From positions 1 through 64,000 of the forward strand of contig JANYKL010000090.1 of NCBI GenBank assembly GCA_025361625.1: 64,000 nt of DNA. The letters are read 5' to 3'. Made by a program: the position numbers and the translations under genes. Of the stretch, positions 1 to 64,000 are shown piece after piece. This stretch comes from Acidobacteriaceae bacterium (GTDB lineage: Bacteria > Acidobacteriota > Terriglobia > Terriglobales > Acidobacteriaceae). The notes under the pieces were generated by a model. It ran no database searches. It was not told the origin of the DNA and saw nothing but the letters and a program-made list of their open reading frames with translations. Position 1 is the stretch's first letter, and the number at the start of each line of letters is the position of its first letter.

Positions 1-253
1 TCGCCGTCGTCTCCATCAGCGGGGTGCGGTTGCCGGTCGCCAACATGACGAGGCCGAAAAAGACCGCGATAAAAATATAAGTTGCGAGGGTCATCGGCTC
101 GACCGCATAGTGTGCCGTGAGTTTAAGAAATTCCGAAGCAGCCAGAAGGGCGACGACAGCGGAGACAATGACAAGCACGGAGATGGGCGCTTTAAGGACC
201 AGCAGAAGAACGATAGGAATTAATATGACAGCCGTGGCAATGCGCTTGATCAA
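1..253 (-). CDS. cdsA: Phosphatidate cytidylyltransferase, N-terminal part (cut by window edge)
   Basis: CdsA makes CDP-diacylglycerol from phosphatidic acid and CTP in the inner membrane, the branch point for phospholipids. Reading the minus strand from a TTG at 253 gives an open frame to the window edge that begins LIKRIATAVILIPIVLLLVL, followed by two more hydrophobic stretches, the pattern of the CdsA N-terminus. This ORF is missing from the supplied track because it has no ATG and no end. The TTG overlaps the TGA of uppS (TTGA), so the two are translationally coupled; uppS-cdsA is a very common gene order. Only about 84 residues are visible and the catalytic C-terminal signature lies outside the window. 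Confidence 0.8.
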   Translation of the reverse strand, partial: MIKRIATAVILIPIVLLLVLKAPISVLVIVSAVVALLAASEFLKLTAHYAVEPMTLATYIFIAVFFGLVMLATGNRTPLMETTA

Positions 254-1077
254 CGCTTAGCCCCGGTTAAAGTTCGGCGGGTAGCGGCTGATCCATTGCC
301 ACCAGTGGCTAAGCCTCCGTAGCGGCGATCCCGTTTCTGGTAGTCTTCGATGCCTTCGAGAAGATTCAATCCCCGGAAATCTGGCCACAACGTTGGCGTC
401 ACATAAATCTCGGCATAGGCGAGTTGCCACAACAGGAAGTTGCTAAGGCGCATCTCGCCGCTGGTGCGAATCACCAGGTCCGGATCCGGCAGGCCGCGGG
501 TATAAAGATGATCGCTGATGGCTTGCTCATCGACTTCCATGTGAGCAAGGCCGCCGTTGCGAGAGGCGGCTTCGGCGAGAGAGCGAAAGGCATCGACGAT
601 CTCGCTGCGCGCGCTGTAATTCAAGGCCAGCGTCAGCAGCATGCCGGTATTCTTCGCGGTCGCCTCGCTCGCTTCATCCATCTCGCGGCGCACCGAAGCG
701 GGCAGTTCGTGCTGGCGCCCGATATATTTCAAACGAATATTGTTTTCATTCAGCGTGTTGACTTCAGCTTTGAGAAAGCGGCACAGGAGTCGCATCAGGA
801 AATCGACTTCGGTCTGTGGCCGTTTCTTCCAATTTTCTTCAGAGAAGGCGTAGAGCGTCAGCGCGGGAATGCCGATGCGGGCCGCGGTTTCTACCGTTGA
901 ACGCACGGATGCGACTCCGGCGCGATGCCCAGCCACCCGCGGCATGTGCCGAAGGCGCGCCCATCGCCCGTTTCCATCCATGATGATTGCAATGTGCCGG
1001 GGAAGACGCGCCGAATCAAGTTGCAGGTACGCAGCAGCTTCCTTGCGGTCCATTCCAGCCGGAACCGTGTGTGCCAA
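250..1077 (-). CDS. uppS: Isoprenyl transferase (undecaprenyl diphosphate synthase family)
   Basis: Cytosolic cis-prenyltransferase that adds isopentenyl units to farnesyl diphosphate to make the C55 lipid carrier for peptidoglycan and surface glycans. HIAIIMDGNGRWA at about residues 28-40 carries the catalytic Asp; LALNYSARSEIVDA and PDPDLVIRTSGEMRLSNFLLWQ near residue 200-220 are the other family signatures. The ORF starts at a TTG (GGAG about 9 bases upstream); an in-frame ATG eight codons later (1053) is an alternative. The C-terminal 25 residues after the conserved core are Gly/Arg-rich and probably disordered. It is coupled to cdsA by an overlapping stop/start. Confidence 0.95.
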   Translation of the reverse strand: MAHTVPAGMDRKEAAAYLQLDSARLPRHIAIIMDGNGRWARLRHMPRVAGHRAGVASVRSTVETAARIGIPALTLYAFSEENWKKRPQTEVDFLMRLLCRFLKAEVNTLNENNIRLKYIGRQHELPASVRREMDEASEATAKNTGMLLTLALNYSARSEIVDAFRSLAEAASRNGGLAHMEVDEQAISDHLYTRGLPDPDLVIRTSGEMRLSNFLLWQLAYAEIYVTPTLWPDFRGLNLLEGIEDYQKRDRRYGGLATGGNGSAATRRTLTGAKR

Positions 1078-1216
1078 GTGGAACGCTCCGAATCGAAGCT
1101 AACATAGGAAATCCTGTGCAGGCAATGTGATACAAGTATCTGCAACGGCAGTGACAACCGCCCCCACCTGGGTGGCTTCTTTAAGAAGAATACCGCGTAA
1201 CGCGAAATCCCGAATG

Positions 1217-2152
1217 CTATGCGAAGAGCGAATATTTTCCGTTTGCGTCTTCGAGCTCAGTCATCGACCTCAGTTCGGGATAATGGCTTACGAGCGAGGC
1301 TGGAGCGGGAACTTTCTTTCCATTGAGCAGATGGCGAAGCTCGAGTGCATTGACGGCAGCCTTGGCCTGAAAATGGTTGTTAGCGATTACGTAGACCGAT
1401 TCGGCTCGCTCCGCAATTGAGCTGATTTTTTCTTTCCATTTTTCCAATTCGGCCATCTTGTAAAGGTAGTTGTAGCGATCGTCACGGTTATCGCTATCAA
1501 ACCACTGCTCGTAGTTGCGCCCGTGCAGGCGCACGTAAGCGAGACTGGAAGTTACGTGTTCAGTCGGAGCGAGCGAGCGGCCGAGTTGGGGCTGATCAAT
1601 ATTGCAAAACGCCACGTTCTGGCGCATGAATTCGGCGATGGTCTCGGCGTTGTCCCAACTCTCATGCCGCACTTCGACCACACGCGGATATTCGATGAAT
1701 TGTCTTAGGACCTGGTCTATATATTCACGATTGAGCCCGGTGTTTTTGAAGGAGACAGGAAATTGGATCAGCAGCGCGCCCAGTTTGCCCTCCGTGGCAA
1801 GCGATTCGAGGCCTTCACGCGCAAGACGCTCATCTTCGTCATTCGGACGAATGCTCGCCGCAGAAGTCGGTTCGGTCGCGGCCAACGGAGAGTGAGTAAA
1901 GGACCGATGGAGCTTGGCTGTGAAAAGAAAGTCGGGATTGACGGCCGCGGCCTTGCGCGCCCAGAAACGTCCGAGCTCTGGCCTGATGTGTCCGTAGAAC
2001 GAAGTGTTGATCTCTATAACGTCAAAGAATCGGGCCAGGAATTCGACAGGATGAATTTTCTTTCTCGTTACCTCTGGCGGATAGAGAATTCCGTCCCAAT
2101 CTTTATAAGACCATCCGGCAGTCCCGATGCGGATTTTCGGAGCGCTAGCCAT
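1217..2152 (-). CDS. DUF72 domain-containing protein
   Basis: 311 residues covering a full-length DUF72 TIM-barrel-like domain. The start, IRIGTAGWSYKDWDGILYPP, then FFDVIEINTSFYG and a late YVRLHGRN segment are typical of this family (YecE-like). No biochemical activity is firmly established for DUF72 proteins; roles in iron-sulfur or nucleic-acid metabolism have been suggested. The N-terminus has no signal peptide, so it is probably cytosolic. It stands alone between uppS and the CAP-domain gene on the same strand, with gaps of roughly 140-150 bases on each side that argue against tight operon coupling. Confidence 0.9.
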   Translation of the reverse strand: MASAPKIRIGTAGWSYKDWDGILYPPEVTRKKIHPVEFLARFFDVIEINTSFYGHIRPELGRFWARKAAAVNPDFLFTAKLHRSFTHSPLAATEPTSAASIRPNDEDERLAREGLESLATEGKLGALLIQFPVSFKNTGLNREYIDQVLRQFIEYPRVVEVRHESWDNAETIAEFMRQNVAFCNIDQPQLGRSLAPTEHVTSSLAYVRLHGRNYEQWFDSDNRDDRYNYLYKMAELEKWKEKISSIAERAESVYVIANNHFQAKAAVNALELRHLLNGKKVPAPASLVSHYPELRSMTELEDANGKYSLFA

Positions 2153-2300
2153 GGGCGGGAAGATGTTCGCAGATTAGCACAGACATCCGATGAGACGGGG
2201 CGACCCCCCTTTTGACATGTCAAGGGCATGATCGTCTGCGAAATCGCTGAGAGGATCGACGCCGGAAATGACGGCGATACTAATCTGGAATGAGGCGATA

Positions 2301-3200
2301 CTAATAGAGAAGAACCGCCACCCAGTACGTGCCGGTTGGATACGTGCTGTTGCGTGCGTAGCAGGAGCCAACCGCGATTTCCCGGGCATTCGGATCGAGC
2401 AGGGCGCGTCGTGCAGCTTGCGGTAGTTCCTCCGGGTGAGTCTGCGTGTAAACAATAATTCGGGATCTGGAGTAAGAAGTGGCAAGAAGATGGGCATTCG
2501 GATGGCTTTCGTCAGAAAGCGAACAGGCTGCGTCATCGAGTTTGGCGGGAGCAATCTGCGTGAACTCCGCTAACCCTGCCTCGCTTCGCACTTGCGAAAC
2601 AGCGCGGCTGACCAATTGGTTGCTTTCAGTGGAAGAGTAGGAGGCGATCTCGTGAGCGAAATCCTGCACGACGTAGAGCTTTCCGTGGTTCCAGATGGCA
2701 GCGATGCCGGCCACGTTGAAGCCTTGGTCAAGTAAATTCTTGCGATGCGGCGGGGAGCGCATGAACGCCTCATTGGCCGAAGTCGAACAAGTCGCATACG
2801 CAATGTTCTCTCCCGCGTAATCGATCTTGAGCGGGCCAGCCTGCGAAATACGCTGCATCAGATCCGCTTCGCCGGGGTACTGGTGTTCCATTTGCTGCTT
2901 TGCGATCATCAACTCAGCGTGGCGGCGTGCCGCTTCGAGCAGGCTATTGTCCACGCGCAGGGCGGGCGCTCCCGCTAGCTCGCGGCTGTGATTGGCCATC
3001 AATAAAAGTTCATTCTCAGCGCTGGAGTCTTCGGCTCGGGGGTCGGGTTTGTTGTTCGTTCGTCCCGCAGTATGATTGGAATCGACACAATCGCCCAACG
3101 TATTTTCAGAAGATTCGCGGCCGGCGGGATTGTTGGAGCAGCTTCCGCGCGCAATCGCCGAGATCGCTACGAACAGCAAGACCGCCCATGACCGCATCAT
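2301..3200 (-). CDS. Secreted CAP (SCP/PR-1-like) domain protein
   Basis: 299 residues with a probable lipoprotein-like or Sec signal at the N-terminus (hydrophobic stretch ending ARGSCSNN, where Cys20 could be a lipobox cysteine). A CAP domain occupies about residues 65-190: LLLMANHSRELAGAPALRVD, HAELMIAKQQMEHQ, AGENIAYA, SPPHRKNLL and LYVVQDFA match the usual CAP blocks, including the histidines and glutamate that line the cavity. The remaining about 110 residues form an unrecognised C-terminal domain. Bacterial CAP proteins are exported and often of unknown substrate. It is transcribed divergently from rmuC across about 110 bases. Confidence 0.85.
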   Translation of the reverse strand: MMRSWAVLLFVAISAIARGSCSNNPAGRESSENTLGDCVDSNHTAGRTNNKPDPRAEDSSAENELLLMANHSRELAGAPALRVDNSLLEAARRHAELMIAKQQMEHQYPGEADLMQRISQAGPLKIDYAGENIAYATCSTSANEAFMRSPPHRKNLLDQGFNVAGIAAIWNHGKLYVVQDFAHEIASYSSTESNQLVSRAVSQVRSEAGLAEFTQIAPAKLDDAACSLSDESHPNAHLLATSYSRSRIIVYTQTHPEELPQAARRALLDPNAREIAVGSCYARNSTYPTGTYWVAVLLY

Positions 3201-3309
3201 ATTTTTGAGTTCAAAGTTGCGGCCGGGGGGTCACCGACAAAGATCGCGGATAAAGTTCCCGCTTTCCATCTCTAACGCTAACCTCTAAAATTCAGGTCAT
3301 CTACTTACC

Positions 3310-4641
3310 ATGGAGACATTGCTCTTAGTTACTATCCTCGTCGGAACCCTTGCCCTGCTTGGGTTTTCAGCGATCCTATGGCGCCGTGTCGCGGGCACAT
3401 CGCAAGTTGATGTAAAAGCGGAAGTTGCAGCTCACCTCGAAAGGTTTAATACCACCCTCGGCCAAAAGATCAGTACCAGCACTGCCGATATGGCCACTCG
3501 CCTGGAGCAGACCAAAGGGGACCTCCGGCAGCAGGTGACAGACCGCATCCAGCAAGGGTTTTCGGAGATTCGCACTTCGGTAGAGCGGCAACTTGCTTCC
3601 GGGCGCGAGGAGCAGAAGCGGAACCTTGCCGAAGGCCGAAGTGAGCTAACCAGTTCTCTGCTGCTAACCACGCAGCAATTAAAAGTCGAATTTCAATGCC
3701 TCAATCAGCAAACCGCCCAGAGTCTGGAGTCGATTCGTGACCGCGTCGATGTGAGGCTGATGGCGATCACCGATCAAGTGCAACAAAAACTTGATCAGAA
3801 CATTAAGGAAGGATTCGCGCAGTTCGAAAAAGTGCAGCAACACCTGAAGAACGCGGAAGAGCAGCTGCGTGAAGTCGGAGCTCTCGGGCACTCGATTAAC
3901 GATCTGAACAATTTATTGAAGTTGCCACACCTGCGCGGTCAGTTTGGCGAGGCCAGCCTGGAGCGGCTTCTGGCCGATTTTCTTCCGGCACACATGTTCG
4001 CGCTGCAATCTTCGTGCGGTGAAGGCGGGGGGCGAGCCGATGCGGTCATCTTTTTCCCCGACCGTAAGCTTCCGATCGATGCCAAGTTTCCACGGGAACA
4101 GGTGATTGCCTTATTCGAGAGCAACGACAAGGCCGAAATCGACGCCGCGCGCGTCGTCCTGGTTAGAGTAATGAAAGCCGAGGCCAAGCGCATTCAGCAG
4201 TACATTCAGCCTGAAAACGGGACGACCGATATCGCGCTCATGTACTTGCCGAGCGAAACCCTCTACATGGAGGTCATCCGCAATCGTGAACTTGGCGACT
4301 GGATGAATGACCAGCATGTCTTCCCCGTCTCTCCAAACACGCTGCTGATGACGTTGCACACGATTTCGCTCGTCCACAAGTGGTACGAGGTAGCAACCAG
4401 ATTCGAAAAGAGCCGGGCTGAACTCGGTAAGGCGCAAAAGTCTTTTGACTTCTTCCAAAGCCAATTTGAGAACGTAGGCAAGAATCTGAACAAGGCGCAG
4501 GAAGCATTCGAAACCGCGCAACGCCACTTGAAAAACTATCGTGGCAAGGTAACCGCGCTGAGCGGACAAGAGCAATTGGAGCTTGAAACGTCGGCTCCGA
4601 CCGAAAAGCCGTTGCCGCTGGTGGACAAGGCAAGCGCCTGA
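3310..4641 (+). CDS. rmuC: DNA recombination protein RmuC
   Basis: 443 residues. An N-terminal membrane helix (METLLLVTILVGTLALLGFSA) is followed by a long heptad-rich coiled coil (about residues 35-200) and then the RmuC nuclease-like domain, with LRGQFGEASLERLLADFLP, the acidic/lysine pattern DAVIFFPDRKLPIDAKFP and the GTTDIALMYLPSE segment. RmuC limits DNA inversions at short inverted repeats in E. coli and belongs structurally to the PD-(D/E)XK nuclease group. The TGA stop lies only 5 bases before the first copy of the 118-bp tRNA-Ser repeat, so the ancestral neighbour downstream was very probably the tRNA-Ser gene. Confidence 0.93.
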   Translation: METLLLVTILVGTLALLGFSAILWRRVAGTSQVDVKAEVAAHLERFNTTLGQKISTSTADMATRLEQTKGDLRQQVTDRIQQGFSEIRTSVERQLASGREEQKRNLAEGRSELTSSLLLTTQQLKVEFQCLNQQTAQSLESIRDRVDVRLMAITDQVQQKLDQNIKEGFAQFEKVQQHLKNAEEQLREVGALGHSINDLNNLLKLPHLRGQFGEASLERLLADFLPAHMFALQSSCGEGGGRADAVIFFPDRKLPIDAKFPREQVIALFESNDKAEIDAARVVLVRVMKAEAKRIQQYIQPENGTTDIALMYLPSETLYMEVIRNRELGDWMNDQHVFPVSPNTLLMTLHTISLVHKWYEVATRFEKSRAELGKAQKSFDFFQSQFENVGKNLNKAQEAFETAQRHLKNYRGKVTALSGQEQLELETSAPTEKPLPLVDKASA

Positions 4642-4646
4642 TCGCC

Positions 4647-4764
4647 CTTGTGCGGATCAAAAATGCCAGTGGTAAACTATTTGGGCGGTCTGCATCACAC
4701 CGTAAGCGTTTGACATCCACACGCCGGAGAGATGGCCGAGAGGCTGAAGGCGGCGGTTTGCTAA
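4647..4764 (+). repeat. 118-bp direct repeat, left copy, with truncated tRNA-Ser 5' half
   Basis: The sequence from CTTGTGCGG to TTTGCTAA matches 6569-6686 at 115 of 118 positions by eye; the three differences all lie in a short patch at about 4681-4686. It includes the promoter-like TAAACT, the leader, and bases 1-39 of tRNA-Ser (GGAGAGATGGCCGAG through the anticodon loop TTGCTAA). After 4764 the sequence departs from tRNA, so this copy cannot make a tRNA. It reads as the left junction of an inserted segment that targeted the anticodon loop. Confidence 0.9.
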
Positions 4765-4809
4765 GTCGCACCAAACCCTTGACCCGCCTTGTTTCCAAGG
4801 GGTTGCGAC
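4765..4809. other. Large imperfect hairpin at the left junction of the insert
   Basis: Starting exactly where tRNA identity stops, GTCGC...AACCCTTG is answered by CAAGGGGTT-GCGAC, giving an inverted repeat with about 13 paired bases, one bulge and a short internal loop. There is no T-run after it, so it is not an ordinary terminator. The position, next to the putative crossover, fits recombinase core/arm sites of an integrating element or a remnant of one, but this is inference. Confidence 0.5.
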
Positions 4810-4947
4810 AGCCGAGTGCTTATCCTTTTGGCCAGAATTGGCCACATCAGCTTCCAAACGGACAGCAAGGCGGACAGTAATCCAGTTTTCAGTAGCCACT
4901 CATTCCCTTGATTGACCTTCTTCTATGATCCGATTATGCAAAGGTTG

Positions 4948-4982
4948 AGCAGTTGTTAGTGTAATGGCGATATTACGACAGC
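4948..4982 (+). repeat. Insert-internal repeat R1 (about 34 bp)
   Basis: AGTTGTTAGTGTAATGGCGA continuing to ACGACAGCTA. It matches R2 (around 5640-5674) at most positions in the same orientation and R3 (around 6281-6315) in the opposite orientation. It lies immediately downstream of the minus-strand gene ending at 4982. Confidence 0.7.
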
Positions 4983-5530
4983 TACTTGACGACCGATCCA
5001 TCCAGCACCGTTAACTCATCGTCGCTCAACTTGTTATGGATGGCGCGGAGCTTGCTCCCGTCTCTTAGCGAGAAATACGTGTAGGTCGCAGGTCCGTCGC
5101 CACCACTAAATTTAGTGACAAGATAAACATCACCCGTCACGGGTTCTCCGCGTTCTCCTCGCTCCTGAAACGTCCATCTTACAGCCTCACCGTTCATTGC
5201 CTCGACGGTGACTGTGGCATTCGGTGGCCCCTCAACGTCGGGTGCCCGGTCCATGAAAAGAGTCTCACGAAGCACCAGCGCCTCGCTACGAGTGCCGTGT
5301 TCTGTCAAAAGCTCGACGACAGTAAATCGCCTATTCCGCGTGAGGAAATGGGGTTCGGTACCCTTCACCTTGATCTCCAATGTTGAGACGGCGGAATTGC
5401 GATCCTTTGGGAGACTCACTCCAAGTGTGCCCTCTAATAGAACGAACTCAGCGATGAGAGCGACTGCTAGGATCGCAGCGAAGACAAGAACCGCCTTCCT
5501 TGCCGTCACAAACTGTGACATGTCATTCAT
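4982..5530 (-). CDS. Hypothetical membrane-anchored protein (cargo of the tRNA-Ser insert)
   Basis: 182 residues: a short cytosolic start, one hydrophobic helix at about residues 13-33 (AVLVFAAILAVALIAEFVLL), then a soluble, probably extracytoplasmic, beta-rich region. I do not recognise the family. The track start (ATG 5530) touches an AGGAG with no spacer; the ATG three codons later (5521) has the same AGGAG at 9 bases and is the better start. A 34-bp repeat lies just after its stop. The gene sits inside the segment bounded by the 118-bp repeats and is probably foreign or accessory. Confidence 0.6.
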   Translation of the reverse strand: MNDMSQFVTARKAVLVFAAILAVALIAEFVLLEGTLGVSLPKDRNSAVSTLEIKVKGTEPHFLTRNRRFTVVELLTEHGTRSEALVLRETLFMDRAPDVEGPPNATVTVEAMNGEAVRWTFQERGERGEPVTGDVYLVTKFSGGDGPATYTYFSLRDGSKLRAIHNKLSDDELTVLDGSVVK

Positions 5531-5637
5531 CTCCTAGTAGCTGAGGCTTCTGGCCGTTGGACTGATTCTTGCGCTTACAGGGGATTGCGGGAAGGTGACT
5601 ATTGTCATCAGGCGTTGGCACTAATTGAGAACGGCGG

Positions 5638-5674
5638 CTCGTCGTTAGTGAAATGGCGATTTTTCAACAGTTAG
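5638..5674 (+). repeat. Insert-internal repeat R2 (about 34 bp)
   Basis: CGTCGTTAGTGAAATGGCGA continuing to CAACAGTTA, next to the stop of the minus-strand gene at 5684. Together with R3 it forms an inverted pair around the 5684-6151 gene (CGGCTCGTCGTTAGTG on the left, CACTAACGACCAGCCG on the right). Confidence 0.7.
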
Positions 5675-5683
5675 TCTTGCGCC

Positions 5684-6151
5684 TCATTCTTCGTGATCCA
5701 GAGGTCTTCCATCGGGGCCGATCTGCACCTCCGACCTTTTTCCATCAGTTACGACTTGTGCTTCGTATGCTACAAGCTTGCCGTGTTTGGTAAGGGACTC
5801 GACCTTCACGAGTTTGCCGTTCGCGATCTTGGCTTGCAGTCCATCCCTCACGGCAGGAGAGAGCGAATCCACAACCACTTGTTCTTCCACCTCCACGATC
5901 TGACCGTTGGCGTCCATCAGGACATCTTTGCTGTGGCCATTGACCACGAACTCCGCCTCAAAGAAGGTTTGTCCGTGCTCTTTTTCCTCTGAAAAGCCGC
6001 GAATGGTCGCACCCTGACTCTGCGCTGCAACAGCTTTTTCAAGTGCGGGCGGTAGGTACGAACGTTTGATCTTCTTTTCCTGTGTCCAAGCCGGAACGGT
6101 GAGAAACAGGCTGGCAACCGCTGCAAGTCCAACCACTCGTGAATTGCTCAT
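5684..6151 (-). CDS. Exported PepSY-like repeat protein (putative)
   Basis: The track gives 179 residues, but the ATG at 6151 (codon 25) is preferred: it has AGAGGA upstream and opens a clean signal peptide, MSNSRVVGLAAVASLFLTVP ending near AWTQ. The mature protein of about 130 residues holds two similar alpha/beta units (LPPALEKAVAAQSQGATIRG ... YEAEFVVNG-type strand, then LSPAVRDGLQAKIANGKLVK ... YEAQVVTDGKRSEVQIGPDG), the layout of PepSY-like/DUF2874 periplasmic proteins, which are often linked to protease inhibition or sensing. The function here is unknown. It is flanked by R2 and R3 in inverted orientation inside the tRNA-Ser insert. Confidence 0.7.
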   Translation of the reverse strand: MSNSRVVGLAAVASLFLTVPAWTQEKKIKRSYLPPALEKAVAAQSQGATIRGFSEEKEHGQTFFEAEFVVNGHSKDVLMDANGQIVEVEEQVVVDSLSPAVRDGLQAKIANGKLVKVESLTKHGKLVAYEAQVVTDGKRSEVQIGPDGRPLDHEE

Positions 6152-6280
6152 GGGTTTTTCCTCTGAAACAAGAATACGCTGTTCAATGTGAAGACATCTA
6201 GAAGCGTTGGAATTTCTCGCCAACGCACGAGACTGCTGGTGCGTAATGGCCCGACTGGAACAGTCGCTGACGGGTAGGTG

Positions 6281-6315
6281 TCGAAAACAGGCGATTACAC
6301 TAACGACCAGCCGTT
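6281..6315 (-). repeat. Insert-internal repeat R3 (inverted copy)
   Basis: TGTCGAAAACAGGCGATTAC followed by ACTAACGACCAGCC; its reverse complement (GGTCGTTAGTGTAAT...) aligns with R1 and R2. A weaker partial copy (GCTGGTGCGTAATGGC) lies just before it at about 6236. Confidence 0.65.
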
Positions 6316-6328
6316 TTGGCGAAAATTC

Positions 6329-6568
6329 CTAGGCCGAGAAAGGCTCGATCCCCAAGGACGCCAAGAATTGGTTGTCGGCCTTTATTCTTTCGGCCCTTGT
6401 CATAGCGTCGACGATTGAAGGCTTCTTGTCCATCGTCTCTACGGTCCCAGTTTCGTCGCACTCGCCATTCTTTATGGACTCAAGGAGCTTCAACAAATAC
6501 TGGCGCTCGTCCTCGCGAATGGACTTCCCCCAGTCTGCCAGGGTTTTCTTTGCTTGATCGTTTGTCAT
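6329..6568 (-). CDS. Hypothetical 79-aa protein abutting the right 118-bp repeat
   Basis: 79 residues, hydrophilic and probably helical, start MTNDQAKKTLADWGKSIRED; no membrane segment and no family recognised. Its ATG ends one base before the right copy of the 118-bp repeat (6569), so its upstream region is the reverse complement of the tRNA-Ser promoter segment; no convincing Shine-Dalgarno is visible there. That raises the possibility that the true 5' end was lost or replaced when the repeat arose. Coding status is moderately likely from length and composition only. Confidence 0.5.
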   Translation of the reverse strand: MTNDQAKKTLADWGKSIREDERQYLLKLLESIKNGECDETGTVETMDKKPSIVDAMTRAERIKADNQFLASLGIEPFSA

Positions 6569-6686
6569 CTTGTGCGGATCAAAAATGCCAGTGGTAAACT
6601 AATGGGACGGTCTGCATCACACCGTAAGCGTTTGACATCCACACGCCGGAGAGATGGCCGAGAGGCTGAAGGCGGCGGTTTGCTAA
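6569..6686 (+). repeat. 118-bp direct repeat, right copy, completing tRNA-Ser
   Basis: Second copy of the 4647-4764 repeat. Here the 5' tRNA half joins a proper 3' half, so the tRNA gene is intact. The copy carries its own promoter-like region (TTGTGC ... TAAACT, 19-base spacer), which explains how the tRNA can stay expressed although it is now 1.9 kb from its ancestral upstream neighbour rmuC. Confidence 0.9.
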
Positions 6687-6741
6687 ACCGTTATAGGGTC
6701 TAACAACTCTATCGAGGGTTCGAATCCCTCTCTCTCCGCCA
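6648..6741 (+). tRNA. tRNA-Ser (anticodon GCT)
   Basis: Acceptor GGAGAGA pairs fully with TCTCTCC, followed by discriminator G and an encoded CCA. The D arm is GCC/GGC, the anticodon stem GCGGT/ACCGT encloses TTGCTAA with anticodon GCT (codons AGC/AGU), a class II variable arm ATAGGG/CTCTAT is present, and the T arm is GAGGG-TTCGAAT-CCCTC. All stems are intact. The 118-bp duplication ends inside the anticodon loop (6686), so this is a hybrid gene: repeat-derived 5' half and resident 3' half. Confidence 0.97.
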
Positions 6742-7033
6742 GTTTCAATGATTTGAAGTGGTTCCCTCCCTAGGCCCCTCCGGTTTAGAACCCCCCTGTA
6801 AAGTTTTTCAGGCCGGCCCGTCGCCTGCTAAGGCCAGAACAGAGAATTTTTCAATCAAGAGTCTCTAACGCTGACGCGAGCAATCGAGGCGGGTTAGTTC
6901 CTCAAACGCTCCAGAAAGTCGCTGACTTTGGCGAGAAGATGTGCGGTTTATCTAATTACAAAGCAACATTTTTCAGGCTCGTTGCAGCTTCATTATTGAC
7001 TGCTCCGCCCTTTTTCCTAGATGATTGTGAGAC

Positions 7034-7237
7034 ATGGACGTCGAGCGCATCATTGGTGACATCGAGCAGATACAGGAAATGTTCGAAGCGCCGGATATCA
7101 GGCCACTCACCGCAAGCGACATTTCTGCGGCGAATCGGCGGCACGATGAGAAGCTCGCCCAAAGCCCCTGGTTTCGACTCTGGCAAAGTTACGGACTTTG
7201 CTGCCGACCCAACGCCGAAGCGCGGCTTGAAGTCTAA
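7034..7237 (+). CDS. Small conserved protein (67 aa), probably acidobacterial
   Basis: 67 residues, MDVERIIGDIEQIQEMFEAP opening, then DIRPLTASDISAANRRHDEK and a Trp/Cys-containing end (WFRLWQSYGLCCRPN). The regular acidic helix and compact conserved-looking core resemble short proteins I associate with Acidobacteriota genomes, but I cannot name a function. GTGAG lies about 5 bases before the ATG as a weak ribosome site. It stands alone, 290 bases after the tRNA, upstream of a convergent PAP2 gene. Overlapping longer ORFs in this area look like shadows. Confidence 0.6.
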   Translation: MDVERIIGDIEQIQEMFEAPDIRPLTASDISAANRRHDEKLAQSPWFRLWQSYGLCCRPNAEARLEV

Positions 7238-7360
7238 TGCCATGCTTAGCATCCAGCGCTTAAATTGACATCTCACCGGCGATGCGCCTGCATCGTGAGG
7301 AAGACTGTTCCGTTCAACTTGGACTGGCCGGTCCGGCAAAATCTATCGGGACATGGTTGC

Positions 7361-8167
7361 TTATTGGCGAAGCACGCTGAAACGGCTGATCGAGTATCCG
7401 AGAGCTGCTCCGAAAAAGACATCGGAAGTGAAATGAGCGGCCAGGGACACGCGTGAACACCCTACCAGCGCTGCCGCTCCATAGGCAACGTACGGCACCC
7501 ACTTGTGATTTCCATAGCGACGGGCGGCGACAGTTGCGATCGAAAACGCAGCGATCGTATGACCCGAGGGGAATCCGCCATTCGCCCGCAGCACGGACCC
7601 TTTGCTGTCGAAAAATGAGTCATAGAGATTTCCGTTAGGCGCGAAACCCACGGGGCGGGCCCGTTTCGTGGCATCCTTCAAAACCGTAGTTACGATCTCG
7701 GCGTCCGCTACCGCTTCCGCCGCCAAAAGAGCTGTGTGCTGCGCCTTCTCGTCTTTGCGAAAGAGCCCGACCGCGTAAAACGATGCGGGAGCAACGATCG
7801 TTGCAATGCTGGTAGTTTTGGCGCTAAAAACTCTATTAAAGCTGTGATAAGACGTCGTGCGGCGGAAATAGTTTCCTTCAATCGGATCGAGTGCGAAGAT
7901 TCCGGCCGTAGTGCCGAGAACGACGGCGGTCGGCAGCAGAACGTGACCATGCAACAGTCTCACTGGAAAGGTCCAAATTTGTTTTTGATCGCTAATAATA
8001 TTTGGGAACAGCAGCTTTACTGAAACTGGGCGATCGAATTGGGGCGCCCCGCGGGAAGTCCGGGTTTCGGCGTTCGGCGGAGCGGAAGCAGGCGGCGGTT
8101 GCTCTTGCGCGGAGAGAAGAAACGGAAGAACACTGCAGGCAAAGAGCAGCGCGACCAAAAGCCTCAT
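7361..8167 (-). CDS. PAP2-family phosphatase, exported or membrane-associated
   Basis: 268 residues with a signal peptide (MRLLVALLFACSVLPFLLSAQ). The three PAP2 motifs are complete: KDATKRARP (Kx6RP), PSGHTIAAF (PSGH) and SRVSLAAHFTSD (SRx5Hx3D), placed at about residues 165-245 on the usual membrane-helix scaffold. The family removes phosphate from lipid phosphates such as undecaprenyl diphosphate or phosphatidic acid on the outer face of the inner membrane. It is divergent from the giant sensor kinase at 8530 across about 360 bases. The substrate cannot be told from sequence. Confidence 0.85.
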   Translation of the reverse strand: MRLLVALLFACSVLPFLLSAQEQPPPASAPPNAETRTSRGAPQFDRPVSVKLLFPNIISDQKQIWTFPVRLLHGHVLLPTAVVLGTTAGIFALDPIEGNYFRRTTSYHSFNRVFSAKTTSIATIVAPASFYAVGLFRKDEKAQHTALLAAEAVADAEIVTTVLKDATKRARPVGFAPNGNLYDSFFDSKGSVLRANGGFPSGHTIAAFSIATVAARRYGNHKWVPYVAYGAAALVGCSRVSLAAHFTSDVFFGAALGYSISRFSVLRQ

Positions 8168-8529
8168 GAATCATCCCCTACAGCGTAATTGGCGGAGCTT
8201 TATTCGCGGAAAAAGTAGACGCTTAGGGTGGGCCGCGCGTTGCCTGTTAGGTCGACTGTCGGCGAGGGTGCTAGTGCTAACGGGCCGCTGCGGGCAACGA
8301 GAAAAATAGCTTTGGTCACGATGTTTGCCGTTCCGCGCGTCTCGATCTTCAAGGTTCGGTCTGCGGATCAACGAGGCATACAGGTTTTACTGTATACAGC
8401 GAAACTGCTCGGGACGGCGATAATAATCGACGCTCATCCCCGTTCCGCGGAAGGCTCCGTGGCAGGAGTAGCGGTCCGAAGTGTATCAGCTGTGGAAAAT
8501 AAATAAATGACCGGCAGCCGGGTTTAACT
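8168..8529. other. Divergent intergenic region with a short palindrome
   Basis: 362 bases between the PAP2 gene and the large sensor kinase, with no convincing gene. The perfect palindrome CTGTATACAG (8390-8399) overlaps a wider inverted repeat ATACAG-N6-CTGTAT (8378-8395). It may be an operator for one of the divergent genes; nothing links it to a particular regulator. Confidence 0.35.
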
Positions 8530-11500
8530 ATGCGTGTGCTCATAGTGGATGACCATGAAGTGGTTCGACGTGGCGTGCGTTCCCTGCTCCAATCTCATTG
8601 CGAAGTATGTGGCGAAGCCGTTGACGGCCAAGACGCGATAGAAAAGGCCCGGCAGCTCAAACCTGACGTGGTCGTTATGGATGTCAGCATGCCAAATTTG
8701 AATGGCCTGGAGGCGACTCCGCTCATCCGCAACATTCTCCCAGATTGCGAAATCCTGATTCTCAGTCAGCACGAGTCTGCACAGATGGTTCGGCAAGCCT
8801 TTAAAGCGGGGGCTCGGGGTTACGTGGTGAAATCGTCTGCAGCGAGAGACTTGCCGGCTGCCTTAGAAACGATCAGTAAACATGAATCGTTTTTTGATCC
8901 GGCAGTCCTGGGAATGGCTGACCGGTCCGGCAATCTTGACGCACACGAAATCCTGCAAAGAAGCGTTGCGCTGGAGCGCGCTTTGCGGGAAAGCGAAGAA
9001 CTCTACAGGTCAACGTTTGAACTGACGGCCGTAGGGGTCGCGCACGTAAATCCCGATGGACGTTGGTTACGCGTCAACAAGAAGCTTTGCGAAATTTTGG
9101 GTTACAGCGAAACCGAGCTTATGAAGCTCACCTTTCAAAACATTACCCATCCCGAGGATCTTACCCGCGATCTGGAGGAATTTGAAAAGGTCAAAGCCGG
9201 AGTTTCGGATAGGTACTCCATCGAAAAACGATATCTCCGAAAGGATGGCACTACGATCTGGATCAACCTGGCGGTCTCCGGGGTTCGGGATTCCAGCGGC
9301 AAGCTCAAGCACTTTATTTCGGTCGTCGAAGACATCAATGAACGCCGAATTTTAGAGCGAGTCGGAGCGACGCTTGCGTCGGAGTTAGACCTGAAAAAGG
9401 TGGTACAAGTCGCAACCGATGCTGGCAGGGAATTGAGTGGAGCTGGATTTGGCGCCTTCTTCTACAACGTGCTCGACGACAAAGGCGAAAGTTACATGTT
9501 GTATACCTTGTCCGGAGCGGCCCCAGAAGACTTTTCGAAGTTCCCCATGCCTCGAAATACACGTATTTTTGCTCCCACCTTCACCGGGGATCGTACTTTG
9601 CGTCTGGACGACGTAACAAAAGATCATCGGTACGGGAAAAATCCTCCCTATCACGGTATGCCGCCGGGGCATCTGCCGGTGCGAAGCTATCTTGCCGTGC
9701 CCGTGAAGTCTCGCACTGGCGAGGTTCTTGGTGGATTGTTTTATGGGCATCCTGAAGCGGGCGTGTTCACCGAGCGCGCCGAGCAACTTGTCGAGGGGCT
9801 AGCGAAACACGCCGCAATAGCTATTGACAACGCTCGACTTTATGAACGCGCTACTTCGACGCGCACAGAAGCTGACGCAAGTGCCGAGCGTCTCCGCCTT
9901 GCGCAACAGGTCGCAAACGTCGGCACATTCGAATGGAATATCAAGACGGGTGTGAGCCGATGGACGCCAGAATTGGAGAAAATACACGGCTTGCCCCCGG
10001 GGGGTTTCGCCGGGACAAAGCCCGCATGGGAACAGTTGGTTCATCCCGATGATAGAGAGAAAGCGTTGAGACGGGTTGAGCTCGCGATGAAAGAGGGCAC
10101 ATTCGAAGGCGAGTGGCGCGTGGTTTGGCCGGACGGTTCGGTTCACTGGCTGTTGGGCAGAGGCTCAGTGCTGAAAGATGAAACGGGCGCCCCGGAACGT
10201 CTCGTGGGCGTGAACATCGACGTTACAGAAAGAAAAGGATTAGAAGAGGCGCTCCACGAGGAACAATCTAAGCTTGCTCTTGCGCTGGAATCCTCACGCA
10301 CCGCCATTTTCGACTGGGATGTCGTCCAGAATCGAGGCAGCTGGAATCCTCAGATGGCCGCCATCTACGACTTTAGTCCTGCAGCGGACTACATCACGGC
10401 GATGGAGTGGAGAGCATTATTTCATCCCGATGACGCTACCAGGCTGGCCGGAGAAGCGCACCAGATATTAACAGACAGAAAACGAGAGAAGTTCCATTTT
10501 GAGTTTCGCAATGTTCGTGAGGGCGGCGAAATCAGATGGATTCTCTCGCATGGACGAATCGTGCGAGATGCAAATGGCAATGCTTTACGCATGATCGGCA
10601 CGCATACCGACATCACTGATCAGAAGCGGGTGGAGCAGAACCTCCAACGAAGGCAAGCAGAACTGAACGAAGCCCAGCGGCTTGCGAAGATTGGCAGTTG
10701 GAGGTGGACACCTGAAACAGGCACCGTCATCTGGTCCGAAGAACTGTACCGAATCGCAGGGCGGGATTTAAATTCTCGTTCATTCAGTTATCACGATCAC
10801 TCGACCATTTACACCCGCGATAGTTGGACAAGACTGCGAGCGGCTGTCGACCAAGCTCTAAAGAAGCAAACACCGTATTCCCTTGAATTGGAACTTCTTC
10901 GCCCAGATGGAACTAAGAGGTGGGTTATCACTAATGGCGAAGCAGAATGCGATGGCCGCGGAGACGTCATCGCGCTTCGAGGAACTGTCCAGGACATCAC
11001 GGATCGGAAACAAATCGAGCGAGAACTCCGTGACAGCGAGGAACGAACCCGCTTTAGTCTTGAGGCTGCGAACGTTGGTACTTGGGAGTGGAACGTAAAG
11101 ACCGGCGAAATTCATTGGTCGAGCAACATGGAAGCTGTGCACGGCCAGGCTGCAGGTTCGTTTGGCTCGTCGTTTGAGAGCTTTCTAGAAGGTGTGTTTA
11201 CCGAAGACCGGGAAAAAGTGAAGGAGCAGATACAACTTGCACTTTCTGGTGATGGCAAATACCACGTCGAATACAGGCAGTATCGTTCCGATGGAAGCCT
11301 GGGGTGGATGGAAAGCACCGGGACAGTTGTATTTGATGCCGATGGCCAACCGATGCGGATGTTTGGTATTTGCTCGAATGTGACCGAACGCAAGGACGCG
11401 GAAGGGGCATTGAAAGACAGCGAATCGCGCCTGCGTGCCGCGTTCGGACAAAGCTACTCATTTTTTGTTTTGCTCGAAGCCGATGGCACCATCGTCGAGG

Positions 11501-12870
11501 TCAATCGCGCAGCCATGGAGGCCGCAGGTAGTACTCGCGAGCAGTTGATTGGTCGAAAGTTTTGGGAGCCTTGGTGGTCACCTCTGCCGGAGGAAGTTCA
11601 GGTTCTCAGGGACGCGATTGCAAAAGCGGCGGGGGGCACGCCGGTCCGCGATGAATGCTGTTTCTGTCTCTCCGACGGAACTCGGCGGTTCGCAGATCGT
11701 AGTCTCAGCCCTGTGTTAGACGATAGAGGAAATGTATCCATAATCGTTGCGACAGCATTGGATATCACGGAGCGAAAGCAAGCTGAAAAGGCGTTGCGCG
11801 AAAGCGAACAGCGTCTTCGGGTGGTTACCGATGCGACGCCCATCATGGTCTGGATGTCTGGCACAGACAAACTTTGTTATTACTTTAATAAAAGTTGGTT
11901 GGATTTCGTCGGGCGCACTCTCGAACAAGAATCGGGTAATGGCTGGGCGGAAAATGTGCATCCAGACGATTTTGATCGCTGCCTCCAAATTTACGTAAGC
12001 TCCTTTGAGGCTCGTCTTTCTTTCAAGATGGAGTACCGTATGCGGCATCACACGGGTCAATACCGCTGGATCATTGATTGCGGGGTGCCACGATATACGC
12101 CGGATGGAACGTTTGAAGGATATGTGGGCGGCTGTCTCGACATGCACGACCAAAAAGAGGCGGCGGAGAAGGTTCGGATCGCCGACGAAGCAATGCGCCT
12201 GATGAAGATACAGGATCAAGAACGGCGGCATATCGCCCGCGAATTGCACGACAGTGCTGGGCAAACGTTGGCGGTTCTAGGCATGAGCCTTGCGAGATTG
12301 GTTCAAAGGACCGATGCGGTCTCCCCTGAGTTGGCGAAAACAGGAAAAGAGATCGAAGAGATTGTTCAACAGCTGAGCCGGGAGATACGCACCACCTCTT
12401 ACCTATTGCATCCACCACTGTTAGACGAGTGTGGGCTAGCTTCTACGCTGAAAGCCTACGTCCAGGGCATTGTTGAACGCAGCGGACTGTTGATCGACGT
12501 CAGCATCCCAGATGATCTCGGAAGACTTCCCCCTGACATGGAGCTTGCGATCTTTCGCATCGTGCAGGAATGTTTAACAAATATTCACCGTCACTCTGGA
12601 AGCAAGACGGCCAGTATTCAAGTTGATCGCCGAGCCGGAAGCATTTGTGTCGAAGTTCGTGATGGGGGAAAGGGAATATCCCCCGAACGCTTGAACGAGA
12701 TTCAGTCGGGGGGCGCAGGGGTGGGAATCAGGGGAATAAGGGAACGATTACGTCATCTGCATGCCGAAATGCGTATTGAATCCAACAGCTCAGGCACCTG
12801 CATTTCGGCCGACATTCCCCTGCCGAAGGATGCACAGTTGACCGATATCCAACCGCTACAGGAAGTGTAG
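8530..12870 (+). CDS. Receiver-PAS-GAF-multi-PAS histidine kinase (1446 aa)
   Basis: Soluble signalling protein with no membrane segment. Order: receiver domain (about 1-118; acidic DD in VDDHE, phospho-acceptor Asp in [10 protein letters not shown], conserved Lys in VVKSS), PAS (about 155-270), GAF (about 275-440), six further PAS/PAC units (about 450-1200, each ending in a DITERK-like motif), then a HisKA_3 dimerisation domain with phospho-acceptor His in [10 protein letters not shown] and a NarX-type ATPase ([31 protein letters not shown]). The kinase half is the type that phosphorylates NarL/LuxR-type regulators, and the N-terminal receiver itself resembles that type but has no DNA-binding domain. 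It starts at ATG 8530 after a poor ribosome site. Confidence 0.92.
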
Positions 12871-13118
12871 AAGGCGCGTCACGTCTGACACTGTCACAAT
12901 GATGGAACATCGCAATCGGGCGGCCGCCACTTATTTCAAGCAGCTTTCTGGGCCGGCAACTTTTTTCCTCCTTCGGTGTTGTAAACAGTGAATCTTCGCG
13001 TTTGCTTGATCCGGCGGACGTGAAGTTCGAGGTATTTGTCTTACTGTCAGAAATCCGGCTGTCAGAAATTCCGGCTCCGATACTCGCAGCAGTTGCGAGC
13101 CAGAAAAGAGAAACACTG

Positions 13119-14306
13119 ATGCGTATCAATCGTATTGTTTCCTGCTTTTTAGTTGCTTTTGTGATGATGGTGGCTCTCAGCGGTGCATCGTCTGCACAAA
13201 TTGGCGTCGGAATTTCAGTCCGCATCGGCCCGCCACCACTGCCAGTTTATGTTCAACCGATGTGCCCGGGAGACGGGTATATCTGGACGCCCGGCTACTG
13301 GGCATGGAGCGACGACGATGGCTACTATTGGGTGCCTGGCACATGGGTGCGCGGTCCCATGGGGATGCTATGGACTCCTGGCTATTGGGGTTGGAATAAC
13401 GGCCTGTATGCGTGGAATGACGGCTACTGGGGACCCCACATCGGCTTTTATGGCGGCATCAATTATGGCTTTGGCTACACCGGTGTAGGTTTCTTCGGTG
13501 GATATTGGCAGGGCGACCGGTTTTTCTACAATCGGAGCGTGACCAACGTCAACGTCACCAATATCACCAATGTCTACAACAAGACGGTCATCAACAACAA
13601 CAACACCCATGTCAGCTTCAGCGGCGGCCACGGCGGAGTCCGCGCTCGGCCTACTCGGGAACAGCAGGCTGCGGCCCATGAACGTCATACGCCTCCGATC
13701 GGTCCTCAGGTTCAGCACATGCAAGCCGCTAGAGGCAATCGTCAGCTGCTGGCTTCTGTGAATCATGGGCGTCCGGCAGTCGCAGCCACCGCCAGACCCG
13801 GAGACTTTAGCCACGCGGTACCAGCCAGGGCTGCGGGCGGAGCTTACCATCCACCAAAGATGTCGGCGAGAGAGGCAGCTGCTAATCGTGGTGGAAGCTC
13901 TAATCGCACTAGCCCCAACCGCACTACAGGGGCGACCAACAACCGATCTACCTCATCGAATCGAGGCCCAGCGACGCAGTATCGAAATAATTCTCGGCCA
14001 GAAGTCTCGCGTGGGACTTCATCGTCAAATCACTCCACTGAAAGTAGGACGAACCGAGGGGAGAACAGGACGAACGCGAACGCTCCCGTCCGACAGAATG
14101 ATCGTTCGTCGAGTTCGACCCGCCGAGAGAGTGCGCCGCCGCCGCATGAGTCTCGCCAACCGCAACGTGAAGCTGCGCCCCCAAGACGGGAGAGTCCGCC
14201 CCCGCAAAGACAGGCTGCCCCGCCACGCAGGGAAAGCCCGCCGCCTCCTCAGCGATCCGATCCGAGGGGCGAACGTAAGCCTCCCACCGGGGGGCGCCAA
14301 GGCTAG
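13119..14306 (+). CDS. Exported YXWGXW-repeat protein with Pro/Arg/Ser-rich tail
   Basis: The track starts at 13002, but the ATG at 13119 opens a signal peptide (MRINRIVSCFLVAFVMMVAL ... SSAQ) and fits better. The mature N-terminal part carries aromatic repeats (YIWTPGYWAWS, YYWVPGTWV, LWTPGYWGWNNG, YAWNDGYWG) of the YXWGXW family, then a Gly/Tyr/Phe-rich stretch and Asn/Thr-rich linker. From about residue 150 the protein is low-complexity, ending in PPRRES/PPPQR repeats. Such proteins are common in Acidobacteriota and Proteobacteria and are thought to be surface or envelope proteins; their role is unknown. A strong hairpin follows the stop. Confidence 0.8.
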   Translation: MRINRIVSCFLVAFVMMVALSGASSAQIGVGISVRIGPPPLPVYVQPMCPGDGYIWTPGYWAWSDDDGYYWVPGTWVRGPMGMLWTPGYWGWNNGLYAWNDGYWGPHIGFYGGINYGFGYTGVGFFGGYWQGDRFFYNRSVTNVNVTNITNVYNKTVINNNNTHVSFSGGHGGVRARPTREQQAAAHERHTPPIGPQVQHMQAARGNRQLLASVNHGRPAVAATARPGDFSHAVPARAAGGAYHPPKMSAREAAANRGGSSNRTSPNRTTGATNNRSTSSNRGPATQYRNNSRPEVSRGTSSSNHSTESRTNRGENRTNANAPVRQNDRSSSSTRRESAPPPHESRQPQREAAPPRRESPPPQRQAAPPRRESPPPPQRSDPRGERKPPTGGRQG

Positions 14307-14329
14307 GGATACAGAGTGAATCCACTTCC

Positions 14330-14361
14330 GCGCCAGCCTGCTGGCAATTTCAGGCTGGCGC
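14330..14361 (+). terminator. Perfect 11-bp hairpin after the YXWGXW gene
   Basis: GCGCCAGCCTG and CAGGCTGGCGC are perfect reverse complements with a 10-base loop, 24 bases after the stop codon. There is no U-tract, so it is either a Rho-assisted terminator or an mRNA 3'-end stabiliser. Confidence 0.5.
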
Positions 14362-14424
14362 GATCGCGCATCGCGTCATGACTTCCCGGAATGCGAAGCT
14401 CCGGCTTGTGCTTCGATCTGCGAG

Positions 14425-14450
14425 GCACTATGCGATTGCACTATGCGATT
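14425..14450. repeat. Perfect 13-bp tandem duplication
   Basis: GCACTATGCGATT occurs twice in a row, followed by GCA of a third unit, in the gap between the YXWGXW gene and the second sensor kinase. It is probably a slippage product; no function evident. Confidence 0.7.
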
Positions 14451-14473
14451 GCATTAAAGAGACAGGCGTCAGT

Positions 14474-14504
14474 CCCCTTGCAGTCAGGGGTGTTCTATTT
14501 TTTT
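14474..14504 (+). terminator. Possible rho-independent terminator
   Basis: CCCCT-N7-AGGGG stem followed by TGTTCTATTTTTTT. The stem is only 5 bp, so this is a weak call. It lies in the 470-base gap between 14306 and 14776, where I see no gene. Confidence 0.4.
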
Positions 14505-14775
14505 CGAACCCGCCAAGATACCGCTTGCCCAGCCGAATGAGCTAGACGTAGATCGTCTTGCCGCTCATGGCTATCTCGAACCGCGGTGAGGAAGAACGCA
14601 TCCATCATTGGAGCGTTCATTGTGATTTTCATTACCGAATCTTGGCAGGCCTTGGTTTCCCTCAGCATTGACAACACGCAGTGATCGACAATATCTTAGG
14701 CGGACAAATTCGTCGTCGGCATACGGATCACGTTCACTCATTCCGCAGTACTCTCAGTCGCCCGAAGGAGGCGTC

Positions 14776-15948
14776 ATGCACTTATCTGATTTTATTTCCG
14801 GGAATATGGAGTCCATTGTTCAGGCTTGGGAGGACTTTGCGCGGACCATCGAGCCTCCTGCGCTTACCATGGATAGAACAGCGCTAAGAAATCACGCATC
14901 CGCCATGCTGAGAGTGATCGCCAAGGATCTCGCTGCCGGGCAAACGGCGTTGGAGCAGTCTGAAAAATCGAAGGGGCGCGGCCTTCGCGAAGATGATGAC
15001 ACCGCAGCTGAGTCACATGCTGATGCACGTCTCCTTTCGGGGTACACAATTGAGCAAATTGTGTCAGAATTCCGCGCATTAAGGGCAAGTGTGCTGCGAC
15101 TTTGGTCAAATTCTGCCGAAAAACGACAAGATATCAATCCGGTGGACATCATCCGCTTCAATGAAGCGATCGATCAGGCACTCGCGGAATCGGTAGGGCG
15201 CTATGCCCGGGCGGTCAAGAAATCGCAGAACTTGTTTCTGTCTATTCTTGGCCACGATTTGCGTCCCTCGCTGCAAGATTCCGTCACCGGTGCAAGCCTA
15301 ATCATGAGCACTACTTATATTGCCAGCAAACACAATGAGTTGGCCACGCGGATCTTTACCAGCGAACAGAGGATGCTTAAGCTGGTCGACAACTTGCTCG
15401 ATTTTACGCTCACCCAACTAGGCTCGGGTCTTCCCATCAAGGTGAAGAAGACAGACATTGGCAACCTTTGTTTGGGTGCAATTGAAGAGTTGCGCACGAA
15501 GTATCCCGAACGCACGATTGAGTTTAGCGCGAAGGGCAACAGAGAGGGATTCTGGGATGGAGCCAGAATCGCGCAGGTCTTTTACAACTTAGTCTGTAAC
15601 GCGTTACAAAACGGTGCCCAGGCGGAGCCTGTAACCGTGCATTTAGATTGCGGCTCGGACGAGGTTGTCGCGAGAATAAAAAACAAAGGCGCCCCGATCG
15701 ATCGAGAAAGAATGCAAACCATTTTTGAACCCGTCCTGCGCTTTACAGAGGAAGACTCGGCTGGTCACGCAAACGAGACAAGTCTTGGTATCGGCCTTTA
15801 CATCACGCGCGAAATCGTGCAAGCCCACCAGGGGATCATCGACGTGGATTCGTCAACCGGCGAGGGCACGACTTTCACAGTCCATTTACCGCGCACTACG
15901 AAAGTTGAAATGGGCCGTAAAGAAACTGTTGCCCACGCCACACTGTAG
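14776..15948 (+). CDS. Sensor histidine kinase with RsbRD-type N-terminal domain
   Basis: The start is set at ATG 14776, which has AAGGAGG four bases upstream; the track ORF begins 36 codons earlier without such a site. About 390 residues, soluble. The N-terminal region (about 1-165) resembles the RsbRD/RsbT co-antagonist sensory fold (IVQAWEDFARTIEPP, LLSGYTIEQIVSEFRALRAS). A dimerisation helix follows with the His in SILGHDLRPSLQ, then a HATPase_c domain: N box FYNLVCNALQN, a modified G1 region (KNKGAPI in place of DNG-type), FEP, and GIGLYITREIVQAHQG. No response regulator is adjacent. It probably reads a cytosolic cue. Confidence 0.85.
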   Translation: MHLSDFISGNMESIVQAWEDFARTIEPPALTMDRTALRNHASAMLRVIAKDLAAGQTALEQSEKSKGRGLREDDDTAAESHADARLLSGYTIEQIVSEFRALRASVLRLWSNSAEKRQDINPVDIIRFNEAIDQALAESVGRYARAVKKSQNLFLSILGHDLRPSLQDSVTGASLIMSTTYIASKHNELATRIFTSEQRMLKLVDNLLDFTLTQLGSGLPIKVKKTDIGNLCLGAIEELRTKYPERTIEFSAKGNREGFWDGARIAQVFYNLVCNALQNGAQAEPVTVHLDCGSDEVVARIKNKGAPIDRERMQTIFEPVLRFTEEDSAGHANETSLGIGLYITREIVQAHQGIIDVDSSTGEGTTFTVHLPRTTKVEMGRKETVAHATL

Positions 15949-16053
15949 GGTTCCAGACTACGGACAGCCTTTTTTTCGTTCATAAATTTACAAGCCGCTA
16001 GCTTCATGCGGACGATGATGCTCACGAAATTCTCCGGTCGCATGGATGCCGGA

Positions 16054-17361
16054 TTATGAAAGATTTCGCTGCAACGTTGCGCGATCCAGTTCATGCTCCC
16101 AACGAGCGATCACGAGTGTGGCCACTCCGTTCCCAACCATATTGATCAAGGCGCGGAACATGCTCATAAAACGATCGATGCCCAGAATGAGCGCCATTCC
16201 AGCCACAGGGATGCTGGGAACAACCATCAGCGTGCCAACCAGGGCGATAAACGCGGCCCCGGACACTCCGCTCGCGCCCTTCGAAGTTAGAATCGCCACG
16301 CCGAGAATGGTCAACTGCTGCGACAGGCTCAGATGCGTGTTGGTAGCTTGCGCTACGAAGATTGCGGCCAGCGTCATATAAATGCTGGTTCCGTCCGTAT
16401 TAAAGGTATAGCCGGTCGGCACAACTAGACCGACCAGTGGCTTGGAGCAGCCGAGTTTTTCAAGCTTTGCCATTAAGCTTGGCAATGCCGGCTCTGAGGA
16501 ACTTGTCGCCAGCACAAGCAGCATTTCCTCCTTGATATACAGGAGAAACTTAAGAATTCCGAAGCCGGCCGCCCTTGCGATTCCTCCCATGACGATAAGT
16601 ACAAAGAGTGTTCCCGTGATGTAGAAAGTGGCGATGAGTTTCGCCAAGGGACCGAGCGCACTGATGCCATATTTTCCAACCGTGAAGGCCATGGCGCCAA
16701 ACGCGCCGATTGGCGCGAACTTCATGAGAATGTTAATGATTTCGAAAACCAGGTGAGTCAACACTTCGAAAAAGTCGACCAGCGGTCTACAGTGGGGACC
16801 TGCAGCCGACAACGCAAATCCAAACAGCACCGAAACGAATAGGACTTCAAGAATGTCGCCTTTGGCGAATGCGTCCACTACTGTCGTCGGGATAATGTGG
16901 ATTACAAAATCGGACACGGACTGCGCTTTCGCTTGCCCCGCATAGGAGGCGACTTCCCGGGTATCGAGAGTAGCCGGATCCGCATTGAAGCCCTTGCCGG
17001 TTGGGACCAGATTTCCGACGATGAGCCCGACAACGAGCGCCAACGTCGACACAATCTCGAAGTAAATTAGCGCTTTACCGCCGACTCTCCCGACCTTCCC
17101 CATGTCCTCCATCCCGGCGATGCCAGTGACCACGGTGCAGAAGATCATGAGAGTGATAATCATCGAGATCAGCCGAATGAAAGCATCGCCGAGAGGCTTC
17201 ATGGCAATCGCTCTCCCTGGACTGAAATGGCCGACTACAACAGCCAGAACCATCGCGATTGACACTTGTACCCACAGGGTTGCGTACCACGCTTGCTTCT
17301 TGGGAACAGGAGTGCCGATCTCTGGCAACGGCGAGATCGGAGCGGTCAGACTGTCGGTCAA
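16054..17361 (-). CDS. dctA: C4-dicarboxylate/cation symporter (DctA-like, SDF family)
   Basis: 435 residues with the eight-helix plus two-hairpin fold of sodium/proton-coupled dicarboxylate transporters. Typical blocks: [37 protein letters not shown], hairpin motif [10 protein letters not shown], the transport signature [16 protein letters not shown] and [14 protein letters not shown]. It imports succinate, fumarate or malate across the inner membrane. Translation starts at TTG 17361, preceded by GAGGAG at suitable spacing. Transcribed divergently from the MFS gene fragment. No dctBD-type regulator is adjacent. Confidence 0.93.
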
Positions 17362-17446
17362 AGATTCTCCTCAGGTTCAGACGGGGCGTCCGCTGCCATT
17401 GTATATTTTTAAAAAAAATAAACATGAAGGGCTTTTCATCTTGCAA

Positions 17447-17470
17447 GCGTGCCAGACAGCGTGCCAGACA
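17447..17470. repeat. 12-bp tandem duplication
   Basis: GCGTGCCAGACA is present twice back to back in the gap upstream of dctA and the MFS gene. Likely replication slippage; no regulatory reading offered. Confidence 0.6.
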
Positions 17471-17584
17471 GCGGGCGGAACGGCCTCCTGGATGCGTTCG
17501 TATCTTTTGGCTGTGGGTGCGACTTGCGGGGCTCAAGGTTGAGGACCGCCTTGCAAACGACATCTCGCTGGAGCAAAATGCCAC

Positions 17585-18833
17585 GTGCTCGTTGCGGCGC
17601 CCCGGGAAGAAACTCGCAGTTTACGTGCCTTCGCGCCGGCGCTTCTCCTTCTAGTTGTCTGCCTCATCATTAACTACATCGATCGCGGGAACCTCTCGGT
17701 TGCAGCACCGCTACTAAAGGATGAGCTGCACCTCTCGCCATCGCAGCTCGGCATTTTGTTTTCCGCATTCTTCGTAACCTACACAGTCATGCAATTTGTA
17801 GTGGGCTGGCTGGTGGATCGGTTCGACGTCAACCTGATTCTCTCCGCGGGTTTTGTACTTTGGTCCCTCGCCACGATCGTAACCGGAGTAGTTTGGGGAT
17901 TTGCCCTGTTACTCCTGATGCGGTTAATTCTTGGGATCGGAGAAGCAGTGGCGCTACCTTCATGCTCGAAAATTCTTGCCCGACATCTGCCCGAGCAATA
18001 TCGCGGTTTCGCGAGTGGCGCGATCATGTCGGGGTTGCGCTGTGGAAATGCGATTGGGACGCTCGGAGCGGGCCTTCTCATGGCGCATATTGGGTGGCGG
18101 CCTGTGTTCATTGGCGTTGGAATTGTCAGCCTGTTGTGGCTTCCGGCATGGCTGAAGTGGATGCCACGCGGCGGCAGTGACGTAAGTGCCGAGTCCGGTC
18201 TGTCGCCCACTGCCATTGAGATTTTGCGGCAGCGATCTTTCTGGGGAACATGCGCGGGGGCATTTTTCGAGTAATTATCTTTTTTATTTCATGATCACCT
18301 GGCTCCCGCTGTATCTGGCAATGGAGCGTCATTTATCCATGGCAAAGATGACCAAGATCGCGGGTTTGTACTACACCGTCGACGCTTTCTCCGCCATCGC
18401 TTGCGGATGGATGCAAGACTTTTTTATTCGTCGCGGATATAGCACTACCCTGGTGCGCAAGTCAGCCATGGCAATTGGCTTTAGTGTGGCTGCTGTCGCC
18501 ATCCTTGCTTGTTCAGTAGCCGGCCCGAAGGGGTATTTGGTCTGGCTGCTGCTGGCGGGCGTGGGCTGCGGATTTACCGGCCCTGGACTCTTCACATTTC
18601 CGCAGACTTTGGCGGGCACACGAGCAGTTGGACGATGGTATGGCTGGCAAAACGGAGTTGCCAATCTCGCTGGAGTGCTAGGGCCGTCGCTTACCGGGTT
18701 CGTACTGCAATGGACGGGCAACTTCCGAACTCCGTTCGAAATTACTTCTGCCATTTGCGTCATCGGCGGCCTGGCATGGGTTTTCGTTGTAGGCCGGGTT
18801 GAACAAGTGAACTGGTCGCAGGGAAACGCCTAA
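17585..18833 (+). pseudogene. MFS transporter split by a +1 frameshift
   Basis: Two frames together give a normal-length (about 415 aa) major facilitator protein. Frame one (17585-18274, GTG start with GGAG upstream) holds helices 1-6, including IINYIDRGNLSVAAPLL and the GWLVDRFD loop motif, and stops just after GTCAGAFFE. Frame two continues at once with SNYLFYFMITWLPLYLAMER and helices 7-12, ending at 18833. Removing one T from the run at about 18261-18265 restores GAFSSNYLFYF. The family resembles ACS-type organic anion/sugar-acid permeases. Either a sequence error or a recent inactivation; no sign of a programmed shift. Confidence 0.85.
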
Positions 18834-19019
18834 AACGGAATTCCTCGTGACAGCGGTTCAGCTCGCGACAAAATCTCCATGCGACTGTAAAATTGCCCGG
18901 CGTGCTGTGACAAAGTGCGATTGCCGCATTGCAGACGACTATGAGTGACCTAGTGCGTCGTCGTCGTTTTCTAAAGCATCAGTTGAAATGCGATCTCAGC
19001 ATTGCTCGATAAGGGTTCT

Positions 19020-20147
19020 ATGGGCCGGCAGCAATCTCCAATTCTGAATAACAATAAACTGAAACTTGGTTTTTTCTCTCCCAACTGCTCTGGCGGTATG
19101 TCGGTCACAAAAGTCCCCGAGCGGTGGGTGAATTCCTGGGAGAACAATATCAAGCTGGCGAAGCTCGCGGATGAGGCAGGGATTGAGTTTCTCCTGCCCA
19201 TCGCGCGATGGGTAGGCTACGGCGGCGAAACCGATTTTCATGGCAGTGTTTTGGAAACGCTGATCTGGGCAACCGGTCTCTTGGCGAATACTCGACGTAT
19301 TAATATTTTCGCGACGGTACACACTGCTTTCATTCATCCCGTCGTCGCTGCCAAGCAACTCGCGACTGCCGATCAACTCGGGCATGGACGGCTTGGACTC
19401 AATATAGTCGCCGGATGGAACAAGCCTGAGTACGACGCGTTCGGAATCGATCTTCCGGAAAAGCACGCCGATCGCTATGCCCTGGCGCAGGAGTGGTTCG
19501 ACGTAGTCCGCGCGATTTGGAACCACAACGGCGCTTTCGACTGGAGTGGCCGCTTTTTCAAGTTGAAGGGCGTTTACGGCTACCCGCGCCCCTTCGACGG
19601 GGCGCCGCCGATCATGAACGCGGCTGGCTCCGGCGAGGGCCGAGAATTTGCCGCGCGCAATGCCGACTTCCTCTTTGCTATTTCTGTCGACTTAGATAAG
19701 TCCAAGCCGGAAGTAGCGCAAATTCGAGAGGCTTCTGCGAAGCTTAGCCGCAACACGGGCGTGTTCACTTTGTCTCACGTCGTGTGTCGGCCAACGACGA
19801 AGGAAGCTCAGGACTATTACCATTACTATGCGAACGAAAATGCCGATTGGGGCGCGGTCGATAATCTGATGCGACTTCAAGGATTGCATGCGCAGTCTTT
19901 TCCGCCCGAGGCTTTGCGGTCGATGCGAGATCGCTTTGCGGCAGGGCACGGAACCTATCCGCTTGTGGGCGATCCTGACGCAATTGTGGCTGAGATGGAA
20001 CGAATTCCGGGCTCCGGGTTCGCGGGTACGACGCTAAGCTTTGTGGACTATGTGAAAGAATTCCCCTACTTTCGGGATGAGGTCATACCCAGACTCGAAA
20101 GAAAAGGCCTGCGGGAGCCGTTTAGGTCCGAAGCTGTTTCGGTCTGA
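19020..20147 (+). CDS. LLM-class flavin-dependent monooxygenase
   Basis: About 375 residues forming a luciferase-like TIM barrel. ADEAGIEFLLPIARWVGYGG, INIFATVHTAFIHP, LGLNIVAGWNKPEYDAFG and the late GTTLSFVDYVKEFPYF match SsuD-like/alkanal monooxygenase relatives that use reduced FMN and oxygen. ATG 19020 with AAGGG upstream is preferred to the TTG at 19002 used in the track. The nitroreductase-type flavoprotein immediately downstream could act on the same compound or regenerate reduced flavin; that link is inference from adjacency (about 50 bases). Substrate unknown; desulfonation or pyrimidine-type ring opening are examples in the family. Confidence 0.88.
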   Translation: MGRQQSPILNNNKLKLGFFSPNCSGGMSVTKVPERWVNSWENNIKLAKLADEAGIEFLLPIARWVGYGGETDFHGSVLETLIWATGLLANTRRINIFATVHTAFIHPVVAAKQLATADQLGHGRLGLNIVAGWNKPEYDAFGIDLPEKHADRYALAQEWFDVVRAIWNHNGAFDWSGRFFKLKGVYGYPRPFDGAPPIMNAAGSGEGREFAARNADFLFAISVDLDKSKPEVAQIREASAKLSRNTGVFTLSHVVCRPTTKEAQDYYHYYANENADWGAVDNLMRLQGLHAQSFPPEALRSMRDRFAAGHGTYPLVGDPDAIVAEMERIPGSGFAGTTLSFVDYVKEFPYFRDEVIPRLERKGLREPFRSEAVSV

Positions 20148-20194
20148 AATAGCTGCGAAAATTGTTCATCGGGGAAAACCAAAGGCATGATTTT

Positions 20195-20890
20195 ATGACT
20201 GTGCATGACTCCGCTCAAAAGGCTTTTACTGAGGTAGTGCGAGATCGTCGCGCAACTCCTAACTTCCTTTCTGATCCCGTTCCAGATGCCGATCTTGAGA
20301 AAATTCTTGCTGCGGGACTCAAGGCACCGAGTGCTTACAATCTTCAGCCGTGGCGGTTCGTCGTCGTACGTGACTTAGCGAATCGAATGAAATTACGAGT
20401 TGCCGCCTTGAACCAGCCGAAAATCGAAGAGGCGCCGGTGGTGCTGATCGCCTGCGCAGGCCTCGCCGGCTGGAAGGAAGGAGATTTGGAAGAGGTTATC
20501 GCTCTCGCCCGAGCGAACGGCTACGGAGACGAGGTGCGATATGCCAGTTGGAGAAGGAATGTCTCAAGTTTTTTTGCATCAGAAGCGGGACCCATTGGCG
20601 GAATTGCGCCTGACGTTGCTGTCTGGGGTAACCGGCACACGATGATCGCATTCACAACCATGATGTGGATGGCGGAAACTTTGGGATACGATACGGCTCC
20701 AATGGAAGGTTTCGACGAGGGAAAGGTGAAGTCTGCGTTTTCGATTCCGCCCGAGATACGGATTGTAGCTCTGTTAGCAATAGGCCGCCGCAAAGGGCCG
20801 GATAAGCTTTTCGCCGGACGCTTCCCGATGAGCCGAACGGTCTTCGCTGAAAAATGGGGCGATGCGATCACGTTGTCATCAACGTCTTAG
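20195..20890 (+). CDS. Nitroreductase-family FMN oxidoreductase
   Basis: About 231 residues from ATG 20195 (AAAGG nine bases upstream; the track start at 20162 lacks a site). RRATPNFLSDPVPDADLEKIL, APSAYNLQPWRFVVVRD and the AALNQPKIEEAPVVLI strand are the classic N-terminal FMN-binding pattern of nitroreductases; GYDTAPMEGFDEGKVKSAF and IRIVALLAIGRRKG complete the domain. It probably works as a cytosolic dimer using NAD(P)H. Likely co-transcribed with the LLM monooxygenase gene upstream. The natural substrate cannot be inferred. Confidence 0.9.
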   Translation: MTVHDSAQKAFTEVVRDRRATPNFLSDPVPDADLEKILAAGLKAPSAYNLQPWRFVVVRDLANRMKLRVAALNQPKIEEAPVVLIACAGLAGWKEGDLEEVIALARANGYGDEVRYASWRRNVSSFFASEAGPIGGIAPDVAVWGNRHTMIAFTTMMWMAETLGYDTAPMEGFDEGKVKSAFSIPPEIRIVALLAIGRRKGPDKLFAGRFPMSRTVFAEKWGDAITLSSTS

Positions 20891-21001
20891 CCGCGCCGTC
20901 CGTGATGTAAATGCGAGTCGGCCTTACGATCGTGAATTAAACTGCTGGGCCAGATGAATTAAAAGGAATGACAAAAAGATCGCCGCGCCGAGTGTTCGCA
21001 G

Positions 21002-22183
21002 TTACACTACGCTCTGCACCACGCGACTGATGGCACCGTTCGGGCTTGGACAATCAGGCTGCAAGCCTGATCGAAGAGAAAAAAACAATCCGAGCATTTG
21101 CCCAAAGATGACATCCAGTACGGGCCGGTATTCGTCGATTAACAGTCCGAACTCTCCCAGGTTCAGCGTGTATTCCGCCAGGGGCTTTCGAGTTACGCCC
21201 GGCCCCAAATAAACTGCGACTCGAGTTGACACCAGGTTCTTATTTTTTATTTCCTGAAGAAGCGTTCGCTCGTACGCCTGAACACGCTCGTTCGAGGAAA
21301 GAAAACAAACGAACAATGTGTCTTCGTCGAGAGCCGCCATGGGGCCATGGCGCAATCCGAGAGCCGACTCTGACATTGTGATAACCCGTCCGGCGGTCAG
21401 TTCCAATAGTTTAAGGCTGCATTCTTTGGCGACGGCTCGCAGGGAGCCGGATCCGACAAAGCATGCCTTATTGAACGACTCTTTCGCGAGGGCGGAGGCG
21501 CAATCGGCAGCCGCCGGAAGAAAGTTGTTGCCAGCCTCAACTAATTGCGTGAGCACTTGTTCGTACTGTGCCGGATGTTTGAAGTGGGCGAGGCATTGTC
21601 CGAAGATAACCAGGTTTGTAAACGAACTTGTCATCGCCAACCCGCGATCGTTCACGGCATCGTCGAGACAAATCCCAAGAACGCTCGGATCTGCCGCATG
21701 GTCACGAACCATCTTGCCATTTGGATTACATGAAACTACCAAGTGATGAATATCCGGGCGGAAGCGGCGCGACCTTTCCAAAACCGCGACACCCTCGGGG
21801 CTGTCGCCTGATCGCGAAAACGAAATCCAAAAATACTTTTTGTAGGGAAGACAAAGCTCTTCGAAGTGCGTCAGCAGGTCCGTGCTCGGGACAGCCAAAA
21901 CTTCACATTGCCACTGTCTGCGTAACAATATCGCAAGCGCTTGGCCGATGTAGTCTGAGGTTCCTGCGCCAATTAAAAAGACGGTTGGGCGGTCTCGTGG
22001 ATCCGATGCCTCTATCCCAGCCGCGTCAAGAAATTCCCTGATCTCGCGTTGCCTTGTTCCAAACAATGCAAATGTCGTTCGCCATGTGCCGGGTTGTTGT
22101 GCGATCTCTGCGGGCGTGTGCACGAGTCCGCGACTTTGCTTTTCACGTTCGGGCAGGCTCAACAATTCGGCGAAGGCGCTCAA
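21002..22183 (-). CDS. agaS: AgaS-like SIS-domain sugar-phosphate isomerase/deaminase
   Basis: 393 residues with two SIS domains: FLIGAGTSDYIGQALAILL and FSRSGDSPEGVAVLERS in the first, CFVGSGSLRAVAKECSLKLLELTAG and ALGLRHGPMAALDED in the second. This pattern is typical of AgaS, the galactosamine-6-phosphate deaminase/tagatose-6-phosphate ketose-aldose isomerase group, and not of GlmS because no glutaminase domain is present. Start is TTG 22183 with AGGAG about 9 bases upstream. It is the last gene of a TonB receptor-glycosidase-AgaS series (54-base gap), which suggests it processes an amino sugar or galactose-type sugar released by those enzymes. Confidence 0.85.
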   Translation of the reverse strand: MSAFAELLSLPEREKQSRGLVHTPAEIAQQPGTWRTTFALFGTRQREIREFLDAAGIEASDPRDRPTVFLIGAGTSDYIGQALAILLRRQWQCEVLAVPSTDLLTHFEELCLPYKKYFWISFSRSGDSPEGVAVLERSRRFRPDIHHLVVSCNPNGKMVRDHAADPSVLGICLDDAVNDRGLAMTSSFTNLVIFGQCLAHFKHPAQYEQVLTQLVEAGNNFLPAAADCASALAKESFNKACFVGSGSLRAVAKECSLKLLELTAGRVITMSESALGLRHGPMAALDEDTLFVCFLSSNERVQAYERTLLQEIKNKNLVSTRVAVYLGPGVTRKPLAEYTLNLGEFGLLIDEYRPVLDVIFGQMLGLFFSLRSGLQPDCPSPNGAISRVVQSVV

Positions 22184-22237
22184 CTTAATAGCTCCTGAAT
22201 TCTGGGTGCAGTTTTGAGTTTAGAAATAATCTTTGGT

Positions 22238-24166
22238 TCACGGCTGATACCAAAATACAGCTCCCTTTTCAATTGTGGGCAGAGTGTATGTTGTTCCGTC
22301 GTCGCCGACTACACCTTCTATCGGTTGTTCGGAACCCATGAATGGCAGGAAGACTCCGTGCCCCTTTGACGCGCCGGCTATCGTTACTTTCACCCCGGTC
22401 TGCGCCGTCTGGACTGGATTCGAGCCGCCCTTTAGTCCGGCAAAGTTTGCAAAGAATACGTGTGGGAGGCCGCCTACACGAGCGATCGAGGTCGCAAGAA
22501 AGGGTGAGCCCGTCACCCGAATGGCTGATTGAGAAGACAAAGCTCCGAAAAATTCTCGTTCCTGGTCGGGGCTGATCGTCTCGAAGTCTTTACTCAACGA
22601 CGCGCTGTAATCTTTTCCCGGGCACTTCACAAAGTGGCGAACAGCATCGCTTTCGGGCAAGCCAGTCTGGTTTTCTCCAGTGATAATAAGTCGATTACCC
22701 TTGGCGGCAAAAGCACGAAGTAATGACTTCTCAGTATCGTCGAGCACGCGCGCATCCGGCAAAACGAGCGAGGTTCCCCTGAAGTTCGATAAAGTGCGGG
22801 GCGTCACGATCTGGAACTCCAGATGCTTCTGCATGAGCAAGATCAGGATGCCGCGATAGGACGATACGAAATCTTTTGCAAACAGATTGCGCGTTAAAGG
22901 TGAGAAATAGACTCCGACCGGAGCTATAGGGGTTCGTGGCGAATAAAAAGTGTCCTCGTGGGATCGAATCCAAGAAAATATTTTTCTTCGTGTTTGCAGA
23001 TCATTTGATCCGGCCATCGAATGGCCCGGGGCATCCCAGAAGTTTGCTCCGGCCATAATCTCCGACATCGCCAGATTCAACATCGACTCGCTGCGATCGA
23101 CCGTCTTGTCGCCATCCCACGAGTAGTTCAAAATCCAAGTGGCTTTCCCCTCGGCGAAGGCGCGGAAGGAATGCATCCCGGCCTGGTAGCTGAACCAGTC
23201 CAGGGGATTCCGGGACGAGGCCATGTGATCGCCAGTGCCAAATTCATATTCGTGCGCGATCGCGTCGACAACGTGATAAAGGCTGTAGACATCGGCTCCG
23301 ACTCGAACCGCCTCTTCTTCCACGCCCGGATAAATCTCCGGGATCGTCATGATTGCCGGATTGACCGACTTTGCCGTTTGATCAATCTCCTGCATGAAGT
23401 CAGTGAAAGTTTGAATCCTGAAAGCGACCCACTTACGGAAGTTAGGATCTGAAAAGTCTCCAAGTTTCAGGTCTTTCCCGGCGTCGAGTCCAGACTGCTT
23501 GCGGAATGCGGCCACCGTATAGTCGTCGAAGCTGGCCCAGGTATCTTCCCAGCCATCGAAATGCGTCATCCAGTAGGGGATGTCAACGTAAATTCCGTCG
23601 ATGCCGGTGCTCGCAATCTGCTTTACCCGCTCCATGTAGATCTTGCGCCATTCGGGCGCGTACGGAGTGACCCACACATCTTCGTCGCCTGGCGCGATCC
23701 AAAACGCCGACCCGCCGCCGAAGATGGCTGCCTCTCCCGTGATTTTGCGCTGCAGCCAGTCAGGATGGTCTTTGGCCAGAGTGTGGGGAGTTTTATCTCC
23801 ATTTGCCGTGATGCATTCCGTGCCTGCGATATAAACGAATGCCTTGTTCCCGGCGGCGTGCGCCTTTGTGGCAACGGCACGAATTGCGGCGAGCTTTTCC
23901 TCCGGATGATTGAAGCTCTCGTAACGCCCCGGGATATCGTTGTCGACCTCAATACCGAACACACCATCTTGCTGTGCGCTCTTAACAATCTGGTCGGCAT
24001 TGTCGCTTTGCAGGCCATAGGCGCCGATGCGAACGTAGTTCGTCCAGTTTTGATTCGGATGACTTTTCGGTTCGAAGTTTTGAGCCCGCATCACAATCGA
24101 AAGAAGCGGGACCGCGCATAGCAAAGCGATCCAATGACTGCGGGGGGGATGCTTGGTTGATGGCAC
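22238..24166 (-). CDS. Exported putative glycoside hydrolase (GHL6-like TIM barrel)
   Basis: The track ORF (670 aa, start 24250) overlaps the upstream receptor gene; GTG 24166, with AGAAAGG five bases before it, removes the overlap and opens a signal peptide (PPRSHWIALLCAVPLLSIVM then RAQNF). The mature part begins WTNYVRIGAYGLQS and shows barrel strands with acidic ends: DGVFGIEVDNDIPGR, GIDGIYVDIPYWMTHFDG, IMTIPEIYPG, YVDIP being a likely catalytic strand. The second half (about residues 430-640) looks like a beta-galactosidase-trimerisation-type (DUF4159-like) domain plus a beta-sandwich. This matches hypothetical glycosyl hydrolase family 6; the substrate is unknown. Only 10 bases separate it from the receptor stop. 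Confidence 0.75.
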   Translation of the reverse strand: MPSTKHPPRSHWIALLCAVPLLSIVMRAQNFEPKSHPNQNWTNYVRIGAYGLQSDNADQIVKSAQQDGVFGIEVDNDIPGRYESFNHPEEKLAAIRAVATKAHAAGNKAFVYIAGTECITANGDKTPHTLAKDHPDWLQRKITGEAAIFGGGSAFWIAPGDEDVWVTPYAPEWRKIYMERVKQIASTGIDGIYVDIPYWMTHFDGWEDTWASFDDYTVAAFRKQSGLDAGKDLKLGDFSDPNFRKWVAFRIQTFTDFMQEIDQTAKSVNPAIMTIPEIYPGVEEEAVRVGADVYSLYHVVDAIAHEYEFGTGDHMASSRNPLDWFSYQAGMHSFRAFAEGKATWILNYSWDGDKTVDRSESMLNLAMSEIMAGANFWDAPGHSMAGSNDLQTRRKIFSWIRSHEDTFYSPRTPIAPVGVYFSPLTRNLFAKDFVSSYRGILILLMQKHLEFQIVTPRTLSNFRGTSLVLPDARVLDDTEKSLLRAFAAKGNRLIITGENQTGLPESDAVRHFVKCPGKDYSASLSKDFETISPDQEREFFGALSSQSAIRVTGSPFLATSIARVGGLPHVFFANFAGLKGGSNPVQTAQTGVKVTIAGASKGHGVFLPFMGSEQPIEGVVGDDGTTYTLPTIEKGAVFWYQP

Positions 24167-24176
24167 GCAAACCTTT

Positions 24177-27100
24177 CTAGAATTCAAAGCGGATGCCGAG
24201 TTGTCCATGTCGGGGCGTGCTACCAGGAAGAGTCGATGAAATTTGCCCAAAGGTCGAATCTCCCCAAAGTGTGTCGGGCGGGGCGAAGCGAGGAGTGTTA
24301 AAGAAGTTGAAAAATTCGGCGCGTACTTCGAGTTTCATTCCTTCTTTCGGAACAAACGACTTCTCAAACGATACGTCGATGTTATGAATACCGTCAGATC
24401 GCAGGTTCGAGAAGTAACGCGGAGCGTTTCCAGGTTGCTCGTAACCGATCCCGGTCACCGGATCAGCGCCCGCGTATGCGAAGCAATTTGAATTCAGCGT
24501 ACTAAGGCCCGTCAAAGCCGCTCGATGCGCGCTCAGGCCTGTGCTCGGATTGCAAAGGACATCCGGTCGCTGATTGCCGTCGTCGAGCGTGGGCTGCGAC
24601 ATTCCGATATTGATTGGCTGCCCGGATTGAAGCGTCATGATAGAGGAGATTGTCCAGCCGCCGACAACGGCGTCGACGAATCGATTCATGTTGGCGCCGA
24701 TGTAGCGGCCTCGTCCGATTGGCGAGTCGGCAACCATCGCAAAAGCGAGCCGATGGGTGGCGTCGTTGGCGCTGATGGAGTGCTCGGCTTTGAGGTTGTC
24801 GAGTTCCTGCGGGTTATCTGAGGCTAACGAACCTATGAATGCATTACGGCCGACTGAGGAATTATCGGTAGACTTCGCCAGGGTGTAGCCACCGGTAATG
24901 CTGAGATAACGGCTGGCCCGTTTTTCGAAGCGAACCTGGAGAGCGTTGTAATAAGACGACGCTACCAACAAGGGAAGCCCTTCAAAAGGTCCGTCGAACT
25001 GTGGGTAAGGCCGTAAGAGGTTAATGAGCGGGATTTGAGCATTGTTGTATTGTGAGTCGGGCTCGTTGAAGATGGCGTTGGGGCCGCTGAACAGAGGCTG
25101 GAAGGGATTGGCCACCGTACTGTGAAGCTGGTTATATAAGGCCTCGGTGTTGTACTGACGCCGGATTGCAGACGGTATGAAGTTTCTATTTCGGGTTGTC
25201 ACTCCGCAGCCGCATATTCCACCGGCGCCACCCCATGGCAGATGCGTGCTGCGATTCGCGGAATAATCTACTGAAACCACAATCTGCTTTGGCAGCAGCC
25301 GTTGAACACCCAGGCTCCATTGGTACTCCTCGGCGTTCCGCGCTTGAGTCGTTCCTAGATCATTCTGGTTCGAGAAACCCCAGTTCGCCAGAGCTCCATA
25401 TTTCTTCCCTTGCGGAGCGGGTAGACCGGCGGGAAAAGGATTTTCCAGTGTTGCATATTGCGTTCCGAAATTGTCTTGCGTGAAATAGACAGCTCCGTCT
25501 TTACGAAAGGCCGTTCCCGAATATTGGTAATTTGTAGCAACGTTCATCCCGTAATAAATGCCCGCCCCGCCCCGCACTACGGTCTCTGGTGTCAATTGAT
25601 AGGCAAAGCCCAGCCGCGGCCCCCAATTGTTTCGGTCCACGGGAATGTTGCGGTGTCCGCTCGTCGGGAATCGGGTTATACCTAACAATGGCCCGGAAGC
25701 CAGCGGGAGCCCCGGTACGGTCACACCGCTATTGCCGGTGAAGTCACTGTATTGAAGAAGATTATTGCGTTCGGAATAGGGGGTGCTCCACTCATAGCGC
25801 AACCCGTAATTAAGCGTGAGTTTGGAGCTTGCTTTCCAACTATCCTGCGCGTAGAAGCCCGTCTCTTTCGACTTATTAGCTACGCCGGGATACACCGCAA
25901 TGCCGCCATAGTCGCCGTAGCCAATCGCAATGGCGGCGAAGGGATTCCCTTGCGTTGGATCGAAAGCTCCAACCACGTTTTCGGTGACATCCTGCGAGAA
26001 GTGAAAATATCCGGTGGGATAGGGAACCTGCTTGAAATTATTGAAGAACTGGCGTTGCTCGCCTCCAAATTTAAAGCTGTGCTTGCCGTGGACCCACTCT
26101 AGCGCCGCCGAATAGGAATAAAGAGTGTGTGCGAACTTTGTGTCGACGCAGCATTGGTCGAAAAGCGACGTCCAGGGCGAATCCACCAGAATTGCCGGCA
26201 TGCGCGAGATGCCTTGATTCGCCTGATCCAACACCGACGGGAAACCGGCAGACGACGCTGAGGGATATTTCGTGAACCCCGGCGCAGTCACGTATTCAAC
26301 GGCGAGACGTCCGCTTAGCAATAACGTTGGCTTGAGCGTCCGATCAAATTGCAAGCTGCCGTTTTCGACGCTCGTTGTGGAGTTGATTCCGTCGTTAAAT
26401 TCGCCGTCTCCGAGCACCGTGGGAACGGCATTGGAGGCGTGGGCATGACTGAAACGGCCGGCGATATGGGAATTGGTGGAAAATTGTTCGTCAAGTTTCG
26501 CGTCGAACTGCAGCGCTTTTGAAAAGGCGTTCGTATTCCTGCGAAAGTTGTTCGTGCCATCAGCATTTCCTGGCTGATTAGGGAGCGGGTAGAGGTTCAG
26601 TATTTTCGCTCCAATTGGATCTAACTGCGTGATGATGTTGTTGGGAAATTGTGAACGGACGCCGTTGCTATCGACCTGATGCGGATCGTAAATGAGATTT
26701 GGAACAATATTGCCGCTATTGGGATCCGCAATCACTGTCTGGGAAAAATCTCCATTACGCTCCAGCGCGGTTGGAACTGTGGCGACAATGGAAACTGGAT
26801 CCGTTTCTAATACCCGCTCCATGTCGATAAAAAAGAAAGTTTTGTCTTTACGAACCGGTCCGCCAAGCGCGAGGCCATACTGATTACGGGAATGGTCGGG
26901 ACGGGCCAAACCCGCTTGATTGCTGAAGAAGTCGTTGGCATCAAGAAAGCTGCGCTGGCCGAACCACCAGGCGCTGCCGTGGAGAGCGTTGGTCCCGCTC
27001 TTTAGAGCCATATTCACGACGGTGCCGCCGTTGCTGCCGAACTCGGCAGTAAAGCTATTGTTTTGGACTTTGAACTCCTGGATCACTTCAACCGAAGGCT

Positions 27101-27761
27101 CGTAGTAGACGTTCGAGTTGCCGCCCTCGCCTTGCTCCGGCGCGCTGATGAGCGCGCCGTCAATGCGGATCTCAGCCGTGGCATTACGCTGGCCATTGGA
27201 AACGAAGTTCGTGCCTGAGGGATAGCTGTCCGCGGTGCTCGATCCGGCAGTTTCGGTCACGCCCGCGCTGAGAAAGACCAAGCCGAAAAAATTTCGATTT
27301 AGAAGAGGAATCTCCTTCACATACTGACTCGTGATATCGGACCCGAGGGCGGCGCTTTCGGTGTCTAGCAGCGGCGCCGCTTCAGTGACTTCCACCTTGG
27401 TGGAGGCACCGGCGGGGCGGATGGTGAAGTTCAAGCTCGCCTGTTGCCCGACCGCAAGCACCACGTTTTTTGTTTCGATGATTTGAAATCCGGGCGCCTC
27501 GACCTTGACGAGGTAAGTCGAGGGGCGCAAGGCGCGCAAAATGTAGGCCCCCGCGCGATCAGTTTTTACCGTCTGCGAAACGTTGGTGCCGTTCTCGGTG
27601 ATCGCAACCGTGGCATTTGAGACCACGGCGCCGGAAGCGTCCGTTACGATGCCGCGAATCTCGCCCTGATAGCTCGCCTGCCCCAGCAACGCAGGCGTCA
27701 GTAGGGCAAAAATGAAAACGGTGGAGATTAGGAGCCGGATAGGCAGATCGTTCACTCTCAT
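24177..27761 (-). CDS. TonB-dependent receptor with carboxypeptidase-like N-terminal domain (Oar type)
   Basis: 1194 residues. Signal peptide MRVNDLPIRLLISTVFIFAL; a CarboxypepD_reg/Cna-B-like domain at about 30-115 (GEIRGIVTDASGAVVSNATV, YLVKVEAPGFQ); a plug at about 125-260 (LNRNFFGLVFLSAGVTETAG, EIRIDGALIS, GGTVVNMALKSGTN); and a long outer-membrane barrel ending in GQLGIRFEF with C-terminal Phe. This size and layout is typical of the large Oar-like receptors expanded in Acidobacteriota, which probably import glycans or other large substrates with TonB energy. The ATG follows GGAG at 7 bases. It heads the receptor-glycosidase-AgaS series; a clear promoter lies upstream. Confidence 0.92.
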   Translation of the reverse strand: MRVNDLPIRLLISTVFIFALLTPALLGQASYQGEIRGIVTDASGAVVSNATVAITENGTNVSQTVKTDRAGAYILRALRPSTYLVKVEAPGFQIIETKNVVLAVGQQASLNFTIRPAGASTKVEVTEAAPLLDTESAALGSDITSQYVKEIPLLNRNFFGLVFLSAGVTETAGSSTADSYPSGTNFVSNGQRNATAEIRIDGALISAPEQGEGGNSNVYYEPSVEVIQEFKVQNNSFTAEFGSNGGTVVNMALKSGTNALHGSAWWFGQRSFLDANDFFSNQAGLARPDHSRNQYGLALGGPVRKDKTFFFIDMERVLETDPVSIVATVPTALERNGDFSQTVIADPNSGNIVPNLIYDPHQVDSNGVRSQFPNNIITQLDPIGAKILNLYPLPNQPGNADGTNNFRRNTNAFSKALQFDAKLDEQFSTNSHIAGRFSHAHASNAVPTVLGDGEFNDGINSTTSVENGSLQFDRTLKPTLLLSGRLAVEYVTAPGFTKYPSASSAGFPSVLDQANQGISRMPAILVDSPWTSLFDQCCVDTKFAHTLYSYSAALEWVHGKHSFKFGGEQRQFFNNFKQVPYPTGYFHFSQDVTENVVGAFDPTQGNPFAAIAIGYGDYGGIAVYPGVANKSKETGFYAQDSWKASSKLTLNYGLRYEWSTPYSERNNLLQYSDFTGNSGVTVPGLPLASGPLLGITRFPTSGHRNIPVDRNNWGPRLGFAYQLTPETVVRGGAGIYYGMNVATNYQYSGTAFRKDGAVYFTQDNFGTQYATLENPFPAGLPAPQGKKYGALANWGFSNQNDLGTTQARNAEEYQWSLGVQRLLPKQIVVSVDYSANRSTHLPWGGAGGICGCGVTTRNRNFIPSAIRRQYNTEALYNQLHSTVANPFQPLFSGPNAIFNEPDSQYNNAQIPLINLLRPYPQFDGPFEGLPLLVASSYYNALQVRFEKRASRYLSITGGYTLAKSTDNSSVGRNAFIGSLASDNPQELDNLKAEHSISANDATHRLAFAMVADSPIGRGRYIGANMNRFVDAVVGGWTISSIMTLQSGQPINIGMSQPTLDDGNQRPDVLCNPSTGLSAHRAALTGLSTLNSNCFAYAGADPVTGIGYEQPGNAPRYFSNLRSDGIHNIDVSFEKSFVPKEGMKLEVRAEFFNFFNTPRFAPPDTLWGDSTFGQISSTLPGSTPRHGQLGIRFEF

Positions 27762-27806
27762 AGGGGTGCTCCGCGCGGTACACTTGCGAATGCTTGCGTT
27801 TAGGCA

Positions 27807-27835
27807 CTTTTACTTTCGTTTGTGAAGACTGTCAA
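27807..27835 (-). promoter_or_regulatory. Sigma70-type promoter of the TonB receptor gene
   Basis: On the minus strand TTGACA (27835-27830) is followed after 17 bases by TAAAAG (27812-27807), about 45 bases before the receptor ATG. The 13-mer CGAAAGTAAAAGT covering the -10 box is repeated exactly in the promoter of the GH36-like gene at 29136-29148. Confidence 0.65.
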
Positions 27836-27913
27836 GTGTAAACTACCGGATTTTAAGCGAAACGTTTTCGACCCAAGGACTTGGACAACCCTGCAAACCC
27901 TGAAGACAGGCCT

Positions 27914-29086
27914 TTACCTCTGTTTGGCAGCTTCTTTTCCGTGAAACTGCGCGAACATCCTCTCGGCGTTCTTGTGATAAATCTTTTCGAGGACTGTGTC
28001 TGGGAGCTCCATGCCGTAAATCTTCCAGCGTCCCTGGCCGGGATAGCCCCAATAGTCAAAATATTCATCTGCGGTTTCGAGCCAGCGGAAATGATTGCGG
28101 TACATCGCTTCTTCCATTCCATTATCGGTACCGAACATGATGCGATCCTGATACTTCATGAAAAATTCACGTGCCCGGCGTGGCTGGCGGCCTAACTCAG
28201 CCTCGCGGGCCCCGAATTCAACCATCACGTTTGGAAGCGTGTCGAGCAAGTGAGACACGTAATCGAGATTCTCCGGCCAATTCGCGACGTGTAGAGCGAC
28301 AAATGTGGTGTGCGGATGCTTGGCAAACATTCGATCTCGCGCGGCAAGAAGATTTTCTTTCGTGGGGAAATTTGGCCCATAGAAACCCCAGTCCGGATGC
28401 TCGGTCAATTCTTCGTAACGCTCGTTCTTATTATCGATCGGATGAAAGAATGCCTCGGGGTCAGAGACGTGAATAGATACGGGAATCCCGAGCCGCCCAC
28501 ATTCCTCCCAGATAGGGTCGAGTCGCGGGTCATCCACTGCCACCAACTTGCCCGACCTGTCGCGGACGTTGAGGCCAAGATCCTTCAATTGCTTTAAGCC
28601 TCTCGCTCCTCTCGCAACCGCATCATCGAGTTGAGCGACCATCTCTTGACCAAAATTTGGGTCGTCGATCTTGCTGAAATCAATTTGTGCGAAAACCATG
28701 AATCTGCCCGGGTACGGCTTCAGCATCTCGTCGATAACGCTTTGTAATTTGTCGCCCCACATCCCGGTCAGGATCACGACTGTCTTTACATTGGTCGCGT
28801 CCATGATCTCGACAGCGCGCTTGGGATCGATGTGCTCGTCGATTTTGGCGGCGTCATTTACGTGGTTGTGGACGTCGATCACGTAATACTTGGCACGATC
28901 AATGGTATGCGCCGGAGCATGCAGCATCGAGGCCGGCTGGAAGTCCTTCAGCAGCAGGGTCTTTTTTTGGTCTGCGTCCGGCGCTGACTTGTAACCGATT
29001 TGCCCTTGGGTCGGGTCAGCGGTCTGGGCCATGGCTGACCTCAAAAGCGCGCATAGGCAGCAAGCAAGAATTGTTTTTTTTGACAT
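27914..29086 (-). CDS. Exported amidohydrolase-2 family metal-dependent hydrolase
   Basis: 390 residues with a signal peptide (MSKKTILACCLCALLRSAMA). The amidohydrolase_2 fold shows the metal-binding strand VIDVHNHVND at about residue 70, LGIPVSIHVSDPEAF, FVALHVANWPEN and the late MFGTDNGMEEA with its catalytic Asp. These are the ligand positions of the ACMSD/isomerase-like group, which hydrolyse or decarboxylate small carbonyl compounds, and secreted acidobacterial members are often found near sugar-use genes. SD AGAGGAAA precedes ATG by 7 bases. It lies 150 bases upstream of the TonB receptor on the same strand and is divergent from the GH36-like gene. Reaction unknown. Confidence 0.82.
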   Translation of the reverse strand: MSKKTILACCLCALLRSAMAQTADPTQGQIGYKSAPDADQKKTLLLKDFQPASMLHAPAHTIDRAKYYVIDVHNHVNDAAKIDEHIDPKRAVEIMDATNVKTVVILTGMWGDKLQSVIDEMLKPYPGRFMVFAQIDFSKIDDPNFGQEMVAQLDDAVARGARGLKQLKDLGLNVRDRSGKLVAVDDPRLDPIWEECGRLGIPVSIHVSDPEAFFHPIDNKNERYEELTEHPDWGFYGPNFPTKENLLAARDRMFAKHPHTTFVALHVANWPENLDYVSHLLDTLPNVMVEFGAREAELGRQPRRAREFFMKYQDRIMFGTDNGMEEAMYRNHFRWLETADEYFDYWGYPGQGRWKIYGMELPDTVLEKIYHKNAERMFAQFHGKEAAKQR

Positions 29087-29117
29087 GGGTCTTTCCTCTT
29101 ATTTAATTCCGCTTCCC

Positions 29118-29147
29118 TTGACAAGCATAACGAGCCGAAAGTAAAAG
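29118..29147 (+). promoter_or_regulatory. Sigma70-type promoter of the GH36-like gene
   Basis: TTGACA (29118-29123), 18-base spacer, TAAAAG (29142-29147). It shares CGAAAGTAAAAGT with the TonB receptor promoter. An A/T-rich partly palindromic stretch (ATCGATCGAAATATATCG) follows at once and may be an operator. Confidence 0.6.
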
Positions 29148-29224
29148 TAATCGATCGAAATATATCGTAATCGGTCTGATTGTCCAACTGTCTCTAGAAC
29201 GTTGCGATGGGATAAGGGTGATAC

Positions 29225-31381
29225 TTGAAGATGCCAGTCCAGTCGGAGTCACGGTGCTACTCTTCGAGAATGCGGGCTAGCCGCTTCTCTCAATTCGTAT
29301 GTTGCCTCGCCCTCACTCTGGTGACGACGGGCGCAGTTTCCTCCGGAAGCCAGGGCGAGAAGCCGCCTTCAACGGGCGGAGAAATTTCTGGCGAGCAAGA
29401 TAATTCGAGCCAGCTGGAAATCAAGAGTTCGGCGCTACGGATTGAATTTGATCGCAACCTGCACAGCCGGGTATCCGCCATAGCAACTTTGCAACCTGCG
29501 CCGATGACTCCCTTTTCCGCTTCGGAAACGGTGCTCGTAAATGGAATTAGCGTCTCCAACTTTTCCCTGAAAAATGAAGAGCGTGGCCCGGTTTCAGACG
29601 GTTTCGGATCGGGAGAGCGATTGGTGCTAACCGGAAAAGCTGGCGATTTGCAAAAGAAGGTAGCGGTCACGATTTATCGCGACTTTCCTGCAATTGCAAT
29701 CTTCGACGTTGAATACTCCAATCAGGGCAAGTCCCGGCTAGCAATTGGTGGATGGGCGAACGGCCAATACGTTTTAACCGCACATTCCCAAGGGCAAAAT
29801 CCGGCGTTCTGGTCTTACCAGAGTGGATCATATGCAAAACGCCCGAATTGGACGCTTCCCCTTCATCCAGGTTTTCATCAGGAAAATTATCTCGGCATGA
29901 ATGCCAGCGATTACGGAGGAGGAACACCGGTCATCGATGTTTGGAGTAAAGATGGAGGCCTCGCCGTCGGGGACATTGAACCGGGCCCGCGGTTGATTTC
30001 CCTCCCCATCTCGATGCCGGATGCGACCCACGCCCATGTGGGGGTGCGTTCAAAGAAAGATCGCACCCTTGCGCCAGGGGAGAATTTTCATACGCTAAGA
30101 ACTTTTGTGTCCGTCCATCAGGGCGACTATTTTCGCACGCTGACTGAGTACCGACGTCTGATGGTCCGGCAGGGCTTTCAGATGGCGTCCGCGCCCGAGA
30201 GTGCGTTCGGTCCGATCTGGTGCGCGTGGGGATATGGCCGCAACGTGCAACTTAAGCAGGTTTACGACACGCTTCCCACGGTCAAGAAGATGGGATTCGC
30301 ATGGGTGACGCTCGATGACGGCTGGCAGAACAACTACGGCGACTGGGGGCTAGACCCTAAGAAATTTCCGCGTGGTGACGCTGACATGAAAGCGCTCGTA
30401 GACCATATTCACGCCGAAGGTTTCAAGGCGCAACTGTGGTGGTCGCCGCTGAGCGCTGTGCCGAATTCAGAATTGCTGAAAGACCATCCGGAGTATGCGT
30501 TGCTGAACAAAGATGGCTCGCGGCGCAAAATTTCGTGGTGGAATTCTTATTACCTTTGTCCTTCGCTGAAAACTGTCACGGAATATCACAAGGCGCTGGT
30601 GCGCAAAATCATCAACGATTGGGGATTCGATGGGCTCAAACTCGATGGGCAGCATATGAACGCTGTGCCTTCTTGCTACAACCCCGCGCATCATCATGAA
30701 CGGCCTGAGGAATCAAGCGAGGCGCTACCGGGATTTTTCAAGGAAATCTACGATGAAGCGCACAGTTTGAAGTCAGATGCGCTGGTTGAATTCTGTCCAT
30801 GCGGCACCGCCTACTCCTTCTTCACTATGCCGCACTTCAATATGTCGGTCGCGTCTGACCCAGAAAATTCCTATCAGGTTCGTTCCAAGGGAAAAACGTT
30901 AAAGGCTCTGATGGGCGACAACATTCCTTACTTTGGCGATCACGTTGAACTGAGCGACGGGGCGATGGACTTCGCTTCCACGGTTGGAGTAGGGGGCGTC
31001 GTTGGCACGCAGTTTGTTCTGCCGAATCTCGTCAAGAAGCATGACAAATTCGACCTCACTCCAGAGAAGCAGAAAGTTTATGAAAAGTGGTTGAAGATAT
31101 ACAAAGACAAAATGCTTTCGCGTGGAGAGTATATGGGCGATCTCTACGACATTGGTTTTGATTTGCCTGAGGGGCATGCGATAAGAAAAAACAAGGCGAT
31201 GTATTATGCTTTTTTTGCTCCCCAGTGGAACGGGCCGATCGAATTGCGCGGGCTTGAAAATCGCGACTATCACCTGGTCGATTACGTGAACAACAAAGAT
31301 TTCGGCACAATTCACGGGCCGACTGCCAAGATTTCCACAGCATTCAAGAAACATATGTTGCTGGAGGCCGAACCGCGCTAA
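29225..31381 (+). CDS. Exported alpha-galactosidase-like glycoside hydrolase (GH36 group)
   Basis: 718 residues. An N-terminal signal peptide begins near residue 16 (MRASRFSQFVCCLALTLV), so the start may be ATG 29231 or 29270; TTG 29225 has the best ribosome site (AAGGGTG). A beta-sandwich occupies about 55-320 and a TIM barrel about 330-640: WVTLDDGWQ, AQLWWSPL, GLKLDGQHMN with the nucleophile Asp, and SDPENSYQVR with the likely acid/base. A C-terminal beta domain ends the protein. GH36 enzymes remove alpha-linked galactose or N-acetylgalactosamine, which fits AgaS in the same region. Transcribed divergently from the amidohydrolase. Confidence 0.82.
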   Translation: MKMPVQSESRCYSSRMRASRFSQFVCCLALTLVTTGAVSSGSQGEKPPSTGGEISGEQDNSSQLEIKSSALRIEFDRNLHSRVSAIATLQPAPMTPFSASETVLVNGISVSNFSLKNEERGPVSDGFGSGERLVLTGKAGDLQKKVAVTIYRDFPAIAIFDVEYSNQGKSRLAIGGWANGQYVLTAHSQGQNPAFWSYQSGSYAKRPNWTLPLHPGFHQENYLGMNASDYGGGTPVIDVWSKDGGLAVGDIEPGPRLISLPISMPDATHAHVGVRSKKDRTLAPGENFHTLRTFVSVHQGDYFRTLTEYRRLMVRQGFQMASAPESAFGPIWCAWGYGRNVQLKQVYDTLPTVKKMGFAWVTLDDGWQNNYGDWGLDPKKFPRGDADMKALVDHIHAEGFKAQLWWSPLSAVPNSELLKDHPEYALLNKDGSRRKISWWNSYYLCPSLKTVTEYHKALVRKIINDWGFDGLKLDGQHMNAVPSCYNPAHHHERPEESSEALPGFFKEIYDEAHSLKSDALVEFCPCGTAYSFFTMPHFNMSVASDPENSYQVRSKGKTLKALMGDNIPYFGDHVELSDGAMDFASTVGVGGVVGTQFVLPNLVKKHDKFDLTPEKQKVYEKWLKIYKDKMLSRGEYMGDLYDIGFDLPEGHAIRKNKAMYYAFFAPQWNGPIELRGLENRDYHLVDYVNNKDFGTIHGPTAKISTAFKKHMLLEAEPR

Positions 31382-31534
31382 CCCAATCGACTGAGGCTAG
31401 TACAGCTTTTTCTGTCGCAGACTGGCAGAATATTTTGCAAGATTATCCTCCGCCATCCGCACCAAAGGAGTAAACCCCACTGCTAATATGGATCGGCTTA
31501 TCATTCATACAAGCATTTGTAGGAGGTAAGCGTA

Positions 31535-31720
31535 ATGGCAGCCAACCGGGTAGTACTCTATTTTGACAAGCAGGAAGACGCAGTGCTTTTTGCCCTAGCT
31601 GCCAGTTCGGTCATGTCCACGGACGGACCGGCGCGCGGGAACCGCGAGGCGCTCAAGGTTGCCGAAGAGATTTGCAAAGCCAGTCGAATCACGACTGACG
31701 GAGTTCTGAACACAAGGTGA
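31535..31720 (+). CDS. Small conserved protein (61 aa)
   Basis: 61 residues, MAANRVVLYFDKQEDAVLFALAAS, predicted beta-alpha start and a helical middle. A near-perfect ribosome site (TAGGAGGTAAG) stands 6 bases before the ATG, strong evidence that it is translated. No family named. It ends 13 bases before the CHASE3 gene, so the two are almost certainly one transcript and may act together. Confidence 0.75.
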   Translation: MAANRVVLYFDKQEDAVLFALAASSVMSTDGPARGNREALKVAEEICKASRITTDGVLNTR

Positions 31721-31733
31721 AGGGCGGCATAAG

Positions 31734-32633
31734 ATGATTCGAAAAGCTGCGCTGCAGGTGGGGATTCCGGCGCTTCTCGTTTTCATAGCCTTAAATGCTT
31801 TTTTCGCGGTCAGCCGTTTAAAGCAGGTGCAGCAAACTGCAACGCTGGCGCTTGAGAGTTCTTCGATTCAAGCTGACATTTCTGCAGTGCTGAGAGACCT
31901 CACTAACATGGAGACCGGGCAGCGAGGCTTTCTGCTGACGGATAATTCCGAATACCTTCAGCCTTACACGGAAGGTAAAGGGAAGATCGAGGCGGACCTC
32001 ACGCGTTTGCGTGGAGCCTTGGCTGGTAGCCCAGCAAAAGAACGCGATCAGGTTGCGAAACTCGACGAACTAATTCAGTCAAAACAAGCTGAGATAGACA
32101 AGTCGATTCGTCTCAGGCAGCAGGATTTCAGGCTGCGTGCATTCAAGCTGATCGCGACTAACGAAGGCATGGGTTACATGCAGTCGCTGCGCATAATTTT
32201 AAATTCGCTATCGACGACCGAGGCGACCCGATTTGCAGCGCTCGATAAAGATCGTAGTGCCATCTTGAACGAAGCCTTGCGAAAAACCTGGATGGCGAAT
32301 CTGGTGCTTCTGCTGCTAACTGCATTTCTCTTTGGCCTGATCCACTACTATGGCCGCGGACTCGAGCACGAGGCTGCGAAGAGCAGGCGGGGTCTTGCGG
32401 TTCGCGATCTTCAGCTAGGAAAACTAACTTCCGCGCTTTCAAACCAGGCTCGTTCGAACACGTCGTCCATTGCTGCGAACGCCACTTTGCTGCTGCAAAA
32501 TTATGGCGGATTTCTTCCCCGCCAGGGGCACGAATATGCCGAGCAGATCAAGGAAGCTTCGGCACAGATGGAGCGCCTGAGGCAGGATCTAGTCGCATCG
32601 CAGAACACATACAGCGAGAATCAGGCCGCCTAG
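31734..32633 (+). CDS. CHASE3 membrane sensor protein with degenerate histidine-kinase dimerisation region
   Basis: 299 residues. Helix 1 (about 8-27), a periplasmic CHASE3 domain (about 40-175; LTNMETGQRGFLLTDNSEYL is the signature), and helix 2 (about 183-202, WMANLVLLLLTAFLFGLIHYY). The cytosolic tail (LGKLTSALSNQARSNTSSIA ... GHEYAEQIKEASAQMERLRQDLV) aligns with the HisKA bundle of CHASE3 kinases, yet the place of the phospho-acceptor His is filled by Asn/Gln/Arg residues and there is no ATPase domain: the protein ends naturally at TAG. It may be a sensor that works through a partner or a receptor subunit. Confidence 0.78.
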   Translation: MIRKAALQVGIPALLVFIALNAFFAVSRLKQVQQTATLALESSSIQADISAVLRDLTNMETGQRGFLLTDNSEYLQPYTEGKGKIEADLTRLRGALAGSPAKERDQVAKLDELIQSKQAEIDKSIRLRQQDFRLRAFKLIATNEGMGYMQSLRIILNSLSTTEATRFAALDKDRSAILNEALRKTWMANLVLLLLTAFLFGLIHYYGRGLEHEAAKSRRGLAVRDLQLGKLTSALSNQARSNTSSIAANATLLLQNYGGFLPRQGHEYAEQIKEASAQMERLRQDLVASQNTYSENQAA

Positions 32634-32815
32634 CCTCACATCTATAACCAGCACTCCCCCCACAGAATCTGAATGTGGCTCGTTTCTTCGTAGCCATCCT
32701 GCCACAAATAAGCATCCAAGACCTCTGTTCATGGAGAGCTTCGATTTCAATGAAGCGTGAAGGCCTGGTAAAGGTCAATTGTTTTCTGCGAAAGCGAGGA
32801 TTGTCAAAACTTCAC

Positions 32816-33697
32816 ATGCGTATTTTAAAAGCAGGTCTAGCAAGTGTAATTGCGCTTGCGTTATCGGTAATCGCCGCGCCAGCCGAGACTCCATCTTCAG
32901 TGTTCAAGGTGCCAACCGCGGGGATTGTTTCGGTTGCTCACACATTGAATGCTCCCTCATTGAATATCGAGGCAAGTGCGACCGACTCCGATCTGCCTCG
33001 CGATGATTCTTCGACAGCGCGTACGGAGTCAGGGCCGCACAAGGGATTCATGGGCCGCGTGGTCAAGCGGTTGCTTGACGATCAGAAAGGAATGTATGCC
33101 GCTCCCTTCAAGCGCTCGAATATCAAGTGGGACGCACTTTTTCTTGCGGGCACTGGGTCTCTGCTTGCCACCGACCGGCGAATCGAAACGCATGTGCCTC
33201 ATAGCAATTTCACGCTCGCGCAACGAACCTCGAATGCTGGCTTGGTCGTCGTAGCCGGGTCCGCTGGGGTAGTTTCGCTCTATGGCCTAAAGTCCGACAA
33301 TGCCCACGCAAAGGAAGCAGGATTATTGGAAGTTGAGACCCTAGCTAACACATTCCTCGTGTATGCCCCAATGCAGTTGATCGCCGGGCGAGCGCGCCCC
33401 GACGAGGGCAATGGAAAGGGCGACTTCTTGAGTCACCATGCTCTCAACACGTCGTTTCCAGCTGGCCACGCAATGTTTTCCTTCGCTATGGCAACGGTTC
33501 TGGCACGGGAGTACCCGCGGCCCTGGTTTCGAGTGGTGGCATATGGAGCCGCAACAGTCGTGGCGCTGAGCCGATTCCGAGCCCGCGATCATTGGGCATC
33601 CGATACTTTTGTGGGAGCTGGACTGGGGTTTGCTATCGGATCCCACATTTTTCACGCGCACTGCGATTCCGAGTTGAGCTCATCGTGCCATCGATAA
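32816..33697 (+). CDS. PAP2-superfamily protein with altered first motif
   Basis: The track starts at 32675; ATG 32816 opens the only clear signal peptide (MRILKAGLASVIALALSVIA), giving 293 residues, though it lacks a good ribosome site. Motif 2 is PAGHAMFSF (PSGH in most members) and motif 3 SRFRARDHWASD is intact (SRx5Hx3D). Motif 1 reads QLIAGRARP, with Gln where the family has Lys. The catalytic His pair is present, so hydrolysis is possible, but substrate phosphate binding may differ. It is a distant paralogue of the PAP2 protein at 7361-8167. Confidence 0.75.
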   Translation: MRILKAGLASVIALALSVIAAPAETPSSVFKVPTAGIVSVAHTLNAPSLNIEASATDSDLPRDDSSTARTESGPHKGFMGRVVKRLLDDQKGMYAAPFKRSNIKWDALFLAGTGSLLATDRRIETHVPHSNFTLAQRTSNAGLVVVAGSAGVVSLYGLKSDNAHAKEAGLLEVETLANTFLVYAPMQLIAGRARPDEGNGKGDFLSHHALNTSFPAGHAMFSFAMATVLAREYPRPWFRVVAYGAATVVALSRFRARDHWASDTFVGAGLGFAIGSHIFHAHCDSELSSSCHR

Positions 33698-34004
33698 AAA
33701 CAGGTTTACCCCGAGGGAAAGCTGCGGAACTAGCCCAGGCCAGGAAACTGGAAGACGCGCCGGGTGAGTCGTAATCGCTTGCTCAGGGCGTATTCGAAGC
33801 TAAAACCGTCTTCGACTGGGACGCACCCGGCGCTTCCAAACTGTTTTGCAGTTAGCGACAGGCTAACGCACCGGCCGCGGCGCTGATATCGGCTAAAGGC
33901 TGTAGTGAACAAATCTGGTAGTGGACTGTTTTCACAGATTCTCAAAGATGAGCGCACTACACCATTCATTTAGATAGTGGCGGCAGAAGCCGAGTCGTTT
34001 ACGC

Positions 34005-34070
34005 CGTTCATTATTCGCCGCTCATTGTTCCCCGTTCATTGTTCGCCGCTGTTCGTCCCTCATTGTTCGT
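34005..34070. repeat. Degenerate tandem repeat overlapping the BNR gene's 3' end
   Basis: CGTTCATTATTCGCCGCTCATTGTTCCC is followed by a near copy and by partial units (CTCATTGTTCG). The last unit encodes the C-terminal NEQ and stop of the large BNR protein on the minus strand, so the repeat straddles coding and non-coding sequence. The rest of the 33698-34059 gap shows no gene. Confidence 0.6.
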
Positions 34071-37000
34071 TGGGAACCTTGATCGGCTCGAACGCAGCTT
34101 GCTGCAACTTCTCGTTTAATTGCCGCAGCGTCGTTTGCTTAAATTTCTCCCACTCGGCAACTCGCTTCTTCGCCTGCTCACTTGCTTCCTTGTAAACCGC
34201 GAGAGCTTGCGACGGGACAGCGCGATCTCCGCCCTCGACGACTCGAAGTACAGAGGCCAAAGCATCGGCGGCCTCCTGCAATCCCTTTGCGCCACGGTTT
34301 CGCCCGTCGCCGGAAACGATTGCAGTCATCGAAACTTGCGAGTCGCGCAGACTTGAGGCAAGATTGCCCGCGCCGTCACTCGGTTGATTTGGCCCAGGGG
34401 TATGAATGTCGTCAGTTTGTCCACTAGCATTTGCCTTAGTTTCATCGCTGGCAAGCTGCTTTTGCATCGAACCGATCTGTTCGATCACGCGCCGCGCACT
34501 GTCAGTTTCCCCGAAAATCTGAAGGCCCAACTGCAACTGCTGAGCGAGGTCTTCAGGCTTTGTGGGCGAGCGGGGATCCATCGTGAGATGGAGAGGTTGC
34601 TCTTGTACCTTGCCATCGACTGTCAGACGCACCCGATAGGTTCCAGGCACGGCCTTTGGAGCAAGCGGCGGACCATCCTCGTCTTGCGCTTGCTCTTGAA
34701 TGAGGCCCGCCCATCGCAGATCCCACACGAAGCGATGCATACCGGCGCTGGTCGCCGGATCTTGGGGGAGCGTTAGCCAGCGCTCGGCGATGGGGACTGG
34801 GCCACGCTTTTCCGCGGCCTTTGCAGCGGAATGGTTTTCCGACGAAAACTGGCGAACCAGCTTTTTTTGTGCATCGATAATCTCCAGTTGAACGCTTTTC
34901 GCATCGCCAGAAAGAACGTAATCAATGATCGCACCGCTAGGCGGGTTATCTGCTGTCGGCTCCTCCGGAGGAAGCGGCGTACCTGGGAAACTATCGTTGT
35001 CGATGCGAACCGCCTCCGCCGGGCGAAACAAAAACGGGGCATTCTTTTTCAGTGCTTCGTTCATCTCACGTAACGGGGAAATATCGTCTAATACCCAGAA
35101 CGAACGTCCGTGAGTAGCGATCACCAAGTCGTCGCCGTGGACGTTGAGATCACGCACTGAGGTTGCAGGTAGATTCATCTGGATCGACTGCCAACGATCA
35201 CCGTCGTCGAACGAAACGTAGACGCCCAATTCAGTCCCGGCGAAAAGCAATCCTCTACGCTTTGGATCTTCTCGTACGGCACGCATGAAAGCGGGAGCGG
35301 TCATTCCCTCGTTGATTCGCTGCCATGTAGCGCCATAGTCGCGCGTGCGATAAAGGTAGGGAGCCTGATCATCGAGGCGGCTGCGATCGACAGCCGCGTA
35401 TGCCACCGCGGGATCGAAATGCGATGCTTCGATCATCGAAATCTTGCTCCAGTCGCTCAATCCGGGGGGAGTGACGTTTTTCCAGGTCTTTCCGTCATCG
35501 CGAGTCACGTGGATCAGGCCGGAATCGCTACCTGCCCAAATGACCTCGCGCCGAATAGGCGATGCCGCGATCGCGTACACCACTCCAAAGCCAGTGGCTT
35601 TCGCGTTTTCGACCGTCGGTTCCGGTGCTGACGAGCCTTGCGAAGGTGCAGCCTGCTCCTTTTGGGTCTTCGAGGTTTCGTCCTTGGAGACCTGTTTCTG
35701 CGCAGAACTTTCGCGGTCGTCGTATGTCTGTTCTGATCCAGTGAGATCGGGGCTGATAGTCTCCCAGTTCAATCCACCGTCCATCGTTTTCATGACGTAC
35801 TGCGTTCCGAGGTACAGCGCTTTGGGATCGGCGGCCGAAGCTGCCAACACTGGAGTCCACGGGGCTCGATACTTGCGCTTATTAATCTCGGTGCCAAACG
35901 ACATTGCCGGCCAAGGTGTGATGTCCTGGCTGAGTCCGGTTTTTTTGTTAAAGCGAGCGATGGGACCAAATGTCCCGCTCAGGTAAATAATGTTCGGGTT
36001 CGCTGCATCGACGACGAGGTATCCACTCTCGCTTTCGCCTGCCGTGATCCAGTCGCGTGGTGTGATTCGCGCGTGGTCGGTACGACTGACCACGGCGGCG
36101 CTGCCGCTATCCTGCTGTGCGCCGTAGACGGTGTAGGGGAACTGATTGTCGGTGGTTACGTGATAGAACTGCGCCGTGGGTTGGTTATACCAGGTGCTCC
36201 AGGTCTCTCCTCGATTCAAACTGACCGTCGTTCCTTGATCGGTCCCGAGCACCATGCGCGAAGAATTTTTTGGATCGATCCATAACTGGTGATAGTCGTC
36301 TCCGCCGGGAGCGCCGCGCAGAACCGAGATAGTTTTCCCACCATCTTCCGACCGATAAAGGGCGACGTTCGGCATGTAGAGCACGTCCGCATTTTCCGGA
36401 TCGACCGTCACTCGGTTGAAATACCACGCCCGGCTGGTAAGCCGCGGGTCGGCATTCGCGAGCGTCCAATGATCGCCACCATCGTCAGAACGGTAAAGTC
36501 CAGATTTTTCTGGCTGTGCCTTGACCGAGATGAGAGCGTAAGTGCGGCGTCCATCCGGAGCGACATCAACGCCAACCCTTCCCCAATCACCATCTGGGAG
36601 TCCATTGCCTTGCAGTCGCGACCAGCTCTTGCCTGCGTCTTGCGAGCGGTAGAGACCTCCTCCAGGACCATCGATAGGAGCGTATGTGCTCCACGGCGGA
36701 CGATGGCTGTGCCACGCTCCGGCAAAAAAAAGAGAAGGCACCGAACTTGCCATGGCCAGATCGGAGATCCCGATTTCAGGGCCAAGATTCAGCGCCAGCG
36801 TCCAATGCTCCCCTCCATCGGTCGATTTATAAACACCGCGCTCCGGATTCGGACCGTACGCGTGCCCCAGGGCCCCGACGTAAACGACGGATGCATTCTG
36901 GGGATCGACAACGATACGGCTGATTTGACGCGTGCCTTCAAGGCCGATGTGTTTCCAGGTTGTGCCGCCATCGCCTGACCGGTACATTCCGATGCCCGAA

Positions 37001-37362
37001 GAAAGATCCGAGCGGATATCAGTCTCGCCGGTTCCGGCGTAAATAATTTTTGGATCAGAAGGAGCTATCGCGAGAGCGCCGATCGAACCGACGGGCTGGC
37101 CATCGAAAATCGGCGTCCAAACGGCACCGGCGTCGGTGGTCTTCCATATGCCGCCATTGACGGATCCAAAGTAGAAAATCGCAGCGTCGCCGGCGATTCC
37201 CGCAACCGCGACGACGCGGCCTCCACGAAACGGGCCGATCATTCGCCACTTGAGATCACCCATCGACGCGGGAGATACGGTTTGCGCTAATAATGCCGCG
37301 GTCGGAATGAGGCAAACGATAAAAGCAAACAACCGGACGCAATGGGAACGGAATATGCGCAA
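34060..37362 (-). CDS. Exported WD40/YVTN/BNR-repeat giant (sortilin-like propeller)
   Basis: 1100 residues. Signal peptide MRIFRSHCVRLFAFIVCLIP followed by MIGPFRGGRVVAVAGI, then two beta-propellers with many Asp-box/BNR units: RSGDGGTTWKHIGL, STDGGEHWTLA, SQDAGKSWSRL, SDDGGDHWTLA, DGGLNWETISPDLT and a Ser/Gln-rich insertion at about residue 560-590. The C-terminal third (about 790-1100) has a beta domain resembling a FlgD-Ig-like segment and a helical tail. These large propellers are frequent in Acidobacteriota and Gemmatimonadota; their ligands are not known. It is divergent from the small membrane protein at 37486. Confidence 0.88.
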   Translation of the reverse strand: MRIFRSHCVRLFAFIVCLIPTAALLAQTVSPASMGDLKWRMIGPFRGGRVVAVAGIAGDAAIFYFGSVNGGIWKTTDAGAVWTPIFDGQPVGSIGALAIAPSDPKIIYAGTGETDIRSDLSSGIGMYRSGDGGTTWKHIGLEGTRQISRIVVDPQNASVVYVGALGHAYGPNPERGVYKSTDGGEHWTLALNLGPEIGISDLAMASSVPSLFFAGAWHSHRPPWSTYAPIDGPGGGLYRSQDAGKSWSRLQGNGLPDGDWGRVGVDVAPDGRRTYALISVKAQPEKSGLYRSDDGGDHWTLANADPRLTSRAWYFNRVTVDPENADVLYMPNVALYRSEDGGKTISVLRGAPGGDDYHQLWIDPKNSSRMVLGTDQGTTVSLNRGETWSTWYNQPTAQFYHVTTDNQFPYTVYGAQQDSGSAAVVSRTDHARITPRDWITAGESESGYLVVDAANPNIIYLSGTFGPIARFNKKTGLSQDITPWPAMSFGTEINKRKYRAPWTPVLAASAADPKALYLGTQYVMKTMDGGLNWETISPDLTGSEQTYDDRESSAQKQVSKDETSKTQKEQAAPSQGSSAPEPTVENAKATGFGVVYAIAASPIRREVIWAGSDSGLIHVTRDDGKTWKNVTPPGLSDWSKISMIEASHFDPAVAYAAVDRSRLDDQAPYLYRTRDYGATWQRINEGMTAPAFMRAVREDPKRRGLLFAGTELGVYVSFDDGDRWQSIQMNLPATSVRDLNVHGDDLVIATHGRSFWVLDDISPLREMNEALKKNAPFLFRPAEAVRIDNDSFPGTPLPPEEPTADNPPSGAIIDYVLSGDAKSVQLEIIDAQKKLVRQFSSENHSAAKAAEKRGPVPIAERWLTLPQDPATSAGMHRFVWDLRWAGLIQEQAQDEDGPPLAPKAVPGTYRVRLTVDGKVQEQPLHLTMDPRSPTKPEDLAQQLQLGLQIFGETDSARRVIEQIGSMQKQLASDETKANASGQTDDIHTPGPNQPSDGAGNLASSLRDSQVSMTAIVSGDGRNRGAKGLQEAADALASVLRVVEGGDRAVPSQALAVYKEASEQAKKRVAEWEKFKQTTLRQLNEKLQQAAFEPIKVPNEQ

Positions 37363-37485
37363 TCTGACGCCTCGTGTTTAAATTTTGTGACCTGTCTTCA
37401 CTTATAGCGATTGAGTCGAGATTTTACGCCAGCGCGGTTGCGAATGTAACTTGCCGCTTCATTCATCAACGATGTCTAATGTTGC

Positions 37486-38025
37486 ATGCGTCTAGACGAT
37501 GCTGCCGTTCTGGCTATCATCCTGCTTGTCATGGTGGTGGGATTGCTGTTGCTGCTGCACCGCACTCGCCTTGGGTCCCTGGTACACGAGCAAATCCACG
37601 ACCGCCCTCGCCGCCGGCTTTTTCTCGCTTCTGTAAGCTTCTTTCTGACTTTTGCTATCGTGCGGGGAATGGTTTATTGCATACGGCACCAGATACCCCC
37701 GTTCCATTACATCGAGATGGGCGGACGCCATATCCATCACCTGGTCGTTGGGATTTTACTTCTGCTGGGCGTGGGCTATGGATGGTTATGTGAAATTGGC
37801 ACGGGGGCTGATTCATCCTCACGTTTCGCCAGCACAATCATGTCAATTCTCTACGGCGTGGGGGCGGCACTCACACTGGATGAGTTTGCGCTTTGGCTCA
37901 ACTTGAAAGATGTCTATTTTGTGCGCGAGGGCCGCTCAAGCATCGACGCGATCATTCTTTTCGGGGCGTTGTTGGCGATTGGCGGTTGGGGAGCCCCTTT
38001 GTTTTCCAGAAAGGCGAAGGGATAG
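37486..38025 (+). CDS. Conserved integral membrane protein (179 aa)
   Basis: About five hydrophobic helices: residues 8-24, 48-62, 85-102, 113-135 and 155-170. A histidine-rich loop (PPFHYIEMGGRHIHHLVVG) lies between helices 2 and 3, and LDEFALWLNLKDVYF after helix 4; the His cluster with conserved acidic residues could bind metal or quinone, but I know no assigned function. The start at ATG 37486 lacks a clear ribosome site. Its relatives appear in many soil bacteria as uncharacterised membrane proteins. Confidence 0.7.
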   Translation: MRLDDAAVLAIILLVMVVGLLLLLHRTRLGSLVHEQIHDRPRRRLFLASVSFFLTFAIVRGMVYCIRHQIPPFHYIEMGGRHIHHLVVGILLLLGVGYGWLCEIGTGADSSSRFASTIMSILYGVGAALTLDEFALWLNLKDVYFVREGRSSIDAIILFGALLAIGGWGAPLFSRKAKG

Positions 38026-38129
38026 GCCCACCAAAGTACATAAGCTACGGGACGCGAAATCCAGATTGTGATTCGATGCTTCGGTTGAACTAGTTTCAAA
38101 TTCTCGATCCACCGATCAAAAAGGACGCA

Positions 38130-39368
38130 GTGGTAGTATTTCGTGGCGAAAGGATTTTTCGCGCTCCGGCCCATGCAATGACCCACTCCGCCCGCTCCGT
38201 CGCCTCTCCCAGAGTAGTCAGCATCTCTGATCTCCGCGCCATCGCCAAGCGGCGTGTGCCTGGTTCGGTCTTCGATTATCTTGATGGCGGTGCGGAGGGC
38301 GAAGTCACTCTGCGTGAAAATTGTCGCGTGTTTGAAGACGTTACTTTCCGTCCGCGCCATGCAGTTGGGTTCGTCGAGTGTCCGCTGCGCACGCGCGTTC
38401 TCGGCTTCGATCTCGCCGTGCCCTTTCTCCTCGCCCCGGTTGGATATAGCCGCCTGATGCATCCGGCAGGGGAAGTGGCAGCGGCCCGAGCGGCTGGGAA
38501 TGCAGGAACGGCCTACATTCTCTCCACGATTTCCGGTCACAGGCTCGAAGACGTGAAGGCCGCCTCGAAAGGCCCGGTTTTTTATCAGCTCTATTTAATG
38601 GGAGGTCGCGGCGCTGCTGAAGCGGTGATTGACCGGGCTCGCATCGCCGGATTCTCGGCGCTGGTGGTGACGATTGACACGCCTGTCTCCGGTATTCGCG
38701 AGCGCGATTTCCGCAACGGAATGAAAGAATTGGTCAGCGGTAGCGCACTTGATAAAATTCCGTATCTGCCACAAATTCTCGCCCACCCCGGTTGGCTGAT
38801 GGGCTATTTGCGAGACGGCGGAACGCCGCCACTTCCAAACGTCGTGGTTCCTGGCAAAGGCCCAATGCCCCTTGTCGACATCACAGCTGCGCTCGCCGCT
38901 TCGACGGTAACTTGGAGCGATCTCAAATGGATACGCGAACACTGGCGTGGCCCTATCGTCGTCAAGGGAGTTCTGACCGCAGACGACGCGCGGCGTTCAG
39001 TGGATGAAGGTGCGGCCGCAATCTCCGTTTCGAATCATGGAGGCCGCCAACTCGATTGCGTAGAGGCATCGTTGCGCGCGTTACCCGAGGTAGTCAAAGC
39101 AGTGCACGGGCAAACTGAAATTCTGATGGACGGAGGAATTCGGCGAGGTAGCGACATCATCAAGGCCCTCTGCTTGGGAGCGCGCGCTGTTCTGTGCGGG
39201 CGCGCATACGCATATGGTCTCGCCGCTGCAGGAGAGGCTGGCGTCAACCGCGCAATCGAAATCCTGCGCACCGATCTCGACCGGTCACTACGACTGGTCG
39301 GCTGCCCCAGCGTGGATCAACTCGACCGCTCCTATGTGAATGTGCCCGCCAACTGGGACGCCGATTAA
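38130..39368 (+). CDS. FMN-dependent alpha-hydroxy-acid oxidase/dehydrogenase
   Basis: TIM-barrel FMN enzyme of the glycolate oxidase/L-lactate dehydrogenase group that oxidises 2-hydroxy acids to 2-oxo acids. Present: VFDYLDGGAEGEVTLREN, VVTIDTPVSGIRERD, the active-site SNHGGRQLDCVEAS with catalytic His and Arg, and FMN-phosphate loop DGGIRRGSDIIKALCLGARA. The start is uncertain: GTG 38130 has AAGGAC four bases ahead, while ATG 38178 matches the usual family N-terminus (ISDLRAIAKRRVPG) better. The exact substrate (lactate, glycolate, mandelate) cannot be fixed from sequence; no lutABC or permease genes are nearby. Confidence 0.88.
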   Translation: MVVFRGERIFRAPAHAMTHSARSVASPRVVSISDLRAIAKRRVPGSVFDYLDGGAEGEVTLRENCRVFEDVTFRPRHAVGFVECPLRTRVLGFDLAVPFLLAPVGYSRLMHPAGEVAAARAAGNAGTAYILSTISGHRLEDVKAASKGPVFYQLYLMGGRGAAEAVIDRARIAGFSALVVTIDTPVSGIRERDFRNGMKELVSGSALDKIPYLPQILAHPGWLMGYLRDGGTPPLPNVVVPGKGPMPLVDITAALAASTVTWSDLKWIREHWRGPIVVKGVLTADDARRSVDEGAAAISVSNHGGRQLDCVEASLRALPEVVKAVHGQTEILMDGGIRRGSDIIKALCLGARAVLCGRAYAYGLAAAGEAGVNRAIEILRTDLDRSLRLVGCPSVDQLDRSYVNVPANWDAD

Positions 39369-39374
39369 TTTCAG

Positions 39375-39566
39375 CTATGCTGCGCTTTTGTGCTCCAGAA
39401 CTAAGTGGCGCTCAAACGCCCTCATCAATTGCTGTTGGAAGTCAAGCAGCTCAGGACGATGCTGGGTTGACGCTGCTTTGAAACATTTGTCCGGGCAGGT
39501 GGAGCAACATGCCTCCACCGGGATATTTGCGAGCCATTTAGTCACGCGAAGCGTTGGATTCTTCAT
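39375..39566 (-). CDS. Small conserved protein with CxxC-like cysteines (63 aa)
   Basis: 63 residues; MKNPTLRVTKWLANIPVEAC then CSTCPDKCFKAASTQHRPEL. Four cysteines in CCxxCxxxC form look like a small metal-binding or redox knuckle. AGGGG stands six bases before the ATG, so translation is credible. The sequence resembles small acidobacterial proteins of unknown function. Transcribed on the minus strand, convergent with the hydroxy-acid oxidase, whose stop lies just beyond its own. Confidence 0.65.
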   Translation of the reverse strand: MKNPTLRVTKWLANIPVEACCSTCPDKCFKAASTQHRPELLDFQQQLMRAFERHLVLEHKSAA

Positions 39567-39639
39567 GGCGATCCCCTAAAAAATAATGAGCGCTCAGGTC
39601 GTTCGTGAGCGCTCATTGAAATCTCAAACTGACTACTCA

Positions 39640-39942
39640 CTACGCAGAGTGTCGCTGTTTGAAGTCGTCGATCTTCTCATTGACTTTGTTTTTCGCGTTG
39701 TCGATCGACTGGCTTACTTTGTTGCGGTTTTGATCTGCACCCCGATTTACTTCATCGCGGTGAGAATCAGCCGCAGTATTCGCGGCGTCTTTGGCCTTAC
39801 CCCACGTTTCTTTAGCGGCGCCCTTCGCTTGGTCGGCAACGCCCTTGTTCGCCAAATTCTCGCTGTGAACGGCTTCGCCCACACCCTGCTTCAGTTTTCC
39901 CATACCCTGATCGAACTTACCCTCAACCTGATCCTTATTCAT
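39640..39942 (-). CDS. CsbD-family stress-response protein
   Basis: 100 residues, highly charged and helical: NKDQVEGKFDQGMGKLKQGV, then GVADQAKGAAKETWGKAKDA and a Lys/Asp-rich tail. The first 60 residues match the CsbD-like family of small general-stress proteins (sigma-B regulon in Bacillus; exact biochemical role unknown). The tail is about 35 residues longer than minimal CsbD and resembles late-embryogenesis-type amphipathic repeats (WGKAKDAANTA). AAAGGAG eight bases before the ATG supports the start. Confidence 0.9.
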   Translation of the reverse strand: MNKDQVEGKFDQGMGKLKQGVGEAVHSENLANKGVADQAKGAAKETWGKAKDAANTAADSHRDEVNRGADQNRNKVSQSIDNAKNKVNEKIDDFKQRHSA

Positions 39943-40112
39943 GGAATTCTCCTTTGTTGAAAGTTCGAATTGCGGTTGCGAGGACGCTCTGACATTCTCG
40001 CTTGATTAAGAGCCTAATCCTGGACCTTCTCGGGGCAAATAGGGCCAATACCGTATTAAAATCGGCTCTACACATCAGGGACGTAAGTCGAGGTAATCAA
40101 AAGGGATCGCGG

Positions 40113-41264
40113 ATGACGGCGGTTGACTCAAAAATGAGATTGCAGTATTTCACCAATACACTCGGCGATATCGTATCGACTATACGTACTCTGGTTGAAA
40201 TGGAATCGCCGAGCGATGACAAGGCCGCAGTCGACCGCCTATCAGAATTTGTGGCGCATGAATTTTCTGGCGCCGGTGGGAACCTGAGAATTCATCAATC
40301 GAAGAGGTATGGCAATCATCTTCAGATTGATTTCTCGAGCAAAGAGGGCTCGAAGCCAGTGTTGCTGCTGGGACACTACGACACCGTCTATCCAATCGGG
40401 ACACTGAATACAATGCCGTGTCGCGCCGACGGTGACAAGTTATTGGGGCCTGGCGTGCTGGACATGAAATCAGGCATCGCGTTGATGATTCATGCAATTC
40501 GCGGCCTTCAGGAATGGCACGGCCAATTGCCGCGGCCGGTATCGGTCTTGCTGGTGTCCGACGAAGAAGTGGGCAGCGCCTCATCGCGACCGATCACGGA
40601 AAAGCTCGCAAAAAAGGCGGCTGCGGTACTGGTCCTCGAGGCTCCCTACGGACTGCACGGCGCCTTGAAGACCAGGCGAAAAGGCGTGGGCGAGTATCTA
40701 GTTAAGGTGACCGGGAAGGCGGCGCACTCCGGGCTCGATTTCGAAAAGGGTGCCAATGCGATTGTCGAGTTGGCGCGACAGATCGAAAAGATCGCGGGCT
40801 TTACGGATTTGGACAAGGGATTGACACTGAACGTCGGAAGGGTCAGCGGCGGTTCTCGAACCAATGTCGTGCCAGCGGAGGCCGCCGCGGAAGTCGACGT
40901 TCGCATCGCGCGCATGAAAGATGCCGCCGCAATCGAGAAAAAAATGTATGGGCTCCGTGTTTTTAACCGCAAATGCAAAATCCAGGTTACTGGAGGCATG
41001 AATCGCCCTCCGATGGAACGAACGACAGGGGTCGCCGCGCTCTATAAGAAAGCAGAAAGCATCGCCCAGGATCTGGGATGGAAATTGGAAGAGGCTGCGG
41101 TCGGCGGTGGATCCGATGGCAACTTTACGTCCGCACTCGGCGTTCCGACTTTGGACGGACTGGGAGGCGTTGGCGACGGAGCGCATGCTATCCACGAATA
41201 CATTTTGATCTCCGAATTGCCGCGACGCGCTGCTTTGTTGGCGGGACTGATCGAGAAGGCATAA
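40113..41264 (+). CDS. M20-family metallopeptidase (carboxypeptidase G2-like)
   Basis: About 383 residues from ATG 40113 (AAGGGA 8 bases upstream); the track start at 40002 adds 37 residues of doubtful sequence. Zinc-site motifs are complete: LLGHYDTVYPIGTL, LGPGVLDMKSGIALMIHA, the catalytic-base region SDEEVGSASSRP, LEAPY, and the last ligand at DGAHAIHEYI, with a dimerisation domain in the middle (VKVTGKAAHSGLDFEKGANA). The group splits C-terminal glutamate or N-acyl amino acids, in cytosol or periplasm. No signal peptide is visible. Gap to tatA is 120 bases on the same strand. Confidence 0.92.
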   Translation: MTAVDSKMRLQYFTNTLGDIVSTIRTLVEMESPSDDKAAVDRLSEFVAHEFSGAGGNLRIHQSKRYGNHLQIDFSSKEGSKPVLLLGHYDTVYPIGTLNTMPCRADGDKLLGPGVLDMKSGIALMIHAIRGLQEWHGQLPRPVSVLLVSDEEVGSASSRPITEKLAKKAAAVLVLEAPYGLHGALKTRRKGVGEYLVKVTGKAAHSGLDFEKGANAIVELARQIEKIAGFTDLDKGLTLNVGRVSGGSRTNVVPAEAAAEVDVRIARMKDAAAIEKKMYGLRVFNRKCKIQVTGGMNRPPMERTTGVAALYKKAESIAQDLGWKLEEAAVGGGSDGNFTSALGVPTLDGLGGVGDGAHAIHEYILISELPRRAALLAGLIEKA

Positions 41265-41383
41265 ACATTGCGACGCTGGCCAGCGCGCCCGCTCGCGGTG
41301 CCAGCCGTTTTGACCCACGGGGTCAGGCTGACTAGAATTCGAAAAGACGGTAGTCCATTGGGGAAGACCGACGGGGAGGCATT

Positions 41384-41569
41384 ATGGGTGAAGGAATTTT
41401 TCAGCCGCTGCACATCTTGTTGATTATCGGAATCGCGCTACTGCTGTTTGGTCCAAGCAAGTTTGCTGACTTAGGTAAGGGATTGGGAGAAGGCATTAAA
41501 AATTTTAAGTCTTCAATGAAGGACGAGGATAAAAAGAAAGACGAAGCTCCCAAGCCGCCTAGCGCATAG
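41384..41569 (+). CDS. tatA: Sec-independent protein translocase subunit TatA/TatE
   Basis: 61 residues: a short periplasmic start, one membrane helix (LHILLIIGIALLLFGPSKF) with the family FGPSKF hinge, an amphipathic helix (LGKGLGEGIKNFKSSM) and a Lys/Asp-rich tail. TatA forms the pore ring for export of folded proteins with twin-arginine signals. GGGGAGG four bases before the ATG is a strong ribosome site. tatB/tatC are not in this window. Relevant here because the Qng1-like protein at 55900 has an apparent twin-arginine signal. Confidence 0.95.
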   Translation: MGEGIFQPLHILLIIGIALLLFGPSKFADLGKGLGEGIKNFKSSMKDEDKKKDEAPKPPSA

Positions 41570-41599
41570 AGGCGGCACTCTTTAGGCAGCACATTTGGC

Positions 41600-42166
41600 T
41601 CAGGGAGCGATCAGATCGTGGGCTCTCAACAGACGCCAAACAAGCGCCATCGGTAGCCCGACTACATTGCTGTAATCCCCTTCAATGCGCGGAATCCACC
41701 GCGAGGCAATGCCTTGAATCGCGTACGCGCCTGCTTTATCCATGGGCTCGCCGGTTGCAATGTAGTCCGAAATTTCGCGATCGGTAATAGCAATCATCGT
41801 TACCAGGGTGGTTTCGCTCGCAACGCATGACTTTCCATCCACGACAACACATACCCCTGTAATGACGTGATGTTCCCGACCAGAAAGCATTCTTAACATG
41901 CGCGCGGCGTCGGCCTTATCGACAGGCTTGCCGAGAATTTCATTGTCGATGGTTACAATTGTGTCGGCTCCAAGCACGCAATCTGTAGGGCCAAGCTGGC
42001 TAGCAACAGCAACAGCTTTTTCGCGCGCCAGGCGCTCAGCGCAGTCTTTCGCGGATTCTCCGGGCAACGGCTCTTCGTCGATGTCGGCGGCTAGCACTTT
42101 GCAGGGGATTGCTGCGCTGCGCAGTAATTCCAGGCGGCGAGGCGAAGCGGAGGCGAGGAAGAACAT
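41600..42166 (-). CDS. maf: Maf-family nucleoside triphosphate pyrophosphatase
   Basis: The track ORF begins at 42433, but homology starts at ATG 42166 (MFFLASASPRRLELL), giving 188 residues, the usual Maf length. Conserved blocks are LASASPRRLELLRSAAI, ERLAREKAVAVA, VLGADTIVTIDNEILGKPVD, SGREHHVITGVCV, GEPMDKAGAYAIQGIA and IEGDYSNVVGLPM. Maf hydrolyses dTTP, UTP or modified nucleotides in the cytosol and has been tied to septum control. The upstream part of the track ORF is out-of-frame sequence over the neighbouring gene. Confidence 0.93.
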   Translation of the reverse strand: MFFLASASPRRLELLRSAAIPCKVLAADIDEEPLPGESAKDCAERLAREKAVAVASQLGPTDCVLGADTIVTIDNEILGKPVDKADAARMLRMLSGREHHVITGVCVVVDGKSCVASETTLVTMIAITDREISDYIATGEPMDKAGAYAIQGIASRWIPRIEGDYSNVVGLPMALVWRLLRAHDLIAP

Positions 42167-42260
42167 AGCGCAACTCAGAAAAGAAAAAACGAGGTGTGCC
42201 CAATCTACTTTTTCGAATTGGTCACTCTTAGAAAAGCTCGCGACAGCGGGAGTATCGGCC

Positions 42261-42749
42261 TTACTCCAGCGCTTCCGGCTCAATCGAAATATTTTTCTCG
42301 CCTCTGGCTCGCTTCTCCCAATATTTCTTGACCCACGCTTCATAGCTTTTGCCGGCGGCGGTGTCTCGTCCGGTGAAAGAGATAGCGGCAATTTCTGAGT
42401 AAGGGATGGCGGGGCATTCGTTGCTGCTTGCAAGCATCAATCTCACAATCGAAGTTGCGAGCGTCGGACCGATGCGGCGGTCGAAAAGGTATCCGCTGGT
42501 TTGTGATTGATCTTTGTGCGTAATGGTTACATCCCCGCGATAATCAAAGGCTTTTTCGATGACGGCTCGGACGTCGGATTCGCTCGCGAGTTGCGGAATC
42601 CAACCTTGGAGATTTTCGCGCTCGAAGCCAGGAACTACTTCCAGTTCATCCGTAACCTGCAGTTCGGCGTCGTGCTTGGAGTCAGCCACGCTTTGGCCCT
42701 GGCCGCCGTGTGGTAGCGTTCCGTCGTGGCCGTGTTCCCGTCCGCTCAT
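42261..42749 (-). CDS. Hypothetical protein downstream of hpnH
   Basis: 162 residues, soluble, no known family recognised. The N-terminal 30 residues are Gly/His-rich; the middle holds RAVIEKAFDYRGDVTITHKD and SGYLFDRRIGPTLATSIVRL, an alpha/beta pattern with a regulator-like look, and the end is basic-acidic (KKYWEKRARGEKNIS). It follows hpnH by 43 bases on the same strand, so it is probably co-transcribed and might serve hopanoid metabolism, but that rests on position only. A 15-bp tandem repeat lies directly in front of its start codon and leaves no normal ribosome site. Confidence 0.6.
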   Translation of the reverse strand: MSGREHGHDGTLPHGGQGQSVADSKHDAELQVTDELEVVPGFERENLQGWIPQLASESDVRAVIEKAFDYRGDVTITHKDQSQTSGYLFDRRIGPTLATSIVRLMLASSNECPAIPYSEIAAISFTGRDTAAGKSYEAWVKKYWEKRARGEKNISIEPEALE

Positions 42750-42751
42750 TG

Positions 42752-42781
42752 CATGAAGCTCACACGCATGAAGCTCACACG
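42752..42781. repeat. 15-bp tandem duplication before the hpnH-downstream gene
   Basis: CATGAAGCTCACACG occurs twice in direct succession in the short gap between the hpnH stop and the next start, on the plus strand. In transcript orientation this is CGTGTGAGCTTCATG twice, possibly a slippage event in the translation-initiation region. Confidence 0.75.
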
Positions 42782-42792
42782 CCGCTTAGAGC

Positions 42793-43923
42793 TCATATCC
42801 GCGCTTCTTCAGATTCCCGGGTCGCGTTCGCGGGGTCAATCTGTACCAGCGGATTGTAAGAGTGAACCGGCCGCACGTCCCGATCAAGATCACGCAGCGC
42901 AGCTTTGTCTCGATAGAGCGAAAACGTCGCCTTAACAGTGTCGGCGAATCCGCGCAGTGAACCGAAAGTATCGTCGACCGAAGTTGGCTCGTACCCGCAG
43001 TGCACCATACAATTCGCACATTGCGGATTGCCAGACTCGGTGCCGTAGCTTGCCCACTCCGTTGTTTCCATCAACTCTTTGTACGACTCGGCGTAGCCGT
43101 CCTGAAGCAGATAGCAGGGCTTTTGCCATCCGAAAATGTTGTAAGTGGGCATTCCCCACGGGGTACATTTGTAGTTGCGCTTGCCCATCAGGTATTCGAG
43201 AAACAGCGGCGACTGGTTGAATCGCCAACTGCGCTTGCGGTTCGAAAGCATCGTGCGAAACAGGCGGCGCGTGCGGGCTCGGCCCATGAAGTGCTTTTGG
43301 TCGGGAGCCTTGTCGTAGGAATATCCAGGCGAGACCATCATGCTCTCCACGCCAACTTCCATCATCTCGTCGAAAAAAGTGCGGACGCTATTGGGATCGG
43401 CGCCGTCAAAGAGAGTTGTATTCGTAGTCACGCGGAAGCCGGCGTCAATCGCGGCTCGAATGCCGTCCAACGCGAGCTCATATCCACCCTCGCGGCACAC
43501 CGAGAAATCGTGATGCTCTTTCTGTCCGTCGACATGCACCGAGAAACTCAGATACTTGCTCGGTTTGAACAGATGCAGCTTTTCTTTCAAGAGCAATGCG
43601 TTCGTGCAGAGATAAATATATTTCTTGCGCGCGACCAGCCCTTCGACGATCTCCGCAATCTGCGGATGCATCAGCGGCTCGCCGCCGGGGATGGAAACCA
43701 TCGGCGTTCCGCATTCGTCGACCGCCTTGAAGCAATCTTCGGGCGACAGATCTTTTTTTAGAATGTGGGCCGGATATTGAATTTTGCCGCATCCAGCGCA
43801 AGCCAGATTGCAGCGGAACAACGGCTCGAGCATGAGCACCAGCGGGTAACGCTTGCGCCTGGCCAGCTTCTGGCGCAGAACGTAGGTCGCAACCGTCCAC
43901 ATTTGGGATACGGGAACCGCCAT
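42793..43923 (-). CDS. hpnH: Adenosyl-hopene transferase, radical SAM (HpnH)
   Basis: 376 residues. The radical SAM cluster site is [14 protein letters not shown] (Cx3Cx2C) near residue 38, with [11 protein letters not shown] next, and a C-terminal cysteine group ([12 protein letters not shown]) typical of the SPASM-lacking HpnH family. It joins 5'-deoxyadenosine to diploptene, the first step to C35 hopanoids, at the inner membrane. Other hopanoid genes (squalene-hopene cyclase, hpnG) are not in the window, so only this step is visible. Start at ATG 43923. Confidence 0.93.
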
Positions 43924-44108
43924 TATTCCTCCGAAGAAGTGTGTTCTATTATCATACCGGATTCGTTGCGTGAGATGGACGAAACGAGTGTATCTCGCTG
44001 ATTACACTACACGGAGTCCAAATGAACCCGCCGGCAGGAATGGCTGCTACCGGCATTCCCGCAGCCCTTGCAGACGCCCGCGTGAGGCCCGGCGCACGGG
44101 TAATGGTT

Positions 44109-46319
44109 CTAAATTTTCTGTAGGCGTTGCACGTCATGCACGCCGGGAATTTGCCGCACCCCGTCCATAATTTTTTGCAAGTGCTTGAGATCGGCGATTT
44201 CAAGGACGACATCAACATTCGCCTGCCCATTCTGGCTGCGCGCCTCGATGTTGCGAATGTTGGTGTGGGTATCGCTGATGACAGCGGTAATTTGCTTCAG
44301 CATGCCGAAGCGGTCATCGCAGAGCAAAGTGATTTTCACCGGGTAAGAAACCGGCTGCCCGTCTTTGTCGCCGGCCCAGAGTACGTCGATTCTGCGCTCC
44401 GGCTCATAGAGGAGGTTGGTGACGTTCGGACAGCTGATGGAATGCACAGCCACGCCTTTGCCGCGAGTCACATAGCCTACGATCGATTCGCCTCGAATCG
44501 GATTGCAGCAGCGGGCACGATAGACGAGCAGGTCGCCTTGGCCGCGGACAACGATTGCGTTGCTGTCGCCTCCAAAAACACGGCGCACTACGCTGGTGAA
44601 GCCTTGCGACGCGGCTTGCTCCTCCGTGTCGGACATTGGCTTCGCGGCGGCGGGGGCAAACTTCGCGAGCACCTGACGCGCGGAATATTTGCCGTAGCCG
44701 ATGCCGGCCATCAGGTCGTCCGCGCGCCCAAGGCCGTACTCGGAGGCGGCACGCTGCAGGTCGGCGTCCTTGATTTCCTTCAGCGAAATTCTGTACTTGC
44801 GTGCTTCTTTTTCGATCAGCTTCTTGCCGATTTCGATCGCACGTTCCCGCTGGTGGACGTTGAGCCAGTGCTTGATCTTGTTTCGCGCTCTTGAAGACTT
44901 GACGATCGCAAGCCAATCCCGGCTCGGCTTGTGTCCAGCCTGCGTAATGATTTCGACGATGTCGCCAGAGTGCAACTTGTGCCGCAGCGGAACCATGCGG
45001 CCGTTGACTTTGGCGCCCGTACAAATATGTCCAACTTCGGTGTGAATCGAATAGGCAAAATCGATGGGAGTCGACTCACGCGGCAGCACGAGAACTTTGC
45101 CTTTGGGGGTGAAGGTGTAGACCTCTTCGGGATAGAGGTCGACTTTCAGCGTGGAAAGAAATTCGTTAGGGTCCGAGACATCGCGCTGCCACTCCACCAC
45201 CTGCCGCAGCCACGCCAGTCGATGCTCGTCTTCTGCTGAGACCGGCCCGTCTTTATATTTCCAGTGTGCGGCGATACCTTCCTCGCACATCTTGTGCATT
45301 TCCTCCGTGCGAATCTGGATCTCGAAGGTCTCGCCGTTTTCCGTGATAACCGAGGTGTGCAGCGACTGGTAGAGATTCGGCCGGGGCATGGCGATGAAGT
45401 CTTTAATACGTCCGGGGACGGGCCGCCAAAGGTTGTGAATGATGCCGAGGACGGCGTAACAATCCTGCACGGAGTTCGTGATCACGCGCATGGCGTAGAG
45501 ATCGTAAACCTGGTCGACGCTGATTTTCTGCCGCAGCAATTTCTTGTGAATGCTGTACATGCGCTTGATTCGGCTCTCGACGCGTCCGCTGATGCCAGCT
45601 TCTTTCAAGCCATCGCGCAAAACGCCTTCCACGCGCGACATGAATGCTTCCCCCTCTTTGCGTCGCGATTCAACCGCGGCCCGAACCTGTTCGTAACCAA
45701 TCGGGTCAAGATATTTGAAGCCCAGGTCTTCGAGTTCTCCGCGAATTTTCCCCATGCCGAGGCGATGTGCGATGGGCGCATAAATCTCCAGCGTCTCGCG
45801 CGCAATTTTCTGCTGGCGTTCGGGGTCCAGGTGCTCGAGCGTCCGCATGTTGTGCAAGCGATCGGCGAGTTTGATCAGGACGACTCGAATGTCGTCGACC
45901 ATGGCAAGCATCATCTTGCGCAGGTTTTCCGCTTGCGCTTCCTCTTTCGTAGAAAAATCGATCTTGCTGATCTTGGTGACGCCCTCGACGATGTGCGCTA
46001 CCTGCTCGCCAAACTCCTGCCGAATCTCGACCGAAGTCACGGATGTGTCCTCTACGGAATCGTGCAGAAGCCCCGCAGCGACGGAAACTGCGTCCATTTT
46101 CATGTCCGCGAGAACGTTCGCGACTTCGAGAGGATGAGCGAGATAAGGCTCGCCCGATGCGCGCGATTGCCCGGAGTGGTGCTTCTGAGAAAATTCGTAG
46201 GCTTTTTTGACGATGATTAAGTCGTCGTGAGGGCGGTTTTCGCGCAGCTTCTTCATGAGCTCGCGGAACCGGGTCACCGTGAGCACGTTGGTCGCAATCT
46301 GTTGACGCAACGTCGCCAT
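44109..46319 (-). CDS. rel: Bifunctional (p)ppGpp synthetase/hydrolase
   Basis: 736 residues with the full Rel/SpoT layout: HD hydrolase (about 45-200; HPLEVANVLADMKMD, GLLHDSVEDT, IKLADRLHNMRTL), synthetase (about 240-370; DLYAMRVI, FKDFIAMPRPNLYQSLHTSV), TGS (about 400-460; EVYTFTPKGKVLVLPREST), helical/zinc-finger-like CC region (YRARCCNPIRGESIVGYVTRGKG) and ACT (about 660-736). HD and synthetase motifs both look intact, so it should both make and remove the alarmone. Start ATG 46319. Single Rel enzymes of this type are usual in Acidobacteriota. Confidence 0.95.
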   Translation of the reverse strand: MATLRQQIATNVLTVTRFRELMKKLRENRPHDDLIIVKKAYEFSQKHHSGQSRASGEPYLAHPLEVANVLADMKMDAVSVAAGLLHDSVEDTSVTSVEIRQEFGEQVAHIVEGVTKISKIDFSTKEEAQAENLRKMMLAMVDDIRVVLIKLADRLHNMRTLEHLDPERQQKIARETLEIYAPIAHRLGMGKIRGELEDLGFKYLDPIGYEQVRAAVESRRKEGEAFMSRVEGVLRDGLKEAGISGRVESRIKRMYSIHKKLLRQKISVDQVYDLYAMRVITNSVQDCYAVLGIIHNLWRPVPGRIKDFIAMPRPNLYQSLHTSVITENGETFEIQIRTEEMHKMCEEGIAAHWKYKDGPVSAEDEHRLAWLRQVVEWQRDVSDPNEFLSTLKVDLYPEEVYTFTPKGKVLVLPRESTPIDFAYSIHTEVGHICTGAKVNGRMVPLRHKLHSGDIVEIITQAGHKPSRDWLAIVKSSRARNKIKHWLNVHQRERAIEIGKKLIEKEARKYRISLKEIKDADLQRAASEYGLGRADDLMAGIGYGKYSARQVLAKFAPAAAKPMSDTEEQAASQGFTSVVRRVFGGDSNAIVVRGQGDLLVYRARCCNPIRGESIVGYVTRGKGVAVHSISCPNVTNLLYEPERRIDVLWAGDKDGQPVSYPVKITLLCDDRFGMLKQITAVISDTHTNIRNIEARSQNGQANVDVVLEIADLKHLQKIMDGVRQIPGVHDVQRLQKI

Positions 46320-46551
46320 GATGGATTTTAACCCAGCCTAGATTGAGATTAAACGTTACGCATGGCGTTCACCATCCCCGGCGTGCCGCCAATTAGGGCG
46401 TGACAACAATCATGTTGAGAAGAGCTTGCATCGGGGGCATTGCTTTAGTGAGGCCCGATACGAAGATTGCCTACGACCAAGTGCCGGAAGCGCTGCGATC
46501 TTCACACTGGATGAAGTCGACAAATTCGCGCAAAGACGATGCAATATCCAA

Positions 46552-47199
46552 ATGGAACCACTCACCGGAACTGAAGTGCGTGTCCTCGGGTCGCTGATCG
46601 AAAAGGACATTACCACTCCCGAGTACTACCCCTTATCGATGAACGCGCTGGTTAACGCCTGCAACCAAAAGTCGAACCGCGACCCGGTCGTGCAGCTTGA
46701 CGACCAAGCCGTAGGCGCGGCAATCGAAGGGTTGCAGCGGCATCGCATGGCCGGGCCCGCGCGCGGAGCGGACAGCCGCGTGACCAAATACGAACAGCGC
46801 TTGCAGGAAGTTTTTAACTTTACCCGCCCCGAGCTCGCCGTCTTGTGCGAACTCCTGCTCCGCGGGCCGCAAACTCCTGGAGAGCTGCGCGGCAGAGCCG
46901 AACGACTGCACCGCTTCGCGGCGCTGGACGACGTGCAGTCCGCACTGCAAAAGTTGATGCAGCGAGAACCTCCGCTTGCCAAAATTTTGCCGCGGCAGCC
47001 CGGCACGAAGGAATCGCGATACGCTCATCTGTTCGCCGGCGATGTTGTCGAAGCTGGCGCTTCTTCGACTTCAACATTAGCAACCGCTTCGGGCAATGGC
47101 GATCGAATTGCCCGTTTAGAAGAAGAAGTTGCCGATCTAAGGCGAGAGCTGTGCGAGATGAAAGATCAGGTACAAAAGTTCCGCAGGCAATTCGAATAA
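46552..47199 (+). CDS. YceH-family (DUF480/UPF0502) protein
   Basis: 215 residues from ATG 46552; the track start (46426) lies in the wrong sequence context. MEPLTGTEVRVLGSLIEKDI, TTPEYYPLSMNALVNACNQK, SNRDPVVQLDD and PELAVLCELLLRGPQTPGEL are the conserved blocks of the tandem winged-helix YceH family. The C-terminal 35 residues form a coiled coil (RIARLEEEVADLRRELCEMK). Function is not established; the fold suggests DNA binding or protein interaction. Convergent with the threonine ammonia-lyase gene. Confidence 0.92.
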   Translation: MEPLTGTEVRVLGSLIEKDITTPEYYPLSMNALVNACNQKSNRDPVVQLDDQAVGAAIEGLQRHRMAGPARGADSRVTKYEQRLQEVFNFTRPELAVLCELLLRGPQTPGELRGRAERLHRFAALDDVQSALQKLMQREPPLAKILPRQPGTKESRYAHLFAGDVVEAGASSTSTLATASGNGDRIARLEEEVADLRRELCEMKDQVQKFRRQFE

Positions 47200-47219
47200 G
47201 GCCGGTCTTGCGAAGATGA

Positions 47220-48464
47220 CTACAGCACTCGTTCCTGCGCATAACCCGCCGCGCCCAGCCCCGCGATAATTTCAGCAATGTGTTCAGGGCCGCGCGTCTC
47301 CATGGTAATTTCAATCGCCGTTTCTCCGAGACCAACCCCGTGATAAGCGCGGTCGTAAGCCGTCTCGACGATATTGGCGCGGTGCTCCGCCAAAATCATG
47401 GTCAGGCGATTTAGCGCTCCGGGATAGTCAGGCAGGTGTACGCGCAGGCGCACGAGCCGTCCGTCTTTAACCAAGCCGCGTTCGATGATGCGGGAAAGCA
47501 GCGTTACATCGATATTTCCGCCGCAAACCAGGACAGCGATTTTCTTGCCGGTAAAAGGCAATTTGCGATTGACTACCGCCGCGACCGCAGCAGCGCCAGC
47601 TCCCTCGGCCAACGTTTTTTCGCGCTCAAGCAGCAGCAAGATGGCGTTGGCGATTTCTTCTTCTTCCACGGTGACGATGTCGTCCACGTATTTTTGAACA
47701 AGCGGCAAAGTGCGCTCTCCGGCGCGTCGAACCGCGATTCCGTCGGCGATTGTTGAAGCTGCCTTCAGGGTCAGGGGCTTGCCCTCCGCAACCGCCATTT
47801 TCATGGATGGCAGTCGGGACGGCTGCACACCGAAGACTTGAATTTGCGGGTTCGACTCTTTCACCGCGCAGGCGATGCCGCCGATCAAGCCCCCGCCACC
47901 GATCGGGACGATGACCGCATCGAGATCGGGATGTTGCTGCATCAACTCCAATCCGATCGTTCCTTGGCCGGCAATCACGGCGTCGTCGTCAAAGGCGTGC
48001 ACCAATGTCAGGCGTTCGGCTTGACTTCGCCGCACGGATTCTTCAAACGCGTCGTCATAATTCGCACCATGCAAAACGACATCCGCGCCATAACCCCGCG
48101 TGGCAGAAACTTTAATCAGCGGTGTGGTGAGCGGCATGCAAATCTGGGCACGGATCCCAAGTTTGCCGGCGTGATAAGCCACACCCTGCGCGTGGTTCCC
48201 GGCCGAGGCGGCAATCACCCCGCGGGAGCGCTCTTCGGCAGAAAGCAGCTGCAACTTGTTTAGCGCGCCGCGCTCTTTGAAAGAGCCGGTCCGCTGCAGG
48301 TTTTCGAGTTTCAGATAGACCTGGTTCGAGGTAGATTCGGAAAACGTTTCCGAGCGGGCACAGGGCGACAGGTAGATGGCCTTGCGGATACGTCCGAGCG
48401 CCGCCTGGATGTCGGTCAACCTAATCATTTTTTGGTTGCTGCAGTCCTTTATGATTTGCAACAT
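47220..48464 (-). CDS. ilvA: Threonine ammonia-lyase with C-terminal ACT domain
   Basis: 414 residues. PLP-dependent fold: SFKERGALNKL carries the Schiff-base Lys (about residue 62), SAGNHAQGVAYHAG and PIGGGGLIGG bind substrate and phosphate. The C-terminal about 75 residues (RLRVHLPDYPGALNRLTMIL ... GLGETAIEITMETRG) are an ACT domain, so this is the single-ACT type (TdcB/short IlvA), possibly effector-regulated. It converts threonine to 2-oxobutanoate, feeding isoleucine synthesis or degradation. ATG 48464 has AGGT upstream; ATG 48428 is a second possible start without a site. Confidence 0.92.
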   Translation of the reverse strand: MLQIIKDCSNQKMIRLTDIQAALGRIRKAIYLSPCARSETFSESTSNQVYLKLENLQRTGSFKERGALNKLQLLSAEERSRGVIAASAGNHAQGVAYHAGKLGIRAQICMPLTTPLIKVSATRGYGADVVLHGANYDDAFEESVRRSQAERLTLVHAFDDDAVIAGQGTIGLELMQQHPDLDAVIVPIGGGGLIGGIACAVKESNPQIQVFGVQPSRLPSMKMAVAEGKPLTLKAASTIADGIAVRRAGERTLPLVQKYVDDIVTVEEEEIANAILLLLEREKTLAEGAGAAAVAAVVNRKLPFTGKKIAVLVCGGNIDVTLLSRIIERGLVKDGRLVRLRVHLPDYPGALNRLTMILAEHRANIVETAYDRAYHGVGLGETAIEITMETRGPEHIAEIIAGLGAAGYAQERVL

Positions 48465-48581
48465 CTTACCTGATGCGCACTTGCGGGGCGTTTAGCACGC
48501 CGCCTTCCTCTGTCGGCTATCAAAGGGAGCATTCAAAAAGTTGGTTGCTTACACCTTTCGTAATTGCCCATCCGGAAGGTA

Positions 48582-48604
48582 AACAGGTCCTTTAGAAACC
48601 TGTT
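48582..48604. other. Inverted repeat in the PilZ gene leader
   Basis: AACAGGT-N9-ACCTGTT, 7 perfect base pairs, 24 bases before the PilZ ORF. It could be an operator or a 5' leader hairpin; no T-run. Confidence 0.45.
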
Positions 48605-48627
48605 CAGCCTCCAAAACGCCTGCCAGA

Positions 48628-49365
48628 ATGGGGTTTCAGAAGATCCCGAAACTCATGAACATATCTACCGCTACCGCCGCCGCTCCAATCACCTCTCATC
48701 GAAAAGCTGCCGCCCGAGTCGCTTTGTTTGACCTATCGCCATCTTCGACGCAGCTAATGACCGAATGTTTTCGTCAGTTTGCAATCGAAACAATCGCCAT
48801 TCCTCATGAAGATTCCGGTCGGCTCATCCATGAGAAGTTTGAGGCGTGCGTTTTACCGCTGACGAACGATGCAGGAAGCATCATCGAGATGGCGCGAACT
48901 TCGCCATCCAACAGCCGCATCATCATCTTCGGGTTAGGCGGCTCGGCGCAGGATGCGATGCGTTATTCGAAGTTGTGTCTCAATGCGGTCTTCCACGAAC
49001 CACTTGAGCGTTCTGCGGCGATGAAGCTCGTGCGTTCGACCCGAATGCTGGTACTGCACGAATTTCGCCGCTATGTCCGCATTCCGGTCATGACCGAGGT
49101 CGGCATCGTTTTTGACGATGGCACTCGTATGACGGCAACGAGCCATGAGATTAGCTCGGGTGGAATGTCGCTAAAAGGAAATCATGTGCCGGAGCAAGGC
49201 AAAGCAGTAGAGGTTTCGTTCTCGCTACTCACCTTGCCCCGGGTATGGGTGCGCGGGCAGGTGACTTGGAAGAAAAGCAACAAATGCTTCGGGATTCGCT
49301 TCGACGCCACTGATGACCGGCGTCTGCGGCTGAAGCAATGGATCGTTGGATACCTGGACGCCTAG
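48628..49365 (+). CDS. PilZ-domain protein with receiver-like N-terminal domain
   Basis: 245 residues. The first about 135 residues have a receiver-like alpha/beta rhythm (AARVALFDLSPSSTQLMTEC, FEACVLPLTNDAGSIIEMAR, IIIFGLGG, AVFHEPLE) but the phospho-acceptor position holds no Asp, so it looks like a pseudo-receiver. Residues about 145-243 form a PilZ domain: RRYVRIPV supplies the RxxxR arm and HEISSGGMS the (D/N)xSxxG motif, here with Glu, then VWVRGQVTW and FGIRFDA. It probably binds cyclic di-GMP and passes the signal to a partner. Start between ATG 48628 and ATG 48655 unsettled. Confidence 0.85.
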   Translation: MGFQKIPKLMNISTATAAAPITSHRKAAARVALFDLSPSSTQLMTECFRQFAIETIAIPHEDSGRLIHEKFEACVLPLTNDAGSIIEMARTSPSNSRIIIFGLGGSAQDAMRYSKLCLNAVFHEPLERSAAMKLVRSTRMLVLHEFRRYVRIPVMTEVGIVFDDGTRMTATSHEISSGGMSLKGNHVPEQGKAVEVSFSLLTLPRVWVRGQVTWKKSNKCFGIRFDATDDRRLRLKQWIVGYLDA

Positions 49366-49465
49366 GTCGGCACCAGCTGAATGGCCTTTCGCCAGACCTA
49401 CGCCGGCGCGAGTGGAGCACAACGCCAACACTTTCGCCAGCACTTGGCCCGCACTTGGCCAGCGC

Positions 49466-51565
49466 TCAAGCGTTTGTTCCGAAGAACTCTTCTACTTTTC
49501 TCACGTCGGTTGTGCGGCTATACGGAGGCAGGCTCTCGACGAAAACCTTGCCGTATTGTTTTTTCACAATTCGATTGTCCAGCAGTGCCAACAGACCGCG
49601 ATCGTGCAGTGAACGGATCAACCTTCCAAAGCCTTGCTTTAAGGTGATGACCGCACTCGGCACCTGATAGTCAAAGAAAGCGTTGCCGCCGGCGGCGTCG
49701 ATCGCTTTCACGCGCGCGGCAACGACCGGATCGCTCGGCACGGCAAAGGGCAAGCGGTCGATGATCACGCAGCTTAGCTGTTCGCCTTGCACGTCCACGC
49801 CTTGCCAGAATGAAGAGGTGCCGAACAGCACCGCATTTGGAGTAAGACGAAATTCCTCGAGCAGCGCCGACTTTGGCGCATCGCCCTGCTTCAGCATGGG
49901 GTAATCCAACACACCAAGCAGGCGGTCGAAGATTTCGTTCATCTGCGCGTAGCTGGTGAAGAGCACGAAGGCGCGGCCGCGAGTGATCTGCAATAGACGT
50001 CCGATCACCGTCGCCGCTGCAGCGGCAAATTGTGGAGTTCGCGGATCTGGAAGGTCCGGCGGCACATACAAGATCACTTGGCTTTCGTAATCGAAGTGCG
50101 AGGGCACAATCAGTTCGCGCGCGTGATCAAGTCCCAATCGCTGCCGGATGTAGCCAAATTCGCCGCCAACCGCCAGAGTGGCCGACGTTAATATGGCGGT
50201 TTCTATTTTCGACCACAGGCACTCGCGCAAAATTTGGCCCACTTGTATCGGCGTGGCCTGCAAAAATACATTTGATCGTCCGCCGGATGTTGCCTCTGAC
50301 GCCGACCTCCGCCTTGATGGCGGCACTCCCCTAAAGCCGCGCCGCTCGATCCAAAAAACTGTGTTTGGATCTTCGTTCTCCATCACGAAGCTGAGCTGAA
50401 CTTGTAGCTGCTGTGCTCGCCGCGCAAGCGAAAACACTTCTTCCGGCTTCTGAGGGAGTTGTTCCAGTTCGGCAACCAGTCGGTTGAGCGCCTGATTCAG
50501 CGCGATAAATTCTTCGCCATTTTCTTCCAGAAACTCGCGGCGACAATCGAAGGCAAATCTCCCTTCGCTCGGAGGCAGCAGCGAAAAGAAGAGTTGCGAG
50601 CGCTCCCGCATCGCCCTGATCGCCGCAGACATTTGCGGCGTGTAAAGTTTTTCGCGCTGCAGCAACTGTTCGATGTCGCGGGCCAGTTCGTCCACGCGCA
50701 AATTGCTGACAGAAATGCCGAAGTAGTTTCCGGCAATGTCTTCGAGTTCATGGGCTTCGTCAAAAACTACCGCGCCGTATTCGGGTAGAACCCCCGCGTC
50801 GGCCGCACCATCGGTCTCAAGTTTGATTGCAAGGTCGGCAAAGAACAGATGATGATTGACGATGACGATGTCGCTCTCGACCGCCCGACGCCGCATCTCG
50901 GTGATAAAGCAGCGGTCGAACTCTTTGCACTTCTGGCCAAGACAAGTATCGGCGCGGGCATCGAGTTTATGCCAAAGAGCGCTCGCCTCGGGCAGTTCGG
51001 CTAGCTCGGCGCGGTCTCCGGTATGTGTGGTCTTCTCCCACGCCGCGATCGCGCGATAGTGTTCGATCTCTTCCAATCCGCTGAGCACGGGCTGATCGGT
51101 AAGGTCAAAAAGTTTTTTCCGGCACAAATAATTGTTGCGCCCCTTCATGTAGCAGATGCTGAGCTTACGATCGCCTTCGGGGAATAAGGCAAGCTCGAGC
51201 GCGGGCACGTCTTTAAAGAAAAGTTGCTCTTGCAGATTTTTTGTCCCCGTAGAAATGATCACTCGCTTGCCCGAGCGAATCACCGGCAGGAGATAGGCGA
51301 GCGTTTTTCCGGTACCTGTGCCGGCCTCGACGATCAGATGGCGCTTCTCTTCGATCGCCTCTTCTACTGCCTGCGCCATCTGCAATTGCCCTCGGCGGAA
51401 TTCGTAGGCTGGGTGTGTTTTCGACAGTAGGCCGCCCGGCGAAAAGAACTGGTAGAGCGAAAATCCGGGCGTTCGCTCGGCCGCTGAAGAAGCGGCGCGT
51501 GGCGCGGAATGGGATGGAGCGGGCACAGGAGTCTCTATAATAGCGGGATGCCCACGGGAACTCAT
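49466..51565 (-). CDS. dinG: DinG-like ATP-dependent DNA helicase (XPD/Rad3 family)
   Basis: 699 residues, superfamily 2 helicase with an iron-sulfur domain. Walker A EAGTGTGKTLAYLLP, the cysteines in CYMKGRNNYLC and DTCLGQKCKEFDRC for the cluster, DEAH box in VVFDEAHELED, and late motifs GTSSFWQGVDVQGEQLSCVI and GFGRLIRS. DinG unwinds R-loops, D-loops and similar structures. The N-terminal 35 residues are Ser/Pro/Ala-rich and not conserved, so the start may be later (residues 40-50). Divergent from der across about 53 bases. Confidence 0.9.
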   Translation of the reverse strand: MSSRGHPAIIETPVPAPSHSAPRAASSAAERTPGFSLYQFFSPGGLLSKTHPAYEFRRGQLQMAQAVEEAIEEKRHLIVEAGTGTGKTLAYLLPVIRSGKRVIISTGTKNLQEQLFFKDVPALELALFPEGDRKLSICYMKGRNNYLCRKKLFDLTDQPVLSGLEEIEHYRAIAAWEKTTHTGDRAELAELPEASALWHKLDARADTCLGQKCKEFDRCFITEMRRRAVESDIVIVNHHLFFADLAIKLETDGAADAGVLPEYGAVVFDEAHELEDIAGNYFGISVSNLRVDELARDIEQLLQREKLYTPQMSAAIRAMRERSQLFFSLLPPSEGRFAFDCRREFLEENGEEFIALNQALNRLVAELEQLPQKPEEVFSLARRAQQLQVQLSFVMENEDPNTVFWIERRGFRGVPPSRRRSASEATSGGRSNVFLQATPIQVGQILRECLWSKIETAILTSATLAVGGEFGYIRQRLGLDHARELIVPSHFDYESQVILYVPPDLPDPRTPQFAAAAATVIGRLLQITRGRAFVLFTSYAQMNEIFDRLLGVLDYPMLKQGDAPKSALLEEFRLTPNAVLFGTSSFWQGVDVQGEQLSCVIIDRLPFAVPSDPVVAARVKAIDAAGGNAFFDYQVPSAVITLKQGFGRLIRSLHDRGLLALLDNRIVKKQYGKVFVESLPPYSRTTDVRKVEEFFGTNA

Positions 51566-51618
51566 ATGCGAGCGGCGAATAAAGCATTGGCTCGAATCTA
51601 CGTCGGCGCGAGTACGCC

Positions 51619-53061
51619 TTGAGCAAGAAAAAGATTTTCCCGCTTGTCGCCATTGTTGGACGCCCGAACGTCGGCAAATCCACGCTGTTTAACCACCTGA
51701 CGGGATCGCGCCGCGCGATTGTCGGCGACGAGCCCGGCATCACGCGTGACCGCCTCTATGGCGAAGTAGAGTGGTTGGGCCACCATTTTCGCGTGGTGGA
51801 TACAGGCGGCATCATTCCCGACGATAAAGATTTCATCCCCTCCGAAATTTTCCGCCAGGCAAAAGTCGCGTTCGACGAAGCCGCCGCCATCGTCATGGTG
51901 GTCGACGGCCGAACGGAGATCGCTGGTCCCGATCGCGAACTGGCTCGCTTGCTGGCACGCACCGGCAAACCGCTCTTTCTCGCCGTCAACAAAATGGATT
52001 CCGACAAACAAGACGTACTGCTAGGGGAGTTTCACTCTCTCGGCATGCGGAATGTCTTCCCGATTTCGTCCGAGCATGGGCGCGGCGTCGATGATTTGCT
52101 GGATGGTTTGCTTAAAGTAATCCCGACGTATAAACAGACCTCCGCTAAAGCCTCAGAAGAGGGTGAAGAAAAAGTCGGCGAGGATGTTGGCGAGGCAGAA
52201 AAAGAAGAACCGCACGAAATAAAAGTGGCAATCATCGGCCACCCAAACGTCGGCAAATCGACGCTTTTAAATCAGCTTACCCAAAGCGATCGCGCTATCG
52301 TCTCTCCCATCGCCGGCACAACGCGCGACTCGATCGACGAGGTCATTCAGTATCACGGACGCAAAATACGTTTCATTGACACGGCCGGAATTCGCCGTAA
52401 AGGTAAGACGAAACTGATGGCGGAAAAGCTCTCGGTCGTCATGGCGCGCAAAAACATAGAAGATGCCGACATCGTTCTGTTCATGGTGGACGCGACTGAA
52501 GGTGCTAGCGGACTCGATGCCAACATAGCCGGCTACGCCCACGAGAGCGGCCGCTCGGTGATTATTCTGGTCAACAAGTGGGATCTGATTGCGAGCGGAG
52601 AAAAGCGCGCGATCAGCCAGTCAAAAACCGCGCGAATTCAGGATGCCAAGCGGCCACAAGACCGCGCGCTCTACGAAGAGAGGCTGCGCTACGGTCTTAA
52701 ATTTCTCAGTTATGCTCCGGTGCTTTTTCTGTCGGCCCACACTGGCAAAGGTACGGAGAAGATTTTGCCCTTGATCGAAAAAGTTGCCGCCGAGCGTCGC
52801 AAGCGAATCTCGACTGGCGAGATGAACCGCTTTATCAGGAAAGTCGATTTTGATCGCGCTTCAGTTCCCGTAAGCAAGCGCGTGCGCATTCTTTATATGA
52901 CACAAGCGGGAGTTGCGCCTCCCACTTTCGTGCTTTTCACCGACCGCGCCGTGAAGTTGCACTTCTCCTACCAGCGCTTTCTGGAAAATCAGATTCGCGA
53001 AGCCTTCGAATTTATCGGCTCGCCGATCTGGATCAAAAATCGTGCCCGCAATTCACCGTAA
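51619..53061 (+). CDS. der: Ribosome-assembly GTPase Der (EngA)
   Basis: 480 residues with two GTPase domains in a row: GRPNVGKST/DTGGII/NKMD at the first and GHPNVGKST/DTAGI/NKWD at the second, joined by an acidic Glu/Lys-rich linker (about residues 172-198), then the C-terminal KH-like domain ending IWIKNRARN. Der assists maturation of the 50S subunit in the cytosol. The start codon is TTG 51619 with only a weak ribosome site; no in-frame ATG occurs before the first G1 motif, so TTG is well supported. Confidence 0.95.
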   Translation: MSKKKIFPLVAIVGRPNVGKSTLFNHLTGSRRAIVGDEPGITRDRLYGEVEWLGHHFRVVDTGGIIPDDKDFIPSEIFRQAKVAFDEAAAIVMVVDGRTEIAGPDRELARLLARTGKPLFLAVNKMDSDKQDVLLGEFHSLGMRNVFPISSEHGRGVDDLLDGLLKVIPTYKQTSAKASEEGEEKVGEDVGEAEKEEPHEIKVAIIGHPNVGKSTLLNQLTQSDRAIVSPIAGTTRDSIDEVIQYHGRKIRFIDTAGIRRKGKTKLMAEKLSVVMARKNIEDADIVLFMVDATEGASGLDANIAGYAHESGRSVIILVNKWDLIASGEKRAISQSKTARIQDAKRPQDRALYEERLRYGLKFLSYAPVLFLSAHTGKGTEKILPLIEKVAAERRKRISTGEMNRFIRKVDFDRASVPVSKRVRILYMTQAGVAPPTFVLFTDRAVKLHFSYQRFLENQIREAFEFIGSPIWIKNRARNSP

Positions 53062-53143
53062 AAACTTTGGCACTCGATCTGAGTCATCCCGCTCGTGGAA
53101 AATTCAGTGAACAGTTTGGCAAAAGATCGGAGAAGAGGCGCGT

Positions 53144-54241
53144 TTACACGAGCGGCGTCATGAGCGGTGCCTGCGGCTCCGGGGCGGGATGCAAGAGAAC
53201 ATCAAGATCGGGATAACGCCCGGCAAAGAAATAAAGCGCATAGGAAGGAAAGAAAATTGTCGCAGGGACCGAGACCAGCGCGATCAGATAAACCAAAAGC
53301 AGCAAGAGCATCGTACCAAAAATGATGGCGATACTAATGGTCCCGACATTCCATCCTATCCCCGCGGCGTGGGCGGCCAGCACAGCGAGCACTACCGGAA
53401 TGCCAATTACTAACATCGGGAAAATCGCGGCAATAGAAAAGATAATTCCAGCCGCTATCGAGAGGACGATTTTTAGCAGCACATACACTGCAAACCGCCC
53501 CTGCTCCAGCCGCACGATAGCGAGCAATCGATGCCACCCGTCGGCAAAATCAAGCCCTTCGAGGGCCATGATCGGGACGAGGAAATCTTTCGAGAGAACT
53601 TGCACCACTGCCATGGTGAGAGCAAACAGCAACACTAATCCCACCGCCAATATCGCGCCGACAATCAGGCGCCCAAGATGATTTTTTATATCTGTTGCCC
53701 AACCGGCAGCCAGCGCCAAGGCTAATGGCACCCCGATCAGCAATCCGAAGAACATCAAGGTCGAGATCTGCAGCACGATTTGCCACAGAAAGAAGCGGCC
53801 GCCTGCCTTGCGATATCGATTCCATCCTCTGCTGATCGAACTTTCGCGGCTCACAACTGAATCAAACAGAATGAACCTGAAAACGCTGTTCAAATATAAA
53901 AAGACAGTAGTCAATATCATGAAGGCGAAAATAGCGATCACGATGAGCCCAATATATTGTCCGATGTGCTGAGAAATTTGTCCGGGCATTTTTGGAAGCC
54001 AATCCAAAGGTGATCTTCCAGCGAACAGTGCCGATGTCAGAGAGTCTTGGCCTGACTTGTGCGGAATTTTGGGCCATTGCCCGCCAAAACTCGGCACGCT
54101 GCAGCCTGCGGTATGTATTTCCGCTGCCAAAATGCCGACTAGCGCCAATCGAGCCCACTGCCCAAGACGAAAGGGCGAGAAAAGCTGAGCGCGTGTGTGC
54201 TGCAATGCGGGCTGGACGCAATCGACTGCGGAAAGTGGCAA
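53144..54241 (-). CDS. Polytopic membrane protein of unknown function (DUF7544-like)
   Basis: 365 residues with about six membrane helices: around residues 30-45, 97-118, 155-180, 187-210, 245-270 and 285-325. The N-terminus MPLSAVDCVQPALQHTRAQLFSPFRLGQWARLALVG and the internal RFILFDSVVSRESSISRGWNRYR are typical of a family of uncharacterised prokaryotic membrane proteins. The short Pro-rich C-terminal tail (HPAPEPQAPL) is probably cytosolic. It lies 94 bases after trmFO on the same strand. No function proposed. Confidence 0.7.
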   Translation of the reverse strand: MPLSAVDCVQPALQHTRAQLFSPFRLGQWARLALVGILAAEIHTAGCSVPSFGGQWPKIPHKSGQDSLTSALFAGRSPLDWLPKMPGQISQHIGQYIGLIVIAIFAFMILTTVFLYLNSVFRFILFDSVVSRESSISRGWNRYRKAGGRFFLWQIVLQISTLMFFGLLIGVPLALALAAGWATDIKNHLGRLIVGAILAVGLVLLFALTMAVVQVLSKDFLVPIMALEGLDFADGWHRLLAIVRLEQGRFAVYVLLKIVLSIAAGIIFSIAAIFPMLVIGIPVVLAVLAAHAAGIGWNVGTISIAIIFGTMLLLLLVYLIALVSVPATIFFPSYALYFFAGRYPDLDVLLHPAPEPQAPLMTPLV

Positions 54242-54335
54242 CGGGTGACCTCTGCTCGAGCTTTATCAAACGGAAGAAGTAAGAAACACTTCTAACCCGA
54301 TGGGGACAACAGGTCAAGTTAAACCTGCCAGGGAT

Positions 54336-55757
54336 TTAAGCGGAACGTAATGCGGCGTCCAATGTCTGGGAATGTTGTGGGGAGTACCACTTGTCGAATT
54401 CTCGCAAGGCAAGTTCGCATTGCTGCCGACGGCGTTCTTTGCGGTCACGTATGCGGGCATCGAGCTCGGGGAGCAGGTCGAAGGTGATGTTTGCGGGCTG
54501 AAAACTTTTACTCTCCGCTCGAGTGATGTAGTGAATGAGCGATCCCAAGGCAGTCGCTCGCGGAGGAGGAATCGGTGTATCACCTAGCGCCAGCGTGGCC
54601 GCATTCATGCCAGCCAAAAGCCCGGTAGCAATCGATTCTACGTAACCTTCTACTCCGCAAATTTGCCCGGCAAACATTACATGCGGATGAGCCCGCATCT
54701 GCAATGTTGACGTTAAGAGCCTCGGAGAATTGATATACGTGTTTCGATGAATTTGCCCGTAGCGAAGAAAGCGCGCGTTCTCGAGACCCGGAATCAGGTT
54801 CAACACGCGCGCCTGGTCTCCAAACTTCAAATGATTCTGGAAACCGACCAGGTTGTAAGAATCGGCTCGCAAATTTTCCTGACGCAATTGCACGGCCGCA
54901 TACGGAATGCGTCCGGTTTTCGGATCTTTGAGGCCCACGGGCTTCATCGGCCCAAAGCGCAGCGTATCGCGACCGCGCCTTGCGATCTCTTCGATCGGAA
55001 GGCAGCTCTCAAAATAATTTAAATTCTCCCAGTCTTTTTGCTCGACCGATTGCGCGGCGACCAGCGCCTCATAGAAGCGGTCGTACTCTTCTTTCGTCAT
55101 CGGACAGTTGATGTAGTCGGCCGAGCCCTTGTCATAACGCGCGGCGAGATAGACTTTGCTCATGTCGATCGAGTCGGCCTCAACAATCGGGCTGATCGAA
55201 TCGTAGAAATATAGATTCTGATGCTCACTTTCATTCCCGCTCGTAGTCGGTGCCGTGGAAGGTGAGAGCAACGAATCAGCAGTGAGCTGTTCGAGAGGCG
55301 TACCGGGGCTAAGCCGCACGATGTCCTGCGATAGAGCATCCGAGGTTAATGGGCCCGTAGCAATAATGGTTACCCCGTCGTCATCGATGTGGGTAGCTTC
55401 TTCCCTGCGAACCGTGATCAACGGGTCACTCGAAATAATGCGGGTCACCTTGGTCGAAAATTCGGCGCGATCAACCGCCAGCGCGTGTCCGGCAGGCACG
55501 GAAGTTTCTCGGGCGATCTCAAGCAATTTGGAACCAGCCCGCCGCATCTCTTCTTTCAACAGCCAGGGCGCAGTGTTTTCACTCTCGGATTTTAGAGAGT
55601 TCGAGCAGACGAGTTCCGCAAAGTCTTCCGTCTGGTGCGCTGGAGTCGATCGCACAGGGCGCATCTCGAATAATTCGACGTGAACTCCGCGGCGCGAGCA
55701 TTGCCATGCCGCCTCCGCTCCCGCCAAACCTGCGCCGATGATGCGAATTTTTTTCAT
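54336..55757 (-). CDS. trmFO: Folate/FAD-dependent tRNA (uracil-54-C5) methyltransferase
   Basis: About 473 residues from ATG 55757 (the track begins 14 codons earlier). FAD site IRIIGAGLAGAEAAWQCSRR, methyl-acceptor region FAELVCSNSLKSE with the catalytic Cys, and a late FAGQICGVEGYVESIATGLL with the second catalytic Cys. TrmFO uses 5,10-methylenetetrahydrofolate and FADH2 to make ribothymidine at position 54 of tRNA. This replaces the SAM-dependent TrmA in many bacteria, including Acidobacteriota. Length and motifs are normal. Confidence 0.95.
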   Translation of the reverse strand: MKKIRIIGAGLAGAEAAWQCSRRGVHVELFEMRPVRSTPAHQTEDFAELVCSNSLKSESENTAPWLLKEEMRRAGSKLLEIARETSVPAGHALAVDRAEFSTKVTRIISSDPLITVRREEATHIDDDGVTIIATGPLTSDALSQDIVRLSPGTPLEQLTADSLLSPSTAPTTSGNESEHQNLYFYDSISPIVEADSIDMSKVYLAARYDKGSADYINCPMTKEEYDRFYEALVAAQSVEQKDWENLNYFESCLPIEEIARRGRDTLRFGPMKPVGLKDPKTGRIPYAAVQLRQENLRADSYNLVGFQNHLKFGDQARVLNLIPGLENARFLRYGQIHRNTYINSPRLLTSTLQMRAHPHVMFAGQICGVEGYVESIATGLLAGMNAATLALGDTPIPPPRATALGSLIHYITRAESKSFQPANITFDLLPELDARIRDRKERRRQQCELALREFDKWYSPQHSQTLDAALRSA

Positions 55758-55899
55758 AAGCCGGAACTTCTTAGGGAAACGGAACGCAATCCGAGTCATT
55801 TTTATTATATGTCCCGCTTCCGTGGCCGAGCGAAGCGGTTGACACTACCCGTCACAGAAGGTACTTTGCAGAAACTTGGAATTGGAGCCGAACGCAGCT

Positions 55900-57009
55900 A
55901 TGATCTCGCAATCGATCGGACGTAGGGAGTTTGTAAAAGCAGCAGGCAGTTTTGGAGTTCTCGCGGCAACCATGAAAGAAAATCTTTTCGCCAATTCTTT
56001 AGCTGCTCCTGTGCCTTGGCCGAAACTCGTCGGGAGCCCGGTGCTCGACAGCCTGCATCCAGTAATCGATCATTCGCGTGATGTGCGCACCCACTTTAAG
56101 AAAGTCCAGGAAGTTGCCGCCTGGATGGCCTATGAAGAGCTTCCTGAGCCCGACTACGCGCTTCCGTTAGGCGCCGGAGATGGCAAGCGAGACGAGACGA
56201 TCGATTTTATTCTTACCGCCGACCTGATCGACACCGCCTTCACCGACTTTTCAAACCAGCAAAAATTCCAGGTCGATTTTGCCGGACGCCACTGGTCCGA
56301 CTCGGACGCGCTCTTTGCATGCATGAAGCGGGCGCTCGATAGCGGCATTCCGGTGCTCGATGGAAAATTTCTTGCGCAAGCGACGAAGCCCGAACTTCAA
56401 AAGATTTTCGCCGGCAACATTGAAATGCCGATGCTCGACGAAAAAATGGAAGTGCTGCATCAATCCGGCAAAGTGCTGGTCGACAGGTATGGTGGGCGAT
56501 TCCACAATTTTGTGGACTCCTGCTCCCCGCGCCTTTATGACAACGGAAAAGGCCTGGTCGACCGCATGGTCACCGAATTCCCCCGCTTCAACGATGTCAG
56601 CGAATACGACGGACATACCATCAAGTTGTTCAAACTTCCGCAACTTGGCCTGTGGCTCGTGTATTCAAGCCTGCGAAGGTCCGGGCAATTTCGCATCGAC
56701 GACCTCGACAAGATGACGGCTTTTGCCGACTACATCGTCCCGGTCGCCCTACGATTGATGGGAATCACGTCGTATTCGCCCGATCTTGAGCACGCCATCA
56801 ACTCGCACCAGATGATTCCTCGAGACAGCCGACAGGAAATTGAGATTCGCGCTCACTGCGTCTATGCCACGGCGCTGCTGAGTGAAGAGGTAAACAAGCT
56901 TCGTCCGAAAGATATGCAAATCGTTATCCCGCAAATCGATGCGCGCCTATGGACGCACTATCACACGACCTGGTGGCCCCATCATTTGACTAAAACAATC
57001 ATGTACTGA
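55900..57009 (+). CDS. Queuosine-salvage (Qng1/DUF2419) family protein with a twin-arginine signal
   Basis: 369 residues from ATG 55900 (the track start 55876 is a TTG). The main domain matches DUF2419, whose studied members (human/fungal/bacterial Qng1) free queuine from queuosine-5'-phosphate: FSNQQKFQVDFAGRHWSDSD, ALDSGIPVLDGKFLAQATKPELQKI, GRFHNFVDSC, MTAFADYIVPVAL, SRQEIEIRAHCVYA and WTHYHTTWWPHH line up with the family in order. Unlike ordinary members, it begins MISQSIGRREFVKAAGSFGV, a twin-arginine export signal (RRxFxK, then a hydrophobic stretch and LAA|PVP-like site). It therefore appears to be exported. A nucleoside-hydrolase gene follows 56 bases later. Confidence 0.85.
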   Translation: MISQSIGRREFVKAAGSFGVLAATMKENLFANSLAAPVPWPKLVGSPVLDSLHPVIDHSRDVRTHFKKVQEVAAWMAYEELPEPDYALPLGAGDGKRDETIDFILTADLIDTAFTDFSNQQKFQVDFAGRHWSDSDALFACMKRALDSGIPVLDGKFLAQATKPELQKIFAGNIEMPMLDEKMEVLHQSGKVLVDRYGGRFHNFVDSCSPRLYDNGKGLVDRMVTEFPRFNDVSEYDGHTIKLFKLPQLGLWLVYSSLRRSGQFRIDDLDKMTAFADYIVPVALRLMGITSYSPDLEHAINSHQMIPRDSRQEIEIRAHCVYATALLSEEVNKLRPKDMQIVIPQIDARLWTHYHTTWWPHHLTKTIMY

Positions 57010-57064
57010 TTCGTGACTGAAAATGCGGGTAGCAGTCAAGTTCCCGGCCAGGAGATTCAGAAGT

Positions 57065-58164
57065 ATGCGCTGCCGATTTGCATTCATCATCTTCGTTTTT
57101 TTTAGCTGCGTGTCGTTCGCGGGTGCGCAGGCAAAGCGCAAGATCATTATTGACCAGGACGCGAGGGGCCCCGCCACGACCGACCAGCAATCGATGCTGG
57201 TCTTTCTGCAATCTCCAGAGGTCGAGACTCTCGGCATAACCGTGGTCAGCGGCGATATGGCGAGACGAAGAAGTGGCGCATACGCTGCGAATGCTGGAGA
57301 TTATCGGTCGCACCGATGTTCCCGTCGTTCCGGGGGCGGTTTTCCCTCTTATTAACCGGATGGAATTGATCGAGCGCTGGGAAAAGCTCTACGGCAAAGT
57401 CGATTATCAAGGCGCGTGGAATAAGAAGCCTTCAGGCGACGGTCAGCGTGGCGGCTTTCATGGTCCGTATGAGATTCCGCCGCTGGAAGGAAGGCAATCC
57501 GACAACCAAGCCATCAACCGAGGATGCCGCGCACTTCATCATCCGCATGCTGCACAAGTATCCGCACGAAGTAACGCTTTATGCGGGAGGCCCGCTGACG
57601 GATATTGCACAGGCCATCAGTATCGACCCGGCAGTGCCCGACCTCGCGCAGGAACTGGTAATCATGGGCGGTTCGATCGCTCCTGATTTGCCCTATCCAT
57701 GGGCGACTTCGAATCGCCGTGAATTCAATTTCTGGTGGGACCCGGAAGCTGTGCACATCACTCTAAGCGCTCCGGGGTGGCGCAAAATAACCGTGACTAC
57801 CGTCGATATTTCAATCAAGACCCGCATGACGAAAGAAATGATCGCGACCATCGCCAAGTCGCAGAATCCAGCTGCGCAATACATTGCAAAATATGCGGAC
57901 GAGGAATATCTCTGGGACGAACTTGCTGCAGTCGCTTGGCTCGACCCAAGCATCATCACCAAAGAGATTCAACTGCGCATGGACATGGATTACTCCCATG
58001 GTCCCGGTTACGGCAACACCCTTGTCTGGGCTCCGGGAGATGAACCCGGCCTCGGCGAGAGCCTGGTGAAAGTGCCGCAAGAACTGGATCTGGCAAAATT
58101 CAACAAAATGTTCATCGCTCTGATGACGGCGCCAACACCTGGAGCGATTCAGAAAGCGAAGTGA
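57065..58164 (+). pseudogene. Exported nucleoside hydrolase-like gene broken by two frameshifts
   Basis: Three frames join into one about 365-residue protein. Signal peptide MRCRFAFIIFVFFSCVSFAGAQ, then KIIIDQDARGPATTDQQSML (metal-binding Asp cluster) and TLGITVVSGD in frame one. At about 57257 the sequence jumps to a second frame, giving WRDEEVAHTLRMLEIIGRTD. At about 57509 a third frame gives KEGNPTTKPSTEDAAHFIIR, YAGGPLTDIAQ and WWDPEAVHI. This is the ribonucleoside-hydrolase superfamily (IunH-like), cleaving nucleosides to base and ribose outside the cytosol. ATG 57065 has AGGAG ten bases upstream. Real decay or sequencing indels cannot be told apart. Confidence 0.8.
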
Positions 58165-58218
58165 TTTCGGGTTCGTAAAATCAGTGTGCGTCCGCGCAAG
58201 CGTAAACCGGTCGCACGC

Positions 58219-58224
58219 TATAAT
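58219..58224 (+). promoter_or_regulatory. Possible -10 box of the kinase-propeller gene
   Basis: A perfect TATAAT, 10 bases before ATG 58235, with no good -35. If used, the mRNA would be nearly leaderless. Confidence 0.3.
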
Positions 58225-58234
58225 TGTCCGACGA

Positions 58235-60952
58235 ATGGCGCTTACTTCCGGCACGCGGCTTGGACCTTACCAGATTCAGTCACCCATCGGCGCGGGTGGG
58301 ATGGGCGAAGTTTACAGCGCGCGAGACACTCGTCTTGACCGCACCGTTGCCATAAAAATTCTCCCCGAACATCTGGCTAGCGATTTCGACGCGTGCGAAC
58401 GTTTCGAGCGCGAAGCTCGCAGCATCTCTTCGCTGAATCATGCCAACATTTGTCAACTCTTCGATGTCGGGCAGGAAGGCAGTGTCCGCTTCCTGGTCAT
58501 GGAATATCTGCTCGGCGAAACGCTCGCCGACCGACTGAAAAAAGGTGCGCTGCCTATCGACCAGTTGCTGCGAATCGGCGCCGAAATTGGCGATGCGCTC
58601 GACCGCGCTCATCGCAGCGGAGTCGTGCATCGTGACCTGAAGCCGGGCAACATCATGCTGACGAAGTCCGGCGCGAAAATATTGGATTTCGGGCTGGCAA
58701 AAGCGAAGCCCGGGATTCCTCCGCCCGCTTCCGACTTGACCGCCACATTCACTTCTCCAGCGATTTCTCATCCCCTGACTGCGAAGGGAACGCTCCTCGG
58801 AACCTTTCAATACATGTCTCCCGAGCAGGTAGAGGGCAACGAGGCCACGTCGTGCAGCGACATCTTCAGCTACGGCGCGGTGCTCTACGAAATGGCGACC
58901 GGAAAGCGAGCATTCGAAGGCAAAAGCCAGATCTCGGTCGCTTCGGCCATTTTGGAAAAGGAACCGGAACCGCTGGCGATTATGTTGCCGACCGCGCCGC
59001 CAGCGCTCGATCAGATTATCCGCGGCTGCCTTGCGAAGGATCCCGAGTCGCGCTGGCAGAGCGCCGGCGATGTTGCCCGGCAATTGCGATGGCTTGGAAC
59101 TAGGAGTTCGAGTTCCGTGTCGGGAGGGGAAGCAGCGCCGCCTCGAATGAGGCGCCGCGTGCGCGAGCGTTTGTTGTGGGGAACACTAGTTGTCGCATTA
59201 GTCGGCGCTCTCTTATGGACGGCGTGGCGTGCCCATGGCCCGCTTCCCGTCTTTCGTTCTTCTCTCGTCCCACCGCCAGGAGCAATCTTCGATTTCGATG
59301 GTGATTTCTCCGCCCCGCCCGTTCTTTCTCCAGACGGCACGCAGGTCGCATTTGGTGCACGCTCGCAAAAGGAACGCGAAGTCATCTGGGTGCAATCACT
59401 TGATGCCGTTGCCTCGAGGAAACTGGCGGGCACTGAAGGCGGTGCCTTTCCCTTCTGGTCGAAGGACGGAAAATTCATCGCATTTTTTGTCGACGGCATG
59501 TTGAAGAAAATACCAGCCGCCGGCGGCTCGATCGTCAGCATCGCCGAGGCTCCCAACGCCCGCGGTGGTGCGTGGGGCGCTGATAACACGATCGTCTTTG
59601 CCCCCGACTACCGAGGAAACCTCTGGAAGGTCAGTGCCAACGGGGGCATTGCGGTTCGCGCCGTCAAACTCGATGAGAGCCTGCACGACACGCATCGCTG
59701 GCCGACGTTTCTTCCTGACGGCAGACACTTTCTGTTTTTAGCGACCAATCATGGCATCGGTGCCCGCGAAAAATACGGCATTTACATGGGATCGCTGGAC
59801 AATGACGAGAGCAAACTTATTCTGTCGAACGATGCCGGTGGTCAATACGCCGCCGGTTATTTGCTCTTTCACCGAGAATCGCAACTGATGGCGCAGAAAT
59901 TCGACTGGAAGCGCGGCACGCTCTCAGGTGAGCCGTTCTCTCTTGCGGATAACGTCGACTACGATGGCGGAACCTGGCATGCAACCTTCACTGCCTCTGA
60001 AAACGGCGTCCTCATATATCAGGGAACCGTCGTGAGGTCAGGCTACGATCTAACGTGGGTCGATCGCCGCGGTGCTTTACTCGGCAAGGCAGCAGAAGCA
60101 GGAGCCTATAACGGCGCCCGGATTTCTCCGGATGGAAAGCGCGTTGCCATCGCCTTGGGTGATCCCAAACCGGATATTTGGGTGTTCGACCTCGCGCGCG
60201 GCACGCGTGTTCGCTTGACCTTCGACTCGGCCCTGCACCAGATGCCCTCATGGTCGGCCGACGGCCAGCGAGTCGCTTTTACTACACAGGCCGGACTGAC
60301 GCTCTCTTTTGGCGCAACGCTGCATGCAAAACAGGCAAGCGGCATGGGGCAGGATGAATTGCTTCTAGCTGAGGGGAAGCCCGGCGAGAGTCCGATCACT
60401 TTGTTTTGGCCTCAGTGGTCTGCGGATGGCAAATATCTGACCTACCAACGACTGATGGGCCCGGTCGGCGCACAGTTGTGGGCAGTTGCCACCTCGGGGG
60501 ATAAAAAGCCATTTCCGGTGGTACAGCCGCAATCGCCCACTGCCCGCATTGTGCAAACGCGCCTTTCTCCGGATGGAAAATGGCTGGCGTATAGCTCGAC
60601 CGATTCGGGGCGCGAAGAAGTTTACGTAACCCCGTTTCCGAGTGGAGCAAGCCGCTGGCAAATTTCACAAAGTGGGGGAGGTTATCCAGTGTGGCGAGGC
60701 GATAGCAAAGAAATTTACTATGCCGGCCTCGCCGATGCCTCGCTTCACTCCGTGGCGGTCAGGGTTAACGGAAACGAATTCGAAGCCGGAATTCCGGAAA
60801 CTTTATTTGCGATCCGCGCGACTTCAGCGGTCGGCTACCCCTACGACGCCGCCCCAGATGGCAAGCGCTTTCTTTTACCCATGCCGCAACAGGACGCGAC
60901 AATCGCGCCGATGTCGCTAATCGTTAACTGGCCTGCGGGGCTGAATAAGTGA
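58235..60952 (+). CDS. Membrane Ser/Thr protein kinase with C-terminal PD40 beta-propeller
   Basis: 905 residues from ATG 58235. Kinase domain about 12-275: GAGGMGEVYSARD (glycine loop), AIKILPEHL (Lys), VVHRDLKPGNIML (catalytic loop), DFGLAKAKPG (Mg site), MSPEQVEGN. One membrane helix follows (about 305-325, LLWGTLVVALVGALLWTAW), then a TolB/WD40-type propeller outside, with repeated units such as PVLSPDGTQVAFGA, GARISPDGKRVAIALGDPKP and RLSPDGKWLAYSSTDSGREE. The likely role is to sense an extracytoplasmic ligand and phosphorylate cytosolic targets. Kinase-propeller fusions are typical of Acidobacteriota. Confidence 0.92.
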   Translation: MALTSGTRLGPYQIQSPIGAGGMGEVYSARDTRLDRTVAIKILPEHLASDFDACERFEREARSISSLNHANICQLFDVGQEGSVRFLVMEYLLGETLADRLKKGALPIDQLLRIGAEIGDALDRAHRSGVVHRDLKPGNIMLTKSGAKILDFGLAKAKPGIPPPASDLTATFTSPAISHPLTAKGTLLGTFQYMSPEQVEGNEATSCSDIFSYGAVLYEMATGKRAFEGKSQISVASAILEKEPEPLAIMLPTAPPALDQIIRGCLAKDPESRWQSAGDVARQLRWLGTRSSSSVSGGEAAPPRMRRRVRERLLWGTLVVALVGALLWTAWRAHGPLPVFRSSLVPPPGAIFDFDGDFSAPPVLSPDGTQVAFGARSQKEREVIWVQSLDAVASRKLAGTEGGAFPFWSKDGKFIAFFVDGMLKKIPAAGGSIVSIAEAPNARGGAWGADNTIVFAPDYRGNLWKVSANGGIAVRAVKLDESLHDTHRWPTFLPDGRHFLFLATNHGIGAREKYGIYMGSLDNDESKLILSNDAGGQYAAGYLLFHRESQLMAQKFDWKRGTLSGEPFSLADNVDYDGGTWHATFTASENGVLIYQGTVVRSGYDLTWVDRRGALLGKAAEAGAYNGARISPDGKRVAIALGDPKPDIWVFDLARGTRVRLTFDSALHQMPSWSADGQRVAFTTQAGLTLSFGATLHAKQASGMGQDELLLAEGKPGESPITLFWPQWSADGKYLTYQRLMGPVGAQLWAVATSGDKKPFPVVQPQSPTARIVQTRLSPDGKWLAYSSTDSGREEVYVTPFPSGASRWQISQSGGGYPVWRGDSKEIYYAGLADASLHSVAVRVNGNEFEAGIPETLFAIRATSAVGYPYDAAPDGKRFLLPMPQQDATIAPMSLIVNWPAGLNK

Positions 60953-61093
60953 GCGAGTAGTTACTATGGCAAGGGGTGACCTCGCGCGAACTGCGCGGGG
61001 GAGTGCTTGTTTCCAATCTGTTTCTTCTTCTCGAAAGTTTTCGCGCCCGCCTTCGGTCTAGCCGCCAAAGAGAAGAGATAGGGGCTCAAGAAG

Positions 61094-61190
61094 TGGCGGA
61101 AGCGAGTGGGAGTCGAACCCACCGGCAACATCGAAGATGCCGCCCGCCGGTTTTGAAGACCGGGACGATCACCGGACCGCATGCGCTTCC
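61094..61190 (-). tRNA. selC: tRNA-Sec (anticodon TCA)
   Basis: Read on the minus strand: acceptor GGAAGCG pairs with CGCTTCC, discriminator G, encoded CCA. The D stem is 6 bp (GCGGTC/GATCGT, with GU pairs) with a 4-base loop CGGT, as expected for tRNA-Sec and not for tRNA-Ser. The anticodon stem CCGGT/ACCGG encloses CTTCAAA (anticodon TCA). A long variable arm and T arm GTGGG-TTCGACT-CCCAC follow. The eighth acceptor pair, normally present in bacterial tRNA-Sec, would be C opposite T. It indicates that the organism inserts selenocysteine; selA, selB and selD are not in this window. Confidence 0.93.
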
Positions 61191-61540
61191 GTAAGGCAGC
61201 ATACTATCCCAGTTAACTTCGCTTCACCCCTTCGCAACTTGCTTGGCGTATTGCCGCAGAGTTTTGCGACGATGCACTTACGAGTACTTTCAAAGGGGGT
61301 TTTTGCTTGCCGCCTACAGTCTTTCTGGTATTCTCCGTTCAATTCAGATCAATCAGTACAACATCCATATCTTGCGTTTTCCGTGTCTCCCCGGAGATGC
61401 AAGTTGTTGAAACATTGATGCTTAGTAGTTGAAGCACGCCGCTTCTTCTGACACTCTTCGACGCGTCCAAGCCACACGACGCTAGAGAGTGGGTTATCCG
61501 GACTTCGGGTCGAAAGCGAAAACTTAACTGGAGAACCTAT
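61191..61540. other. 350-base gap between tRNA-Sec and a secreted protein
   Basis: No gene seen. The last 60 bases (GGTTATCCGGACTTCGGGTC then AAAGCGAAAAC) hold a short GACTTCGGGTC hairpin before the next gene, in the place of a leader element; I could not match it to a riboswitch class. Confidence 0.3.
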
Positions 61541-62578
61541 ATGCGTAAGCCTTTATTGCTGTCTTTATTTTTAATTCTTTTATGCGCTAGTTCTTTCGGG
61601 GGCGTCTGGATTACTTCGCCGGCGAACGGTGCTACGGTTAACGGGCCGGTCAATTTTGTCGCGAATTCCAACACTTCGTGCGGTGGCGGCATTAGCGCCA
61701 TGGGAATATATCCGGCGCCTTACCAGCTCAGCTTCGTCGGAAACGGTTCGAACCTCAACCACTCGGTTCAGCTGAACAACGGAAAATACAACGTAATTGT
61801 TGTGGCCTGGGATCATTGCGGTGGCGCTTCGACCGCAGCGGTGAACGTCAATGTCGCCAGTGGCGGCGGGGGGGGTGGTGGTGGCAACTCCTTCACCAAC
61901 CTGCAGAACAGCGGCGGATGGGACGGTGCGGGGCAGGGCCCGCCGAACTTCATCGACTGCAATCCGTGCTCGAAGGTTGGTTGGTCATGGCAGGAAGGCG
62001 TCAATTCGCCATCCCTTTCAGGCCGTGCCGCGAAATATAACATGTGGGGCAGCGGACCATTCTGGGACGTCCTGTTCAATAATCACCTGATAGGCGACGG
62101 CTCATCGCAAGGCATGCTGGATCACGATCACGCGATTGTGCCGACCCTTCATGATTTCACCTACGATGTTTACTTTTTGGGAAACAATCTGGGTGCGTCC
62201 CAGGCTCTTGAGTTCGATCTCAACCAGTTCTTCAATGGCATGGGCTTCATCTGGGGCCACGAGTGCAGAATCGCGGGCGGCAATGAGTGGGATATCTGGG
62301 ACAACATCAATCAGCGTTGGGTTCCGACCGGAGTCAAATGCTATCCCAACTATAACGGATGGAATCACCTCACCATCCATGCGCAGCGAACCTCGGATAA
62401 TCATTTGCTCTACCAGTCCATTACGCTCAATGGACAAACCGCGAATCTGAATCGCTATTACAGCCCTAAACCGACTTCGGGGTGGTATGGCTTCACCGTC
62501 AACTACCAGATGGATGGTGACCAGTGGCAGACACCTTACACGATTTTCCTGGATCAACTCACCGTTAGTTATCAATAA
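61541..62578 (+). CDS. Secreted Ig-like/lectin-like protein with poly-Gly linker
   Basis: 345 residues. Signal peptide MRKPLLLSLFLILLCASSF; a bacterial Ig-like domain (VWITSPANGATVNGPVNFVA, to about residue 105); a run of eight glycines as linker; then an aromatic-rich beta domain (GGWDGAGQGPPNFID, FDLNQFFNGMGFIWGHECRI, WNHLTIHAQRTSDNHLL) with the look of a concanavalin/jelly-roll carbohydrate-binding fold. Similar two-part proteins are common in Acidobacteriota; function unknown. The start has TGGAGAACCT upstream. A strong terminator follows. Confidence 0.8.
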   Translation: MRKPLLLSLFLILLCASSFGGVWITSPANGATVNGPVNFVANSNTSCGGGISAMGIYPAPYQLSFVGNGSNLNHSVQLNNGKYNVIVVAWDHCGGASTAAVNVNVASGGGGGGGGNSFTNLQNSGGWDGAGQGPPNFIDCNPCSKVGWSWQEGVNSPSLSGRAAKYNMWGSGPFWDVLFNNHLIGDGSSQGMLDHDHAIVPTLHDFTYDVYFLGNNLGASQALEFDLNQFFNGMGFIWGHECRIAGGNEWDIWDNINQRWVPTGVKCYPNYNGWNHLTIHAQRTSDNHLLYQSITLNGQTANLNRYYSPKPTSGWYGFTVNYQMDGDQWQTPYTIFLDQLTVSYQ

Positions 62579-62599
62579 TCCGACAAAGGTCTTTTAAGA

Positions 62600-62633
62600 G
62601 GGGTAGAGCCGACAGCTCTACCCTTTATTTTTT
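62600..62633 (+). terminator. Rho-independent terminator
   Basis: Stem GGGTAGAGC/GCTCTACCC (9 perfect pairs), 5-base loop CGACA, then TTTATTTTTT. It lies 22 bases after the secreted Ig-like protein and between two convergent genes; a textbook terminator. Confidence 0.9.
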
Positions 62634-62654
62634 GGTTTCTCCGAGCTCCCCTAC

Positions 62655-63194
62655 CTATCTGGATGGCGGCGTCGTCCCGCTCGGGCAAGGCTGTGAGTTG
62701 CCCGCCGAAGCCGATGTTCCAGTGCTACCTGAAGTTGCGCCCGAAGACGTTCCGGCCTTTGCTCCGGTAGAGGGCGATGGAGTTCCGGGGTTCGTCTGCG
62801 AGGTGCTGTCGCTTGCTGCTCCGCCAGACGTTCCCGCCGTGGTGCCGCTCGCGGTTCCGGACATGGTCCCAGAGGTCGTGCTGCAAGGTCCACTATGCGT
62901 CATTCCCGTGCCGTTCGAAGTGCTGGATGGCTGGGAGCCAGTGCCCGTCGTCGGCGTGTTGGCGGATGTCGAGCCTGGGACGCTCTGGTTTGTCGTGCTT
63001 CCCGGAGGTGTCGCGGTGCTACCCTGCGAAGTGGCGGTGCTACCGGATGGAGAAGATGGAGAAGCGGTCTGACCCGTTGCCCCCGTCCCTGCACTCGCTC
63101 CAGCGCTTGACCCCGCGCCGGTACCGGCCTGCGCTGACATGAACGAAGCACTTGCGAGAACTACTGAGAGAATTGTTAACTTTTTCGCGGACAT
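62655..63194 (-). CDS. Secreted Ser/Thr/Gly-rich low-complexity protein
   Basis: The track begins at 63389, but ATG 63194 has GGGAGG about 10 bases upstream and opens a signal peptide (MSAKKLTILSVVLASASFMSAQA). The mature part, about 155 residues, is made almost only of Ser, Thr, Gly, Ala and Pro (SSPSGSTATSQGSTATPPG) with two cysteines. It is probably disordered, like a cell-surface stalk or a heavily modified exported protein. The long plus-strand ORF over the same place (62632-63072) is the Pro/Val-rich shadow of this composition. Confidence 0.7.
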   Translation of the reverse strand: MSAKKLTILSVVLASASFMSAQAGTGAGSSAGASAGTGATGQTASPSSPSGSTATSQGSTATPPGSTTNQSVPGSTSANTPTTGTGSQPSSTSNGTGMTHSGPCSTTSGTMSGTASGTTAGTSGGAASDSTSQTNPGTPSPSTGAKAGTSSGATSGSTGTSASAGNSQPCPSGTTPPSR

Positions 63195-63529
63195 TTTTAG
63201 AAAGCCTCCCTGCTGATTTTTAACACAATCCTTTAGCGACCCCTTTGCCACATGCAGCAAAGGAACGGCTCCAATCCCAAGTCTCGATGAAGTGGTCTGC
63301 CTGGCACATCCGTGGGATGCCGTAGGGAGCGCATCGCCGGTAAGGTATCGGTCGAAATGCGCCGAAAGAGGCGCAAAACCGCGCTGCAACGTGCCATTTC
63401 TTAACTTGGCTGTCCTTCAGGGTACAAACGACGGTAACTTGGTCGCTCGGCCCTTTGAATAGCACAATATAGCTGGCCGGAAAGTTAGTTTCCCGTGTGG
63501 GGTTGGTCTGCGCGGACGGTCAGATCCCT
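63195..63529. other. 335-base gap between divergent genes
   Basis: No gene or clear promoter seen between the Ser/Thr/Gly-rich protein and the terminal kinase gene. The ORFs crossing it have no ribosome site or recognisable sequence. Confidence 0.3.
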
Positions 63530-64000
63530 ATGGACGATCGCGGACAGCGGTTCGGGCGATACGAGATCCTCAGTGAACTCGGACGCGGTGCCATGGGCGT
63601 CGTCTCAAGGCCCGCGATCCTCGAATCAATCGCGTCGTCGCAGTAAAAACCATTTCGCTTATTGGTCAGTCGGCAGAGGATGAACTGGACTACCGCGAAC
63701 GCTTTTTCCGTGAAGCGGAAGCCGCAGGGCGTCTGTCGCACCCGGGAATTGTCACCGTGTTCGACGTTGGCGAAGAGCCCGAAACACGCGCCCCCTACAT
63801 CGTTATGGAGTACGTGGGAGGGGAATCGCTCGAGCGCAGGCTCGCGCGCAAAGAGCGCAAGATTCCAGTCGAGACTGCGTTGCGATTGACGATGGAAATC
63901 GCGGAGGCGTTGGACGCGGCGCATTGCATGAACGTCGTACACCGTGATCTGAAGCCAGCCAACATCCTGCTCACGGAAGATGGCCACGCAAAAATCGCCG
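63530..64000 (+). pseudogene. Ser/Thr protein kinase, frameshifted and cut by the window edge
   Basis: ATG 63530 opens FGRYEILSELGRGAMGVV, the kinase glycine loop, but then runs off frame (SRPAILES) to a TAA. Adding one A at about 63607 (TC to TAC) gives VVYKARDPRINRVVAVKTIS and the domain continues in frame: EAAGRLSHPGIVTVFDVGEE, YIVMEYVGGESLERRL, MNVVHRDLKPANILLTEDG to the edge. The rest of the gene lies outside the window. The kinase was otherwise normal up to here. Either a sequence error or a fresh loss-of-function; the same kind of lesion occurs in two other genes here. Confidence 0.8.

Follow-up and report, generated by a model that had tools for sequence, protein, structure and literature searches.

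The window, the whole stretch of 64,000 nucleotides that was analysed, carries a gene for a Qng1-family protein with a probable twin-arginine (RR) signal, an adjoining nucleoside hydrolase gene, and a tatA gene at some distance on the same strand. The features considered here are the following:

41384-41569, + strand: tatA, a Tat translocase subunit (TIGR01411, 61 bits, above cut-off)
55900-57009, + strand: qng1, Qng1/DUF2419 (Q_salvage, PF10343), 369 aa, with an N-terminal RR signal (Pfam, PDB, Foldseek)
55900-56007, + strand: probable twin-arginine signal peptide, residues 1-36 (sequence; outside the homologous core; low pLDDT; RR in 21 proteins)
56632-56634, + strand: codon of K245, equivalent to K199 of S. 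thermophilus Qng1 (mutated in 7u5a, K199C)
56728-56730, + strand: codon of D277, equivalent to D231 of S. thermophilus Qng1 (mutated in 7ulc, D231N)
56938-56952, + strand: D347 to W351, equivalent to the active-site D298 and W302 of S. thermophilus Qng1
57065-58164, + strand: IU nucleoside hydrolase (PF01156) with a Sec-type signal and the divergent motif IIDQDARGPATTDQQ, in three frames (Pfam; intact L090 homologue)

The qng1 open reading frame starts at the ATG at 55900 and stops at 57009, with a TTG at 55876 as an alternative start. An earlier note on this DNA had assigned the gene to Qng1/DUF2419, and the comparisons bear this out. The protein matched PF10343 with an E-value of 2.5e-57 (195 bits versus the curated cut-off of 25) and the PDB 7u07/7u91 family with an E-value of 2.6e-43, the alignment with S. 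thermophilus Qng1 extending from residue 48 to the end. Its AlphaFold model (mean pLDDT 84.6, with a confident core and residues 1-34 below 50) was matched by Foldseek to the bacterial Qng1 7u91 with a TM-score of 0.88 by target length, an rmsd of 2.2 and 29% identity, and the sole strong PDB matches were Qng1 crystal structures, including the complex with queuosine-5'-monophosphate. We mapped four active-site positions between the window protein and S. thermophilus Qng1, in which D298 and W302 are named as active-site residues (PMC11592518). K245, D277 and W351 are invariant in 42 aligned proteins, and D347 is absent from one distant row only. Since family membership, the Qng1 fold and the four active-site residues are all kept, the enzyme looks intact.

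The N-terminus of the window protein reads MISQSIGRREFVKAAGSFGVLAATMKENLFANSLAAP, in which the RR motif (GRREFVK, with hydrophobic residues at +2/+3; RR codons at 55921-55926) is followed by a hydrophobic run from A14 to M25 and a plausible cleavage site after S-L-A or L-A-A. Residues 1-47 are extra to the conserved Qng1 fold. Thus, the RR motif of the twin-arginine signal claimed in the earlier note is present, ahead of a homology with solved Qng1 that begins only at residue 48, and the tatA gene that it had placed at 41384 was likewise recovered. The window gene has a weak Shine-Dalgarno (SD) sequence (GGAG, 12 nt), translation from an internal ATG at 55972 could yield a protein without the signal, and a promoter-like match over the ATG at 55900 is at about chance level, as promoter and terminator scans here are near chance in general.

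The adjoining hydrolase gene begins with an ATG at 57065, 55 bases 3' of qng1. Its description in the earlier note as a nucleoside hydrolase with a Sec signal stood as regards superfamily and signal, as the N-terminus is hydrophobic and of Sec type and the C-terminal part scored 128 bits against PF01156, above the cut-off, but the gene lacks a continuous open frame. Pieces of it lie in frame +2 (57065 to c.57257), frame +3 (c.57258 to c.57487) and frame +1 (c.57487 to 58164), and each shares 64-84% identity with its counterpart in the intact L090 homologue, which places two frameshifts near 57258 and 57487. The gene would be either a recent pseudogene or the product of an assembly error. The DxDxxxDD calcium motif is absent from the window hydrolase, which reads DQDARGPATTDQQ instead. 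The Qng1-adjacent hydrolases of L051, L052, L083, L086, L087 and L009 carry DQDxxGPxxTDxQ versus the canonical DTDPGxDDA and form a distinct subgroup. Directly downstream, at 58184-60952 of the window, lies a gene whose product joins a protein kinase domain to WD40-like PD40 repeats.

Homologues were collected from GTDB contigs and by searches at the level of family, genus, order, class and phylum. N-termini of the RR-x-phi-phi type, in which a short hydrophobic run separates the motif from the core, were found in 21 of the 41 tree proteins, the window protein included, and the RR proved to be conserved across Terriglobia. The letters of these 21 N-termini differ, while the plan is constant. 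Two of the signals end in a lipobox-like sequence (L089, IVSLAAGCGEG; L086, SPLFIGACSD), and that of L092 ends in SAFA-A. L007 and L089 have a good ribosome-binding site exactly at the signal start, L083 has its ribosome-binding site at the upstream (signal) start, and L014 and L015 show a G-rich SD-like run at the signal start. One script rule assigned a Tat-like N-terminus to 18 of the 21 RR homologues, among them the window protein, versus 18 of 376 neighbouring ORFs; three RR proteins failed the rule, and some h-regions are short or interrupted. Between close pairs, pN/pS was 0.51 in the signal region versus 0.15 in the core, as expected if the signal region is under weak purifying selection, loosely constrained yet translated. 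One genome (G843) encodes two exported-type Qng1 copies, with a Tat signal on one (L079) and a Tat-lipoprotein-like signal on the other (L089). From the RR conserved in Terriglobia homologues, the ribosome-binding sites at that start and the two lipobox-type signals, we infer that Qng1 is exported across the inner membrane, and the comparison supports this well.

A maximum-likelihood tree was built on the Qng1 core of the 41 proteins. The RR rows make up most of its Terriglobia part, with one RR member outside the class (L057). The earlier note had held that homologues lacking the RR region would speak against export; such proteins, truly signal-less, were found only in one derived clade and in some outgroups. 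This clade (L004, L009, L005 and L010-L013; support 95/87) lies inside the Terriglobia part, and its members begin at an ATG upstream of which there is no in-frame RR region with a start codon ahead of it. In several members the end of a TPR gene precedes qng1, and an RRRQL upstream of L005, considered as a signal fossil, was rejected as an out-of-frame reading of that gene. The Chloroflexi homologues have no signal. Judged from this tree, the signal is widespread in Terriglobia, with one derived loss in the supported clade. The whole tree needs six signal changes, three of them forced by well-supported branches, so that we are unsure whether gains preceded losses in the part beyond Terriglobia.

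We further clustered and annotated the genes around Qng1 at 34 loci, comprising 22 RR loci and 12 others. The commonest neighbour was an exported IU nucleoside hydrolase, located within 7 kb at 20 of the 34 loci (14 of 22 RR, 6 of 12 others), so that the gene pair remarked on in the earlier note is a conserved association, even if the hydrolase gene of this genome is broken. These hydrolases belong to nucleoside-utilisation islands that comprise ureide permease, ribokinase, DeoC and aldehyde dehydrogenase genes. At 15 of the 34 loci, a ureide permease (PF07168) is encoded no more than 25 kb away on the same contig; those within 4 kb of Qng1 are all at RR loci, and the pairing of qng1 with PF07168 recurs in L002, L007, L008, L052, L083 and L087. 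The remaining neighbours include ribokinase, DeoC, aldehyde dehydrogenase (ALDH), cytidine deaminase, pyrimidine nucleoside phosphorylase (PYNP), the CNT nucleoside importer, xanthine-dehydrogenase (XDH)-type subunits and purine permeases. The PfkB neighbour in L083, considered as a queuosine or pseudouridine kinase, is a ribokinase above cut-off instead, and the other PfkB neighbours tested score below all cut-offs. A plasmid-borne origin was rejected, as tblastn gave no match in the plasmid collection.

In this genome, the set of DeoC, ALDH, hydrolase and permease genes lies on another contig (L105, contig C50), away from Qng1, and the closest intact relative, from the same genus (L053), has no island around Qng1. 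Another locus of the genus (L061, 5300-5900) holds a truncated Qng1 pseudogene that keeps the RR and is part of a nucleoside hydrolase island that also includes a ureide permease. Nucleoside hydrolases number up to nine per genome, and an expansion to 6-9 copies was seen in G000, G093, G576 and others, as well as in Qng1-negative genomes of the genus. In the signal-less clade, CNT and PYNP lie near or downstream of Qng1 in six of the seven rows (L005, L009, L010, L011, L012 and L013), the seventh (L004) having a purine permease nearby; among the RR loci examined, both occur in L087 only. This fits a switch of the Qng1 compartment along with the uptake route, a correlation that carries little statistical weight because it stems from one evolutionary event.

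The 32 genomes with Qng1 were compared for queuosine (Q) synthesis and transport. TGT was found in 30, QueA in 30 and a strong QueC match in 24, the latter being missing in the other eight; in G000, whose assembly is incomplete, QueA was not found and TGT is cut by the contig end. Most of these genomes thus probably make Q themselves, and queuine salvage for their own tRNA looks unnecessary. A Q auxotrophy without TGT or QueA was accordingly rejected as an explanation for most genomes. The QPTR transporter was found in three of the 32 genomes, and a PF07168 permease in 27.

Two other readings of these data have to be weighed. The RR region might not be a working signal, in which case Qng1 would start downstream in the cytosol or keep the region as an unprocessed extension. 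The known family members are indeed cytosolic, the extension is absent from seven close relatives, and L002, L003 and L006, like the window gene, have internal ATGs past the RR region; the chance-level promoter match over the upstream ATG of the window gene could be counted on the same side. However, the RR-x-phi-phi motif and hydrophobic run are conserved while the other letters change, and the lipobox variants, the ribosome-binding sites and SD-like runs at the upstream start, and the export-type partner genes all argue for a signal, so that we regard a non-working RR region as quite improbable.

Alternatively, the exported Qng1 could be a specific queuosine/deazaguanine scavenger, which frees queuine (or preQ0/preQ1) externally for import of the base by the ureide permease and use in tRNA. 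The kept active site, the restriction of the closely linked ureide permeases to RR loci, the lack of QPTR in 29 of the 32 genomes beside the frequent PF07168 permease, and the eight genomes lacking a strong QueC match are consistent with such a role. Moreover, according to PMC11130926, an Acidobacteriota ureide permease encoded beside qng1 imports preQ0/preQ1, preQ1 even at 5 nM; the same study reports that queuine was moved only at very high concentration, which speaks against scavenging of queuine, and that queuosine was not imported. The prevalence of TGT, QueA and QueC makes salvage mostly unneeded, and ribose and deoxyribose catabolism genes are abundant in the islands. In addition, queuine is not known to be a substrate of a canonical preQ1-type bacterial TGT. 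The periplasmic release of queuine for salvage, as proposed in the earlier note, is thus not supported, and a specific scavenger seems to us a doubtful reading. The complete form of this route would have a Tat-exported, sometimes lipid-anchored Qng1 of Terriglobia free queuine or other deazapurines from environmental tRNA debris, with the ureide permease importing the base and the compartment switching with the importer type (base permease or nucleoside importer); we likewise consider it unlikely. As the ribokinase, DeoC, ALDH, PYNP and XDH-type genes of the islands point to nucleoside use in general, a broader or different substrate is more likely than specific queuine salvage.

We therefore favour, as reasonably probable, a Tat-exported Qng1 subfamily of Terriglobia that serves as an extracytoplasmic N-ribohydrolase in nucleoside use. 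This explanation builds on features of the sequences themselves: family membership, the kept active site, the conserved RR signal and gene company, and one derived signal loss. From these we infer export itself, periplasmic catalysis, the substrate and the uptake of products. The Tat pathway would carry this N-glycosylase of Terriglobia across the inner membrane, and some lineages would apparently have it as a lipoprotein. Outside the cytoplasm, beside Sec-exported nucleoside hydrolases, it would split nucleosides or nucleotides that derive from decaying nucleic acid. The freed base and (phospho)ribose would enter through the island permeases and be consumed by ribokinase, by DeoC/ALDH and by the catabolism of purines or pyrimidines. 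Since the adjacent hydrolase is frameshifted and the main island lies on contig C50, Qng1 of this genome would act with other hydrolases of the genome. The known substrate of Qng1 is queuosine-5'-monophosphate (Q-5'-MP). Against this explanation stand that known substrate, the weak SD and the internal ATG of the window gene, some poor h-regions, the broken partner gene and the island-free L053.

Eukaryotes obtain the micronutrient queuine from bacteria, and little is known about its extracellular release from nucleosides. A clade-wide export of Qng1, if true, would provide a concrete extracellular release step. It would also make the pairing of qng1 with a ureide permease understandable, as the permease need not carry Q, and would fit the puzzle of a qng1-adjacent permease that, according to PMC11130926, carries deazaguanine bases and not queuosine. 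If the substrates are ordinary nucleosides, a queuosine-salvage fold would have been recruited to general nucleoside catabolism, and in these genomes a PF10343 assignment by itself should then not be taken to mean queuosine salvage. We found no report of an exported Qng1, or of a Tat signal on Qng1, in the searchable literature.

Compared with known systems, the window protein is like the queuosine-5'-phosphate N-glycosylase Qng1/DUF2419 of S. thermophilus and human (7u91, 7ugk) in family, fold and catalytic residues. The solved members lack the signal region, whereas the window protein has some 40 additional residues that carry a twin-arginine signal and, unlike them, is part of a subfamily that occurs together with exported nucleosidases. 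Its neighbour belongs to the superfamily of the IU nucleoside hydrolases (PF01156; RihA/RihB/RihC, QueK superfamily), which, like Qng1, split N-glycosidic bonds of nucleosides, but differs from them in the DQDxxGPxxTDxQ motif in place of DTDPGxDDA, in its export signal and, in this genome, in its frameshifts. The pairing of an Acidobacteriota ureide permease with qng1 (A0A2V9U0M9; PMC11130926) is the same as that in the present loci; there, the permease only was tested, and the passages covering the pair mention no Qng1 signal. Finally, the Qng1 N-termini resemble Tat signal peptides in the RR-x-F/L-L type of motif, the short, moderately hydrophobic run and, in some of the set, an A-x-A or lipobox-like end.
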